Below are positions 1-44,128 of a stretch of 44,128 nucleotides of DNA, piece by piece. Under the pieces are notes generated by a model. The model ran no database searches. It was not told the DNA's origin and worked only from the letters and a program-made list of their open reading frames with translations. The stretch spans positions 1-44,128 of the forward strand of contig WFXS01000091.1 of NCBI GenBank assembly GCA_015490465.1, given 5' to 3'. The translations under genes were made by a program, and so were the position numbers. Source of the DNA: Caldifarciminota bacterium. Its GTDB lineage: Bacteria; Hydrothermota; Hydrothermia; LBFQ01. The first letter of the stretch is position 1, and the number at the start of each line of letters is the position of its first letter.

Positions 1-120
1 CTAACAGCCTTTCCAGACCCGGAGCGTTCAGAGTATGGAGGTAAAGGTGGGCCTCGTAGTACTTCATGGCCCACCTTTACCTCCATACTCTGAACGCTCC
101 GGGTCTGGAAAGGCTGTTAG
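1..120. repeat. Perfect 53-bp inverted repeat (fold-back) at window start
   Basis: Bases 1-53 are the exact reverse complement of 68-120, separated by 14 nt. The repeat lies at the extreme end and inside the first codons of a gene. The reverse complement of 1-67 reads ATG AAG TAC TAC GAG GCC CAC and then continues in the gene frame. That suggests the true N-terminus is MKYYEAHLYLHT and the start at 66 was created by the fold. This is most likely an inverted chimera from amplification or assembly rather than a biological repeat. Confidence 0.85.
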
Positions 121-1274
121 AAGATCCACTGTTGAAGGACAGTGTGGTAAGAGAAATACTGTATTTCAACGGCAGGTGGGAGGGGAAGTACATCTGCGTA
201 CCTCACGATCTTGAACCGGCCTTTACGGTATATCAGGAGGTGACGGGTATCCCGTGCATCAACGTATGGGGAGCCATAAACAGGTTTACGGATAGGGATC
301 GGGTAGGTACGTTTGATCTGGCCAGGTGGTTATCGTTTGAGGGACTACTGGGGCGCATAGGTGGAGGTGTGATTCTGGAGGAGATGAGGCAGAAACTGAT
401 CCGCAAAGTGGGGGATGCACACGCCCACCTGCTTGCGGTGTACGACAATCCCCGTATCAAATCTTACGTTGACTCAATATCAGCTTTGGAGAAGATGAAA
501 CTTGAGGTTGAGGCCCTCGGAATTACGGACGAGTACTACCGCCACGAGTTTACGATACACTTCATGAGGGGAACAGACGTAAGGGGTAGGGTACCTCACG
601 ACGTCATACGGTTCGTCTCAAGGTTCAGGAGGGACATATACACGGTGTACATGGGTATCCTGTGGAGGATCGGAGAGATTTCCCTGTACGACCTCTATCT
701 CCACTCTAAGGAAACGGGAACCCTCGGGGTGTTTGACCACCTGCTCCATCTGGAGAAGATCCCAACGAACAGGGTTTACCTTAACTTCACCGGAAGGTTG
801 AGGATATCTTCCGGGTACATTATCGTACCGACCCGCGAGACCTTTTTGAAAACCCGTTCTGCTCTGGTGGGTTTCGCTTACCTCCTCGTATTTCGTCGGG
901 AACGCCCCGACCTGATTTCGGCCGAACGGTTCCTTGAGAGATACAGTCGTTCCCTCTATCCCCTGATATACCGCAGGTACGGATCGGATCCCCGCAAACT
1001 GAGGCTGAAGATAAAGAAGGCCATACGGGAGGACATATCAAGGATTCAGAAGGTTTTCCGGGAGGAGAAGGTTGCGGATAGTATGCCCCTTGACCTGACG
1101 TCCTATTCGGAAGTGGATGGGTTCCCCATATCCAACTCAAACAACTTCTTTTCGGCGGCGAGATACGGCATGGTACTGGTACAGGAAGAGGAAGAATGGA
1201 CGGAGGAGTTTAAGGATTACGCCGGGAGGATTCGCAACGCCTTCCTTAAGGACTTCGTAAAGAACCTCGGATAA
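66..1274 (+). CDS. Unrecognised 402-aa soluble protein, 5' end distorted by fold-back
   Basis: I do not recognise this protein. It has no signal peptide and no obvious membrane segment. It is rich in aromatic and charged residues and reads as an alpha/beta protein with a basic helical patch near residues 335-350 (RKLRLKIKKAIREDISRIQK). The N-terminus shown (MAHLYLHTLN) starts at the fold-back junction; the copy on the other strand gives MKYYEAHLYLHTLN, so the real start lies upstream of what is assembled. It stands alone: a minus-strand tRNA follows within a few bases, and nothing upstream is available for context. No catalytic motif was seen. The reading frame and codon use resemble the neighbours, so a real gene is likely; function is unknown. 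Confidence 0.7.
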   Translation: MAHLYLHTLNAPGLERLLEDPLLKDSVVREILYFNGRWEGKYICVPHDLEPAFTVYQEVTGIPCINVWGAINRFTDRDRVGTFDLARWLSFEGLLGRIGGGVILEEMRQKLIRKVGDAHAHLLAVYDNPRIKSYVDSISALEKMKLEVEALGITDEYYRHEFTIHFMRGTDVRGRVPHDVIRFVSRFRRDIYTVYMGILWRIGEISLYDLYLHSKETGTLGVFDHLLHLEKIPTNRVYLNFTGRLRISSGYIIVPTRETFLKTRSALVGFAYLLVFRRERPDLISAERFLERYSRSLYPLIYRRYGSDPRKLRLKIKKAIREDISRIQKVFREEKVADSMPLDLTSYSEVDGFPISNSNNFFSAARYGMVLVQEEEEWTEEFKDYAGRIRNAFLKDFVKNLG

Positions 1275-1279
1275 AAAAA

Positions 1280-1363
1280 TGCCGGGGGCGGGACTTGAAC
1301 CCGCACGGGCCGAAGCCCACTAGGTCCTGAACCTAGCGCGTCTGCCAATTCCGCCACCCCGGC
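1280..1363 (-). tRNA. tRNA-Leu (anticodon CAG)
   Basis: On the minus strand a 7-bp acceptor GCCGGGG/CCCCGGC encloses the anticodon stem CTAGG/CCTAG with loop TTCAGGA (anticodon CAG). It has a long class II variable arm (TGGGCTTCGGCCC) and a T-arm GCGGG-TTCAAGT-CCCGC. The discriminator base is A and CCA is not encoded. The class II arm and the CAG anticodon agree on leucine. Confidence 0.95.
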
Positions 1364-1373
1364 AGAGGTGTGT

Positions 1374-1379
1374 ATTTTA
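1374..1379 (-). promoter_or_regulatory. -10 box (TAAAAT) of tRNA-Leu
   Basis: Read on the minus strand as TTCACCCTTAAAAT, 10 nt before the tRNA 5' end. The TTCACC block just upstream of the -10 recurs at the jag, gpgS and FG-GAP gene promoters. Confidence 0.6.
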
Positions 1380-1391
1380 AGGGTGAACGGT

Positions 1392-1417
1392 AAAAAAGAG
1401 GGGGCGTACGCCCCCTC
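1392..1417 (-). terminator. Rho-independent terminator of the 1441-3522 gene
   Basis: A perfect 20-nt palindrome (1398-1417, GAGGGGGCGT/ACGCCCCCTC) is followed on the minus strand by six T residues. It sits about 25 nt beyond the stop codon of the secreted-protein gene and just before the tRNA-Leu promoter. Confidence 0.85.
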
Positions 1418-1440
1418 CTGTACCGCGAATAGCGTCTCTA

Positions 1441-3522
1441 TCAGCGGATCACCACCTTGAAGACCTCTTTACCGAGCTTCACGAAGTAGACTCCCGGTAC
1501 GTCCACGTGATAGGCACCTTCAAACGTAGCGATCTTCCTTCCAGCGGTGTTGTAGAGTACGGCCTTCCCGTTTACCGTTAGGGTGCGTCCGTTGACCTTC
1601 ACCGTGGCCCTCGCCACATCTCCGGGTCTTTCGGCCACACCGATGACCTCGTCGCAGTAGTGACCGGTGGCCATCTTGACCAGCGTGTTGTTGGCGTCGT
1701 TTAAGGTAACGAAGGCGAAAATGGGATCGGCAGGATCGGTGCAGTTTACCCATACGTCCACGTCGGCCATATCGGGCATGGAAGCGCCGTTCAACACTGA
1801 GGCGGAGTAGTCAAGCTCGTATATGCTGTCCTGATTCCATCCACCGTCTATCACGTGATCCACCTCGTAGAACGTGGATATACCCCTTAGGGAGGTTGGT
1901 GGCGTAGCGAAGGTCCCCGCAGAGTTCTTGGCGGTTACGTCTATCTTATAAACGGCGTTAGAGCCGATTACGTACACGCCGTAGAGGTAGCCGTCGTCCT
2001 CGTTCCAGTCCATGCCGGCTATCCATCCCCCGCTTTCTATGTTGGCATACACGTCAAGGCTGTCTATAAGGTTACCGGTACCGTCGTAGTATCCGATCAT
2101 GGCCCCCGTGAAAGTTGAGCCATCGTATCCGACGTGGGAGACGTAGAAGGTCCCGTTGTTGTACGCTATACCCCAGGGTATATCGTTTGCCCCGAAGAAG
2201 GGGTGAAGGGTCCACGTGGTCTGGGTAAACGTGCCGGCGGGGTCGTTGGGGTCAAAGCTAAAGACGGTACTCATGGGGTTCATGCTTACAACGTAGAACT
2301 TACCGCTGTCCGGGGCATAGGTTATACCGGCGAAGCTGAATCCGTTACCATCCCCGAGGGAAGGGAAGGTCCAGCTATCAACGATGTCGCCGAACACAAG
2401 GAGGGTACGGGCAAGGCCCCGGAGGGTATCGTTACTGCGAACGGGGTCCATAGGTTCACTGGCTATCACCTCCAGCATGTAGACCTTACGGGGAGATGGG
2501 GTAAAGGGATTAAAAGTTACGTCGTAGTTAGATAAGGCAGGTAAGGCCACGGTCTGGGTATCGCTGAAGACCAGAGTTGAAGTGAGGGTGTCGTATACGT
2601 TGAGGATGATGGGCGTAGACGTGGTGGCCACGCTGCCGAAGTTCCGTACGGTCGCCACGAAGGATACCGGATCCGTACCTATGAGGCCGGTGGGAGATAT
2701 GAAGGCCACACCTATGTTGTAATCAACGGGGACAGGAAACTGGAACATTATTGCCGTACCGCTGTCGGGAATGTGAGTAGCAGGCGTACCGTTGTACACG
2801 TACTCAAGGAACCATGTGGGGTTAGTGGAAAGGGCGGTGGAGTCCTGAATACCGATCGTGGCGTCCGTATAGTCAACGGCGGAGTTGTACTGGAGCTTTA
2901 TGTTCCCGTTATCGTAAAGGATTACCTCAAAGTTCATGAAGACGCTTCCGCCATAGCGGGGAACGTTGTTCCACTGCACCACGGCACAGGCACCGGAGTA
3001 CCCGTCAGGGCAGGAGGTGAAGGACTGGAAGTATATATCGTCCGCACCGGTGGCTGCGGGGTTAAGGTCGTCCCACATCACGGCCACGAAGCCGAAGTCT
3101 CCCGTGTAGCCTCCGTTGGAAGGGAGAGCAGCGTTTGACAGGCCCAGGTACCCTGTCTTGTTCTCAAAGAGGACCGTACCGTTGGAGCATATGGATATGC
3201 TGTCTATAAGCTGGTCGTAGTACGGGAAAGAGAAGCCGAGGTAGTAGAGGGTTGAGGCCGAAGACCCGGAACACCAGTCGTCCCCGGCTCCCACGGCCGT
3301 ACCCGTTCCGGAGATGTCTATGTAGTTGAAGGTAACGGCATCCCCGTCCTGTGTGGAGAGATAAGTATAACCGAAACCGTCCGGACCTCCAGCCAGGATC
3401 CGCGTTGAGGGTTGTTTCGCGCGAACCGGTGAAGGTATCACGGGTTCAACTTTCATGTTGCTCCTGTACGGAGCAACAACCTTACTGTTTAAGCTTACAG
3501 ATGTTGCTAGTAGAACCAACAT
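1441..3522 (-). CDS. Large secreted protein with CARDB-like region, propeller-like region and Por-type sorting tail
   Basis: Extracellular or surface protein of 693 aa. It starts with a very short uncharged leader (MLVLLATSVSLNS). Residues ~55-265 are a beta-rich region with Cys pairs. Residues ~265-370 (PVDYNIGVAFISPTG ... VRNFG) look like a CARDB/Ig-type adhesion domain. Residues ~385-600 carry repeated 'GITYAPDSGKFYVVS'-type blades suggesting a propeller. The last ~70 residues hold VLYNTAGRKIATFEG and end GVYFVKLGKEVFKVVIR, the pattern of type IX secretion C-terminal sorting domains. In-frame stops upstream exclude a longer leader. It is transcribed alone, with its own TATAAT box and terminator. 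No catalytic motif was seen; adhesion or structural scaffolding is plausible but unproven. Confidence 0.85.
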   Translation of the reverse strand: MLVLLATSVSLNSKVVAPYRSNMKVEPVIPSPVRAKQPSTRILAGGPDGFGYTYLSTQDGDAVTFNYIDISGTGTAVGAGDDWCSGSSASTLYYLGFSFPYYDQLIDSISICSNGTVLFENKTGYLGLSNAALPSNGGYTGDFGFVAVMWDDLNPAATGADDIYFQSFTSCPDGYSGACAVVQWNNVPRYGGSVFMNFEVILYDNGNIKLQYNSAVDYTDATIGIQDSTALSTNPTWFLEYVYNGTPATHIPDSGTAIMFQFPVPVDYNIGVAFISPTGLIGTDPVSFVATVRNFGSVATTSTPIILNVYDTLTSTLVFSDTQTVALPALSNYDVTFNPFTPSPRKVYMLEVIASEPMDPVRSNDTLRGLARTLLVFGDIVDSWTFPSLGDGNGFSFAGITYAPDSGKFYVVSMNPMSTVFSFDPNDPAGTFTQTTWTLHPFFGANDIPWGIAYNNGTFYVSHVGYDGSTFTGAMIGYYDGTGNLIDSLDVYANIESGGWIAGMDWNEDDGYLYGVYVIGSNAVYKIDVTAKNSAGTFATPPTSLRGISTFYEVDHVIDGGWNQDSIYELDYSASVLNGASMPDMADVDVWVNCTDPADPIFAFVTLNDANNTLVKMATGHYCDEVIGVAERPGDVARATVKVNGRTLTVNGKAVLYNTAGRKIATFEGAYHVDVPGVYFVKLGKEVFKVVIR

Positions 3523-3531
3523 AGGGATAAT

Positions 3532-3537
3532 ATTATA
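3532..3537 (-). promoter_or_regulatory. -10 box (TATAAT) of the 1441-3522 gene
   Basis: TATAAT ends 9 nt before the ATG. No Shine-Dalgarno fits between them, so a leader of 0-3 nt is expected. Confidence 0.65.
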
Positions 3538-3621
3538 CTGCCGAAAAGTGTGAGTTTAAGCCGGAAATTGCACCGACGTTTACGATGTCTAAAACGATAA
3601 GAACCACAATCTATGCCCAAA

Positions 3622-4299
3622 TTACATTTTCAACGCCTTTTCCTCCACTACTTTATCCTTCTTTCGCACAACGTAGGCCTTTCCACCGTTGACGGCAGCA
3701 TAGACCTCGGACGGTTTCCCATCCACGAAGAGGACACCGACCCCGTCCTCTATGGCGTAGGCGAAGGGCATCCTGCCTTCAAGGATGTACCTGTGGGTGT
3801 AGGGCCTGCGATCCTTCTCCAGAGAGTAGTGGGGGACGGCCCCGCCCTCCACGAACCCCAGTCCCTCTATCACCTCAAGCCTGTTCGCCCACGAGTCCGT
3901 AAGGGCGTACTCAAACCAGCATATCGCCCCCGCACTCACACCCCCGAGGGGTATGCCCCTCTCGTAGAGGTCCCTCAGGATACGGTCAAGACCGTAGGCC
4001 CTCCATACGGCCAGCATACTGTAAGTGTTTCCCCCACCCACAAATACGGCGTCCACATCCCCGAATACCTCCCTTAAATCGGGCGTCCTCTGGAAGAGAG
4101 GGACCACGAGAGGCACGGCCCCCGCCCTGTAGGAAAGCCACAGAAAGGCCTCTATGCCCGAATACCTATCACCGCTCGCCGTCCCCAGATAGGCGACGAC
4201 GGGCCTATCTTTGCCCGTAAGGGAGACGAAGCGCCCGAACAGCCTCTGACCGGCTTCGGGGTCGTACATACCCCCTATGGCGAAAATCTTTCCTGCCAT
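3622..4299 (-). CDS. Peptidase E / cyanophycinase-like serine peptidase (family S51)
   Basis: Cytoplasmic class I glutamine-amidotransferase-fold serine peptidase of 225 aa, the normal length for PepE-type S51 enzymes, which cleave Asp-Xaa dipeptides; relatives degrade cyanophycin. Visible motifs are FVGGGNTYSML (residues ~86-96), the nucleophile elbow GGVSAGAICWF (~118-128, Ser in GxSAG), the Asp in LTDSW and the His in AVPHYS that would complete the triad. It lies directly downstream of the ammonia-lyase-like gene with 17 nt between them but has its own TATAAT box inside the end of that gene. A role in peptide or amino-acid turnover fits its neighbours. Exact substrate is unknown. Confidence 0.85.
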   Translation of the reverse strand: MAGKIFAIGGMYDPEAGQRLFGRFVSLTGKDRPVVAYLGTASGDRYSGIEAFLWLSYRAGAVPLVVPLFQRTPDLREVFGDVDAVFVGGGNTYSMLAVWRAYGLDRILRDLYERGIPLGGVSAGAICWFEYALTDSWANRLEVIEGLGFVEGGAVPHYSLEKDRRPYTHRYILEGRMPFAYAIEDGVGVLFVDGKPSEVYAAVNGGKAYVVRKKDKVVEEKALKM

Positions 4300-4308
4300 A
4301 AGCCGCCT

Positions 4309-4314
4309 ATTATA
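4309..4314 (-). promoter_or_regulatory. -10 box (TATAAT) of the S51 peptidase gene
   Basis: TATAAT is followed by 9 nt (AGGCGGCTT) and then ATG, with no SD. It sits just beyond the stop codon of the upstream lyase gene. Confidence 0.6.
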
Positions 4315-4316
4315 AC

Positions 4317-5759
4317 CTACACTCTACCCACGACGTCTAAGACGTAACCCAGTACGACGTTCCACTCCTCGGAGAGGCTCAGGTTCCTCCTGTACTGGGG
4401 CATGCGTTTTTTGATCTCCCCGTAATGGTACGAAAGGGTTTCCGGAACGTCCCCGGTGAGTTCAAAGGCCCTGTAGGCCATAAGGAGTTCAGCGGCCAAG
4501 ACTTCGGCGAGTAGATTCACCAGTTTTCCCAACCTCAAAGATGCGGAGAAGCTCATGGGTACCCAGTCTTCCTGACCGGCACTGGTGGGCGAGGACTGGA
4601 AAGAGTAGGGGGTTGAAAGGACTTTAGCATCGGCGAATATGGAGGATACGGCAACCTGCAGCATCATGAGTCCGGAATCCGTACCCGGTTCCCTCGCCAG
4701 CATCTCCGGCAAACCGGACTCCGGAGAGAGGGCGAAGTGTATACGCCTGTCCGCCATACCTATGGCCGTTGTAATGGCCGCAGATAGGGTATCCGCCAAG
4801 AGAGCGACCGTCTGACCGTGGAAGTTCCCCGTACTCATTACCCTGCCCTCCACTAAGACGGGATTATCCGACACCCCCTCAAGGAGCTCGGCAACGCCCT
4901 TCTGCACCCAGTCGTACGCCCTCAGAACCGCTCCCATCACCTGCGGGTAGGTACGCACCGAATAGGGGTCCTGTACCCTGTTCCCCTCCGGCAGGTCCCT
5001 GATACGCTTCCACACCCTTCTGGCCACGTCCACGGCGTACCTGTCCCCCATGACGGCAACGGCCTCCGGGTCTAGGGGGGACTTCCTCCCCCTCAGGGTA
5101 TACCATACCATGGGAAAAACGGAGTCGTAAAGGTGCAGGAGTTTATCAAGGCGGTGGAGGTTGAGAGAGAGGATAGCAAGGGAAAAGGTGTACCCGTTGA
5201 TAACCGCCAGAGCCTCGCGGGGGACGAGTTCCAGAGGCTCAAGGCCGTACATCCGATGGGCGACTATAGAGGGAACCTCCCGGCCGTCCCTCAGGTAAAC
5301 CCAGCCCTCCCCTATCAGAGCCAGACCTATATGGGCGTTGGGCGATAGATCCCCGCTCGCCCCTACGGATCCCCTCTCCGGTACCTTCGGAGTTATGCCG
5401 AGGTTCAGGAACTCAACCATGCGGGAGACGACCTCTGGCCTGACGCCGGACACCCCTTTCATCAGGTGTTTCACCCTCACGTACATGGCCGCCCTCACGT
5501 ACGGGACGGGAAGGGGAGGACCCACAGACGTGGCGTGGCTCCTGAGGGTATAGTACTGGAAGTCTACGAGGCTATCTTCCGAAAGTTTCACCTTCGCCAG
5601 CTTACCCAGACCCGTGTTGAAGCCGTAAACGGTACCCTCCCTCTCAACCGCCTCCAGATAGGCCTCTCTGCCCGCGGAAAGTCGCGTGAGATCTTCGTCG
5701 GAAACGTGTACCTCCTTTCCCTGTGAGACTTCCCATATTTCCCTGATTGCAGAACGCAT
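4317..5759 (-). CDS. hutH: Histidine ammonia-lyase-like MIO enzyme with altered pocket residues
   Basis: Aromatic amino-acid lyase family; histidine ammonia-lyases convert His to urocanate using an MIO prosthetic group formed from Ala-Ser-Gly. Here the MIO triad lies in GSVGASGDLSPNAHIG (~residues 131-146). YTLRSHATSVG carries the Ser-His pair typical of HAL rather than PAL/TAL. Also present are RTYPQVMGA, SDNPVL...STGNFHGQ and SPTSAGQEDWVPM. Two family positions differ: the usual QEDHVSM is QEDWVPM, and the usual NGTQ is NGYT, so substrate choice is uncertain. The start chosen (MRSAIREIW) lies 7 nt after a TAAAAT box; the open frame extends nine codons upstream. No hutU or hutI is nearby. 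Length (480 aa) is normal. The symbol is provisional. Confidence 0.8.
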   Translation of the reverse strand: MRSAIREIWEVSQGKEVHVSDEDLTRLSAGREAYLEAVEREGTVYGFNTGLGKLAKVKLSEDSLVDFQYYTLRSHATSVGPPLPVPYVRAAMYVRVKHLMKGVSGVRPEVVSRMVEFLNLGITPKVPERGSVGASGDLSPNAHIGLALIGEGWVYLRDGREVPSIVAHRMYGLEPLELVPREALAVINGYTFSLAILSLNLHRLDKLLHLYDSVFPMVWYTLRGRKSPLDPEAVAVMGDRYAVDVARRVWKRIRDLPEGNRVQDPYSVRTYPQVMGAVLRAYDWVQKGVAELLEGVSDNPVLVEGRVMSTGNFHGQTVALLADTLSAAITTAIGMADRRIHFALSPESGLPEMLAREPGTDSGLMMLQVAVSSIFADAKVLSTPYSFQSSPTSAGQEDWVPMSFSASLRLGKLVNLLAEVLAAELLMAYRAFELTGDVPETLSYHYGEIKKRMPQYRRNLSLSEEWNVVLGYVLDVVGRV

Positions 5760-5777
5760 GGGGGGTATTTTACCCCC
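5760..5777 (-). promoter_or_regulatory. Promoter of the lyase gene, -10 embedded in a palindrome
   Basis: The minus strand reads GGGGGTAAAATACCCCCC then ATG. TAAAAT (5767-5772) lies 7 nt before the start and at the centre of a 7-bp perfect inverted repeat, GGGGGTA/TACCCCC (5761-5777). It may be an operator overlapping the promoter. It lies at the end of the OPT gene. Confidence 0.55.
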
Positions 5778-7398
5778 GCTCCCCACCGAACCTAATCCAG
5801 AAGAGTCCGAGACCGAGGGCTATCGCTCCCACCGTGATAATCCAAGTCCACGAGGAGGCTTCCGGGAACCTCCATCCCAGAAAGCCAACGCCGAGGGCGA
5901 AGAGGACGGCCGTAAGGGCGTCCCCGGCTATCATGCCGGACGGGGCGACGTGTTCCCCTTCTCTGCCGAAGAGCCGGGCTATGAGCGCCCCCAGAACCAG
6001 ACCACCGGACAGGTGAATGGGAAGGTAGAGACCCACGGCAACGGGGAGGACGGGTATGCCCATCATTGCCACGGCCAGGGCCACCGCCCCGCCGATGAAG
6101 ATAAGGTTCCAGTCTATGGTCCCGTGGAATATGCCCTGTGCTATGGTACCCATGAGTACCCCCTGAGGGGCGGGCAACTCCTCCGATCCGAAGGTGAAAA
6201 CCTGACCGAGGAGGTTTACGACGGCCGTAAGTACGAGGAAGGAGACGGCTATACCGATGAACTCCCCGACGTACTGCCACTTCGGTGTCGCCCCCACTAT
6301 GTACCCCGTCTTCAGATCCTGAACGGTATCTCCCGCTATGGCGGCCGCCGATGCCACGAGGGATGCCATGGCCAGAACGGACACCAGACTACCCCATCCG
6401 AGGGCCTTGAACAGCAGGGAGACCACCACTAAGGCGGCTATGGTCATACCGGATACGGGGTTGGAGGAGGAGCCGACTATGGCCGTGGTGTTTCCGGAGA
6501 CGTAGGCGAAGACCACCCCGAGGACGCCGCCGAGTACACCCCCGGCGATGCCCAGCTCCGGAACGATCATCCCCGTGAGGACGCCGACGAGTACGGCCAC
6601 ACCCACCACCACCCAGAACCTTCCACTCCTGAAACGTCTCAGGAGGTTTAAGATAACCCTCAAAAACTCGTATATGCCTCCCACGAGTACGGCGCCGGCG
6701 CCGATGAACCGGATGTACCTGCTCCACACCTCCATGGGTGAACCGTCGTAAAAGGGCATGAAGACCCACCACCCTATAACTCCCCCCGCAGCCACCATCA
6801 GGGCGGTACGTAAGCCTATTATGGCTCCCGCTCCCACGACGGCCGGGGAGAGTTCCGCGGCCACCACCTTACCCCACGGGGCGTAGGAGAAGGACGAGGA
6901 CAACAGGCCGACACTCTGAAGGACCCGGATCACGCCGCCAAGGAGGGCCCCCAGTACGACCAGTATCCCCTTACCGGACTCCCTGCTCCTGAGGACCACC
7001 GCACACGCCCTTCCCTCCGGAAAGGGCAGGGTATCGTCCTTTACCAGAGCATCCCGGAAGGCTATACCCGATAGGACTCCTATCGTCCCGCCGGCGAGGG
7101 TGACGAAACCGATGTGGTAGGGATGGAAGGAGAGGGAGGCCACGTAGAAGGCCGGAAGCGTAAAGGCCAGAGCGGCAGCGAGAGATTCACCGGCCGAGGC
7201 TATAGTCTGTACGATGTTCCCCTCTAATACCGTACCTCTCCTGTGGAATATGGAGAAGAAGGCGAGGGCGCCAACGGCCGCGGGGATAGAGGCCGATACT
7301 GTCATCCCAGCCTTAAGGGCGAGGTAGGCGTTTGAAACACCGAAAATTACGCTGAGAACTACGCCTAAGAGTACGGATAGAGGGGTGAACTCCCTCAA
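5770..7398 (-). CDS. OPT-family oligopeptide transporter
   Basis: Polytopic inner-membrane protein of 542 aa, with about a dozen or more hydrophobic helices along its whole length. The N-terminal signature SNAYLALKAGMTVSASIPAAV is typical of the OPT/YSL superfamily, which imports oligopeptides or metal chelates driven by protons. Further OPT-like stretches are GNIVQTIASAGES, GNTTAIVGSSSNPVSGMTIAAL, AGDTVQDLKTGYIVGATPKWQ and PVAVGLYLPIHLSGG. The start is TTG at 7398 overlapping the TGA of jag (TTGA), so it is translationally coupled to jag. The lyase and S51 peptidase genes follow on the same strand, suggesting peptide uptake and breakdown together, although each of those also has its own promoter. 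Substrate cannot be fixed from sequence. Confidence 0.92.
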   Translation of the reverse strand: MREFTPLSVLLGVVLSVIFGVSNAYLALKAGMTVSASIPAAVGALAFFSIFHRRGTVLEGNIVQTIASAGESLAAALAFTLPAFYVASLSFHPYHIGFVTLAGGTIGVLSGIAFRDALVKDDTLPFPEGRACAVVLRSRESGKGILVVLGALLGGVIRVLQSVGLLSSSFSYAPWGKVVAAELSPAVVGAGAIIGLRTALMVAAGGVIGWWVFMPFYDGSPMEVWSRYIRFIGAGAVLVGGIYEFLRVILNLLRRFRSGRFWVVVGVAVLVGVLTGMIVPELGIAGGVLGGVLGVVFAYVSGNTTAIVGSSSNPVSGMTIAALVVVSLLFKALGWGSLVSVLAMASLVASAAAIAGDTVQDLKTGYIVGATPKWQYVGEFIGIAVSFLVLTAVVNLLGQVFTFGSEELPAPQGVLMGTIAQGIFHGTIDWNLIFIGGAVALAVAMMGIPVLPVAVGLYLPIHLSGGLVLGALIARLFGREGEHVAPSGMIAGDALTAVLFALGVGFLGWRFPEASSWTWIITVGAIALGLGLFWIRFGGERG

Positions 7399-8111
7399 CT
7401 TTCGGTCTGGCTCTCGGTCTCCTTACTGGCGGACTCCTTCGCCTTTGCCCTCTCCATCTCCTTCTGGAGTTCCTCCTCGGTTAACTTCCTGATGATATAG
7501 ACCGGCTCTCCGGTCCGGGATTTTATACGACGCCCCTTTATCTTCAACCTCTCCATGGTGTACCCCCTCTTCTTCAGGAACCTCCTCACCGCCTCCACCT
7601 CGTCGGACTGTATGGGGGCATCGTAGGCCATCTCCGTCTTACCCTGGGCCTCCATGAGCTTCAATATGGCTATGGCCTTGTTGATGGCCCTCTTCACCCT
7701 CCGCCGCCGGTAGTGGGCTATGTCAAACTGGACCTTTATGTTGGGTTTCTTCCTGTTTATGATAGCCGACAGGACGTGGTTTATGGCCCGAAGGGTCTGC
7801 CCCTGGTGTCCTATCAGGGTGTTGTCCAGCTCCTTTATGTCAAAGTTCACGTAGTATCTGCCGTACTCGTCCACGTCTATATCCACACCCCCTTTTACCC
7901 CAAGGCGATGGAGGAACTCCCGTGCTACCTCGTCTATGACGTCAAAATCTTCCGTATCAAGGAAGATCCTGACCTTTGCGGGAGCTCCTCTGGAAGGTAG
8001 CTGCAGAACTTTATACCTGATCTCGGAAAGTTCCAGAGAGTGCTCGTTCAGGTACTTCATGAGGGCCTCTTCAACCGTACTACCCTCCAGGTCTATGTAT
8101 CGTGCTTTCAT
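7395..8111 (-). CDS. jag: Jag/KhpB-type RNA-binding protein (Jag_N + KH + R3H-like)
   Basis: Cytoplasmic RNA-binding protein of 238 aa. Residues 1-50 (GSTVEEALMKYLNEHSLELSEIRY) match the Jag N-terminal domain. The middle holds a KH module with the GxxG-type loop LIGHQGQTLRAINHVLSAIINR. The basic region HYRRRRVKRAINKAIAILKLM and what follows aligns with the helical part of an R3H domain, but the classical R...H signature is not obvious. An acidic/Lys-rich tail ends the protein. Jag is usually encoded beside yidC/yidD; here it precedes the OPT transporter. The start at 8111 was chosen because TATTAT lies 9 nt upstream and the residues before it (MPDLPMGWFRLK...) do not resemble Jag. Confidence 0.85.
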   Translation of the reverse strand: MKARYIDLEGSTVEEALMKYLNEHSLELSEIRYKVLQLPSRGAPAKVRIFLDTEDFDVIDEVAREFLHRLGVKGGVDIDVDEYGRYYVNFDIKELDNTLIGHQGQTLRAINHVLSAIINRKKPNIKVQFDIAHYRRRRVKRAINKAIAILKLMEAQGKTEMAYDAPIQSDEVEAVRRFLKKRGYTMERLKIKGRRIKSRTGEPVYIIRKLTEEELQKEMERAKAKESASKETESQTES

Positions 8112-8120
8112 GCAACGGGA

Positions 8121-8137
8121 ATAATAAGGGTGAAAGG
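8121..8137 (-). promoter_or_regulatory. Promoter of jag (TTTCACCCTTATTAT)
   Basis: The -10 TATTAT (8121-8126) ends 9 nt before the jag ATG. It is preceded directly by TTTCACCCT, the same extension seen at the gpgS and FG-GAP promoters. Between jag and purE (8112-8278) only the two divergent promoters are seen. Confidence 0.55.
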
Positions 8138-8264
8138 CTTGTGAGGTAGGGAACCGAAGGGATCGTTCTTCCGGTGTACGCCTTTCCACAGATGTGATAT
8201 ACCGATGCCCTTTTAACCTGAACCATCCCATCGGAAGATCGGGCATATCGGGGTGTACCCGGTT

Positions 8265-8270
8265 TATAAT
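8265..8270 (+). promoter_or_regulatory. -10 box (TATAAT) of purE
   Basis: TATAAT, then 8 nt (GCCTTCCT), then ATG. No Shine-Dalgarno and no clear -35. Confidence 0.65.
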
Positions 8271-8278
8271 GCCTTCCT

Positions 8279-8755
8279 ATGAAAGTGGCGATCGTTACGG
8301 GTAGTACGTCTGATCTGCCTATCGTTAAGGAATGTTACAGTACCTTAAAGAGGTTCGGAGTTGAGGCCGAAGTTAAGGTTCTTTCCGCTCACAGGACTCC
8401 CGAAGAGCTGAAGGCTTACGTACAGGAGGCTGTGGAGAAAGGGGTTGAAGTGTTTATAGCGGCCGCAGGGAAGGCGGCCCACCTTCCGGGGGTCGTGGCC
8501 TCCCTTACAACCCTTCCCGTTATAGGTCTTCCCATACCGGCAAAGTACCTCTACGGGGTGGACGCCCTCCTCTCAATAGTCCAGATGCCCCCCGGAATAC
8601 CCGTCGCCACCGTCGGCGTTGGTGAGGCCCGGAACGCCGCCATACTCGCCGTTCAGATACTTTCCCTCAAGTACGACAATCTGAGGGAAAAACTTAAAGA
8701 GTACAGGGAGGAGATGAGGAGGAAGATCCTGTCCGCGGAGGTCAATCTGGAATGA
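8279..8755 (+). CDS. purE: N5-carboxyaminoimidazole ribonucleotide mutase (PurE class I)
   Basis: Purine biosynthesis enzyme that converts N5-CAIR to CAIR. At 158 aa it has the normal class I length. Signature motifs are GSTSDLPIV (residues 8-16), SAHRTPEEL with the catalytic His, AAAGKAAHLPGVVASLTTLPVIG, and LLSIVQMPPGIPVATVGVGEARNAA. A purK partner is not in the window. A class I methyltransferase gene overlaps its stop (ATGA), so the two are co-transcribed. The charged C-terminal helix is as in other PurE proteins. Confidence 0.95.
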   Translation: MKVAIVTGSTSDLPIVKECYSTLKRFGVEAEVKVLSAHRTPEELKAYVQEAVEKGVEVFIAAAGKAAHLPGVVASLTTLPVIGLPIPAKYLYGVDALLSIVQMPPGIPVATVGVGEARNAAILAVQILSLKYDNLREKLKEYREEMRRKILSAEVNLE

Positions 8756-9486
8756 ACCCCCGGTCCTTCTCTGAGATAGCAGAGATTTACGACCTCCTCT
8801 TCGTTGACGTTGATTACGAGGAGTGGGCGGGGTACGTATCAAGGATCCTGAGCTTCGCACCTATACCGGTAAGGAAAATTCTGGAAGTGGGATGCGGTAC
8901 GGGAAACCTTACCCGTGAACTTGTTAAGCTGGGGTACGAGGTGGTCGGTGTAGACGTCTCCGAAGGTATGCTGCGGGTGGCTCGGGAGAAGGTCCCCGGT
9001 GTAACGTTCGTTAAGGCGGACGTGAGGAAGATGGATCTGGGGGAGAAGTTTGACGCTGTGGTCAGTACGTTTGACAGCCTGAACAACCTCTTGAACGAGG
9101 AGGACCTATCGCTCGCCTTTAAAAAGATCCGGGAACATCTCAAACCGAAGGGTATATTCGTGGGAGATCTCAACACCCCCTACGCCATGACTTCCGACTG
9201 GAACGACACCCTCTTCGTTAAGGAGCTCCGGAACGGTGCCATCACCCTCTGGAGGGGCGAGTACCTCGGAGATGGGATATCGCAACTGAAGTTGACCATA
9301 TTTCAACCGGTCGGGGAAGGGTTGTATCGGAAAATGGAGGAGACGTTCAGGGAGAAGGGGTACTCTCCCGCCACGGTTATGCGTCTCCTGAGGAACGCTG
9401 GCTTTATAAGGGTGTGGGCGTTTGACGACACCTCCTTTGATAAACCGACGAAACGTTCAAAGAGGGTGACCTACGCGGCGGTTTAA
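8752..9486 (+). CDS. Class I SAM-dependent methyltransferase
   Basis: Cytoplasmic Rossmann-fold methyltransferase of 244 aa. Motif I is ILEVGCGTGNLTREL (residues ~43-57), motif II an acidic strand end in VVGVDVSEGML, then VKADVRKMDL, and motif IV FDAVVSTFDSLNNLL. The layout matches small-molecule methyltransferases (UbiE/ubiquinone-like or YodH-like), but the substrate is unknown. The ATG overlaps the purE stop (ATGA). The stop codon overlaps the stop of the convergent FG-GAP gene by 3 bases. The pairing with purE is conserved in no pathway I know, so it gives little functional hint. Confidence 0.9.
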   Translation: MNPRSFSEIAEIYDLLFVDVDYEEWAGYVSRILSFAPIPVRKILEVGCGTGNLTRELVKLGYEVVGVDVSEGMLRVAREKVPGVTFVKADVRKMDLGEKFDAVVSTFDSLNNLLNEEDLSLAFKKIREHLKPKGIFVGDLNTPYAMTSDWNDTLFVKELRNGAITLWRGEYLGDGISQLKLTIFQPVGEGLYRKMEETFREKGYSPATVMRLLRNAGFIRVWAFDDTSFDKPTKRSKRVTYAAV

Positions 9487-11054
9487 CGGATCACGATCCT
9501 CTCAACGCTCCTGCCGTTATCGTACAGGAGGAAGTACACTCCGGGTCTTAATGCTACGCTTCCCCCGTAGTAACGGCCGATCAGCCTGCCGTCTACTCCC
9601 CGGATCTCAGCCGGTTCTCTGAGGAACAGAGAGCGACCCCTTATTTCCCACGGTGTACCCCTACTAACCGGCTCTTCCGCGGTGGAGAGGTCACCTACTT
9701 CCGAGAGTATACCGCAACTGGAAAGGGGACCGTCCAGAACGATGAGGGTATCGTTGTATCCACCACACCTGAGCATGGCTATCTCGGAACATCCGTCCCC
9801 GTCCACGTCCCCCACGGCCACTCCGGGATCCGTGTAGCAACCGTGTACATGGCTGTACTCAATTGCACCCGTGCGGGCGTTGAATATCCTCAGATAGGAT
9901 GGAGGGTTCAGGTCTCCGTCGCAGGTCTTTACGATCTCCCACGTGCCGTCGTGGTCGTAGTCAACGGCGGCCACGCTGGCATCCCAGCAGGAGTTACCTT
10001 CCGGTCCGAAGTTCCAGCTCACGGAGGCGGATGAACCGTTCTGGTTGATCCTGAGAACGTGCTGATCCCAGCCGAGAAATACCTCCGGCCTCCCACTCGC
10101 ATCCACGTCCAGAGCGGCGAAGTACTGGAAGCCTACCGCCCCTATGTCCCCTCCCAGATCAAGGGACCACAGCAGGGAACCGTTGTGGTTCACAGCCTTG
10201 AGGGTACGATCGTGATAGAATCCGTAGGTGGCATCCGTGAATATGACGTCGTACCGCCCATCCCCGTTCAGATCCTTCAGGGAGGGGGTCTGCACGTTGG
10301 TCGTCGTACTTATCGGGTAGGTCCACTCAAGGGCGCCCGTACGACCGTTGTACGCCCTTAATCCGTTCCTTCTGGTCTTTATCACTATCTCACGGGTTCC
10401 GTCCCCGTCTATGTCCCACACGGCGGGGGTGGCGTACGCGGGTTGACCGTCGTACCCCGTAGGAGTTTCGGAGTTGCTCATGGTGCGGCTCCATATAACC
10501 TGACCGTTTGATCCGCGCAGGACGTAGAGAACGGGGACGTTGGAAGAGTTATGCTCCACGTATATTACCTCCGGTCCCGAAAACGTGGGAACTACGTCCG
10601 CCACCACGGGGGAGGAGTTCAGGTTGGAAACGTTCCTGTACCACAGCCTGTAACCGTCCCTGCCCCTCAGGGCTACGATCTGAGAGGAGGTCCTTATAAC
10701 GACGTCGTCCAGTCCATCACCGTTGAGATCGCCGCACGCCGGCGTGGAGTACTCCGAACCGCTTCCGTAAGATCTGCTCCAGAGTAGAGAACCGGTCGTA
10801 CCGGAGAAGGCGAATACCTGATTGGTGTAATAGTTGGTGGTTTTAACGACCACTTCCCCACCCGGATAGGTGTTCGTAAGGTTACATATAACCGGTGAAC
10901 CGTGTACGTTCAGGTAGTACCTGCTTCCAAGGTACCTTCTCCACTTCACGTAAACGGAGGTCATACCCCCACGCAAGGGTTGTACCCCTATGTGTCTCGG
11001 ATCACCTCCGTACATCTTCCAGTATCCGACGTAAGTAACTGTGATCAGTATCAT
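9483..11054 (-). CDS. Secreted FG-GAP/VCBS-type beta-propeller protein with Por-type sorting tail
   Basis: Extracellular protein of 523 aa. It contains repeated blades carrying D-x-D/N-G-D-G-type calcium-binding loops: CGDLNGDGLDD, WDIDGDGTRE, LKDLNGDGRYD, DYDHDGTWE and GDVDGDGCSE. These are interleaved with PQQ-like phrases such as RGRDGYRLWYRN. This is the FG-GAP/integrin-alpha-like propeller arrangement. The C-terminus has IRGVDGRLIGRYYGG and ends GVYFLLYDNGRSVERIVIR, the sorting-domain pattern shared with three other proteins in the window. The start (MILITVTYVGYWK) was chosen from a TACAAT box 7 nt upstream; a TTG ten codons earlier would give MFRFTFTIRS and a charged n-region. Probable surface binding protein. 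Confidence 0.85.
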   Translation of the reverse strand: MILITVTYVGYWKMYGGDPRHIGVQPLRGGMTSVYVKWRRYLGSRYYLNVHGSPVICNLTNTYPGGEVVVKTTNYYTNQVFAFSGTTGSLLWSRSYGSGSEYSTPACGDLNGDGLDDVVIRTSSQIVALRGRDGYRLWYRNVSNLNSSPVVADVVPTFSGPEVIYVEHNSSNVPVLYVLRGSNGQVIWSRTMSNSETPTGYDGQPAYATPAVWDIDGDGTREIVIKTRRNGLRAYNGRTGALEWTYPISTTTNVQTPSLKDLNGDGRYDVIFTDATYGFYHDRTLKAVNHNGSLLWSLDLGGDIGAVGFQYFAALDVDASGRPEVFLGWDQHVLRINQNGSSASVSWNFGPEGNSCWDASVAAVDYDHDGTWEIVKTCDGDLNPPSYLRIFNARTGAIEYSHVHGCYTDPGVAVGDVDGDGCSEIAMLRCGGYNDTLIVLDGPLSSCGILSEVGDLSTAEEPVSRGTPWEIRGRSLFLREPAEIRGVDGRLIGRYYGGSVALRPGVYFLLYDNGRSVERIVIR

Positions 11055-11061
11055 AGAGCGA

Positions 11062-11078
11062 ATTGTAAAGGTGAAACG
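11062..11078 (-). promoter_or_regulatory. Promoter of the FG-GAP gene (TTTCACCTTTACAAT)
   Basis: TACAAT (11062-11067) ends 7 nt before the chosen ATG. A 16-nt block around it, TTTCACCTTTACAATT, is identical to the gpgS promoter. Confidence 0.6.
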
Positions 11079-11112
11079 GAACAAAATTTTACCCCGTTAG
11101 TCAGACAAATAT

Positions 11113-11844
11113 TCAACGTAGCAGTTTAGTAAAGTTCAACTTCACGAGCCGTTCAACAAGGTGCCGTGTGTTTGGATCTGCAGGATAACCGCTCGCCACC
11201 GGTATATCCCCTGAAAACCCGGCCAGCCTGTTTACGGCCATCATGTGAACCTCCCTGAAGTACTTGGCGAATATAGACGCGAGGGCAACCTCCTTGAACC
11301 TCTTATCCGCCCCCTTTACGAACAGGATCTCCCTCTCCCCCCGTCTGTACACTATTCTCTCCGCCTCCACGCTTCGGCTCCATCCGGCAAGGAACCTCTC
11401 GTAATGCTTCACTCCACCGGCAAGTCCGCTTATTACCTTACTGCAGTTCAGTTTAAGGGATATGTCCACCAGAGCCTTCGCATCCTTCAGGAAGCGGTGA
11501 CGTCTCAGGTGATGGGCGGGTATCTCCATGGCGATCAACCTCTTCACCCTGAAGGGCAGACCCATCTCCTCCCCCCCGAATACGGGGAACTCCATTCCCT
11601 CGTACAACTCGTTCCTTCTCCCGAACACCTTCTCCCACGCATCCGCCACGCTCCTGCTGTAGAGTCCGAGCGTCCTGAGAACACTAAGGACTATCCCTTC
11701 GGCTCTGGCGTACGTACTCAGGCTTCTCCTGAACAACTCTTTGCTCTCCCGCACGTCGCCCAGATCCCCTTCAACGGCCACGCCTACGACGAACAACGAC
11801 CCCACCTTCGGCCCCAGGCCTGCCTCGTCCACTCCGCACTTCAT
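11113..11844 (-). CDS. Ribonuclease HII-like protein (divergent)
   Basis: Probable RNase H type 2, which removes RNA primers or single ribonucleotides from DNA. At 243 aa it begins directly with the family motif CGVDEAGLGPKVGSLFVVGV (Asp-Glu active-site pair at residues 5-7). Then come ESKELFRR (usually DSKKL), DAKALVDIS, and KGADKRFKEVALASIFAKYFRE, which matches the K-A-D...AASI-AK motif with the last Asp. SGYPADPNTRHLVE is the C-terminal motif of the archaeal-like RNase HII group. The Arg of GRGP is Leu here, as in some divergent subfamilies. ATGA overlap with the upstream TPR gene shows coupling. Type HII against HIII cannot be settled by eye. Confidence 0.75.
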   Translation of the reverse strand: MKCGVDEAGLGPKVGSLFVVGVAVEGDLGDVRESKELFRRSLSTYARAEGIVLSVLRTLGLYSRSVADAWEKVFGRRNELYEGMEFPVFGGEEMGLPFRVKRLIAMEIPAHHLRRHRFLKDAKALVDISLKLNCSKVISGLAGGVKHYERFLAGWSRSVEAERIVYRRGEREILFVKGADKRFKEVALASIFAKYFREVHMMAVNRLAGFSGDIPVASGYPADPNTRHLVERLVKLNFTKLLR

Positions 11845-12755
11845 AGGAAGTCGTCTATTCGGGGTTTTACGTGTTCCTCAACCCCACGGCTGAAGTTCTC
11901 TATTACCTGGCGCCACTCCGCCCGGTTTATCACCTTGGCTTCGGCCCACGAGCCGTATATCTGTCCGGCGTGAAATGCCAGACCCACGCCGAGGGCGGCC
12001 AGGGCCGGTACGGTCCGGTGTTCTTTGAACTGGTAATAAGCGGCCAGAGCGTAGAAGCCACCCACGAACAGCATACCCATATATGCCGTCCCTTTATCTC
12101 CCACGTACAGCCTTCCGAGTCCGGGGATCAGGGATAGGAGCGCCGCCTTCGTAGGGGATTTGAGGGCCGGAGGTTGGAGGTAGTCCGCGAGGGGGGTTCC
12201 GGTAACGGCCCTGCGGGCCCCTATCCAGTCCCCTTTACCCAACTTCATCCACGCTATGAGAACCTTCCTCTGGAGAGACTTACGGGGCATTTCGGAGAGC
12301 TCGGAGTAGAAGGCGACCGTATCACCGAGGTAAAGGTAAAGTTTTGCGAGCTCGTAATGCGCCCACACCTGTCCCTTCCTTCCCTCGTTTATGTGCTTCT
12401 TCAACATCTTCTCTGCGGACTCGTACATACCTGCCAACTTGTAGTTGTACCCCACCATAAAGTGAGCGTAATCAACGCTGTCGCTGTTGGGAAAGAGGGT
12501 CACGAACCTCAGGTATTCAACTGCCGCTTCCCTGTACTTCCCGCGTCTGTACAGATCTTCGGCAAAGGCGAGGACGTCCTCCGGACGGACGATTTTCGCC
12601 TCCTTCTCCATCTGCTTGAGTATCCTTTCCAGTTCCTCCGGAGGGAGCTGGTCGCACGTACAATCTTCCAGAGTATCCTTACCCATACCGGTCGCTGCCC
12701 CATTGTCCGACTGGACGTTACCGGACGCACCTACCAACAATAAGACGAAAAACAT
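11841..12755 (-). CDS. TPR-type envelope protein with C-terminal PGLG-x-x-Y-x-G membrane module
   Basis: 304 aa. A short uncharged leader (MFFVLLLVGASG) is followed by an acidic segment with CTCD, then TPR-like helices at residues ~55-150 (DLYRRGKYREAAVEYLRFVT, AHFMVGYNYKLAGMYESAEK). The C-terminal part starts KSPTKAALLSLIPGLGRLYVGDKG and contains two or three membrane helices (MLFVGGFYALAAYY, PALAALGVGLAFHAGQIYG), resembling DUF5683-type proteins. The two genes upstream encode shorter proteins with the same plan. Its own TAAAAT box lies 7 nt before the ATG, so it can be expressed apart from the upstream genes. An envelope role near YidD is likely; biochemical function unknown. Confidence 0.75.
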   Translation of the reverse strand: MFFVLLLVGASGNVQSDNGAATGMGKDTLEDCTCDQLPPEELERILKQMEKEAKIVRPEDVLAFAEDLYRRGKYREAAVEYLRFVTLFPNSDSVDYAHFMVGYNYKLAGMYESAEKMLKKHINEGRKGQVWAHYELAKLYLYLGDTVAFYSELSEMPRKSLQRKVLIAWMKLGKGDWIGARRAVTGTPLADYLQPPALKSPTKAALLSLIPGLGRLYVGDKGTAYMGMLFVGGFYALAAYYQFKEHRTVPALAALGVGLAFHAGQIYGSWAEAKVINRAEWRQVIENFSRGVEEHVKPRIDDFL

Positions 12756-12762
12756 GGAAGTT

Positions 12763-12768
12763 ATTTTA
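12763..12768 (-). promoter_or_regulatory. -10 box (TAAAAT) of the 11841-12755 gene
   Basis: TAAAAT, then 7 nt (AACTTCC), then ATG. No SD. It lies in the 36-nt gap behind the upstream paralogue. Confidence 0.6.
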
Positions 12769-12791
12769 CCGTAGAAAATACCCGCATACGA

Positions 12792-13502
12792 TTATCGGGT
12801 GGAAGGAGGTAGTACCGGAGCCATTATTTTCGTTACGAGGCTATCGGCGATCCTATCAATGACCCTCGTGTTGTCCTCTGCTATATGCTTTTTAACCCGG
12901 CTGACTCCTCCCTCATAGAAGCGCAGCAGGATCGTGGGTACGTAGAGGACAAGATCGTAATAGAGCTTCCTTTTAATCAGGTAGTAGGCCCCACCGAAGG
13001 CGAGAAGGTTGGCGACCATGGTTTTGATCCCCTCCGAATATCTGCCGAGAAGCAAGTGTTCGGAGCCGGGCAACAGATAGGAAAGCGCCACGTAAACCCT
13101 GCCGTTCCACCGGATAGGAGGATTCACCCCCAGGGAATCCAATACGGTTTTTGCCCTCTTATAGCGCCCAAGGGAAACAAAGGCGAGGGCCCGTACCCAC
13201 CTTCCCATTACGGAGGTGTCCCCTTCAACGAGATATAGAGCCGTAGGGCCGTCGTTCCCTTTAATAAGAGCTATGGCCTGCAGGTATACGGCTTCGGGGA
13301 ACTGCTTTCTGCTCAAAGAAAAGTAGTAGGCGGCGTAATCGTACTTCCTTCGGACGTAATAAGCGTACCCTATTTTCAGGAGTACAGTCTCCGAATTCCC
13401 CTCCCCTCTAAACAGTTGCCTTTTGTATTCCGTTATGGCGTTGAACAGATCCCCCTCAGATAGGAGGGCGTCCCCCAGAGAGGTCAGAATAAAGGCAACC
13501 AT
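12792..13502 (-). CDS. TPR-like membrane protein, second member of the PGLG-module set (degenerate motif)
   Basis: 236 aa. N-terminal helical repeats (LGDALLSEGDLFNAITEYKRQL, LKIGYAYYVRRKYDYAAYYFSLSRK) resemble TPRs. Residues ~155-205 form the membrane module: SYLLPGSEHLLLGRYSEGIKTMV, then LLAFGGAYYLIKRKLYYDLVLYVPTILLRFYEGG. The PGLGxxYxG motif of its neighbours has decayed to PGSEHLLLGR. The start overlaps the end of the upstream paralogue by 19 nt. It begins MVAFILTSLGDAL, weakly hydrophobic, so export is doubtful. Arose probably by duplication within the operon. Confidence 0.7.
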   Translation of the reverse strand: MVAFILTSLGDALLSEGDLFNAITEYKRQLFRGEGNSETVLLKIGYAYYVRRKYDYAAYYFSLSRKQFPEAVYLQAIALIKGNDGPTALYLVEGDTSVMGRWVRALAFVSLGRYKRAKTVLDSLGVNPPIRWNGRVYVALSYLLPGSEHLLLGRYSEGIKTMVANLLAFGGAYYLIKRKLYYDLVLYVPTILLRFYEGGVSRVKKHIAEDNTRVIDRIADSLVTKIMAPVLPPSTR

Positions 13503-14170
13503 CGGCTAACGTACTCCAGAACTATGCTCTCGTTCATCTTCCTGACCGTTACGTAGGAGCCGTAAACGTTCCCGGTCCAGAAGTAAGTCAGAGCGGCCCC
13601 GTACACGGCGGTTCTCACCCGGCTCCCATCCTTTACGGCGAAGTACAGACCGAGAGAAAGGGAGGCGTTTATCGCCAGAGAGTAGAGGCCGTCGTACAGT
13701 CTACCGGCGTAAATTTTTCCGAGGCCCGGGACTACCGCTGAGAGGGTAGCAGCGAGGATGGGCGATTTCAGACCCCTCGGCTTACCCAGAATTCTGTAAG
13801 CATCCCTATCCCCAAGCATAGCACCCGCCACGGCTTCAAGGGTGTCGTTCCCCTTCCATAAACGCCTGGCTTTGCCGTACTCCCCGGATACGAAGAGCAA
13901 GGTGCCGAGAAGCTTCCTGTAATTCGGATCGTTTCTCACGCCCCAGTATTCCATCGCCCTAATACCACCCGCGGGATCTCCTAACGATATGTAAGCCTCA
14001 ACCACCTTTGAAAGGACTCTAGAGTAGAGTTTTCCCGTATCACGCCCCTCTGTACGGAGGGTATAGAGTACACGTTTATACTCCAGAATCGCCCTGTAGG
14101 GGTCTCCCTCCATGTATAGGTTATCTGCGAACATCAACAGACTATCCACAGCGCCCAGTATCAACATCAT
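13484..14170 (-). CDS. TPR-like membrane protein, third member of the PGLG-module set
   Basis: 228 aa. The N-terminus MMLILGAVDSLLMFADNLY is followed by TPR-like helices (NLYMEGDPYRAILEYKRVLYTL). Then comes the module KSPILAATLSAVVPGLGKIYAGRLYD and further membrane helices (LYSLAINASLSLGLYFAV, YGAALTYFWTGNVYGSYVTVRK). The sequence KSP..AA.LS..PGLG..Y.G is shared almost residue for residue with the protein encoded at 11841-12755. ATGA overlap with yidD upstream and a 19-nt overlap downstream place it inside one operon. Function unknown. Confidence 0.72.
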   Translation of the reverse strand: MMLILGAVDSLLMFADNLYMEGDPYRAILEYKRVLYTLRTEGRDTGKLYSRVLSKVVEAYISLGDPAGGIRAMEYWGVRNDPNYRKLLGTLLFVSGEYGKARRLWKGNDTLEAVAGAMLGDRDAYRILGKPRGLKSPILAATLSAVVPGLGKIYAGRLYDGLYSLAINASLSLGLYFAVKDGSRVRTAVYGAALTYFWTGNVYGSYVTVRKMNESIVLEYVSRWLPLF

Positions 14171-14544
14171 CGGTAATCCTCCACGGGATCGTAAATTTTG
14201 TACCCTCTTCCCTCAACGAACACCACTCCCCTGTACCACTTCACGTAAGAGTAGGCTTCCGGATGGCACCTCTGGAGTCTATCGGAAGACAGGAGGAGGC
14301 CCCTCAACAGACCGTACCGGGATACGGCTTCAGCACCGAACACTGAGCATGAGGGGTGATAGTTGCACACCTCCCCCTGAATCCGGGAGACGCTCCCCCT
14401 GTAGAGTTTCCACAGCACGAGGTAAGTGCTTCTAAGTAGATCGTGGGAAAAGATCTCCTCCCATCCTATATCTCCCTTTACCTGAGGTTGATCGGGTATG
14501 TCAGGGGTAAAGCCCGGGGGTCCTACGAGTAGTATCAGTCCCAT
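14167..14544 (-). CDS. yidD: YidD-family membrane protein insertion efficiency factor
   Basis: 125 aa. The YidD domain is evident in YRGSVSRIQGEVCNYHPSC followed by SVFGAEAVSRYGLLRGLLLSSDRLQRCHPEA; the three conserved Cys and the RCHP motif are present. YidD assists YidC-dependent insertion of inner-membrane proteins at the cytoplasmic face. Unlike the usual ~75-aa YidD, this one has ~45 extra N-terminal residues beginning MGLILLVGPPGF, and ~20 extra at the C-terminus. Overlaps of 10 nt upstream and 4 nt downstream show it is embedded in the envelope operon rather than in the classical rnpA-yidC locus. Confidence 0.88.
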   Translation of the reverse strand: MGLILLVGPPGFTPDIPDQPQVKGDIGWEEIFSHDLLRSTYLVLWKLYRGSVSRIQGEVCNYHPSCSVFGAEAVSRYGLLRGLLLSSDRLQRCHPEAYSYVKWYRGVVFVEGRGYKIYDPVEDYR

Positions 14545-15173
14545 CCTCTATATATCACCTCAACGTCTTCGGGAAAGGACGGCCTCTTCACGTAATCCGG
14601 TACGAGCGAATCGGGCTTTACGCTGACGGAGTAGTAGACGAACTTCTCCGTGGAAGAGCGGGACCCCGTCAGGAACGTGGTACTGACCGTGTCCGGGAAG
14701 GCGTACCCCGGATAGATCTCCCTTATGCCCTTAAACTCCACCTTCATCTCCCCGTCGGACGAGCGGGCGTAAAGGTTTACGAGGTATCCGTTCACCGTCT
14801 CTATATCCACGGTCGTCTTCAAGTTGGGATGCGTGTAGGTTTTTAACAGGGTATCCCCTCTCTTACCTTCCTTCACGAACATGAAACCCGCCCTGATCAG
14901 GTTTTCCTCTTCAACGGTAAAGGACGCCATTCCCCCCTCAAGGAAGCGGTGCCGGGACCTTATCTTGAAGAGTTTGCGATGATCCGGATAGTATATTATC
15001 AGGGTCTCCGGTACCATGTAAAGTATCTGGTTCACCGGACGAACTACCCTGAGAACGGTACGATTTCCGGGCTTGATGTAAAAGTAACCGGCTACTTCAC
15101 CATCGGGCGCGATTTTAACAAAAGCGCCCGACACCCAGAGAGTGTCGGGCAGTGTACACAGAAGCGTTAGCAT
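14535..15173 (-). CDS. LolA-like outer-membrane lipoprotein carrier / sorting protein
   Basis: 212 aa. A short leader (MLTLLCTLPDTLWVSG) is followed by a beta-rich protein. GEVAGYFYIKPGNRTVLRVVRPVNQILYMVPETLIIYYPDHRKLF parallels LolA/LolB-fold proteins, in which 'G.F..KPGKLR....P..Q.IV.DG..LWIYDP' forms the half-barrel. The last third (YSVSVKPDSLVPDYVKRPSFPEDVEVIYRGWD) extends the fold. A periplasmic lipid- or lipoprotein-binding role is inferred from fold resemblance only. The start at 15173 (ATG one base after the preceding stop) was preferred over an overlapping upstream ATG. Confidence 0.6.
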   Translation of the reverse strand: MLTLLCTLPDTLWVSGAFVKIAPDGEVAGYFYIKPGNRTVLRVVRPVNQILYMVPETLIIYYPDHRKLFKIRSRHRFLEGGMASFTVEEENLIRAGFMFVKEGKRGDTLLKTYTHPNLKTTVDIETVNGYLVNLYARSSDGEMKVEFKGIREIYPGYAFPDTVSTTFLTGSRSSTEKFVYYSVSVKPDSLVPDYVKRPSFPEDVEVIYRGWD

Positions 15174-15174
15174 G

Positions 15175-15570
15175 TCAGTACGTCGCACCCGCAGCGCCTG
15201 CGGCCCCTGCTACCATGCAGCAGTACGCTCCATAGCAGGCCGTACTTAAGACGGCGCTAGCCACGCACCCTATCAGAGCCTTGTTCACCTGTATGCTTCT
15301 GCCGGCTCTCTTGTAGCAATCCGTATAGGCTGCCACGTAACCCGGGTCTTTACCTACCAGACGGCTCATAGGAGGATCGGGTTCAATGATATAGGCCGCG
15401 CCTATGCCGAGGAGACCGAAGAAGAAGCCGGCAACTATCCACAGGGTACCGTTAACGTCCCTCCGGACATCCGCCTCCGCCTGCATGCACGCCTCCGTGG
15501 CCTGCGCCTGAAGGACCACCGGTGCCCCTACCATGGACGCTGTTGCTATTGCAAGCGCAAAAACTCTCAT
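15175..15570 (-). CDS. Small secreted/membrane protein with signal peptide and two hydrophobic segments
   Basis: 131 aa and first gene of the envelope operon. A conventional signal peptide (MRVFALAIATASMVGAPVVLQAQA, cleavage probably after AQA) precedes EACMQAEADVRRDVNGTLWIVAGFFFGLLGIGAAYIIEP, then PPMSRLVGKDPGYVAAYTDCYKR and KALIGCVASAVLSTACYG. Small proteins of this pattern (D-V-N-G-x-L-W ... EP-P-P ... Y-T-D-C-Y) occur in FCB-type thermophiles by my recollection, with no assigned function. A strong SD AAGGAGGT precedes the ATG, unlike most leading genes here, and it may be folded into a hairpin. Confidence 0.75.
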   Translation of the reverse strand: MRVFALAIATASMVGAPVVLQAQATEACMQAEADVRRDVNGTLWIVAGFFFGLLGIGAAYIIEPDPPMSRLVGKDPGYVAAYTDCYKRAGRSIQVNKALIGCVASAVLSTACYGAYCCMVAGAAGAAGATY

Positions 15571-15571
15571 C

Positions 15572-15595
15572 CTTTACCTCCTTTTTGAGGTAAAG
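15572..15595 (-). promoter_or_regulatory. Leader hairpin covering the SD of the envelope operon
   Basis: On the minus strand CTTTACCTC-AAAAAG-GAGGTAAAG forms a perfect 9-bp stem with a 6-nt loop. The Shine-Dalgarno lies in the 3' arm and the ATG begins 2 nt after it. The TATAAT box is so close that the transcript may lack part of the 5' arm. Confidence 0.45.
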
Positions 15596-15597
15596 TA

Positions 15598-15603
15598 TTA
15601 TAC
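15598..15603 (-). promoter_or_regulatory. -10 box (TATAAT) of the envelope operon
   Basis: TATAAT lies 27 nt upstream of the ATG, so this operon has a short leader with an SD. Confidence 0.6.
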
Positions 15604-15632
15604 ACAGGTACAAACTCTCGCTCGGGGAGAAG

Positions 15633-15650
15633 TTGCAACGGCAGTTGCAA
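15633..15650. promoter_or_regulatory. 18-bp palindrome upstream of the envelope operon promoter
   Basis: TTGCAAC-GGCA-GTTGCAA, perfect 7-bp arms with a 4-bp spacer, centred about 40 bp upstream of the TATAAT box and 41 bp from the promoter-proximal flank of gpgS's 3' end. The dyad and position suit a dimeric regulator; the regulator is unknown. Confidence 0.45.
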
Positions 15651-15682
15651 TACGTTCGTTAAATTCTGGAAATCTCCCCCCT

Positions 15683-16873
15683 TTACCCCACAGCCGCGAG
15701 GCTGTCCTTCACTACGCTCACGATCTTTTCAAGGGTGCCGGGGAGGGCGGACTCCACCCTCTCCCATACGGGAAGCCTCGGGGACGGGTTGGTGTCGCTG
15801 GCGAACTCCTTAAAAGCCTCGTCTATGCACTCAGAGAACACCTCTATGTACCTCAACTCCCTGTGTATGTTGAACTCCAGACCGTTAAGGAGGGCAACGG
15901 CCTCGTAAGTCTCAACGTAGTCCTTCGCCGTGGTTATGTAGGTCTGCTTTATCGTCCTCTCTATACCGCTGGAGAATATGACGCCGCGGGAGGAGAGCTC
16001 CACAAGGAAGGTTTTAAAGATGTCGGTCACCATACGCCTCAGGTCGTCCCCCGGACGGTGCTTGTGGTCGTACCTGTGGGCTATCTGGACCTGTACCATG
16101 TCCCCTATACGCATAGTCCTGTACGCCTCGGCCAGTATGCTGACCTCCATGCCCCAGTCGGACGGGATCCTGAGCTTCTGGAACACGTCAACGTAGCCCG
16201 CCATCTCGCCGGATAGGGGGTAACGGAAGTCCCCCATGTACTCAAGGAAGGGGTCGTACCCGAAGATGATCTTGAGGGCGCGTATTATGGGAAAGTAGAA
16301 GAGCCTCACCACCCTTCCGTAGAGTCGCTTCCCGTACCGCGCGTAGAACCCTTTAGCGAACCTGTAGTTCAATCGGGCTATGGGGTAGGCCAGAAGCAGG
16401 GGCATTTCGGCCGTATAGGTCTTTATGTCGGCATCGTGAAGTACAAGGATATCGGTTTCCCCCTCACCCACCACGTAGCCGATCCCCGTCCATACCGCCG
16501 TACCTTTACCTCTCCTTCCAAGGGAAAACTCCCTACCTATAGTCTGTCTTATCTCCCTCAGGTAGGGGTTGTCGTTCCAGATAACCGTCCCCTTATCCCG
16601 GAGTATGTCCCGCGCTATCCTGATAGCCGTCTTAAACTCATCGTGGGTCGCCCGATCCAGAACTATGTAAACCCTGTGTATACCCTCTGTACTGGCCAGC
16701 GTTCCGAGTATATAGACCATCTCCTCCGTGGAGAAGTCCGTGTAAAGTGCCGGAATAAGCACACCTACCTTCTTTCCGGTCTGTTCAATTTCGGATGACA
16801 GGACGTCCGCGTGCCTCTTCCCCGGCCTCAGATAGGGGACGGTCGGAACCAGATTCTGATGAAGGTCAGCCAT
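15683..16873 (-). CDS. gpgS: Glucosyl-3-phosphoglycerate synthase-like GT81 glycosyltransferase
   Basis: GT-A-fold enzyme of 396 aa, the usual GpgS length. GpgS transfers glucose from an NDP-glucose to 3-phosphoglycerate, the first step to glucosylglycerate, a compatible solute of salt- or heat-stressed bacteria. Motifs: VGVLIPALYTDFSTEE (nucleotide-binding strand), RRGKGTAVWTGIGYVV, the metal-binding LHDADIKTY (D-A-D), FGYDPFLEYMGDFRYPLSGE, and SDWGMEVSILAEAYR. The matching phosphatase gene (gpgP) is not adjacent. It is divergent from thiE with a 109-bp shared promoter region and has a TACAAT box 8 nt before the ATG. A mannosyl enzyme (MpgS) is the main alternative. Confidence 0.78.
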   Translation of the reverse strand: MADLHQNLVPTVPYLRPGKRHADVLSSEIEQTGKKVGVLIPALYTDFSTEEMVYILGTLASTEGIHRVYIVLDRATHDEFKTAIRIARDILRDKGTVIWNDNPYLREIRQTIGREFSLGRRGKGTAVWTGIGYVVGEGETDILVLHDADIKTYTAEMPLLLAYPIARLNYRFAKGFYARYGKRLYGRVVRLFYFPIIRALKIIFGYDPFLEYMGDFRYPLSGEMAGYVDVFQKLRIPSDWGMEVSILAEAYRTMRIGDMVQVQIAHRYDHKHRPGDDLRRMVTDIFKTFLVELSSRGVIFSSGIERTIKQTYITTAKDYVETYEAVALLNGLEFNIHRELRYIEVFSECIDEAFKEFASDTNPSPRLPVWERVESALPGTLEKIVSVVKDSLAAVG

Positions 16874-16881
16874 GTGAAAAA

Positions 16882-16897
16882 ATTGTAAAGGTGAAAG
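16882..16897 (-). promoter_or_regulatory. Promoter of gpgS (TTTCACCTTTACAAT)
   Basis: TACAAT (16882-16887) ends 8 nt before the ATG. The preceding TTTCACCTT is identical to that of the FG-GAP gene promoter near 11070. Confidence 0.6.
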
Positions 16898-16941
16898 ATG
16901 GGTACGCTTTAAACGTTGCAGCGGACTTTTCTCCAGGGGTA

Positions 16942-16971
16942 TTGAAGAATTCCCTTAAGCGGTTGTATAAT
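16942..16971 (+). promoter_or_regulatory. Promoter of thiE with -35 and -10
   Basis: TTGAAG (16942-16947), an 18-bp spacer, then TATAAT (16966-16971), which ends 11 nt before the ATG. This is the clearest -35/-10 pair in the window; the expected leader is about 4-5 nt. Confidence 0.65.
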
Positions 16972-16982
16972 CTTTTCTCCGA

Positions 16983-17600
16983 ATGCTCGGGAGGTTTTAC
17001 GTCATACTGGACGACACCTACATTACGCCGGACGACGTTAAAGATATAACCGTTAAGGTGCTGAAAGGGGGTGCGGACGTACTGCAGTTGAGGAGCAAGA
17101 GATGGGACAGGGAAACCGTAGTGCGGGTTGCCGACAGTGTGTACCACATATCAAAGGATTTCGGTGTTCCGTTTATTATTAACGACTACGTTGACGTAGC
17201 CGTGGGTTACGACGGTGTCCACGTGGGTGCCGGGGACGTGCCTTACGAGAAGGCGAGGAATGTCCTCGGGGAGGATAAGATCGTGGGGGTTTCGTGTTAC
17301 GGATCCCTTACCATGGCCCTGCGGATGCAGGAGGCGGGGGCCGATTACGTCGCCTTTTCGTCGCCGTACCCATCGCCGACCAAACCCGACAAGGACGTAA
17401 CTTCCATAGACCTCATAAGGGAGGCCGCACGGGTCCTTCGTATTCCCTTTTACGTGATAGGGGGTATAGACGAGACGAGGGCCGGAGAACTCGTAAGGGT
17501 AGGGGCGTACGGTGTGGCGGTCGTAAGCGCCGTTTTAAAGGCCAGAAACCCTGAGGAGGCCGCCCGGAGGATAAGGGATGCGGTATATTCCACTGTTTAG
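16983..17600 (+). CDS. thiE: Thiamine-phosphate synthase
   Basis: Couples HMP-pyrophosphate with the thiazole phosphate to make thiamine monophosphate. 205 aa TIM barrel of typical length. Motifs: DVLQLRSKRWD (residues 34-44), FIINDYVDVAVGYDGVHVGAGD, VGVSCYGS, GADYVAFSSPYPSPTKPD (phosphate-binding loop), YVIGGIDETRAGELV, and GAYGVAVVSAVLKA. The motif order and lengths match ThiE closely; TenI-type paralogues usually lack parts of the TK loop seen here. The lipoprotein gene downstream overlaps its last 23 nt. No other thiamine genes are in the window. Confidence 0.93.
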   Translation: MLGRFYVILDDTYITPDDVKDITVKVLKGGADVLQLRSKRWDRETVVRVADSVYHISKDFGVPFIINDYVDVAVGYDGVHVGAGDVPYEKARNVLGEDKIVGVSCYGSLTMALRMQEAGADYVAFSSPYPSPTKPDKDVTSIDLIREAARVLRIPFYVIGGIDETRAGELVRVGAYGVAVVSAVLKARNPEEAARRIRDAVYSTV

Positions 17601-18312
17601 CCTCATCCTGACGTCCTGCTCGCTACCCTTCCTCAGGAAGGCACCCCCGCCGTACGAGAAGGTGGTCGTGGTGATCTCTCACGACGGGAAAGGGTTGTCG
17701 GCCGTACTCCCGGATACGGCAGTAAAGGTTCTAAAAATATCGCTGCTCGGTGATTACGGTAGGAGCGATTTTCACTTCGTTAAAAAGGTGCATTTCGGTG
17801 TTTACGATGGTAGTACGGCATCCTACGTGATGGATCCGAAAGAGGTGGCCGTTCTGGAAACCGACGTGGGGCAGGAAGTTTCGGAGGTAAGTCTGAAGGT
17901 TCACCGGATGATAAAGGCGCTTAAGGTCCCCGGAGAAGTAGAACTTATAGAGCCTGTATCCAACCTCCCCGACTGGGACAATATAACGGTCAAGTGGGAG
18001 GGGACTTCGGATATGTACGTTCTGAGGATCTACGCCTTTACCATGATGACGCGGAAAGACGAACTGGTACTCCTTGACAGTACACGCTATACCTTTGATC
18101 TCTCGCCCCTGTACGGGAACGGTTTCCTTAGCGTGATGGTCTGCCCTCTTAGTGGTAGCAGACCCGGGAGTAATGAACGGATAAAGGTATTTACGCTTGG
18201 AAAGTGCGTAAGCAGAACCCTCATAGTCGGAGATACGTCCGTATGGGAGGGGGAGACCCCGGAACCTCCGTGGAACGGGGACGATGTCCTCTGGTACCTG
18301 CTAATGATGTGA
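17578..18312 (+). CDS. Unrecognised lipoprotein
   Basis: 244 aa. The N-terminus MRYIPLFSLILTSCSLPFLR is a lipoprotein signal with lipobox LTSC, so Cys14 would be lipidated. The mature part is beta-rich. PEVELIEPVSNLPDWDNITVKWEGTSD-type sequence around residues 120-160 resembles a fibronectin III-like strand pattern ('W...Y.LR.YA'). No enzyme motif seen. The start overlaps the 3' end of thiE by 23 nt behind AGGATAAGGG. The C-terminus is Trp/acidic rich (PPWNGDDVLWYLLMM). After the stop, 18313-18366 holds nothing I can assign before the IS element. Confidence 0.7.
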   Translation: MRYIPLFSLILTSCSLPFLRKAPPPYEKVVVVISHDGKGLSAVLPDTAVKVLKISLLGDYGRSDFHFVKKVHFGVYDGSTASYVMDPKEVAVLETDVGQEVSEVSLKVHRMIKALKVPGEVELIEPVSNLPDWDNITVKWEGTSDMYVLRIYAFTMMTRKDELVLLDSTRYTFDLSPLYGNGFLSVMVCPLSGSRPGSNERIKVFTLGKCVSRTLIVGDTSVWEGETPEPPWNGDDVLWYLLMM

Positions 18313-18366
18313 GTCGGCTTCGCGATCGGTACATACGTTATTGAACCTAATCACAAAAGCATCGGC

Positions 18367-18404
18367 GTGTAGTTCCAGATTCGGTATTACGTTGATAGGG
18401 TGAT
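18367..18404 (+). repeat. IS1-family left terminal inverted repeat (imperfect)
   Basis: Aligns with the reverse complement of 19268-19309 with a few gaps; shared blocks are GTG[T/C]AG, GGTATT, CGTT and GTGAT. Confidence 0.5.
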
Positions 18405-18437
18405 TGGCTCATGAGCATTTGTATTATAAGTGAACAT

Positions 18438-18866
18438 TCAACCTTTTCGCCACATAAGAGCGAGAATTTCAACGGTATACCAAAAAAGACTTTTGCTGTA
18501 GGCGTGTCCTCTCCTGCGAAGACGAGCATTATGAATACGAAGGAGGTTATGAAGACCCTCGTTAAGGTTTATATAACCCTTGCTCTTTATATGAACCACA
18601 TGCTTGCCCTTTCCTTCAAACAAACCTTCATATCCCCTCCACCCATCCGTATGGTACTCATAGGCTTCGGGAAGAAAATCTATCACCCCCTTTAGACTCT
18701 CTTTATCCCGTTTTCGCTCCACTGCTACAAACCTGACCTTCAGAAACTCATTAACGTGTACTATCGCCGTGATTATCCACACCTTGTTCCTCTTGCTGAT
18801 GACGTACGACCACATCTCATCAATACTTATCCTTATTGCCCTCCGCAACCTTGAAAACAACATCAT
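18438..18866 (-). CDS. IS1 transposase catalytic part (InsB-like DDE), frameshift product
   Basis: DDE catalytic half of an IS1-type transposase, read after a -1 shift from the upstream InsA frame. ISIDEMWSYVISKRNK supplies the first Asp, YHTDGWRGYEGLF the second, and NEGLHNLLRIHNARLRRR the Glu in the position of IS1's IERHN motif. KSLFWYTVEILALMWRKG ends it. The Met used to begin the stretch at 18866 lies inside the fused reading frame; the zero-frame bridge is KKNFEDALRYIVTL. No internal stop is seen, so the element may be intact. Confidence 0.82.
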   Translation of the reverse strand: MMLFSRLRRAIRISIDEMWSYVISKRNKVWIITAIVHVNEFLKVRFVAVERKRDKESLKGVIDFLPEAYEYHTDGWRGYEGLFEGKGKHVVHIKSKGYINLNEGLHNLLRIHNARLRRRGHAYSKSLFWYTVEILALMWRKG

Positions 18867-18874
18867 GAGCGTAA

Positions 18875-19246
18875 CTATGTACCTGAGGGCGTCTTCAAAG
18901 TTTTTTTTGATATGTTCATGCGTATGGCTGCCTCGCTATACCCTAACACCCTCCCTATCGCACCATAACTCATACCCTCTGCCCTCATCTTTAACGCTAA
19001 CTTCAGATCCTCCTCCCTCATCCTCTTGTACTTAGGCTTCTCCACCATCCTCCTCCCACACTCCTTGCACAGATACGTCTGCCTCCCATCCGGCTTCTTA
19101 CCGTTCTTCACCACTTCCCTTGACCCACACCACCTGCACACTACCCCATGTTCCCCCTTCTTCCTCCTTACCTTCTTATTGCCCTTTAGTCTTACCTTTT
19201 TCCTTGCTTCTTCCATCTCCTGAAGCATCAGAACTAACCACTTCAT
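18875..19246 (-). CDS. IS1 InsA-like zinc-finger/HTH protein
   Basis: 123 aa. A basic N-terminus is followed by a zinc finger CRWCGSREVVKNG...YLCKECGRRMV (two CxxC pairs) and a helix-turn-helix (LALKMRAEGMSYGAIGRVLGYSEAAIRM). This is the DNA-binding half of IS1 transposases; alone it acts as repressor in IS1. Near its end the mRNA carries A8C (ATATCAAAAAAAACTTTG, minus strand, ~18900-18917), a slippery run where a -1 shift enters the catalytic frame. Without shifting, the frame stops at SKKTLKTPSGT. Confidence 0.82.
   Translation of the reverse strand: MKWLVLMLQEMEEARKKVRLKGNKKVRRKKGEHGVVCRWCGSREVVKNGKKPDGRQTYLCKECGRRMVEKPKYKRMREEDLKLALKMRAEGMSYGAIGRVLGYSEAAIRMNISKKTLKTPSGT
18900..18917 (-). 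promoter_or_regulatory. Programmed -1 frameshift site (A8C)
   Basis: An A8 run at the end of the InsA-like frame. Frame arithmetic shows a shift of exactly -1 joins the two transposase frames, as at the A6C site of IS1. Confidence 0.7.
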
Positions 19247-19267
19247 AGCCCTTTATTCTATACCTGT

Positions 19268-19309
19268 ATCACACCATGAACGGAATACCCCGGATTCATC
19301 GTGCTGCAC
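19268..19309 (-). repeat. IS1-family right terminal inverted repeat (imperfect)
   Basis: Partner of 18367-18404. It ends 17 nt upstream of the TATAAT box of the next operon. Confidence 0.5.
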
Positions 19310-19325
19310 AATCACTTTACTGCTG

Positions 19326-19331
19326 TATAAT
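19326..19331 (+). promoter_or_regulatory. -10 box (TATAAT) of the CPBP operon
   Basis: TATAAT, 8 nt, ATG; no SD. The IS end lies where a -35 would be, so the element may have altered this promoter. Confidence 0.6.
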
Positions 19332-19339
19332 ACTTTGTT

Positions 19340-20023
19340 ATGCAAAGTACTTTGAAACTGTGGCCTTGGATAACCGTAATCGCCATGACCTTGAGCCTCT
19401 ACGGGCTTTTCAGCGTAGTTGCCATCTCTGCCTACGTTCTCGCCACCGCTAAGAACCCACGTCTCGTCTCAATCGGCATATCTTTTATTTCGGCTCTAAA
19501 CAAAACCTTCTGGTTCCCCATGCTCATCGTAGCCCTCAACATCGCCCTCTGGGCTTTTATCTCCTACTGGAGGATAAAGGCCGGGGACGTTGCCTTCAAC
19601 CCCTTCCTACCCAGGGACCTCAGGAGGGAGGTCCTCACCTTCGCCATAGCCTTTACGGGCCTCTGGCTTCTGAACCTGTCCGTCAAGCTGTTCGGCCTTC
19701 AGGTGCATACTTTCCATCCCGAGAGGGAGAACCTCTTCTGGGCCTTTGAGGGCGCCCTCTTCGGCTCACTTGAGGAGGTAACCTGGAGGGCCTACGTCCT
19801 CAACGCCATCGGTGGGGTCTGGGGCCTTCTGGCCTCCGCCTTCGGCTTCGGCCTCCACCACCTCGGAAGCAGTTGGCAGCACGCGATATACGCCTTCGTG
19901 GCCGGTCTGATACTGGGAGGGGTGTATATGAAAACGGGGGCCTTCTGGGGCGTATTCTTCGCCCACGGCCTTTACAACTTTACGGCGATCGTCTGGTCAA
20001 TTCTGAAGGCAAAGGGAGGTTAG
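19340..20023 (+). CDS. CPBP-family intramembrane metalloprotease
   Basis: 227 aa, multi-spanning. The three CPBP (Abi/CAAX protease) motifs are present: FGSLEEVTWRAYVLN (EExxxR), GFGLHHLGSSWQH (FxxxH-like) and GVFFAHGLYNFTAI (HxxxN/B). FVAGLILGGVYMKTGAFWG is typical of the conserved helix between them. Members cleave prenylated or other membrane substrates, and in bacteria are linked to bacteriocin immunity or envelope signalling. It leads a five-gene operon with a duplicated-2TM protein, a glycine-motif protein, another membrane protein and a winged-helix regulator. Substrate unknown; a neighbour-encoded membrane protein is a reasonable guess. Confidence 0.88.
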   Translation: MQSTLKLWPWITVIAMTLSLYGLFSVVAISAYVLATAKNPRLVSIGISFISALNKTFWFPMLIVALNIALWAFISYWRIKAGDVAFNPFLPRDLRREVLTFAIAFTGLWLLNLSVKLFGLQVHTFHPERENLFWAFEGALFGSLEEVTWRAYVLNAIGGVWGLLASAFGFGLHHLGSSWQHAIYAFVAGLILGGVYMKTGAFWGVFFAHGLYNFTAIVWSILKAKGG

Positions 20024-20025
20024 AT

Positions 20026-20544
20026 ATGAGGGCTTTAGCAAACGTTTATGCGGAGTGGTTGAAGCAAAGGGAAAGGCGTGCTTTTCTGGAGCATGCGGCG
20101 TTTTACGTCCTCCTCAATTCCGCCTTTATCCTGATTAACCTTTCAACCTTTCCCCAGAGACTATGGTTTCAGTACCCCCTGCTGTTCTGGGGTTTCGGCC
20201 TCTTAATACACCTCGTCTCCGTCCTCTTCCTCGCTGACTACGGGGCAGTTGGCGAGAAGTTCGCCGCCTCCGTAGGCGGCAGGCCCTCCCGTGAGGAGTT
20301 CGTAAGGTTCCACAGGGAAAAGGCCCGCAGGGGCGTTATCGTACATGTGGTGGTATACGCCGTAGCGAACGCCATCTTCGTCGTCCTCAACCTGTCCCTT
20401 ACGCCCCATAAGATGTGGTTCATCTATCCGCTCTTAGGGTGGGGTGTAGGTCTCCTCTTTCACCTCATCTACGGCTATATGCTGCACGATTGGGATGGTC
20501 TGTGGGCAACTTTCGCTATAAAGGCAGAAGCAAAAGGAGGTTAG
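20026..20544 (+). CDS. Membrane protein with two tandem 2TM domains
   Basis: 172 aa. Two repeats share the 2TM-domain pattern. The first is FLEHAAFYVLLNSAFILINL...RLWFQYPLLFWGFGLLIH (residues ~19-67), the second VIVHVVVYAVANAIFVVLNL...KMWFIYPLLGWGVGLLFHL (~105-155). This is the 'F..H...Y...N..L..IN......WF.YPL..WG.GL..H' motif. Single 2TM domains commonly sit next to histidine kinases or LytTR regulators and may sense the membrane. The duplication is unusual. The start follows the SD GGGAGGT of the previous gene's end by a few nt. Confidence 0.8.
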   Translation: MRALANVYAEWLKQRERRAFLEHAAFYVLLNSAFILINLSTFPQRLWFQYPLLFWGFGLLIHLVSVLFLADYGAVGEKFAASVGGRPSREEFVRFHREKARRGVIVHVVVYAVANAIFVVLNLSLTPHKMWFIYPLLGWGVGLLFHLIYGYMLHDWDGLWATFAIKAEAKGG

Positions 20545-20548
20545 AGAT

Positions 20549-21166
20549 ATGTTTGCAGCACTCGTAGGCGCGGCTGGAGGTTTCGGATACTGGATGGTGG
20601 GATACGGATACGGGGAACTCGGCGATGTGGCGTCTTACCTCAAGGACGCTAACTATCCCGTACCCGGAAACGGTGGAATCCTCAGCGGAGGAGAGGGGTA
20701 CGCCCTCATAGGCAACCTCGTCATAGGAGGGGGAGGTTTCGGGATAACCCTGCAGAGTGCCACGTCCTCTCAGTACAACTCCAGCGCTTCCATAGGTGCC
20801 GGATACTTTTCCTTCGGATATACTCTTTTCAGTTCCACGAATCTCCTCGTCTTCCCCTCCCTCGGCATAGGTGGAGGTGGTGTGACCGTTAAAATCCGCG
20901 AGGCGAAGGGCGGTAGTTTCTCCGACCTGCTTCGGGATCCTCCCGTCAGCCTGACGCTTGAGAGTGAAGGCTTCCTCGTCAGGGGCGGTCTGACCTTTGC
21001 CTACAGGTACGCCTTCTTCGTGGTCGGCCTCAACTTCGGAGCAGCCTACACCATCGGATCCGGATGGCAGGTGAACGGCAACACCTCCACCGGATATCCA
21101 ACCTACAGGCAGCCGACCTTCTGGGGTACGCTCGTCGTAGGTGGTGGTGGATGGGGAGGCAAATGA
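20549..21166 (+). CDS. Glycine-motif beta-rich protein, unrecognised
   Basis: 205 aa. I do not recognise it. It is dominated by Gly/Tyr/Ser-rich strands, with the motif [L/V]-[V/G]-I/V-GGGG appearing three times: NLVIGGGGFGI (~58), SLGIGGGGVTV (~108) and TLVVGGGGWGGK at the very C-terminus. The alternating hydrophobic/polar pattern (FSFGYTLFSS, LTFAYRYAFFVVGLNFGAAYTI) suggests a beta-barrel. The N-terminus MFAALVGAAGGFGYWMVGYG lacks a clear signal peptide. SD AGGAGGT precedes the ATG. Between two membrane-protein genes in the operon, it is probably their partner. Confidence 0.65.
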   Translation: MFAALVGAAGGFGYWMVGYGYGELGDVASYLKDANYPVPGNGGILSGGEGYALIGNLVIGGGGFGITLQSATSSQYNSSASIGAGYFSFGYTLFSSTNLLVFPSLGIGGGGVTVKIREAKGGSFSDLLRDPPVSLTLESEGFLVRGGLTFAYRYAFFVVGLNFGAAYTIGSGWQVNGNTSTGYPTYRQPTFWGTLVVGGGGWGGK

Positions 21167-21174
21167 TAGGGAAA

Positions 21175-21210
21175 GGGGAGGGGAGTACCCCCCTCCCTCG
21201 TACTCCGGAG
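21175..21210 (+). promoter_or_regulatory. Two mutually exclusive hairpins between operon genes
   Basis: Stem A pairs GGGAGGGG (21176-21183) with CCCCTCCC (21190-21197). Stem B pairs GGAGTAC (21182-21188) with GTACTCC (21200-21206). They share bases and cannot both form. Stem B ends right at the SD (GGAGG, 21207-21211) of the next gene. No T-run follows, so this is not a standard terminator. Confidence 0.4.
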
Positions 21211-21218
21211 GATAAGAT

Positions 21219-21947
21219 ATGAAAAGGGATGAGATAAAGAAAGTTCTGGAAGAGATAGACGTACTGCTATTTCTTGCCAAAAAAGGGCGGGAAGAGGCCA
21301 AGCACTTCTTCTATCAGGTGGCCGTGTGGGGGACGTACGTATCCCTGAACATGACCCTCGGAATGTTCTTCCACTTTGACCTATGGTTCTATACCCTCTT
21401 TTTGGCCTTTGCTTTCTCCTCCATCTCCTTCTTCTGGGAGAGTGAGAAGTCTGCCCGTGCTATCGTTTTCCCTATGGTTGTGTGGTTACTCGGCTATCCT
21501 GTCGTTTTCATTACCTACTTTACGACCCGTTCCATCCTATGGACGGTCGCGGCCACCATCCTCTTCATATTCGTAGCCTCCGCCATCGTATATTCGCGTA
21601 CGAGATTACCCTCGCAACGCCGTACTCCTCTGGCTGCCGTGATAGGTAGTACCTGGGGAGTACTCTTCGGAAGCTTCTGGTTGATAGCCGCCCTATACCT
21701 ACTCCCAGATTTAGACAGGAACGCAGAAATATTCCAGGTCTGGATCAGCCAGATGTTCGGGGCAGGCCTCTTTATGTCGGGGGTTTTTCACAAGGTTTTC
21801 TTCCTCCTCGGCCTGATTATGCTCTTCGGCTTCCCCGTCATATACTACTTCAGCCGGTGGTGGGGCCTCGTCACCTACGACCTCGTCGCCCTTTCTATGG
21901 CCGTATCCGGTCTGGTCCTATACCTCCGATATGATAGAGGGACTTGA
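21219..21947 (+). CDS. Polytopic membrane protein, unrecognised
   Basis: 242 aa. A charged N-terminal helix (MKRDEIKKVLEEIDVLLFLAKKGREEAK) could be a coiled-coil cytoplasmic segment. It is followed by six or so membrane helices, for example VWGTYVSLNMTLGMFF, LWFYTLFLAFAFSSISFFW, AIVFPMVVWLLGYPVVFI, LWTVAATILFIFVASAIV, LFGSFWLIAALYLL and FFLLGLIMLFGFPVIYYF. No family motif recognised. The last 17 nt overlap the start of the winged-helix gene, a pairing seen for membrane proteins and their cognate regulators. Confidence 0.7.
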   Translation: MKRDEIKKVLEEIDVLLFLAKKGREEAKHFFYQVAVWGTYVSLNMTLGMFFHFDLWFYTLFLAFAFSSISFFWESEKSARAIVFPMVVWLLGYPVVFITYFTTRSILWTVAATILFIFVASAIVYSRTRLPSQRRTPLAAVIGSTWGVLFGSFWLIAALYLLPDLDRNAEIFQVWISQMFGAGLFMSGVFHKVFFLLGLIMLFGFPVIYYFSRWWGLVTYDLVALSMAVSGLVLYLRYDRGT

Positions 21948-22218
21948 CCCCATCATCCACAACCGCGTCCGCCTCGGAATACTCACGCTCTTGTTAAAAA
22001 ACGAACGCCTTGACTTCAAGACGCTACGGGAAGAACTCGGTTTAACCGACGGGAATCTGGCAAGCCACCTGAGGATCCTTGAGAAGGAGGGACTCGTCAG
22101 GTACGAAAAAACCTTTAAGGGTAGGAAACCGATAACTTACTACGAACTTACGGAAGAGGGGAAAGAGAGGTTTGAAAGGTACCTGAGAACGCTTAAAGAA
22201 CTCCTAAAGGGTCTCTAA
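21931..22218 (+). CDS. Winged-helix transcriptional regulator (HTH_34 / ArsR-like)
   Basis: 95 aa, one winged-helix domain: DPIIHNRVRLGILTLLLKNERLDFKTLREELGLTDGNLASHLRILEKEGLV, then the wing YEKTFKGRKPITYYELTEEGKERFERYL. No cysteines or metal site and no extra sensor domain, as in the single-domain 'winged helix DNA-binding' group often encoded with membrane proteins. It starts inside the preceding membrane-protein gene, so the two are coupled. It probably controls this operon; no operator could be identified at the promoter. Confidence 0.88.
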   Translation: MIEGLDPIIHNRVRLGILTLLLKNERLDFKTLREELGLTDGNLASHLRILEKEGLVRYEKTFKGRKPITYYELTEEGKERFERYLRTLKELLKGL

Positions 22219-22252
22219 TCGGAATTGGGATACATCCGAAGGAGGGGAGAGG

Positions 22253-22339
22253 ATGAGAGAGATGGCGTACGGGATAGTAGCTGCACGGCGGGATATTGAT
22301 ACGCTAATTGATGTTATAATCCTCAAAAGCCGCCTCTAA
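22253..22339 (+). CDS. Possible 28-aa small protein at the operon end
   Basis: Begins ATG AGA GAG ATG GCG after a strong purine tract (AAGGAGGGGAGAGG) and ends within the convergent carboxylase gene's last codons. The peptide starts [18 protein letters not shown] and finishes VIILKSRL, mildly amphipathic. Only the SD and position support it. Apart from this, the gap 22219-22335 shows no gene. Confidence 0.25.
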
Positions 22340-23940
22340 AACCTGAAGACCGGGTACCTCCTCTCCTGGGGGATGTTGTTTATGGCTACGGAGAGCGCGA
22401 AGGTAAGGACGTCGCGGGTCTGCAGGGGGTCTATTATGCCGTCGTCCCACAGGCGGGCCGTGGAGTAGTAGGCGCTCCCCACACTCTCGTACTCGGCGAT
22501 TATCTCCTGCCTTATCCTTTTTCTCTCCTCCTCTGTCAGCTCCTTCCCCATCCTCCTGTACTTCCTCTCGGTTATTATCTCCATAACGGTAGCCGCCTGC
22601 TCCGCCCCCATTACGGATATACGGGCCGTGGGGTACATGAAGAGGAATCGGGGGTCGTAGGCCCTGCCGGCCATGGCGTAGTTTCCGGCCCCGTGGGAGC
22701 CTCCCACTATGATGGTGATCTTGGGGACGGTGGCGGTTGAGACGGCCTGAACCATCTTCGCCCCGTGTTTGGTTATCCCCTCCTCTTCGTACTTCCTCCC
22801 CACCATAAAGCCGGTGATGTTCTGCAAAAAGACGAGGGGTATCCTCCTCTGGTCGGCCAGCATTATGAAGTGGGCGCCCTTAAGGGCGGACTCGGAGAAG
22901 AGGACGCCGTTGTTGGCCAGTATCCCGACCGGTATCCCGTTTATGTGGGCGAACCCGGTTATCAGGGTCGTGCCGTACCCCGCCTTGAACTCGTGAAAGC
23001 GGCTCCCGTCCACTATTCGGGCTATGACCTCTCTCATGTCAAAGGGTTTGCGGGGGTCCTTCGGTATTATGCCGTAAAGTTCTTCGGGGTCGTAGAGGGG
23101 GTCTTCCGGCTCCCGGAGCTCAAGGGGAACCCTCTTCTTATAGTTTAAGTTCCGGAAGATGGAGCGGAGGATCTCAATCGCATGCTCGTCGTTCTCGGCG
23201 AGGTGGTCCGTGACGCCGGATACGGTTGAGTGCATCATACCCCCTCCGAGGCTCTGTTCGTCCACCTCCTCACCCGTTGCGGCCTTCACGAGAGGAGGGC
23301 CGGCGAGGTATATGGTGCCAGTGCCTTTGACGATGACGTTCTCGTCGCTCATGGCGGGTACGTAGGCACCCCCGGCCGTACACATCCCCATAACGGCCGA
23401 GATCTGGGGGATTCCGAGGGAGGACATCACGGCCTGATTGTAGAATATGCGTCCGAAGTGCAGCTTGTCCGGGAAGACCTCCGCCTGCATGGGGAGGAAG
23501 ACGCCGCCCGAATCCACCAGATAGACTATGGGTAGGCGGTTCTGAAGGGCCACCTCCTGCGCCCTGAGGTGCTTCTTTATGGTCTCCGGGAAGTAGGTTC
23601 CCCCCTTAACGGTGGCGTCGTTGGCCACTATCACGGCCTCCTTCCCTTCTATTATCCCAATACCCGTTATTATCCCGGCCTGCGGCACCTCGTCGTTGTA
23701 CATCCCGTAGGCTGCGAGGGGAGACAGCTCAAGGAAGGGGCTGTTGGGGTCTATGAGCCTCTCCACCCTCTCCCTGGCGAGGAGCTTCCCCCTCTCGCGG
23801 TGGAGCCTGACGGCCCTCTCGCTCCTCTTGTGCCTAACCTCCTCAAGGATCCTCCGGTACTCCTCCGCTTTGGCCCTGTTGTACTCGTAGTTCTCTTTGA
23901 ACTCCGGTGAGTTCGGGTTTATACGACTCCTTATTACCAT
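22336..23940 (-). CDS. Acyl-CoA carboxylase, carboxyltransferase (beta) subunit, methylcrotonyl/propionyl-CoA type
   Basis: 534 aa biotin-dependent carboxyltransferase that moves the carboxyl group from carboxybiotin to an acyl-CoA. Motifs: [15 protein letters not shown] (N-terminal), [64 protein letters not shown] (oxyanion-type Gly pair), [25 protein letters not shown], and in the second half [18 protein letters not shown]-like and [15 protein letters not shown]. The sequence is closest in style to methylcrotonyl-CoA carboxylase beta. No biotin carboxylase partner is adjacent. The start [14 protein letters not shown] was chosen because TACAAT lies 7 nt upstream; the frame is open further upstream. 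Confidence 0.9.
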
Positions 23941-23947
23941 GGGTGGT

Positions 23948-23953
23948 ATTGTA
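23948..23953 (-). promoter_or_regulatory. -10 box (TACAAT) of the carboxyltransferase gene
   Basis: TACAAT, then ACCACCC, then ATG. It decides the start against an ATG 12 codons upstream. Confidence 0.6.
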
Positions 23954-23994
23954 CGGCATGAGCGGGAGTCTCCCACACGTACACCGTTCCACAG

Positions 23995-24000
23995 TATAAT
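23995..24000 (+). promoter_or_regulatory. -10 box (TATAAT) of the tRNA-Phe/tRNA-Ile unit
   Basis: TATAAT ends 9 nt before the first base of tRNA-Phe, so transcription should begin at or within 3 nt of the mature 5' end. Confidence 0.65.
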
Positions 24001-24009
24001 ATCATCCTC

Positions 24010-24082
24010 GGCCGGGTAGCTCAGGCGGTAGAGCAGGGGACTGAAAATCCCTGTGTCGGGGGTTCGACTCCCTCCCCGGCCA
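24010..24082 (+). tRNA. tRNA-Phe (anticodon GAA)
   Basis: Acceptor GGCCGGG/CCCGGCC, D-arm AGCTCAGGCGGTAGAGC, anticodon loop CTGAAAA (GAA), T-loop GGTTCGACTCC, discriminator A. CCA is not encoded. It is 6 nt upstream of tRNA-Ile. Confidence 0.96.
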
Positions 24083-24088
24083 CTACGG

Positions 24089-24162
24089 GGTCCCGTAGCT
24101 CAGGTGGTTAGAGCGCGCGGCTGATAACCGCGAGGTCGGAGGTTCGAGTCCTCCCGGGACCA
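24089..24162 (+). tRNA. tRNA-Ile (anticodon GAT)
   Basis: Acceptor GGTCCCG/CGGGACC, anticodon stem CGCGG/CCGCG with loop CTGATAA (GAT), T-arm GGAGG-TTCGAGT-CCTCC, discriminator A, no CCA. A T-run follows immediately. Confidence 0.96.
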
Positions 24163-24173
24163 CTTTTTTATTT
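24163..24173 (+). terminator. T-run terminating the tRNA pair
   Basis: CTTTTTTATTT directly after tRNA-Ile; the GC-rich acceptor/T-stem may act as the hairpin. It overlaps the stop of the convergent stomatin gene. Confidence 0.5.
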
Positions 24174-25082
24174 ACCTTCCTTCACCTTCATCACGTCCCC
24201 CACCACTCCCAGACCCGAGACCAGTTTGGAGAGTTCAACCGGGAAGAAGACCTTGTTGGCATCCCCTTCGGCTATCTTCTGCAGGGCGTCAAGGTACTGG
24301 ATGGTGATCACCTCACCGGTAGGCTCGGCCTCCTTTATGGCGTTGAAAACGGCGAGGATACGGTACTTCTCCGCGTCCGCCACCAGCTGTATGGCCTGAG
24401 CCTGACCTTCAGCCTCAAGTATCTGGGCCTGGCGCTTACCTTCGGCCTGAAGGATCTGGGCCTGCTTCTCACCCTCCGCCCTCTTTATCTGGGACTCCCT
24501 GTACCCTTCGGCCTCAAGTATCATGGCCCGTTTCTCCCTTTCGGCCTTCATCTGCTTGTGCATGGCCTCCATCACGTCCCTCGGCGGGTCTATCCTCTTA
24601 AGCTCAACGCGCGTCACCTTGACTCCCCAGGCATCCGTCGCCTCGTCAAGGGTCATGCGGAGTTTGGAGTTTATTATCTCTCGGCTGGTTAGGGTCTCGT
24701 CAAGGGTCAGCTCGCCTATGATGTTCCTGAGGTTGGTCTGGGCGAGGTTTATAACGGCCAACTTGAAGTTCTGGACCCTGTAAACCACGTCCTCCGGTTT
24801 GACCACCTTGTAGTATATCACACCGTCAACCGTCACGACCACGTTATCTTTGGTTATGACCTCCTGCGGAGGAACGTCCACGACCTGCTCCCTGAGGTCC
24901 ACCTTTATAACGCGATCTACTATAGGTACGACGAAGTGCAGGCCGGCGTACAGGGTCTTCAGGTACTTACCGAACCTCTCTATTATGGCCGCCTCGTAGG
25001 GGCGGACTATGACTATAGCCCTGGTCACGAACACCAGAAATACCCAGAGCAGGATTACGATGACTACGATCGTGAATATCAT
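24168..25082 (-). CDS. Stomatin/prohibitin-family (SPFH, band 7) membrane protein
   Basis: 304 aa. An N-terminal membrane helix (IFTIVVIVILLWVFLVFVTRAI) is followed by the SPFH domain: RPYEAAIIERFGKYLKTLYAGLHFVVP, VDVPPQEVITKDNVVVTVDGVIYY and NLRNIIGELTLDETLTSREIIN. A long charged coiled coil then contains repeated Q-A-Q-I-L-[Q/E]-A-E-G units (~residues 195-230). Slipin-type proteins oligomerise at the membrane and partner with NfeD, encoded immediately upstream (3 nt apart). SD AAAAAAGGAGGT precedes the ATG. It may organise membrane microdomains or a protease complex. Confidence 0.93.
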   Translation of the reverse strand: MIFTIVVIVILLWVFLVFVTRAIVIVRPYEAAIIERFGKYLKTLYAGLHFVVPIVDRVIKVDLREQVVDVPPQEVITKDNVVVTVDGVIYYKVVKPEDVVYRVQNFKLAVINLAQTNLRNIIGELTLDETLTSREIINSKLRMTLDEATDAWGVKVTRVELKRIDPPRDVMEAMHKQMKAEREKRAMILEAEGYRESQIKRAEGEKQAQILQAEGKRQAQILEAEGQAQAIQLVADAEKYRILAVFNAIKEAEPTGEVITIQYLDALQKIAEGDANKVFFPVELSKLVSGLGVVGDVMKVKEGK

Positions 25083-25085
25083 ACT

Positions 25086-25523
25086 CTACCTCCTTTTTTG
25101 CACCTTTAAGCGAACGCCTACCACGTCTAAAACGATCACCTCGTCTCCCACCTCAAGCTCGTCGGAGCTCTCGGCCCTCCACTCCTCACCGTCTACCTTC
25201 ACGACGTATCCGGTTCCGTCCTTTTCCACCACCTTGCCCACCTTTCCCTTAAGGGCCAGGGGGGTGAACTCCGTGGGTGGAGGCCCCTCCTCCCTGCTTG
25301 AGAAACGGTAGGCCACGAAGATGATCGCGGAAACTACGACGACAAACACCACCAACTGAACCATCCACGGCACGCCGTAGTAGGTCATAACTGACAGCGA
25401 GAGGAAACCCACCCCTATTGCGAAGAGTTCAAAGTTGGTGGGTAAACCGAGTTCCGAAACGATAAAAAACGCCGAAATTATCAAGAAGAGGAGACTCAAA
25501 AGCTCCCTATCCCATGCGAACAC
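25086..25523 (-). CDS. NfeD-family membrane protein (short form)
   Basis: 145 aa. Two to three membrane helices (LLSLLFLIISAFFIVSEL, FELFAIGVGFLSLSVMTY, MVQLVVFVVVVSAIIFVAY) precede a C-terminal OB-fold domain: LKGKVGKVVEKDGTGYVVKVDGEEW then LEVGDEVIVLDVVGVRLKVQK. This is the truncated NfeD lacking the ClpP-like protease domain, which pairs with stomatins. The start is GTG at 25523 (VFAWDREL). It is 8 nt behind the hydrolase gene, and a TAAAAT box 5 nt before the GTG may also give it a transcript of its own. Confidence 0.9.
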   Translation of the reverse strand: MFAWDRELLSLLFLIISAFFIVSELGLPTNFELFAIGVGFLSLSVMTYYGVPWMVQLVVFVVVVSAIIFVAYRFSSREEGPPPTEFTPLALKGKVGKVVEKDGTGYVVKVDGEEWRAESSDELEVGDEVIVLDVVGVRLKVQKRR

Positions 25524-25528
25524 GGTAT

Positions 25529-25534
25529 ATTTTA
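25529..25534 (-). promoter_or_regulatory. Possible internal -10 box (TAAAAT) before nfeD
   Basis: TAAAAT ends 5 nt before the GTG start, overlapping the stop of the upstream hydrolase gene. Spacing is at the short end of the window's leaderless pattern. Confidence 0.4.
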
Positions 25535-26221
25535 CAGCCGCTCCCTGCCCATGAACTCAAATAGGGTACTTGTAAATCCCTCAGGGCTTCGCAGGTATGG
25601 AAAATGCCCACCCCCTTTACAGACGACGATCTTCACGGGATTCACCAGATTTATGAGGTACTTACGCTCCTGAGTGGGTATCGTGGGATCGTCCTCGTTG
25701 TACGTAACCATGGCACGTACACCGGGGAAGGTGCCTATCTCCGGAGCGTCGGCCAGCGCCCTGACACGGTTATAGAGGGCTTCGGGCGTAAGTCTCTCCA
25801 GCACGCCGAGGACGTAGGCTTTCACCTTATCGTCGTACCCGAAGTGGGAGTCCTTTATACCCGACCTGACTATCCATTTGATCCACTTTCCTTTAGGCAG
25901 ATATCCGAGGATATGTATGAGCAGTCTCCTGTGGCCAAGGATCCGACGGGGTGAGGCGAAAGTGTTTATCAGAACGATACCCCCAAGTTTTTCCGGGAAC
26001 ATTACGGCGGTCAGAAGAGCCACGTAACCGCCCATAGACGTGCCGACGACGTACCCACCCTCTTTCACCGTGTTACCCACCTCTCTGGCCATATCCACGA
26101 GGGAAAACGGGGTAGCCGGATAGTCAAAGGCGTAAGTGGGAACGTCCATAAGATCCTGTACTTCCTTGAAGCTCCACCTATCTCCAAGGAGGCCGGGGAC
26201 GAAGACGACTTCCGGTTTCAT
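25532..26221 (-). CDS. Alpha/beta-fold hydrolase
   Basis: 229 aa cytoplasmic alpha/beta hydrolase. PEVVFVPGLLGDRWSFKEV begins the fold. The nucleophile elbow is VVGTSMGGYVALL (Ser in GxSxG, residue ~62). An acidic candidate is in VTYNEDDPTIP, and the catalytic His in CKGGGHFPYLRSPEG near the C-terminus. It resembles small carboxylesterase/BioH-like enzymes; substrate unknown. ATGA overlap with mltG upstream and an 8-nt gap to nfeD place it in the long operon. Confidence 0.88.
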   Translation of the reverse strand: MKPEVVFVPGLLGDRWSFKEVQDLMDVPTYAFDYPATPFSLVDMAREVGNTVKEGGYVVGTSMGGYVALLTAVMFPEKLGGIVLINTFASPRRILGHRRLLIHILGYLPKGKWIKWIVRSGIKDSHFGYDDKVKAYVLGVLERLTPEALYNRVRALADAPEIGTFPGVRAMVTYNEDDPTIPTQERKYLINLVNPVKIVVCKGGGHFPYLRSPEGFTSTLFEFMGRERL

Positions 26222-27186
26222 CTGAGGCGCATTTTACGGACGTTCCTCAGGTGCTGTCTGTAAGTGGTGGCGAACCTGTGGGTGCGGCCGTCGGCGGATA
26301 CGAAGAACAAATAATCGGTTTTAGCCGGGTTCAGTACGGCCTCTATACTCTTCGCCGTCGGCGAGCATATGGGTGTGGGGGGTAAGCCTTTGAACCTATA
26401 CGTGTTGTATGGGGAGTCTATCTCCGTATGTCTCCTTGAGAGAATCTTCGGAGGGTCCTTCAGGACGTACTTTACGGTGGGATCCGCTGCGAGGGGCATA
26501 CCCCTCCTAAGCCTGTTCAGAAAAACCGATGCGATTATCGGTTTTTCGGAGTCCACTACGGCCTCCTTCTCCACTATGGATGCGAGGATAAGCACCTCGT
26601 AGGGTGTAAGTCCTGCGCTCTCGCTCCTCTCCTCAACTTTCAGGGAATCCCAGACCCTCGCGAACCTCCTGAGGGGAGGAAGGAAAACCTCCTCCTCGGA
26701 AGAGCCGTAGTCTATGAAGTAGGTTTCGGGGTAAAGGAAACCCTCAAGCGTACGCTTTCCCTTTAAGAACGGAAAACTCCGGGACAGGTGGGCCAGAAAC
26801 AGGGAGTCGTTGGCCAGTCGCATGAGGCGGGCGGTGTCGTACCCGTACTCCGCGAAGCGTGGTATGAAGTCCCTGAGGCTCTCCCCCTCCCTTATCGTAA
26901 ACCTGAAGTAGGAGAGTAGGGGACCCTTTTTAAGCCGGTTGTAAGCCGATAGCTCCCCTTCACCCCTGCGGAATACGTAGACACCGGGTCTTATGTGCTT
27001 CTCTATACCTCCGAGCCGTATGAGCAGCTTGACGAAACCGGTGTTTCTCACTACACTGCTATCCCGAAGGGTCTTAAGGAAGTGGGCGAGGGGTTCACCC
27101 CTCCTGTACGTTATCCTTACCTCCTCTCCCCCTCTGGAGCAGGTGAGCAGTACGGTGAAAGGAATCAGAAGGAGTACCTTACGCAT
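26218..27186 (-). CDS. mltG: Endolytic murein transglycosylase MltG (YceG family), apparently a lipoprotein
   Basis: Cuts nascent glycan strands and sets peptidoglycan strand length. 322 aa. Motifs: IREGESLRDFIPRFAEYG (LysM-like/N-terminal part), LEGFLYPETYFI, LILASIVEKEAVVDSEKPIIASVFLNRLRRGMPL (catalytic Glu in S-I-V-E-K-E), LAADPTVKYVL, SPYNTYRFKGLPPTPICSP and YLFFVSADGRTHRFATTYRQH. Instead of the usual transmembrane anchor, the N-terminus MRKVLLLIPFTVLLTCSRGG looks like a lipoprotein signal with lipobox LLTC. Its ATG overlaps the queA stop. Confidence 0.94.
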   Translation of the reverse strand: MRKVLLLIPFTVLLTCSRGGEEVRITYRRGEPLAHFLKTLRDSSVVRNTGFVKLLIRLGGIEKHIRPGVYVFRRGEGELSAYNRLKKGPLLSYFRFTIREGESLRDFIPRFAEYGYDTARLMRLANDSLFLAHLSRSFPFLKGKRTLEGFLYPETYFIDYGSSEEEVFLPPLRRFARVWDSLKVEERSESAGLTPYEVLILASIVEKEAVVDSEKPIIASVFLNRLRRGMPLAADPTVKYVLKDPPKILSRRHTEIDSPYNTYRFKGLPPTPICSPTAKSIEAVLNPAKTDYLFFVSADGRTHRFATTYRQHLRNVRKMRLR

Positions 27187-28241
27187 CAGAGTATAAGGGT
27201 GGCGTCCCCGTAGGAGAAGAACACGTAATCCCTGCGGAGAGCCTCCTCGTACGCCCTCTTTACGACCTCTCTACCGGCGAAGGCCATGGTGAGGAGGATG
27301 GGGGTACCGTCCGGCAGATGGAAGTTGGTAATGAGGGCATCAATAACCCTGAACCTGTACGGCGGCTTTATAAAGAGGTCGGTGTACCCCTCCCTCTTCC
27401 CCGTTAAGGCCCACGACTCCAGAGCGCGGGTAGTGGTCGTACCCACAGCCAAAACCTTTCCTCCCGACCCCTTATGCTCCTCTATGCGGCGGGCGACGTC
27501 GTCGGGTACGCTGTAGTACTCCCTGTCCATCCTGTGGGTATACGGATCCTTAACCGGCTTGAACGTACCCGGCCCGACGTGAAGCGTGATGTAAAGCGTA
27601 TCGTAACCGTACTCCCTCAGGCGGGAGATTATCTCCGGCGTGAAGTGAAGGCCGGCCGTTGGGGCGGCTATGGAACCGGGTTTCCGGGCGTAGACCGTCT
27701 GGTAGTACTCCTCGTCCTCCGGCGTCGGCTCCCTACCTATGTAGGGTGGAAGGGGCATCTTACCTTCCTCCTCAAGGGCAGAGAACACGTCCTCCATCTC
27801 AATCAGGACATAACCTTCCTCGTCCCTTCCCAGAACTCTGGCCTCTCTGCCTCCGGGAGTACGGAGTATCCAGCCCGGCTTCATCCTCCCCTTCGCCATA
27901 CCCCGAAAGCCGTACGGCGTTTTCTCAACGAAGAGGACGTTAACCCTCTTACCCGACGGTTTTACCATGGGCAGTAGGGCCTTTATGACGCGGGTATCGT
28001 TCATCACTATGAGGAACCTCTCCCCCGTCTCCCGAAGGACCTCCGGCAGGTCGTGGAACATCCTGTGCTGCAGGGTGAAGGGTTCACGTTTTATTACCAG
28101 AAGTCTGGACCTACCCCTGGGCCGGGGGTACCTCGCTATCCGATCGTCCGGGATATCTACGTCCAGGAACCTATTCTTCTTCGCCTTCGGAGTAATCTCC
28201 GTAATCTCCGTACCCTCCGTACTCTCCCGGAACGTACTCAT
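27186..28241 (-). CDS. queA: S-adenosylmethionine:tRNA ribosyltransferase-isomerase (QueA)
   Basis: Builds epoxyqueuosine on tRNA by transferring and isomerising the ribosyl part of SAM onto 7-aminomethyl-7-deazaguanine. The start of the fold is DVDIPDDRIARYPRPRGRS. Later motifs include VMNDTRVIKALLP, GSIAAPTAGLHFTPEI, LYITLHVGPGTFKPV, THRMDREYYSVPD and LITNFHLPDGTPILLTMAFAG, all standard for QueA. The frame is open to 28265; ATG at 28241 (MSTFREST) or the upstream ATG (MKGQVTGK, preceded by GAGGAAT) are both possible. Either gives a 20-30 residue N-terminal extension overlapping the NYN gene out of frame. Confidence 0.93.
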   Translation of the reverse strand: MSTFRESTEGTEITEITPKAKKNRFLDVDIPDDRIARYPRPRGRSRLLVIKREPFTLQHRMFHDLPEVLRETGERFLIVMNDTRVIKALLPMVKPSGKRVNVLFVEKTPYGFRGMAKGRMKPGWILRTPGGREARVLGRDEEGYVLIEMEDVFSALEEEGKMPLPPYIGREPTPEDEEYYQTVYARKPGSIAAPTAGLHFTPEIISRLREYGYDTLYITLHVGPGTFKPVKDPYTHRMDREYYSVPDDVARRIEEHKGSGGKVLAVGTTTTRALESWALTGKREGYTDLFIKPPYRFRVIDALITNFHLPDGTPILLTMAFAGREVVKRAYEEALRRDYVFFSYGDATLIL

Positions 28242-28866
28242 CTTCCCCGTAACCTGCCCTTTCATGATTCCTCAGGTGCGTCCTGCTCTCTTCTCCCCCC
28301 TGATCCTCCGCAGCGTAATCCCTGTAGGTACGCGGATGGAACTTGAGGACCCTGTACTTCGGCTCACCCGTCTCGTCCTTTATGTCCATGATATCGGTGA
28401 TGTTGATGTACCTATCGCTTACCCGTATGAGCTCTATGGCGACCGACCCCTTGCGCGTCCCTATAACCCATATCCGTTTACCCTTCTTACTCAACAGGTC
28501 TACCAGAGGTACGAAGTCGCCGTCTCCGGTTATGAGGACGACCTCGTCCAGGTGATCGGAGGTCTGGAGCAGCTCTATGGCCATCTCCATGTCCATGTTG
28601 GCCTTGAGGGTACCGCTCGGTTGACGGTGAGCCATCTTGGTTATGACCCTCCACCCCTGAAATGACAGGGCGCCGATCAAACCCTCTCTGCGGCGGTCCC
28701 CCTTCTTCATGGGGACGAAGGCCACCGCCTTCCAGAGCATCTTACCCTCAGACTCAAGGGTATCCCTCAGGTACCTGAGTATCTCGTCAAACCTGACTTC
28801 CCAGTTTAAGTTCTGAAAAGTCGCAACAATGTTCTCTACATCTGCAAAAATCCCTACCTTTAACAT
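28171..28866 (-). CDS. NYN/LabA-like PIN-fold RNase (DUF88)
   Basis: 231 aa. The NYN domain spans residues ~1-155: KVGIFADVENI (first acidic site), KANMDMEMAIELLQTSDHLDEVVLITGDGDFVPLVDLLSKKGKRIWVIG (the central acidic residues of the PIN-like metal site), then VSDRYINITDI. LabA-like NYN proteins are putative metal-dependent RNases. The C-terminal ~60 residues are low-complexity and acidic/tyrosine-rich (EYGGYGDYGDYSEGEEE), probably disordered; their coding sequence doubles as the start of queA in another frame. SD GGAGGT precedes the ATG. The neighbours are envelope and translation genes. Confidence 0.88.
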   Translation of the reverse strand: MLKVGIFADVENIVATFQNLNWEVRFDEILRYLRDTLESEGKMLWKAVAFVPMKKGDRRREGLIGALSFQGWRVITKMAHRQPSGTLKANMDMEMAIELLQTSDHLDEVVLITGDGDFVPLVDLLSKKGKRIWVIGTRKGSVAIELIRVSDRYINITDIMDIKDETGEPKYRVLKFHPRTYRDYAAEDQGGEESRTHLRNHERAGYGEDEYVPGEYGGYGDYGDYSEGEEE

Positions 28867-28887
28867 CGTTTTACCTCCAGTTTTTAC

Positions 28888-29247
28888 TCAGTTGCCCGGT
28901 GGCTCCCCTCCCACGCTCTCGTCGTTCTGAACGTTGACCGGACTCTCCCTCACGAAGGCGTCCTCGTATCCGAGGGACTTCAACGTCTGAAGGTACTCCT
29001 CCGCATCCTCCTTCTTTACGAAGTCCCCCACCAGGACCTTGTGCCAGGGCGGTTCAACGACTATGTATATGGGAAGGTCCACCTGTTTGTGAAGACGGGC
29101 GGCGAGCTTCTCCGCGTTCCTCGCGTGTATAAAAGCCCCCACCTGAATGCGCCACCCCATCCTGTTCCCCACGCTCTGACCCCCCTGCCGGGGGTCAACG
29201 AAGGTCCATCCCGCCGCCTGCGCGAGCAAAAGGCTACTTAAGACCAT
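28888..29247 (-). CDS. SPOR-domain protein, probably periplasmic
   Basis: 119 aa. A short leader ([14 protein letters not shown], uncharged) is followed by a linker and a SPOR domain at ~30-105: [73 protein letters not shown] domains bind glycan strands denuded of peptides, often at division sites, which suits the mltG gene in the same operon. The start overlaps the 3' end of rpmE by 14 nt. The tail is polar and probably unstructured. Confidence 0.88.
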
Positions 29248-29440
29248 ACTTCTCCTTGAACCTGCGTACCCTTCCTCCGGTGTCTATGACCGTCTTAAGC
29301 TTGCCCGTGTAGAAGGGATGACAGGCGGAACAGATCTCAACCTGTATCTCCTTCTTCGTGGAACCCGTGACTACGACGTTGCCGCAGACGCAACGGATAA
29401 CGGCCTCTTCGTAGTACGTAGGATGTATGCCCTTTTTCAT
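29234..29440 (-). CDS. rpmE: 50S ribosomal protein L31 (zinc-binding form)
   Basis: 68 aa. [21 protein letters not shown] begins the protein. The Cys pairs CVC and [11 protein letters not shown] form the zinc ribbon of the C+ type of L31. FKEKYGLK ends it. The start (29440) follows the SD AAAGGAGGTTATGGC and overlaps the Fur-family stop (ATGA). Placement behind a Fur-family regulator is of interest because L31 stores zinc in some bacteria and its C- paralogues are Zur-regulated; here only the zinc form is seen. Confidence 0.97.
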
Positions 29441-29811
29441 GCCATAACCTCCTTTTGAGCGCAGTCGGGACACAGCCCGTATATGTAAACGTCAACCCTC
29501 TCCACCTTGAACCCCACTAAGTCAAGGGGAAGCATCAGGGAAACGTCGTACACCCTGCCGCACATCCTGCACTTGAAGTGGGCGTGGTCGTCCCCCCGGT
29601 TCAGGTCGTACCTGGCCTTGCTCTCTCCCTCAAACTTTATCTCAAGGACCTCGCCGTGTACGACCATATCCTTGAGAGTGCGGTAAACCGTAGAGAGGCT
29701 GATGTCAGGCAGTATCTTCTTCGCCTGATCAAAGATCTCCAGCGCGGTGGGGTGGTTCCTGTTTTTCTTAAGTATCTCAAAGATAACTTCGCGCTGCCGC
29801 GTGATTTTCAT
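29437..29811 (-). CDS. Fur-family metalloregulator (PerR/Zur-like)
   Basis: 124 aa. Winged helix [49 protein letters not shown] with the family's STVYRTL recognition helix. The dimerisation part has [12 protein letters not shown] and a second Cys pair CPDC, giving the structural Cys4 zinc site. The His-rich DDHAH supplies regulatory metal ligands. Which metal it senses (Zn, Fe, Mn/peroxide) cannot be told. The start at 29811 (MKITRQRE) was chosen because TATAAT lies 9 nt upstream; a GTG at 29853 with an SD would add 14 residues and would use a second TATAAT at 29914. Confidence 0.9.
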
Positions 29812-29820
29812 GGCACGAAG

Positions 29821-29826
29821 ATTATA
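29821..29826 (-). promoter_or_regulatory. -10 box (TATAAT) of the Fur-family gene and its operon
   Basis: TATAAT, 9 nt (CTTCGTGCC), ATG. A second TATAAT at 29914-29919 could drive a longer transcript starting at GTG 29853 behind AGGAGG; both may be used. Confidence 0.6.
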
Positions 29827-29931
29827 AGGCTGTACAACGACCTTTTTACCCACCCCTTTGTCCTCCTATTCGGCGCAAACCAAACCCTACGACCTATCCT
29901 TTTGCAGGAAAGGATTATACGGCCGAAATAG

Positions 29932-31035
29932 TCAACCGGTCGGAGCGGGCTGTTCCTTCCACCTGACGTAGTACTCGTATATCTTCTCCTTCAGATCCTC
30001 AATTCCCTCGCCCGTTTTCGCGCTTACGAACACGACCTCCTCACCGGCGTACCTGTCCTTTAGCCTTTCCAGCATGTACCGGGAGGGAAGGAGGTCTATC
30101 TTGTTGAATACGTACACCTTCGGCTTGTTCCCCGCCCCTATCCTGCGCAGGGTCCTCTCCACCACCTCTATATCCCTTTCAAAGTCGGGTTTAGAAACGT
30201 CAACGACGACGAGGAGGAGGTCGGCCTCGTTGGCCACCATAAGGGTAGACCTGAAGGCTGCTACGAGTTCGGTCGGGAGGTTGGATATGAAGCCAACGGT
30301 GTCGGAGATGAGGACGGTCGCCCCCTTTATCCACGCTGCCCTCGTGAACGTATCAAGGGTTGTAAAGAGCCGGGGACTCTCCTTAAAACGGGACTTAGTC
30401 AGTCGGTTCATAAGGGTACTCTTGCCGGCGCTCGTATAACCCACCAGAGCCACGCGGAAGAAGTACCTCTGTTGCTTCGTCTTCTGCTGGCGAACCTTCT
30501 CCACCTTCTTTAACTTCTTCTTGAGGTGGTTTATGCGGGCCTGTATGCGGCGGCGATCTATCTCCAGCTTGGTTTCACCCGGTCCCCTCGTCCCTATACC
30601 TCCCCCAAGGCGGGATAAGGCTCCGGGGTCAACCCTGAGGCGGGCGAGCCTGTGCTGAAGCTGAGCCAGTTCAACCTGTATCTTGGCCTCGGCCGATCCG
30701 GCGTGCTGGGCGAATATGTCCAGAATCACGTCCACCCTGTCAAGGACCTTGACGGGTATTATGGAGGACAGGTTCCTGACGTGCTTCGGGGAGAGGCGGG
30801 CGTCAAATACGACAGCGTCCACATCAAGCTGGCGGGCCAGTTCGGCGATTTCCTTCGCCTTCCCCTTTCCGATGTAATAGGCCGGGTCTATCTTCCTGCG
30901 CTTCTGTACGACTATGTCCACGACGTCCACACCGGCTGTGTCCAGAAGTTCAACGAGCTCGTCCACGCTCCTCTGTACTTCGGCCAGAGCGTCCGGTCTG
31001 GCCACCGCAACGACTATGGCCCTTTCCCTCTCCAT
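29932..31035 (-). CDS. hflX: Ribosome-splitting GTPase HflX
   Basis: 367 aa. N-terminal HflX domain: VDVVDIVVQKRRKIDPAYYIGKGKAKEIAEL, VVFDARLSPKHVRNL, GIGTRGPGETKLEIDRRRIQARI. G domain: G1 VGYTSAGKSTLMNRL (an Ala where most HflX have N), G2 LFTTLDTFTR, G3 DTVGFISNLPTELVAAFRSTL, G4 FNKIDLL, G5 VSAKTGEGI. HflX binds and splits stalled 70S ribosomes under heat stress. The start overlaps the kinase stop (GTGATG; ATG at 31035 preferred over GTG at 31038), so it is coupled to the kinase gene. Confidence 0.96.
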   Translation of the reverse strand: MERERAIVVAVARPDALAEVQRSVDELVELLDTAGVDVVDIVVQKRRKIDPAYYIGKGKAKEIAELARQLDVDAVVFDARLSPKHVRNLSSIIPVKVLDRVDVILDIFAQHAGSAEAKIQVELAQLQHRLARLRVDPGALSRLGGGIGTRGPGETKLEIDRRRIQARINHLKKKLKKVEKVRQQKTKQQRYFFRVALVGYTSAGKSTLMNRLTKSRFKESPRLFTTLDTFTRAAWIKGATVLISDTVGFISNLPTELVAAFRSTLMVANEADLLLVVVDVSKPDFERDIEVVERTLRRIGAGNKPKVYVFNKIDLLPSRYMLERLKDRYAGEEVVFVSAKTGEGIEDLKEKIYEYYVRWKEQPAPTG

Positions 31036-32312
31036 CACTCTCCGCCTTCCATCAGACCGAAGAGATTGAAGATGGTCTTCTTGCTCGCCTTCTTCTCCTT
31101 ACCCTCTATGGGGAGGACGAGAACGGGGATCCTGAGGGGCTTCTCAAAGATGCTAACGTCGTCGTACATGATGTCAAGGAGTATCTCGTAAGCCCCGTAC
31201 CTCTCCTTGGTGGTTATGATGTACCAGGACACCTCAGCCGGGACCTCAAACTCCTGAAGGTCGGGAGCAGATAGGGACAGGAAGTCCGGCACCTCTATTC
31301 TGGCCTTTCCCTCCCCATCACCCACCAGGGAAACGGATATCTTGTACGGTACGTTGGCCAGTATTACGGATGGGACCTCCACGACGGCCACCTGAACGGG
31401 GGAGTTCTCCCGGAGCTTGTACTTCACCGTAAACGCCCCTTCCGGCCTCCTCTCCTCGTAATGTCCGGGTATGAACCTTGCTATGTGTTTACGTTTTACG
31501 TCCGTAAGGGCGGAGACCATCTCATCGGCCGACTGGAACCGCCCGGCCGGGTCGTGGGCCATGGCTTTCAGTACTATCTCCTCCAGTTTAGGAGGTACGT
31601 CCGGGTTCAGTTCCCTTGGCCGGGGAGGCGAGAACTGGGGAGAGAGTTTCTGATAGTAAATCTGCTTTATGTCCCCTTCAAAGGGTGGCCTCCTGGTAAG
31701 CATGTGGTAAAGGAGCGCTCCCACGGAGTATATGTCCGACCTCTCGTCGGCGAGGGAGAAGGACTTTATCTGCTCCGGTGCGGCGTAGGTGGGAGGGGGG
31801 AGGTAGGAGGTCTTCTTGAACTTTACGGCCGCCTTCGCCGCTATCTCGGCCATACCGAAGTCAACGAGGAGTGGTTCACCGCTCTCGGAGAACCGGACGT
31901 TGCTCGGTCTTATGTCCTTGTGGATCAGGCCATGCCTGTGGGCGTAGGATAGAGCGTCCAACACCGCAAGGGCCACGTTTACGGAGGCTTCCACGTCCAG
32001 CTTATCCATGACGGTGTTGAGATCCACGGGCAGGTAGTCCATTACGAAGAAGATGTACACCCCGTCCTTGTCTATGTCGTGGACCCATGAGATGTGGGGA
32101 TGGGCGTCTAAGGAGGCCGTGGCCTGTATCGTCTTTATGACGAATCGGGTGAACTCCAGATCGGCCGCCACCTCCGGTATGAGGACCTTCAGGGCCACCT
32201 CCCTGTCAAGGCGGGTGTGTCTTGCCCTGTAAACCTCAAATATAAGCCCCTTACCGAGGAAGTCTATGATCTCGTACTTTCTGGCAAGGACGTGTCCCTT
32301 ACTCAACGGCAT
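31035..32312 (-). CDS. Serine/threonine protein kinase with C-terminal beta domain
   Basis: 425 aa, no membrane segment. Kinase domain at residues ~8-275: ARKYEIIDFLGKGLIFEVYRA (glycine loop lacking its third Gly), REVALKVL (ATP-binding Lys), HRHGLIHKDIRPSNVRFS (catalytic loop, with Arg in place of the usual Lys after D-x), VDFGMAEI (DFG), YAAPEQ, and DERSDIYSVGALLYHMLTRRPPF. The last ~130 residues form an unrecognised beta-rich domain (VPYKISVSLVGDGEGKARIEVPD). Catalytic Asp and DFG are intact, so activity is likely. It is flanked by the RidA fusion upstream (14-nt overlap) and hflX downstream, suggesting stress- or translation-linked signalling. Confidence 0.9.
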   Translation of the reverse strand: MPLSKGHVLARKYEIIDFLGKGLIFEVYRARHTRLDREVALKVLIPEVAADLEFTRFVIKTIQATASLDAHPHISWVHDIDKDGVYIFFVMDYLPVDLNTVMDKLDVEASVNVALAVLDALSYAHRHGLIHKDIRPSNVRFSESGEPLLVDFGMAEIAAKAAVKFKKTSYLPPPTYAAPEQIKSFSLADERSDIYSVGALLYHMLTRRPPFEGDIKQIYYQKLSPQFSPPRPRELNPDVPPKLEEIVLKAMAHDPAGRFQSADEMVSALTDVKRKHIARFIPGHYEERRPEGAFTVKYKLRENSPVQVAVVEVPSVILANVPYKISVSLVGDGEGKARIEVPDFLSLSAPDLQEFEVPAEVSWYIITTKERYGAYEILLDIMYDDVSIFEKPLRIPVLVLPIEGKEKKASKKTIFNLFGLMEGGE

Positions 32313-33015
32313 TCAGAAACTCCTCCACGATCTCTTCAACCGCACCCTTGAGCGGAGCGAAGTCGGGTTCCCTGCCCGATTCCAGATCTACGATTACCTT
32401 ACCTATCTCCTCAACGAGCCTGTGATCCGGGAACATGGCCGAAACCTTGTCCTTCGCCTTGGTAAAGTTTATGACGGCTCCTTTCAAGTTACCTTCGGAG
32501 TACTTTATGAGGGCGGCGTCCACGTTCACGAGACCGCTCAGGAAGGTCCTCTTCTCACCCCTGACCTTGCGGAAAGCCTTCTCCCAGTACTCGTGGGATT
32601 CGTAGTACTCTCCCCTCTTAAACAACTCCAGCCCCTCCTTTACCTCGTCCTCAACCCTCCCCCGCAGGGCTATCACCTCTATCTCCACGAGGGCGCCCCT
32701 GGGCAGACCTGCTACGGCGACGGCGGAACGGGCGGGGTAGGGTTCGTGGAAGAAGCGTCCGTATATCTCGTTCACTTTGGGGTAGTCGGCTATGTCCTTA
32801 AGGAAGACCGTAGTTTTGATAACGTCGTCCAGACCGAGTCCTATTTCGGCCAGAACGTTCGCGATGTTCTTTATTACCCTGAGGGTCTGGGCCTCTATCC
32901 CCTCCTCAAGCTCCCCCGTATCCGGGTTTATGCCTATCTGCCCGGCGAGAAAGACGAGATCACCGGCGAACCTGTAAACCGAGTACGGTCCTATAGCCTT
33001 TGGATATTTGGGCAT
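32299..33015 (-). CDS. RidA (reactive enamine/imine deaminase) fused to a DUF309-like domain
   Basis: 238 aa. Residues 1-125 are RidA/YjgF: KAIGPYSVYRFAGDLVFLAGQIGINPDTGEL, VIKNIANVLAEIGLGLDDVIKTTVFLKDI, then YPARSAVAVAGLPRGALVEIEVIALRG with the conserved Arg and Glu of the active site. RidA hydrolyses reactive 2-aminoacrylate. Residues ~130-238 (GLELFKRGEYYESHEYWEKAFRKVRGEKRTFLSGLVNVDAALIKYSEGNLKGAVINFTKA) match the DUF309 helical pattern 'F..G.Y.E.HE.WE..W...R.FL.GLI...A'. No stop or frameshift separates them. The start MPKYPKAIG was set by TATAAT 7 nt upstream. First gene of an operon with a kinase and hflX. Confidence 0.85.
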   Translation of the reverse strand: MPKYPKAIGPYSVYRFAGDLVFLAGQIGINPDTGELEEGIEAQTLRVIKNIANVLAEIGLGLDDVIKTTVFLKDIADYPKVNEIYGRFFHEPYPARSAVAVAGLPRGALVEIEVIALRGRVEDEVKEGLELFKRGEYYESHEYWEKAFRKVRGEKRTFLSGLVNVDAALIKYSEGNLKGAVINFTKAKDKVSAMFPDHRLVEEIGKVIVDLESGREPDFAPLKGAVEEIVEEFLNAVE

Positions 33016-33022
33016 GTACGGT

Positions 33023-33028
33023 ATTATA
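33023..33028 (-). promoter_or_regulatory. -10 box (TATAAT) of the RidA-kinase-hflX operon
   Basis: TATAAT, 7 nt (ACCGTAC), ATG. It decides the start; the open frame runs 65 codons further upstream without RidA-like sequence. Confidence 0.65.
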
Positions 33029-33284
33029 GACCCGAAGACGTTTCTAATACGGAGATTAGCCCGATGGAAGTGTGCGTAGGGAGCATCCGTGGCATAGGGG
33101 TTTACGAGCCGGGGTTGATAGATTGACAGAGGTGTAGAACTCCGGTCTTCCGGGGCAGTTTCAGGGTTCCCCGTGGTATCGCTTGCGAATCCGGGGTATA
33201 CCTGGGACATACCTTTAAGATTACGTAAGGCATTCTAAGACGGCGATCTGGTTGAATTCGTAGGAGGCGGAGGGGAAGGAAGGG

Positions 33285-33620
33285 ATGGAACGGCTCCATC
33301 CGGAGGAGGTAGATGGCGACGAAGAAGCGGGCGAAGCCAAAAAACCCATGTTGTTATTTCCTCAATCCTGACTCTGACAGTCCCTATAGGGCTGGTGGCG
33401 TTCGCTCTCAGAAACGAAAATATCGTGTCCGTCGTTGAAGTTGATGGGAAAAGATACCCAACTCCAGGATGTCTTTAGATACCTGAATCGGCATAAACCC
33501 GTCAATTCCAATCTTCAATACCCGATCTACGAAAGTGCTGGTCTTAACGGAACGGCAAAACAAAAATCCGTACCTTTTCTGCAACTCGTTTGCATAAGTT
33601 TGACGTCGTACGCTCCGTAA
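33285..33620 (+). pseudogene. Broken small membrane-protein gene with two compensating A-run indels
   Basis: Three overlapping stretches join into one sensible protein. An acidic N-terminus (MERLHPEEVDGDEEAGEA, frame of 33285) ends near A6 at 33338-33343. A membrane segment VVISSILTLTVPIGLVAFAL plus RNENIVSVVEVDGK is in the -1 frame. A C-terminal part LQDVFRYLNRHKPVNSN is back in the first frame after the AAAA near 33450. Adding one A to the first run and removing one from the second restores a ~110-aa frame. A GGGGAAGGAAGGG tract precedes the ATG. It is either a decayed gene or two sequencing errors. The rest of 33029-33284 shows nothing I can assign. Confidence 0.4.
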
Positions 33621-33623
33621 AAT
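33618..33623 (+). promoter_or_regulatory. -10 box (TAAAAT) of the moa operon
   Basis: TAAAAT, 8 nt (ACAGTCCG), ATG. It moves the moaA start 14 codons downstream of the first possible Met. Confidence 0.62.
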
Positions 33624-33631
33624 ACAGTCCG

Positions 33632-34606
33632 ATGCTAAAAGACAGGTTCGGGCGAAACCTGAACTACCTCCGCCTCTCCCTTACGGATAACTGCAACCTC
33701 AGGTGTACCTACTGTATGCCCCATAACCCCCACTTCCTTCCCACGGACAACCTCATGGCACCCGAAGAGATAAACCGCCTCGTCCTCCTCCTCGCCCGCC
33801 TCGGCGTAAAGAAGGTAAGGCTCACTGGGGGAGAACCGCTGATAAGGAAGGACTTCCGCAGGATATGGGACCTCCTGAGCCGCACGAACCTGCAGCTGAA
33901 CCTGACGACTAACGGCGTATTCCTGCGGAGATACCTCCCGATACTATCCGGCAGGCTCCACTACCTGAACGTGAGCCTTGATTCCTTAAATCCGGGGCGG
34001 TATGCACTGATAAGCAGAAGTACCCCGAAAACGTTCAACGAGGTATTTGGGGCGATAGAGGAGGCTTTAAGTTACGATTTTTCCGCAGTTAAAATAAACG
34101 TGGTGGTAATAAGGGGTTTTAACGAAGACGAGATACCGGAGTTCGTCCGCCTGACTGAGGACTGGCCCGTAGCCGTACGGTTTATAGAGTTCATGCCCTT
34201 CAACGGCAACGGCTGGAGTGCGGATAGGGTGGTCCCCGTCTCCGAGATGATGGCTATGGTGACCAGAGAGTTCCCGTTACTGCCCGTGTCCGGACTATCC
34301 AACGTTTCCGAAGATTACAGGGTGCCGGGGTTCAGGGGAGTGGTAGGTTTCATAGGGTCAATGACCCGGCCTTTCTGTGATACCTGCAACAGACTGCGTA
34401 TAACCGCCGACGGCCATCTTAAACCCTGCCTCTTCTCGCCCTACGAGGTTGACCTTCTGGGTCCCATGAGGCGGGGGGCCACGGATAACGAACTGACGGA
34501 TATTATCGTACGCACAGTTATGGAGAAACCGAAAGGGCATCCGGGGGTCGCGGAACTGTCCCGGACGGCCCACGAGAACCGGAGGATGTCGGCAATAGGA
34601 GGTTGA
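33632..34606 (+). CDS. moaA: GTP 3',8-cyclase (MoaA), radical SAM
   Basis: First step of molybdenum/tungsten cofactor synthesis: GTP to 3',8-cyclo-GTP. 324 aa. The radical-SAM cluster is SLTDNCNLRCTYCMP (CxxxCxxC with N-terminal LRLS). KKVRLTGGEPLIRKDF binds SAM; INVVVIRGFNEDEIP, FIEFMPF and the C-terminal cluster FCDTCNRLRITADGHLKPCLF (CxxC...C) bind GTP. The final residues lack the usual GG tail (...ENRRMSAIGG is present, ending in Gly-Gly). Only two nt separate its stop from the moaC-moaB start. First gene of the cofactor operon. Confidence 0.96.
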   Translation: MLKDRFGRNLNYLRLSLTDNCNLRCTYCMPHNPHFLPTDNLMAPEEINRLVLLLARLGVKKVRLTGGEPLIRKDFRRIWDLLSRTNLQLNLTTNGVFLRRYLPILSGRLHYLNVSLDSLNPGRYALISRSTPKTFNEVFGAIEEALSYDFSAVKINVVVIRGFNEDEIPEFVRLTEDWPVAVRFIEFMPFNGNGWSADRVVPVSEMMAMVTREFPLLPVSGLSNVSEDYRVPGFRGVVGFIGSMTRPFCDTCNRLRITADGHLKPCLFSPYEVDLLGPMRRGATDNELTDIIVRTVMEKPKGHPGVAELSRTAHENRRMSAIGG

Positions 34607-34608
34607 AC

Positions 34609-35538
34609 ATGGTTGACGTATCGGAAAAGATAAAGACTCTCAGGTACGCAAAGGCCGAAGCCCGAATAAGGATGGGTGATGTGGGTAGGAAACTGCTCCG
34701 GGAGAATAAGGTCCCCAAAGGGAACGCCTACGAGGTCGCCCGCGTGGCCGGTATTATGGCGGCGAAGAGGACCTCCGAAATACTACCCCTGTGCCACAAC
34801 ATCCCCCTGATGTACTGCGACCTATCCTTCTCCGAAGAAGGGGATACGGTCGTTATAACCTCCGAAGTGAAGAGCATCTACCACACCGGGGTTGAGATGG
34901 AGGCCCTTACGGCCGTGAGCGTGGCCGCCCTTACCCTTTACGACATGCTCAAGCCCGTGGAAAAGGACATAGAGATAGCCGGAATCCGCCTCCTTGAAAA
35001 GCGCGGGGGAAGGAGCGACTTCAAAAAGGGGAGGGTAAAGGCCCGCGCCTCCGTAGTGGTGGTCTCTGACAGCGTATTTTCGGGGGATAAGGAGGACAGG
35101 AGCGGCAAACTCATCCTTGAGAGGCTCAAGGAGGAAGGGATTGAGGTGGGAAGGTACGAGATCGTTCCGGACGAGCCGGACCTTCTGGAAAGACTCCTGC
35201 GGGAACTCGTATCGGAGGGGTACGACCTCATCCTCACCACGGGGGGAACCGGTTTCAGCCTCAGAGACTACACCCCCGAAGCCACGAAGAGGGTTATAGA
35301 GAGGGAGGCTCCGGGAGTGGCCGAATTCGTAAGGGTGTACGGAGGGGAACGCACGCCCTACTCCATGCTGTCCAGAGCCGTAGCCGGGATATCGGGGAAT
35401 AGCCTGATAATCAACCTTCCGGGATCAAGGTCGGGGGTCAGAGACGCCCTCAACGCCCTGTTCCCCTACATCTTCCACGCTTTCAAGGTGATGAGGATAA
35501 AAGGAGGGGGCCATGCTGAGGGTGAACGAGGCCCTTGA
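34609..35538 (+). CDS. moaCB: Bifunctional MoaC-MoaB fusion
   Basis: 309 aa. Residues ~1-150 are MoaC, which makes cyclic pyranopterin monophosphate: LRYAKAEARIRMG, GNAYEVARVAGIMAAKRTSEILPLCHNIPL, YHTGVEMEALTAVSVAALTLYDMLKPVEKDIEI, RLLEKRGGRSDF. Residues ~158-300 are MoaB/Mog, which adenylates molybdopterin: VVVVSDSVFSGDKEDRSGKLI, YDLILTTGGTGFSLRDYTPEATK, MLSRAVAGISGNSLIINLPGSRSGVRDAL. Such fusions are known in other bacteria. Start ATG at 34609 follows AGGAGGTTGAAC. The 3' end overlaps moeA by 26 nt. Confidence 0.95.
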   Translation: MVDVSEKIKTLRYAKAEARIRMGDVGRKLLRENKVPKGNAYEVARVAGIMAAKRTSEILPLCHNIPLMYCDLSFSEEGDTVVITSEVKSIYHTGVEMEALTAVSVAALTLYDMLKPVEKDIEIAGIRLLEKRGGRSDFKKGRVKARASVVVVSDSVFSGDKEDRSGKLILERLKEEGIEVGRYEIVPDEPDLLERLLRELVSEGYDLILTTGGTGFSLRDYTPEATKRVIEREAPGVAEFVRVYGGERTPYSMLSRAVAGISGNSLIINLPGSRSGVRDALNALFPYIFHAFKVMRIKGGGHAEGERGP

Positions 35539-36730
35539 GAGGATCGTGAGCCGCACCCGTACGCTCGGAAGCAAGAAGGTAAGCGTAGAGGAGGCCCTCG
35601 GCCACGTACTGGCCGAAGATATAAGGACGCCGGGGGATATGCCCCCCTTTGACCAGGCCGCCATGGACGGCTACGCCGTGGGGTCCCACGGATACGAGTT
35701 CAGGGTCCTGGAGGGGGAGATAAAGGCCGGAGACGAGCCGTGGGATGCCCCCCTGATGCCGGGGGATGCCGTAAGGATATACACCGGCGCTCCCGTACCA
35801 CCCGGAACGTACGCCGTCATACCTCAGGAGTACGTGGAAGTTCTGAACGGGAAGATAAAGAGTACGAAAGTGATTGCCGAAGGTGAAAACGTAAGGCCCC
35901 GCGGAGAGGAGGCCCGGAAGGGTGAGACGATCCTTCCCTCAGGGACGTTTATAACGCCGCCCATTGTGGGTCTGCTCGCATCCATGGGATACACCCACGT
36001 GAAGGTGATAAAGAAGCCGAAAGTGGCCGTGATAACCACGGGGAGCGAGTTAGTTGATCCGACCCCTTCTCCCCCACCGGGCAGGGTAGTGGACTCAAAC
36101 ATGTATCAGATAACGGCGACCCTGAGGGCGTGGGGGCTTGAGGTGGCCTACAGGAAGAGGGTGGGGGACGACCTGCCCTCGCTGATAAAGGCCGTGAACG
36201 AGGCCCTTGAGGTGGCCAACATAGTCATAACGTCCGGGGGCGTATCCGTCGGCAAGTACGACCTCATACGGGAGGTGGCGGAGGAACTCGGAATAACCCA
36301 GACCTTCTGGAGGGTGGCCCAGAAACCCGGAAAACCCATGTTCTTCGGCATAAAGGGGAGGAAACTCGTATTCGGACTTCCGGGGAACCCGGTTGCCGTG
36401 AGCGTTTGCATGTACGTTTATGTGAAGACCGCCGTAAGGCGTATGATGGGCATAAAAGATAGTGTGCTTGATAACTTCGTGTACGCCATCCTCGCAAAGA
36501 CGATGAACAAGAAGGGGAAGCGTCTGGAGTTCGTAAGGGGACACATGTTCTATACGGAGGACAGGAAGTACCTCCCGATAGTCAAGCCCATAGCAAAGAG
36601 AGGTTCCCACATGCTTACGAGCCTGCGGGACGCCAACGCCCTGATAGTCCTTCCGGAGGACAGAAACTACTTTGAACACTGCATGGACGTTAAGGTACTG
36701 CCGCTCAGGTGGTTTTCAATCAACGAATAG
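35513..36730 (+). CDS. moeA: Molybdopterin molybdenumtransferase (MoeA)
   Basis: Inserts molybdate (or tungstate) into adenylated molybdopterin. 405 aa. Motifs: GHVLAEDIRTPGDMPPFDQAAMDGYAV (N-terminal MoeA signature), YTGAPVPPGTYAVIPQEYV, GEEARKGETILPSGTFITPPIVGLLASMG, TTGSELVDP, DSNMYQITATL, VITSGGVSVGKYDLIREV, PGKPMFFG and FGLPGNPVAVSVC, all in the usual order. SD AAAGGAGGGGG precedes the ATG inside the 3' end of moaCB. Whether Mo or W is used cannot be told here. Confidence 0.96.
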   Translation: MLRVNEALERIVSRTRTLGSKKVSVEEALGHVLAEDIRTPGDMPPFDQAAMDGYAVGSHGYEFRVLEGEIKAGDEPWDAPLMPGDAVRIYTGAPVPPGTYAVIPQEYVEVLNGKIKSTKVIAEGENVRPRGEEARKGETILPSGTFITPPIVGLLASMGYTHVKVIKKPKVAVITTGSELVDPTPSPPPGRVVDSNMYQITATLRAWGLEVAYRKRVGDDLPSLIKAVNEALEVANIVITSGGVSVGKYDLIREVAEELGITQTFWRVAQKPGKPMFFGIKGRKLVFGLPGNPVAVSVCMYVYVKTAVRRMMGIKDSVLDNFVYAILAKTMNKKGKRLEFVRGHMFYTEDRKYLPIVKPIAKRGSHMLTSLRDANALIVLPEDRNYFEHCMDVKVLPLRWFSINE

Positions 36731-36740
36731 GAGGTTAAAC

Positions 36741-37193
36741 ATGGAAAAGGGAAAGGTCATAGCGATATCCATAAGTACACGGAGAGGTCTGCCGAAGAAG
36801 AACGTGCCGGAGGCACGTTTTATAGAGGACTGGGGGATAGAGGGGGACGCCCACGCCGGGAAGTGGCACAGACAGGTGAGCATACTGGCCGTGGAAAGCA
36901 TAGACAAGATGAGGGAGAAACTGCCCACCCTCAGACTGGGAGCCTTCGCCGAGAACCTGACGACTAAGTTCCTGAAGGTACCGGAACTCTCTGTAGGGGA
37001 TCGCCTCGTAATAGGGGAGGTGGTTCTGGAGATAACCCAGAAGGGGAAGGAGTGCCACACGGGGTGTGCCATCTCCTACATAGTGGGGGACTGCGTTATG
37101 CCGAAGGAGGGGGTGTTCGCGAGGGTAATAAAGGGTGGCACGGTGAGGGTGGGAGATGAGGTTGCGGTACTTAAGCCGGAACCCGTAAGTTAG
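36741..37193 (+). CDS. MOSC-domain protein
   Basis: 150 aa, a single MOSC (molybdenum cofactor sulfurase C-terminal) domain: ISISTRRGLPKKNVPEARF, GIEGDAHAGKWHRQVSIL, GAFAENLTTKFLKV, VGDRLVIGEVVLEITQKGKECHTGCAI, and MPKEGVFARVIKGGTVRVGDEV. The conserved Cys of KECHTGC may carry sulfur to the cofactor. SD AGGAGGTTAAAC precedes the ATG. Last biosynthetic gene of the cofactor operon, 5 nt before the TauE/SafE gene. Stand-alone MOSC proteins often sit beside moaB/moeA; exact acceptor unknown. Confidence 0.93.
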   Translation: MEKGKVIAISISTRRGLPKKNVPEARFIEDWGIEGDAHAGKWHRQVSILAVESIDKMREKLPTLRLGAFAENLTTKFLKVPELSVGDRLVIGEVVLEITQKGKECHTGCAISYIVGDCVMPKEGVFARVIKGGTVRVGDEVAVLKPEPVS

Positions 37194-37198
37194 GCGGG

Positions 37199-37918
37199 AT
37201 GCTACTCACGACCGCCCTGTTTCTGGCCGCCCTCCTCTACTCGTCCGTGGGCCACGGAGGGGGAAGCGCCTACATCGCCCTGTTCCACCTCTCAGGTATG
37301 GACGCCTACGTCGCCTCCTCTACGGCTCTGGTGTTGAACCTCGCCGTGTCCGGAACGGCCTTCTTTAACTACAGGAGGTTCTTTTCTTTAAAACACGCCC
37401 TCCCTTTCGTGGTCGTGTCCGTACCGGCGGCCTATATCGGAGGCTCCATGAACCTGTCCGGAGACGTGATCAGGACGGTTACGGGCGTTCTGGTCTTCCT
37501 GGCGGGTGTGAGGATGCTGGTCCGTTTCAGGGCGTTTAAGAACCTCAAAGGGATGGAAACGTTTAAAAGGATCTCCGTTTCGCTCATCACGGGGGCAGTT
37601 CTCGGCCTCGTCGCCGGCATCATAGGTATAGGGGGAGGTATTTTCCTGAGTCCGGTCCTGATGTTCCTCGGGTTAAATTCAAAGGAGACGGCCTCCATAT
37701 CCTCCTTCTTCATACTGGTCAACTCGTCCGGTGGACTGCTGGCCCGCCTGAGGTTCGTCCATCTGGATCCCGTATCCACGTCCGTATGGATAGCCGTGGT
37801 ACTCGTCGGTGGAGCAGTCGGCTCCTTCTTAGGTGCGCACCGTTTTCGGAACCGTACTGTAAGGGTGCTTCTGGGCCTCGTCCTGATAGTCGCCGGCGTT
37901 AAGCTCACCTTCACGTAA
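37199..37918 (+). CDS. TauE/SafE-family membrane exporter
   Basis: 239 aa, about seven to eight membrane helices. The first half contains LLYSSVGHGGGSAYIALF, the second half ITGAVLGLVAGIIGIGGGIFLSPVLMFLGL; these repeated G-x-G-G-G motifs mark the family, whose members export sulfite, sulfoacetate or related anions. It is the last gene of the cofactor operon, 5 nt after the MOSC gene, so it may move a sulfur oxyanion handled by a molybdoenzyme or an oxyanion for the cofactor. That is inference. It converges on the CocE-like gene with 4 nt between stops. Confidence 0.88.
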   Translation: MLLTTALFLAALLYSSVGHGGGSAYIALFHLSGMDAYVASSTALVLNLAVSGTAFFNYRRFFSLKHALPFVVVSVPAAYIGGSMNLSGDVIRTVTGVLVFLAGVRMLVRFRAFKNLKGMETFKRISVSLITGAVLGLVAGIIGIGGGIFLSPVLMFLGLNSKETASISSFFILVNSSGGLLARLRFVHLDPVSTSVWIAVVLVGGAVGSFLGAHRFRNRTVRVLLGLVLIVAGVKLTFT

Positions 37919-37922
37919 GGTT

Positions 37923-39731
37923 CTACTTTACAACCACCTTCATCAACCTGTTCCCGTACTTCACGAAGTACACCCCGCGTTTTAGCCCTGTGGGATTCAC
38001 CCTCCGCCCGGCTACGTCGTAAACCGTAAAGTCCCCGTCACACAGGACGTCCCTGCCCTTGACCTCACAACGCAGGGGGCCGGAGCGGGCCTGACGCTCA
38101 CCGATAGATATCAGGTCGCTCAGGTTGTAGTACGGCAGGATAAGGCGGGAACCTCCGATATGTAGGCTGTTGTGGGCGACGAGTTTAACGGGGTCGTCCA
38201 TCTGGAAGGGGTTGCCCGTGTTGGGGTTGGGTTCGTAAGACGGGAACTTGGAGGATGTGACGTAGAGCCTTATCCGATGCCCGCTGTTGAAGACGTAGGC
38301 CGTGTTCCTCATCCTTATGACTATGCGGTACGTATCTCCGGGGGTTATCAACTCCTCCCTGTCCGTTCCGTTACGGTGACGCATCTTCAGGACCCCCTCC
38401 GTTATCAGGATAGCCCTGCCGTCGGGATATACGTCGGCAAGAAAGACCATGAAGTCCGTGTCGTACCTGTCGGACGAGACGTAGAGCTCCACCTCAGGCT
38501 TTCCGACTACGGCCACGGGAGATGTGAGGGTGTCCGTCGTGAAGGTAAGGACGTCTGCCCTGCTGTCCCACGGTGTAAGGTCTCTGGGACCGAAGAGGAT
38601 GGAGTCCCTGTCTATCGCTCCGCCTATGTAGTCAAAGCCGCCGATCGCCGGTACGGGGTCGTTGGGATCGTAGGTGTAGGAGAGGGTCGCCGTTGTGGGG
38701 GTGTCGCCCGACAGTCTTCCGTCGGAGTGGAGGTAGAGGGGGTAGGGGATCCCTCCACGGGGAGGGAAGGTATCAGTCTTCACCCAGCGGTTGAAGAGGA
38801 GGGTATCCGGTACGCTGACGTCCCCCATGAGGTAGAAGGTGACCTTCGGCATAGTATCCCAATCCCATCCGCCCCTTCCGGTGTGGTACAGGACCCAGTT
38901 TATGACGTACGTGGCGACCGATACGTCCGAGGCGTTGGGCGGAAAGGTTATATCCCCCACGCTCCTGTCCCCGAGGTTGTGCATCCAGGGGCCTACGACG
39001 AGGTACTGCTTACCGGCGGCCCCGCTTCCCCCCTCGTACTGGAGCCTCTGGAACCCTCCGATCGCCCCCTCCGTAAAGGCGTCAAACCACCCGGTGAGGT
39101 GGAGTCCCGGTTCCGAGTAGTAGGAAAGGCGCCTGTACCCGTTTACGGCGTACCACGGGGTCGTATCCGAGTAGACGTAGTACTTCTCAAGTGTGTCTAA
39201 CATGTGGGTGGCACCGACGGCCGTCAGCCAGTACTCTGCTATGAACCTTCTGAAAACCCCACCGGGATAGACCTCGTCGTAAAGGTTTATTCCGGCGACG
39301 GCGGGGGCCATACAGGTCAGTGGAAAACCCGTCCCCGCAAGGAAGTACTGAGAGAAACCGAGGGCCGAACCCCCAACCGTACATATCTGACCGTTTGACC
39401 ACGGCCGGGAGTTTATCCACGTGGCCACGTCGTAACCGTCCTGCAGGTCTCCCCACCCGTCCGCAAGGAAGGGCATGCGAGTTCCCGTACTTCCCCAGTA
39501 CCCCCTGAAGGTACTCACGACGTAGGCGTACCCCATGGACGTCAGGTAGGGGATGTAGGTGGCCCCGATTCCGAGGGTGTCGTAGGGCGTTCTCACCAGA
39601 ACGACGGGAACCGGAAAGGTGTCCGTCCCGGAGACGGCACTGTCCGGAAGCCACACGTACACCTTGAGCGTCTCGCCATCGCGGGCGACGACGTCGGCGT
39701 TGAAGTGGACGTAAGACAGAAGCAGGAGCAT
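37923..39731 (-). CDS. Secreted CocE/NonD-type (X-Pro dipeptidyl-peptidase S15-like) hydrolase with Por sorting tail
   Basis: 602 aa. A very short leader (MLLLLSYVHFNA) is followed by an alpha/beta hydrolase domain: VARDGETLKVYVWLPD, PVVLVRTPYDT, DGWGDLQDGYDVATWINSRPWSNGQICTVGGSALGFSQY (nucleophile Ser in GGSALG), LTGWFDAFTEGAIGGFQ (Asp) and YLVVGPWMHNLGD (His), the S15/CocE triad. Residues ~330-560 are the C-terminal jelly-roll (YLHSDGRLSGDTP, DVLTFTTDTL). The end VYDVAGRRVNPTGLKRGVYFVKYGNRLMKVVVK is a sorting module like that of three other proteins here. Probably acts outside the cell on peptides or esters. Confidence 0.9.
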   Translation of the reverse strand: MLLLLSYVHFNADVVARDGETLKVYVWLPDSAVSGTDTFPVPVVLVRTPYDTLGIGATYIPYLTSMGYAYVVSTFRGYWGSTGTRMPFLADGWGDLQDGYDVATWINSRPWSNGQICTVGGSALGFSQYFLAGTGFPLTCMAPAVAGINLYDEVYPGGVFRRFIAEYWLTAVGATHMLDTLEKYYVYSDTTPWYAVNGYRRLSYYSEPGLHLTGWFDAFTEGAIGGFQRLQYEGGSGAAGKQYLVVGPWMHNLGDRSVGDITFPPNASDVSVATYVINWVLYHTGRGGWDWDTMPKVTFYLMGDVSVPDTLLFNRWVKTDTFPPRGGIPYPLYLHSDGRLSGDTPTTATLSYTYDPNDPVPAIGGFDYIGGAIDRDSILFGPRDLTPWDSRADVLTFTTDTLTSPVAVVGKPEVELYVSSDRYDTDFMVFLADVYPDGRAILITEGVLKMRHRNGTDREELITPGDTYRIVIRMRNTAYVFNSGHRIRLYVTSSKFPSYEPNPNTGNPFQMDDPVKLVAHNSLHIGGSRLILPYYNLSDLISIGERQARSGPLRCEVKGRDVLCDGDFTVYDVAGRRVNPTGLKRGVYFVKYGNRLMKVVVK

Positions 39732-39736
39732 AGGGA

Positions 39737-39742
39737 ATTTTA
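39737..39742 (-). promoter_or_regulatory. -10 box (TAAAAT) of the CocE-like gene
   Basis: TAAAAT ends 5 nt before the ATG; upstream in-frame codons contain no start before a TGA. The short gap 39743-39798 holds nothing else. Confidence 0.5.
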
Positions 39743-39798
39743 TGCCCGGAACTCACCCCGTGAGGTAAATCCACCGCAGCCACATAGTGTCCCGGAGA

Positions 39799-40794
39799 TT
39801 ATTCTCCGCAGTCGCCTTTCAACACGTCGTTCCTTACGGCGAACCTGCCGTTGAAGTAGATGGGTACTCCCGGAGCTTTCAGGATGCTGTCGGGGTCGGA
39901 GGCCCTGACGGCGTGGATGTGGAGGTGGGGTTCGCTCGTCTGACCGGAATTCCCGACGAGGGCTATGGGCTGGCATCTCCTTACCCTCTCTCCCTCTCTG
40001 ACCGTTATTGAGTTCCGTTTGATGTGAGCCAGCACAACGAGAAAACTGCCCATCTTAAGTACTACGTGGTTTCCGGCCACGTTCACGGTGTCCATACGAC
40101 CGGCCGGGTTGTCGGAGAGGCCGTCCACCACCCTCGCCACCTCGCAGTCGCACGGGGAGAAGAGGGTATCACCGTACACGGCGTACTTCTCCGGTTCCCT
40201 CGGGTATATCCCTTTCGCCCTTCCTCCCCAGGGGTAGAGGGAGGATATGTCAAGGGCGAACCTCTGAGAAAAGTTAACGTTGTGATAGTTCAGAATCAGG
40301 ATGTTTCCCCCCTGATGTACGTACCCCCGTTTCAGGGGAAAAGTCAGGTCTACGCCTCCGGGAGGTTTCCTGCTGCCGGCTATAGCCGAACTTATGGCGA
40401 AGAACATGAGGAGGGATAGGGTGACCTCAAATAGGTCTCCGGACAGCTTGAGAATCCGCCTGTTCTCAGGAAGCCACGGTAAGTGGCGCGATCTCCTCAA
40501 CGCGAGGAACAGGGCCGGCAGGTATCCGATCAGGGCCACGTACCTCAGGTAATAGGATATCAGCGCCCACGGGAGGACAACGTAAGCGTACAGAAGGAAG
40601 GAAGACGTGAACAGGGCGGTGGAGATAAGGTCAACCACGCTTGAGTATCTCTTCAGGGCCATCCTCAATATAAAGACAAACGTCAGGATTTCCAGCAAAG
40701 CGATCAGGAGCATGGAGAGATACACGCCCCGGTAAACGTCCACACGGGCTATGTTAAAGGGGAAAGCCGAACGTTTAGATGCGAGGGACCCCAT
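39799..40794 (-). CDS. M23-family metallopeptidase with multi-spanning N-terminus
   Basis: 331 aa. About four membrane helices fill residues ~20-145 (YLSMLLIALLEILTFVFIL, ALFTSSFLLYAYVVLPWALI, YVALIGYLPALFLAL, LFEVTLSLLMFFAISSAIA). An M23/LytM domain follows: FSQRFALDIS (the zinc ligand Asp in FALD), PCDCEVARVVDG, GNHVVLKMGSFLVVLAHIKRNSITVREGERVRRCQPIALVGNSGQTSEPHLHIHA, with the HxH zinc ligands. The GNSGxTSEPHLHIH pattern is textbook. It likely cleaves peptidoglycan peptides. The polytopic N-terminus is unusual for M23. Start is uncertain: ATG 40794 or GTG 40743 (TAACAT 7 nt upstream). Confidence 0.85.
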   Translation of the reverse strand: MGSLASKRSAFPFNIARVDVYRGVYLSMLLIALLEILTFVFILRMALKRYSSVVDLISTALFTSSFLLYAYVVLPWALISYYLRYVALIGYLPALFLALRRSRHLPWLPENRRILKLSGDLFEVTLSLLMFFAISSAIAGSRKPPGGVDLTFPLKRGYVHQGGNILILNYHNVNFSQRFALDISSLYPWGGRAKGIYPREPEKYAVYGDTLFSPCDCEVARVVDGLSDNPAGRMDTVNVAGNHVVLKMGSFLVVLAHIKRNSITVREGERVRRCQPIALVGNSGQTSEPHLHIHAVRASDPDSILKAPGVPIYFNGRFAVRNDVLKGDCGE

Positions 40795-40951
40795 CGCGCC
40801 CGCAGTTTACTCCTGAGGCAACACTGAACTACAACAGATTCTCCGATTGCGGGATTTTTTCAGATTACGCCACGGACGGGGAATATCAAATTTCGTTAAG
40901 TACGTGGACATCGTTAGCAAAAAATGAAGGGTTGCTCGTCACACCCGGACG

Positions 40952-40957
40952 TAAAAT
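40952..40957 (+). promoter_or_regulatory. -10 box (TAAAAT) of the BNR-protein gene
   Basis: TAAAAT lies 35 nt before the ATG, leaving a leader with SD AAAAAAGGAGGTAG. One of few leading genes with a conventional leader. The region 40795-40951 shows no gene. Confidence 0.5.
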
Positions 40958-40992
40958 TTTGATACCCTTAAGAGCAAAAAAGGAGGTAGAAA

Positions 40993-42507
40993 ATGCTCAT
41001 AACGATTCTAAGCATAACGGCGGAGGGACTTCCGGGAGGTCCGGAATCCCTCAGAGGGACGGTCAGGGTGTACAGGGGTGCCTCTGACGATAGGGCAGCG
41101 ACGAAGACGGTCAGAGCCGTTGTATCCGATAACGATATGGGACTTAAAGCCCTCCCCCCTGCGGATAGGGACAGCAAAGGGGACGGCGTACCCTTTACAC
41201 CCCTGTGGGGAACGGACGTCCTCATAAGGGATGCGGATAACGGTACGCCCTCGGGCCTGGCCATGGACGTTGCGGACAACGGGGATATTTACGTCGGGGT
41301 GCTAATGAAAGGCCCCGGATACCGGGACGATACCCTTGAGATATGGAAGAGCCGGGACAGAGGGAACACGTGGGCCAGATACGACAACATGAGAGTCGTG
41401 GGTGAAATAGATCGCGACGGCATGGACGTCGCCGTGGGACCGGGGACCAACCCGTGGCTGTACGTCGTAATAAACTGGGACGACTCGTCAACCACCACCG
41501 GAACGGGGATATACCTCCGCAGGATGCGCGTTGACGGTAGTACGTACGACTGGGTCAGGATCGTTGACAGAGATACGGTTGATAGACCTCGCATATCCGT
41601 AAGCAACGACGGCTACATAGCCATAACCTACGTCACCAACACCGGAAGGGTGTACAGGGGCGTTTCTACGGACGAGGGGCTTACGTGGAACGTAGGGGAG
41701 GCCTCCACCAATACCAGATGGAGCGAGATCTACATATCGGATAACGGCAGAGGATACCACGCCTACATCAGGATAGACACCACGGTAAGGGTCGTGACCT
41801 TCAACGCTCCGTCCTACCTCCCCGATAACGTGACCACTCTGGAACTCCCCGACACTGCCCGGCACGTATCCGTAACGGCCTCCGGTGGAGCCGTTTCCTC
41901 TCAGGAGGCCGTAGTGGTCTGGGCTAACAGGCACCCGTACACCGACGTCTGGGACGTACACTACTCTTACTCCACGGACGGAGGTACGACGTGGGCAGCA
42001 CCCGACGTATTCCAGCCCACTAACTTCCCCTATCCAGCCGGCGATTACATGAACTACCCGTACGTCCACAGAGATAGGAACGCTAACGATTTCAGGTTCG
42101 TGGTTACCTTCGTCTCCTCATGGGATACCGTATTTTACGCTTTTTCTGCTTCTGCGAACGGCTGGGACACGTCCATAACCCCTATCAACGACCACGACGG
42201 GACCACATCGTTCGGGGCCGTGGTAGACTACTGTCCGGGTACGGGTGGGGGATGCGTGGCGTACAGGGAGTACGCTTCGGATAACGTGTGGTTTGACGGA
42301 TGGAACCTTACCGGGGTTCAGGAGGAACCCTCTCAAGTGGTACATAGTATAGTCGTTGCGAATGGCGGTATAAAGACGTCCTCAAACGTCAGGGTGTACT
42401 CGGTTGACGGGAGAATGGTGGCCTCGGGCAAGGGGTTCATAGGCCTTAAGAGGGGGGTATATCTCGTCCGTTCCGCACACGGCACGGTAAAGGTCATATT
42501 GAGATGA
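40993..42507 (+). CDS. Secreted BNR/Asp-box repeat protein with Por sorting tail
   Basis: 504 aa. A short uncharged leader (MLITILSITAEG) is followed by a linker and a sialidase-like propeller with Asp-boxes: WKSRDRGNTWARYD (~116), VSTDEGLTWNVG (~225) and YSTDGGTTWAAPD (~320). Other blades are DVADNGDIYVGVL and SVSNDGYIAITYV. The C-terminus VRVYSVDGRMVASGKG...LKRGVYLVRSAHGTVKVILR is the sorting module shared with the other secreted proteins. No sialidase catalytic Arg triad could be assigned, so binding rather than hydrolysis is as likely. A strong SD sets the start; an in-frame TAG lies just upstream. Confidence 0.86.
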   Translation: MLITILSITAEGLPGGPESLRGTVRVYRGASDDRAATKTVRAVVSDNDMGLKALPPADRDSKGDGVPFTPLWGTDVLIRDADNGTPSGLAMDVADNGDIYVGVLMKGPGYRDDTLEIWKSRDRGNTWARYDNMRVVGEIDRDGMDVAVGPGTNPWLYVVINWDDSSTTTGTGIYLRRMRVDGSTYDWVRIVDRDTVDRPRISVSNDGYIAITYVTNTGRVYRGVSTDEGLTWNVGEASTNTRWSEIYISDNGRGYHAYIRIDTTVRVVTFNAPSYLPDNVTTLELPDTARHVSVTASGGAVSSQEAVVVWANRHPYTDVWDVHYSYSTDGGTTWAAPDVFQPTNFPYPAGDYMNYPYVHRDRNANDFRFVVTFVSSWDTVFYAFSASANGWDTSITPINDHDGTTSFGAVVDYCPGTGGGCVAYREYASDNVWFDGWNLTGVQEEPSQVVHSIVVANGGIKTSSNVRVYSVDGRMVASGKGFIGLKRGVYLVRSAHGTVKVILR

Positions 42508-42640
42508 AGTAAGGGGACGCGTGTCCTCAGTTCCGTTTTTAAACGTGTGGTGTTGAGGGTTTTGGTGCAAATTTTTGAAAATTGCGAAACAACATAGCAT
42601 CGCATTTATAAACGTTTTTGTCGCCAATCCGAAACAGGCA

Positions 42641-42646
42641 TATAAT
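42641..42646 (+). promoter_or_regulatory. -10 box (TATAAT) of the outer-membrane barrel gene
   Basis: TATAAT, 8 nt (ACCGCCCC), ATG. An in-frame TAA formed by the box itself excludes an earlier start. The rest of the gap 42508-42640 is AT-rich with no gene. Confidence 0.65.
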
Positions 42647-42654
42647 ACCGCCCC

Positions 42655-43386
42655 ATGATGCTAACAGTACTCATAAGCGCACCGCTGACCTTCAGCGCAA
42701 ACTTAAACGGTAGCGTGGTCTACGGCAACAGCGAAGCCTCTATGATGGGTGGCAAGGTATCCCTTACGAGGGACGTATATCCGTGGGAGTACGAGTTCAG
42801 CCTGAGTGCGGCCTACGGAACCGCGAAGGTGGGCGATAGTAGCGAGATCACTACCAACAACGGTATAGGGCTGGTACGGGTGGACAGGTACGTAACTCAG
42901 AGGGTTGAGGTCTTCATGTTCGGCTCTTCGGAGTACAACAGGGTTATGAACCTTGAGAACCGTTCTCAGGGTGGTGCAGGGGCCAAGTACGTGCTGCTCC
43001 ATACGGACGCCTCCAAGTTCTCCGTGAGTGCGGCCCTTCTGGGCGGTTACGAGAGGTTCGTGGGTGATACGGTCAGCAGGTACCCCGTGAGGCTCTCTTT
43101 AAGGCCCAAAGGGAGGTTCAACTTCGGTTCCTTCGGCTCCCTCTCCTTCGTCCTGTTCTATCAGCCCAACCTGAGACAGTTCTCCGACGACTACCGCATC
43201 TTCGGTGACGTAACCTACGCCGTCTCCCTCACCAGGCTGATAGCCCTTAACTTCATCTTCAAGTACAACTACGACGGTTACGTAGCCTCCCGGAACGACG
43301 ATCCGACTTCCTCCCTCTACGGCATAAAACCCTACGAGTTCAACTTCCTCCTCGGGCTGTCCATGAAGGTCCCTCTGGAGAGGTAA
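42655..43386 (+). CDS. DUF481/YdiY-like outer-membrane beta-barrel protein
   Basis: 243 aa. A short leader (MMLTVLISAPLTFSA, cleavage probably after FSA) is followed by a repeated amphipathic strand pattern. LNGSVVYGNSEASMMGGKVSLTRDVYPWEYEFSLSAAYGTAKVG resembles the start of DUF481 barrels ('G.L..GYS..SGNTD...L......R....W.Y.L.A.Y'). Later strands are VEVFMFGSSEYNRVMNL, FSVSAALLGGYERF, LSFVLFYQPNLRQF, LIALNFIFKYNYDGYV and FNFLLGLSMKVPLER. DUF481 proteins are salt- or acid-induced barrels of unclear function. It has its own promoter and is followed after 19 nt by the beta-CASP gene. Confidence 0.78.
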   Translation: MMLTVLISAPLTFSANLNGSVVYGNSEASMMGGKVSLTRDVYPWEYEFSLSAAYGTAKVGDSSEITTNNGIGLVRVDRYVTQRVEVFMFGSSEYNRVMNLENRSQGGAGAKYVLLHTDASKFSVSAALLGGYERFVGDTVSRYPVRLSLRPKGRFNFGSFGSLSFVLFYQPNLRQFSDDYRIFGDVTYAVSLTRLIALNFIFKYNYDGYVASRNDDPTSSLYGIKPYEFNFLLGLSMKVPLER

Positions 43387-43393
43387 ACCGGTG

Positions 43394-43399
43394 TAAAAT
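43394..43399 (+). promoter_or_regulatory. -10 box (TAAAAT) of the beta-CASP RNase gene
   Basis: TAAAAT, then CCTCCC, then TTG. It supports a leaderless transcript starting on a TTG codon. Confidence 0.5.
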
Positions 43400-43405
43400 C
43401 CTCCC

Positions 43406-44101
43406 TTGATCAAAATCAAGTTCTACGGTGCGGCGGGGACGGTCACGGGGTCAATGCACCTCGTCCGTCTCCCCGACTTTTCTTTCCTCGTTGATGCCGG
43501 ATACTTTCAGGGTAGATTTTCCGAGCTCAACAACGAACCCCTTGAGGACCTGAGGGACGTGCCGTACCTCTTTTTAACCCACGCTCACCTTGACCACGTG
43601 GGGCGTCTGCCCGTATTGGTCAGGAACGGCTTCCGTGGTACGGTAATAACCCACAGGGCGACGTGGCACATAGCCCGATACATCCTTGAGGACGCCTTCA
43701 ACCTAATGGACGAGGAGGAACCCCTGTACGACTTTAGGGACCTCCAGAGGACGTTTGCTCTTCCTGTCAAATTCGTTGAATACGGCAAAGAGTACGATAT
43801 AAACGGCCTGAAGTTCCGGGTAAGGGACGCCGGCCACGTACTCGGATCGGCCTTCTACGAGTACGAGTACAGGGGAAAGCGCTTTACGTTTTCGGGAGAC
43901 CTCGGGAACAGGAACAAGCCCATAGTGAGGGACCCGGAGATGCCCAATAGAGCCGACGTGGTCGTGGTGGAGAGTACGTACGGCAACAGGGATCACCGCC
44001 CCTTCCAAGAGTCCGTTGAGGAGCTGAAGGAGGCCGTCTTCTCAACCCTTAACCGGGGCAAGGTCCTCATCCCCTCCTTCGCCCTTGAAGATGTAAAGTA
44101 A
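43406..44101 (+). CDS. Beta-CASP metallo-beta-lactamase RNase (CPSF73/Ysh1-like), 3' end lost in fold-back
   Basis: RNA-processing metallo-beta-lactamase. Start is TTG (IKIKFYGAAGTVTGSMHLV). Motifs: motif 1 FLVDAGYFQG, motif 2 FLTHAHLDHVGRLP (HxHxDH), motif 3 ITHRATWHIA region, RDAGHVLGSAFYEYE (His), motif 4 FTFSGDLGNRNKPIVRDP (Asp), VVESTYGNRDH, then VLIPSFALE, the beta-CASP motif A region. After FALE the sequence folds back: 44089-44128 is the reverse complement of the true continuation, and read on the other strand gives SFALERSQELLYI, the canonical sequence. The DVK-stop at 44090-44101 is therefore artefactual. About half of the protein (remaining beta-CASP and C-terminal parts) is missing. 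Confidence 0.9.
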   Translation: MIKIKFYGAAGTVTGSMHLVRLPDFSFLVDAGYFQGRFSELNNEPLEDLRDVPYLFLTHAHLDHVGRLPVLVRNGFRGTVITHRATWHIARYILEDAFNLMDEEEPLYDFRDLQRTFALPVKFVEYGKEYDINGLKFRVRDAGHVLGSAFYEYEYRGKRFTFSGDLGNRNKPIVRDPEMPNRADVVVVESTYGNRDHRPFQESVEELKEAVFSTLNRGKVLIPSFALEDVK

Positions 44102-44128
44102 CTCCTGAGACCTCTCAAGGGCGAAGGA
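44075..44128. repeat. Fold-back inverted repeat at window end
   Basis: TCCTTCGCCCTTGA (44075-44088) is exactly inverted at 44115-44128, with 26 nt between. The reverse complement of the tail continues the upstream gene in frame with expected beta-CASP residues, which shows the tail is the opposite strand of downstream sequence. Same artefact type as at the window start. Confidence 0.85.

Follow-up and report, generated by a model that had tools for sequence, protein, structure and literature searches.

The window, which is the whole 44,128-nucleotide stretch of WOR-3 DNA that was analysed, holds a five-gene operon that probably forms an autorepressed envelope-response unit, a reading to which we give a probability of roughly 0.6. 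Sequence statistics support the gene set, the operator-like site and its conservation, the covariation of the site with the regulator E, and the protease as a member of the regulon, and we infer repression rather than activation, a sensor role for D, and also the signal and what A acts on.

Layout and parts of the operon

19326-19331, + strand: -10-like box TATAAT; its last base is the first base of the repeat
19331-19349, no strand assigned: operator-like inverted repeat TACTTTG-TTATG-CAAAGTA, 0 mismatches
19340-20023, + strand: gene A, CPBP/Rce1-like intramembrane protease, 227 aa (Pfam, intact motifs)
20026-20544, + strand: gene B, protein with two 2TM domains, 172 aa (Pfam)
20549-21166, + strand: gene C, predicted eight-stranded outer-membrane beta-barrel, 205 aa (AlphaFold2, Foldseek, VIA)
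21219-21947, + strand: gene D, polytopic membrane protein, 242 aa, with a charged, presumably cytoplasmic, N-terminal helix
21931-22218, + strand: gene E, stand-alone HTH_34 winged-helix regulator, 95 aa, recognition motif TDGN (Pfam)

The five open reading frames are confirmed as real and as one unit in the WOR-3 genome. All lie on the + strand, separated by gaps of 2, 4 and 52 bases, with D and E overlapping by 17 bases, which agrees with the initial annotation of close or overlapping genes and supports its reading of them as an operon. The span of 19340-22218 given there contains all five genes, but the unit begins slightly earlier, at the repeat. The start codon of A falls inside the spacer of this repeat (TACTTTG-N5-CAAAGTA), the only exact copy in its 2.05-Mb genome. 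In an alignment of all six same-family copies with the protease, the -10-like position reads TATAAT or TAGAAT; a generic promoter scan did not call the box of the window, and we therefore treat it as a consensus match only. An IS1-like transposase lies directly upstream of the operon.

Proteins of the CPBP family share the motifs EExxxR, FxxxH and HxxxN, and A, which scores 57.6 bits against Rce1-like/CPBP (PF02517, cut-off 22.4), carries them intact as EEVTWR, FGLHH and HGLYN. Its assignment as the JDVT-CTERM protease MrtJ was rejected (35.6 bits, NCBIfam cut-off 75). B matches 2TM (PF13239) in two stretches with 86.1 bits (cut-off 24.8). Among seven operons with the protease, B occurs in three (G000, the genome of the window, G003 and G005), is absent from G002, G004 and G006, and has its place taken in G022 by a membrane protein of 117 aa that matches nothing in Pfam; in G014 a 2TM gene, directly preceded by the operator-like site, sits in an operon without protease. 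As judged from gene content, B is a dispensable member of the set, and because the two genes are separable we reject the earlier proposal that the protease processes a 2TM partner. The defence role suggested alongside it likewise found no backing: PADLOC returned nothing for A to D, E resembles CARF-type regulators through its winged helix only, and the operon proteins matched no known anti-phage system among the PADLOC models.

The three GGGG runs reported for C are present. The protein had been described as belonging to no known family, and neither C nor D has a match in Pfam or NCBIfam; however, C is no orphan, since 84 of the 147 genomes from the phylum contain its family. For the window copy the prediction is an eight-stranded outer-membrane beta-barrel. 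The AlphaFold2 model has eight strands (pLDDT 88.5, pTM 0.79) and matches OmpA, OmpX, NspA and OmpW in Foldseek and VIA, with VIA Z-scores of 15.8 to OmpA (aligned over 163-172 residues), 15.2 to NspA and 14.0 to OmpX. C would share the eight-stranded fold of these barrels, but differs from them in its low identity in the alignments (only 8-14%), in having no Pfam match and in apparently lacking an ordinary signal peptide. Inspection by eye showed that throughout the window clade the barrel is preceded, in place of such a peptide, by a run of roughly 8-11 hydrophobic residues without charge, which is awkward for an outer-membrane protein, and that the C copy of G014 and many distant members have an ordinary signal peptide. 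The cultured WOR-3 strain sy37 is described in PMC12285271 as having inner and outer membranes.

Conservation of the genes, the site and the recognition residue

The order A-B-C-D-E recurs in three genomes of the genus and A-C-D-E in three further genomes of the family, with a variant of the set in another family. A neighbourhood comparison showed C, D and E kept together across families of the phylum; C and E with D, or with another membrane gene, occur in nine families, and of 19 D matches, 13 have a C match no more than about 3 kb away. A broad first alignment gave no pattern conserved enough for a genome scan, and a scan with a narrower pattern returned seven loci, all apparently among those already collected. 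Because C, D and E stay linked across families, the chance clustering that the initial annotation had named as its refutation is not upheld. The transposase upstream does imply that rearrangement has occurred at the locus; against this stand the gene set, the site and the recognition code, all conserved across families and phyla, and we count chance association of unrelated genes as already refuted by the co-occurrence and give it negligible weight.

E matches HTH_34 (PF13601) over positions 1-80 of 80 with 96.8 bits (cut-off 27), far better than PadR, for which it stays below the cut-off (25.2 against 27 bits, Pfam). D-E is the core of the set: a polytopic membrane gene adjoins E in 46 of 51 E relatives examined (fetched from about 63 strong matches, the window copy apart), if such a gene is defined as a same-strand neighbour of 130-330 aa with at least four predicted helices; the same definition holds for 70 of 805 other genes at these loci, helices being counted by a simple hydropathy window rather than a topology program. 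The five uncounted loci comprise L035, where D is present but shadowed in gene calling, L038, where D has three helices by the crude count, L114, with a 561-aa frame in between, L131, at a contig end, and L144, which has no such gene. D itself has no Pfam match at E 0.1, and so no DUF1700/DUF1129 HAAS domain. Its model is of middling confidence (70.9), and a search of the PDB gave nothing better than E 0.67, hence no matching solved fold. D shows no full-length homology to the plasmid partner proteins (hhalign probability 14.7); what does match them is a 41-column stretch at the N-terminus of other WOR-3 partners (hhalign 93.2). The proposal of a membrane-sensing module with its own regulator is supported as a reading.

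The repeat is found again at D-E operons of WOR-3 and, on plasmids from other phyla, next to E relatives; altogether it accompanies regulators related to E in other bacteria as well as in a single archaeon. Scanning 1.03 Mb of fetched loci gave 40 matches with at most two mismatches, of which 11, 16 and 13 had 0, 1 and 2 mismatches, compared to shuffle means of 0, 0.05 and 3.65. Only 10 of 24 plasmid loci have a site before the regulator (at most two mismatches to one of three site types); one plasmid-locus scan covered 19 of the 24 loci and two others covered all 24.

Base 3 of the half-site follows a single residue in the recognition helix of E, the X of T-X-G-N. An acidic X goes with C at this base in 23 of 23 loci, and any other residue with G in 9 of 9; taking one locus per 60%-identity cluster, the counts are 10/10 and 6/6 (Fisher p 1.2e-4). 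These figures include 32 of 76 loci examined, the other 44 having been dropped because their best site scored under 16, because base 3 was mixed or could not be read, or because they had no readable T-X-G-N; L153 and L159 have mixed sites. At any site score, no locus with C or G at base 3 contradicts the code.

The site also marks protease genes elsewhere. Among 34 sites (at most one mismatch) in 40 genomes of the class, nine sit 329-411 bases before a CPBP domain, where 0.017 such pairs would be expected if genomes are taken as 1.9 Mb each, and four of the nine CPBP genes, in four genomes, lie apart from D-E (G002:C71, G010:C140, G015:C38 and G038:C4). Each of the eight exact sites in the class accompanies either a CPBP gene or a D-E operon. 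About 15 class sites away from CPBP and D-E genes may be noise, because a reversed-pattern control gives some 16 sites at one mismatch. The site, the code and the sites before unlinked CPBP genes together make E a likely repressor of an envelope regulon with the protease; most likely, E would repress this regulon with D as its membrane partner.

Proposed mechanism and competing explanations

We propose that E, by binding the inverted repeat at 19331-19349, blocks transcription of A-B-C-D-E, because this site lies over both the -10 region and the beginning of A. Its membrane partner would be D, whose production is tightly coupled to that of E; upon an envelope signal D would bind E or set it free, much as SdpI acts on SdpR and as has been proposed for HAAS proteins and PadR regulators, so that the operon is switched on. 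The outputs would be envelope proteins: C, destined for the outer membrane, A, which would act in the inner membrane by cleavage or remodelling, and in some cases B.

The protease could instead be the signalling step, cutting D (or B) within the membrane and thereby freeing or removing E. In other systems, intramembrane cleavage is an established way of freeing regulators; A is the first gene of the operon, and the same site precedes it even when it is unlinked. However, E is a free-standing soluble protein, so that no cutting is needed to release it, and D-E pairs occur much more widely than a linkage to a CPBP gene does, many of those in the phylum adjoining other genes such as subtilase or TonB-receptor-like ones; we consider a proteolytic switch unlikely. 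We judge it similarly improbable that E activates its targets, or has a general housekeeping role as regulator, with D as a mere target. In favour of this, D is tied to sensing by adjacency and coupling only; against it, a site over the -10 box and start codon is in the position of a repressor, and the membrane gene stays beside E in 46 of 51 cases while other neighbours vary.

Somewhat less probable still is that D-E, together with A, guards against membrane-active peptides. Some CPBP proteins are bacteriocin immunity factors, and the genome of the window has a further operon of CPBP, ArsR-like and SdpI-like genes (G000:C8, L173; SdpI-like by inspection). According to PMC1626106, SdpI sequesters the autorepressor SdpR at the membrane in response to the SdpC toxin. 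Against immunity, D has no Pfam match, E reaches 21.2 bits where the NCBIfam SdpR cut-off is 100, and the barrel and TonB-like cargo fit poorly. The autorepressed envelope-response unit remains our preferred reading.

Could the arrangement be general? There is perhaps an even chance that HTH_34 regulators and their membrane partners form an envelope-signalling dyad in bacteria and archaea, reading TTTG-N5-CAAA operators by a one-residue code (acidic for C, basic or small for G at base 3), with a CPBP protease and outer-membrane barrels as the conserved output in several lineages; the window operon would then join regulator, sensor, protease and barrel in one self-repressed unit.

Relation to known systems

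Our literature search found no paper describing the five-gene set, consistent with the earlier remark that no such system was known, and none giving a DNA site or partner for HTH_34 (PF13601) regulators. These regulators occur across many phyla. The system suggests a mode of cell-envelope sensing that has been little described. With an operator predicted, a recognition residue open to testing and a target in common, there is a direct route to HTH_34 regulator function, and a link between a regulator and bacterial CPBP proteases, which are poorly understood, would tell when these act.

A Bacteroides plasmid locus (L149) has an HTH_34 regulator beside creD, with a membrane protein, the same site (one mismatch) and an envelope-integrity gene downstream; it differs in that CreD, whose function is taken from annotation only, replaces protease and barrel. 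SdpR-SdpI of Bacillus subtilis, as presented in PMC1626106, likewise encodes a small winged-helix autorepressor with a polytopic membrane protein able to remove it from DNA. In contrast, D has no SdpI match, E falls short of SdpR as scored above, the membrane protein precedes the regulator in the window, and no toxin gene was seen in the window system. The HAAS-PadR dyad, as outlined in the mSystems 2024 report (PMC11237479), couples a lone winged helix to a protein encoded next to it, which often has several TM segments and carries a helical portion in the cytoplasm; the dyad is linked to envelope genes and was proposed as an alternative to two-component systems. Compared with that account, E is an HTH_34 protein below the PadR cut-off, D lacks a DUF1700/DUF1129 match, and the window system adds an operator-like site, a recognition code and a putative protease and outer-membrane regulon.

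The five-gene operon and its recurrence

The compact arrangement described in the initial annotation was borne out. The genes for a CPBP protease (A), a double-2TM protein (B), a 205-aa protein (C), a membrane protein (D) and an HTH_34 regulator (E) are separated by 2, 4 and 52 bases, and the last pair overlaps by 17. The features of this region of the window are:

17578-18312, + strand, lipoprotein-like gene, its cysteine preceded by 13 residues only
18438-18866 and 18875-19246, - strand, IS1-like transposase in two frames (NCBIfam transpos_IS1 score below the cut-off)
19331-19349, exact inverted repeat TACTTTG-N5-CAAAGTA, the operator-like site
19340-22218, + strand, operon of the five genes A to E

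The transposase frames stop 84 bases short of the operator-like site, which places the insertion directly on the promoter side of the operon. Profile searches identified A as a CPBP/Rce1-like protease with intact motifs and found two 2TM domains in B, while C and D had no match in either Pfam or NCBIfam. E belongs to the HTH_34 winged helices, and its closest solved relative is PH1061 (1ub9).

The gene set recurs in the phylum (147 genomes) and is thus not confined to the window. C, for which the initial annotation knew of no family, indeed lies outside Pfam and NCBIfam, but it has a family of its own in 84 of the 147 genomes; D is found in 19, and a C match lies within about 3 kb of 13 of the 19 D matches. 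The complete order A-B-C-D-E occurs in the window's own genome, G003 and G005, A-C-D-E without B in G002, G004 and G006, and 2TM-C-D-E in G014. G022, a genome of another family, carries CPBP, a 117-aa small membrane protein, C, E and D in that order, and at L058, L061, L064 and L070, from two further families, the membrane gene between C and E shows weak or no recognisable similarity to D. In G001, C is convergent with D-E at a distance of about 1 kb. Because A and B are separable in this way, the earlier proposal that A processes B as its 2TM partner is not the general answer. Compared with the window, the G004 operon (L031/L102) retains 89–90% identity in C and only 47–48% in D, and B is missing; judged by these identities it is an apparent mosaic with a swapped membrane partner. 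In G009 (L043, L114), C and an operator-like site stand at the start of contig C6, and D, a 561-aa frame and E at the end of contig C66, which look like the halves of one broken operon.

The operator-like site and its probable recognition by E

The inverted repeat emerged from frames upstream of several operons that share the same odd first residues. The window holds its sole exact copy in the genome; this copy has one base in common with a TATAAT box, and the A start codon falls within its spacer. A count over the fetched loci (1.03 Mb) gave 11 exact matches, 16 with one mismatch and 13 with two, most of them heading a D-E operon, compared to 0, 0.05 and 3.65 in dinucleotide shuffles; since these loci were picked for C or E, the counts reflect association with these genes and not a genome-wide rate. 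On plasmids, the repeat precedes E relatives in Bacteroides, Thermomicrobium, Persicobacter, Streptomyces and the archaeon Natronosalvus, where the copy, with 2 mismatches, separates a membrane-protein/regulator pair from a divergent CPBP gene. The right half-site continues as CAAAGTACTTTG (19343-19354), which in most copies from the same family adds a third half-site; this stretch also encodes the conserved start of A, MQSTL, so that protein and DNA constraint are indistinguishable.

The E relatives compared here carry a T-X-G-N motif, which, from winged-helix structures, we take to lie at the N-terminal end of the recognition helix. An acidic X is accompanied by C at the third base of the half-site (base 3) in 23/23 relatives, and K, R, A or S by G (TAG or TGG sites) in 9/9. 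These counts cover 32 of 76 loci, the remainder having no clear site or motif, and no locus contradicts them. With one locus per 60%-identity cluster, the code is kept in 10/10 and 6/6 cases (Fisher p 1.2e-4). Relatedness is the remaining caveat, yet each state is found in several phyla. This covariation is the best evidence that E would read the operator-like site.

The D-E pair, the protease and the predicted barrel

The core of the set is formed by D and E. An adjacent same-strand gene of 130–330 aa with at least 4 predicted helices, at most 60 bases from E and usually overlapping it, is present at 46 of the 51 strong E-relative loci. The corresponding figure for the other genes of these loci is 70 of 805, a control that takes in neighbours of E and is therefore not independent. 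According to hhalign, D matches other WOR-3 partner proteins (probability 96.7 over 193 columns), and the WOR-3 partners share no more than an N-terminal stretch with the plasmid partners (93.2, 41 columns), D itself showing no link to the latter (14.7). An E relative is present in 30 plasmid records, 24 of which were read; in all 20 of these with a gene table at the site, two of them with an unannotated regulator, a gene for a hypothetical protein ends no more than 50 bases from the regulator. In the Azospirillum record this protein is not polytopic by helix count. The cargo of E operons in the phylum varies: C in some, TonB-receptor-like proteins with CarboxypepD_reg domains at L112, L113, L118-L121 and L039, and subtilases at L124 and L126. 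At L129, L133, L134, L137 and L142, tandem membrane genes of about 200 aa precede the E relative, most with a large 12–14-helix gene nearby.

By the position of its sites, the CPBP protease belongs to the predicted regulon. In the 40 genomes of the class, 54 CPBP matches and 34 sites (one mismatch or none) form nine pairs with the site 329–411 bases upstream, where 0.017 would be expected assuming 1.9 Mb per genome; four of these CPBP genes are distant from any D-E pair (G002:C71, G010:C140, G015:C38, G038:C4). All 8 exact sites in the class lie at a CPBP gene or D-E operon. A reversed-pattern control yielded some 16 sites, roughly as many as the ~15 that lie away from CPBP and D-E genes, and single-mismatch sites elsewhere should consequently not be taken as targets. 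In G053, six such sites lie no further than 81 bases from the start of a gene, and several of these genes have, by eye, a signal-peptide-like beginning. Weaker sites also accompany C genes distant from D-E in G015 (2 mismatches) and G024 (3 mismatches). In 2 of the 24 plasmid loci, from two unrelated groups (Sphingomonas, L157; Natronosalvus, L153), a CPBP gene is divergent from a hypothetical-protein/HTH_34-type pair. The window's own genome has a second CPBP gene (L173 2632-4370, G000:C8) whose overlapping neighbours encode an ArsR-like winged helix and, by inspection, an SdpI-like membrane protein, a trio also present in G004 and G005.

C is predicted to be an eight-stranded outer-membrane barrel, because its AlphaFold2 model from nine sequences has eight strands (pLDDT 88.5, pTM 0.79), OmpA is its top-ranked Foldseek match (E 1.9e-5), and VIA-align gives Z scores of 15.8 for OmpA, 15.2 for NspA and 14.0 for OmpX. 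Inner and outer membranes are described for one cultured WOR-3 strain (PMC12285271). In the window clade, the barrel is preceded by only about 8–11 hydrophobic, uncharged residues, which, together with the short lipoprotein-like N-terminus, suggests that signal peptides are unusually short in this class; judged by eye, the G014 copy and many distant members have an apparently ordinary signal peptide. In the distant members L063, L071 and L080, what look by eye like PDZ domains follow the signal peptide and precede the barrel.

Proposed control and relation to known systems

Sequence comparison supports the operon as one unit with a conserved promoter site, a code that links E to that site, and a membrane gene as the almost constant neighbour of E. 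Most likely E represses the operon, given that the site spans both the -10 box and the start codon. D would be a membrane sensor that removes E from the DNA, and A and C would be the outputs, remodelling the inner and outer membrane. The membrane-sensing part of the initial annotation is supported, with D as the presumed sensor. A defence module is not: a defence-model search matched the operon to no known defence system. Within the open-licence literature searched, we found no described system with this set, as the initial annotation had stated, and no report of the DNA site and membrane partner of E-type regulators.

PadR, HAAS or SdpRI membership was ruled out by profile scores, and the JDVT-CTERM sorting system by profile search. 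As it also matches no known defence system, the D-E pair is, on its sequences, a putative variant of the membrane-protein/winged-helix dyad outside the PadR, HAAS and SdpRI profiles. In the known system, SdpI takes SdpR off the DNA (PMC1626106), and by analogy D may lift its winged-helix regulator E in the same manner. Comparable control is proposed for HAAS-PadR pairs (PMC11237479), and D-E could likewise be a regulator controlled by its paired membrane protein.
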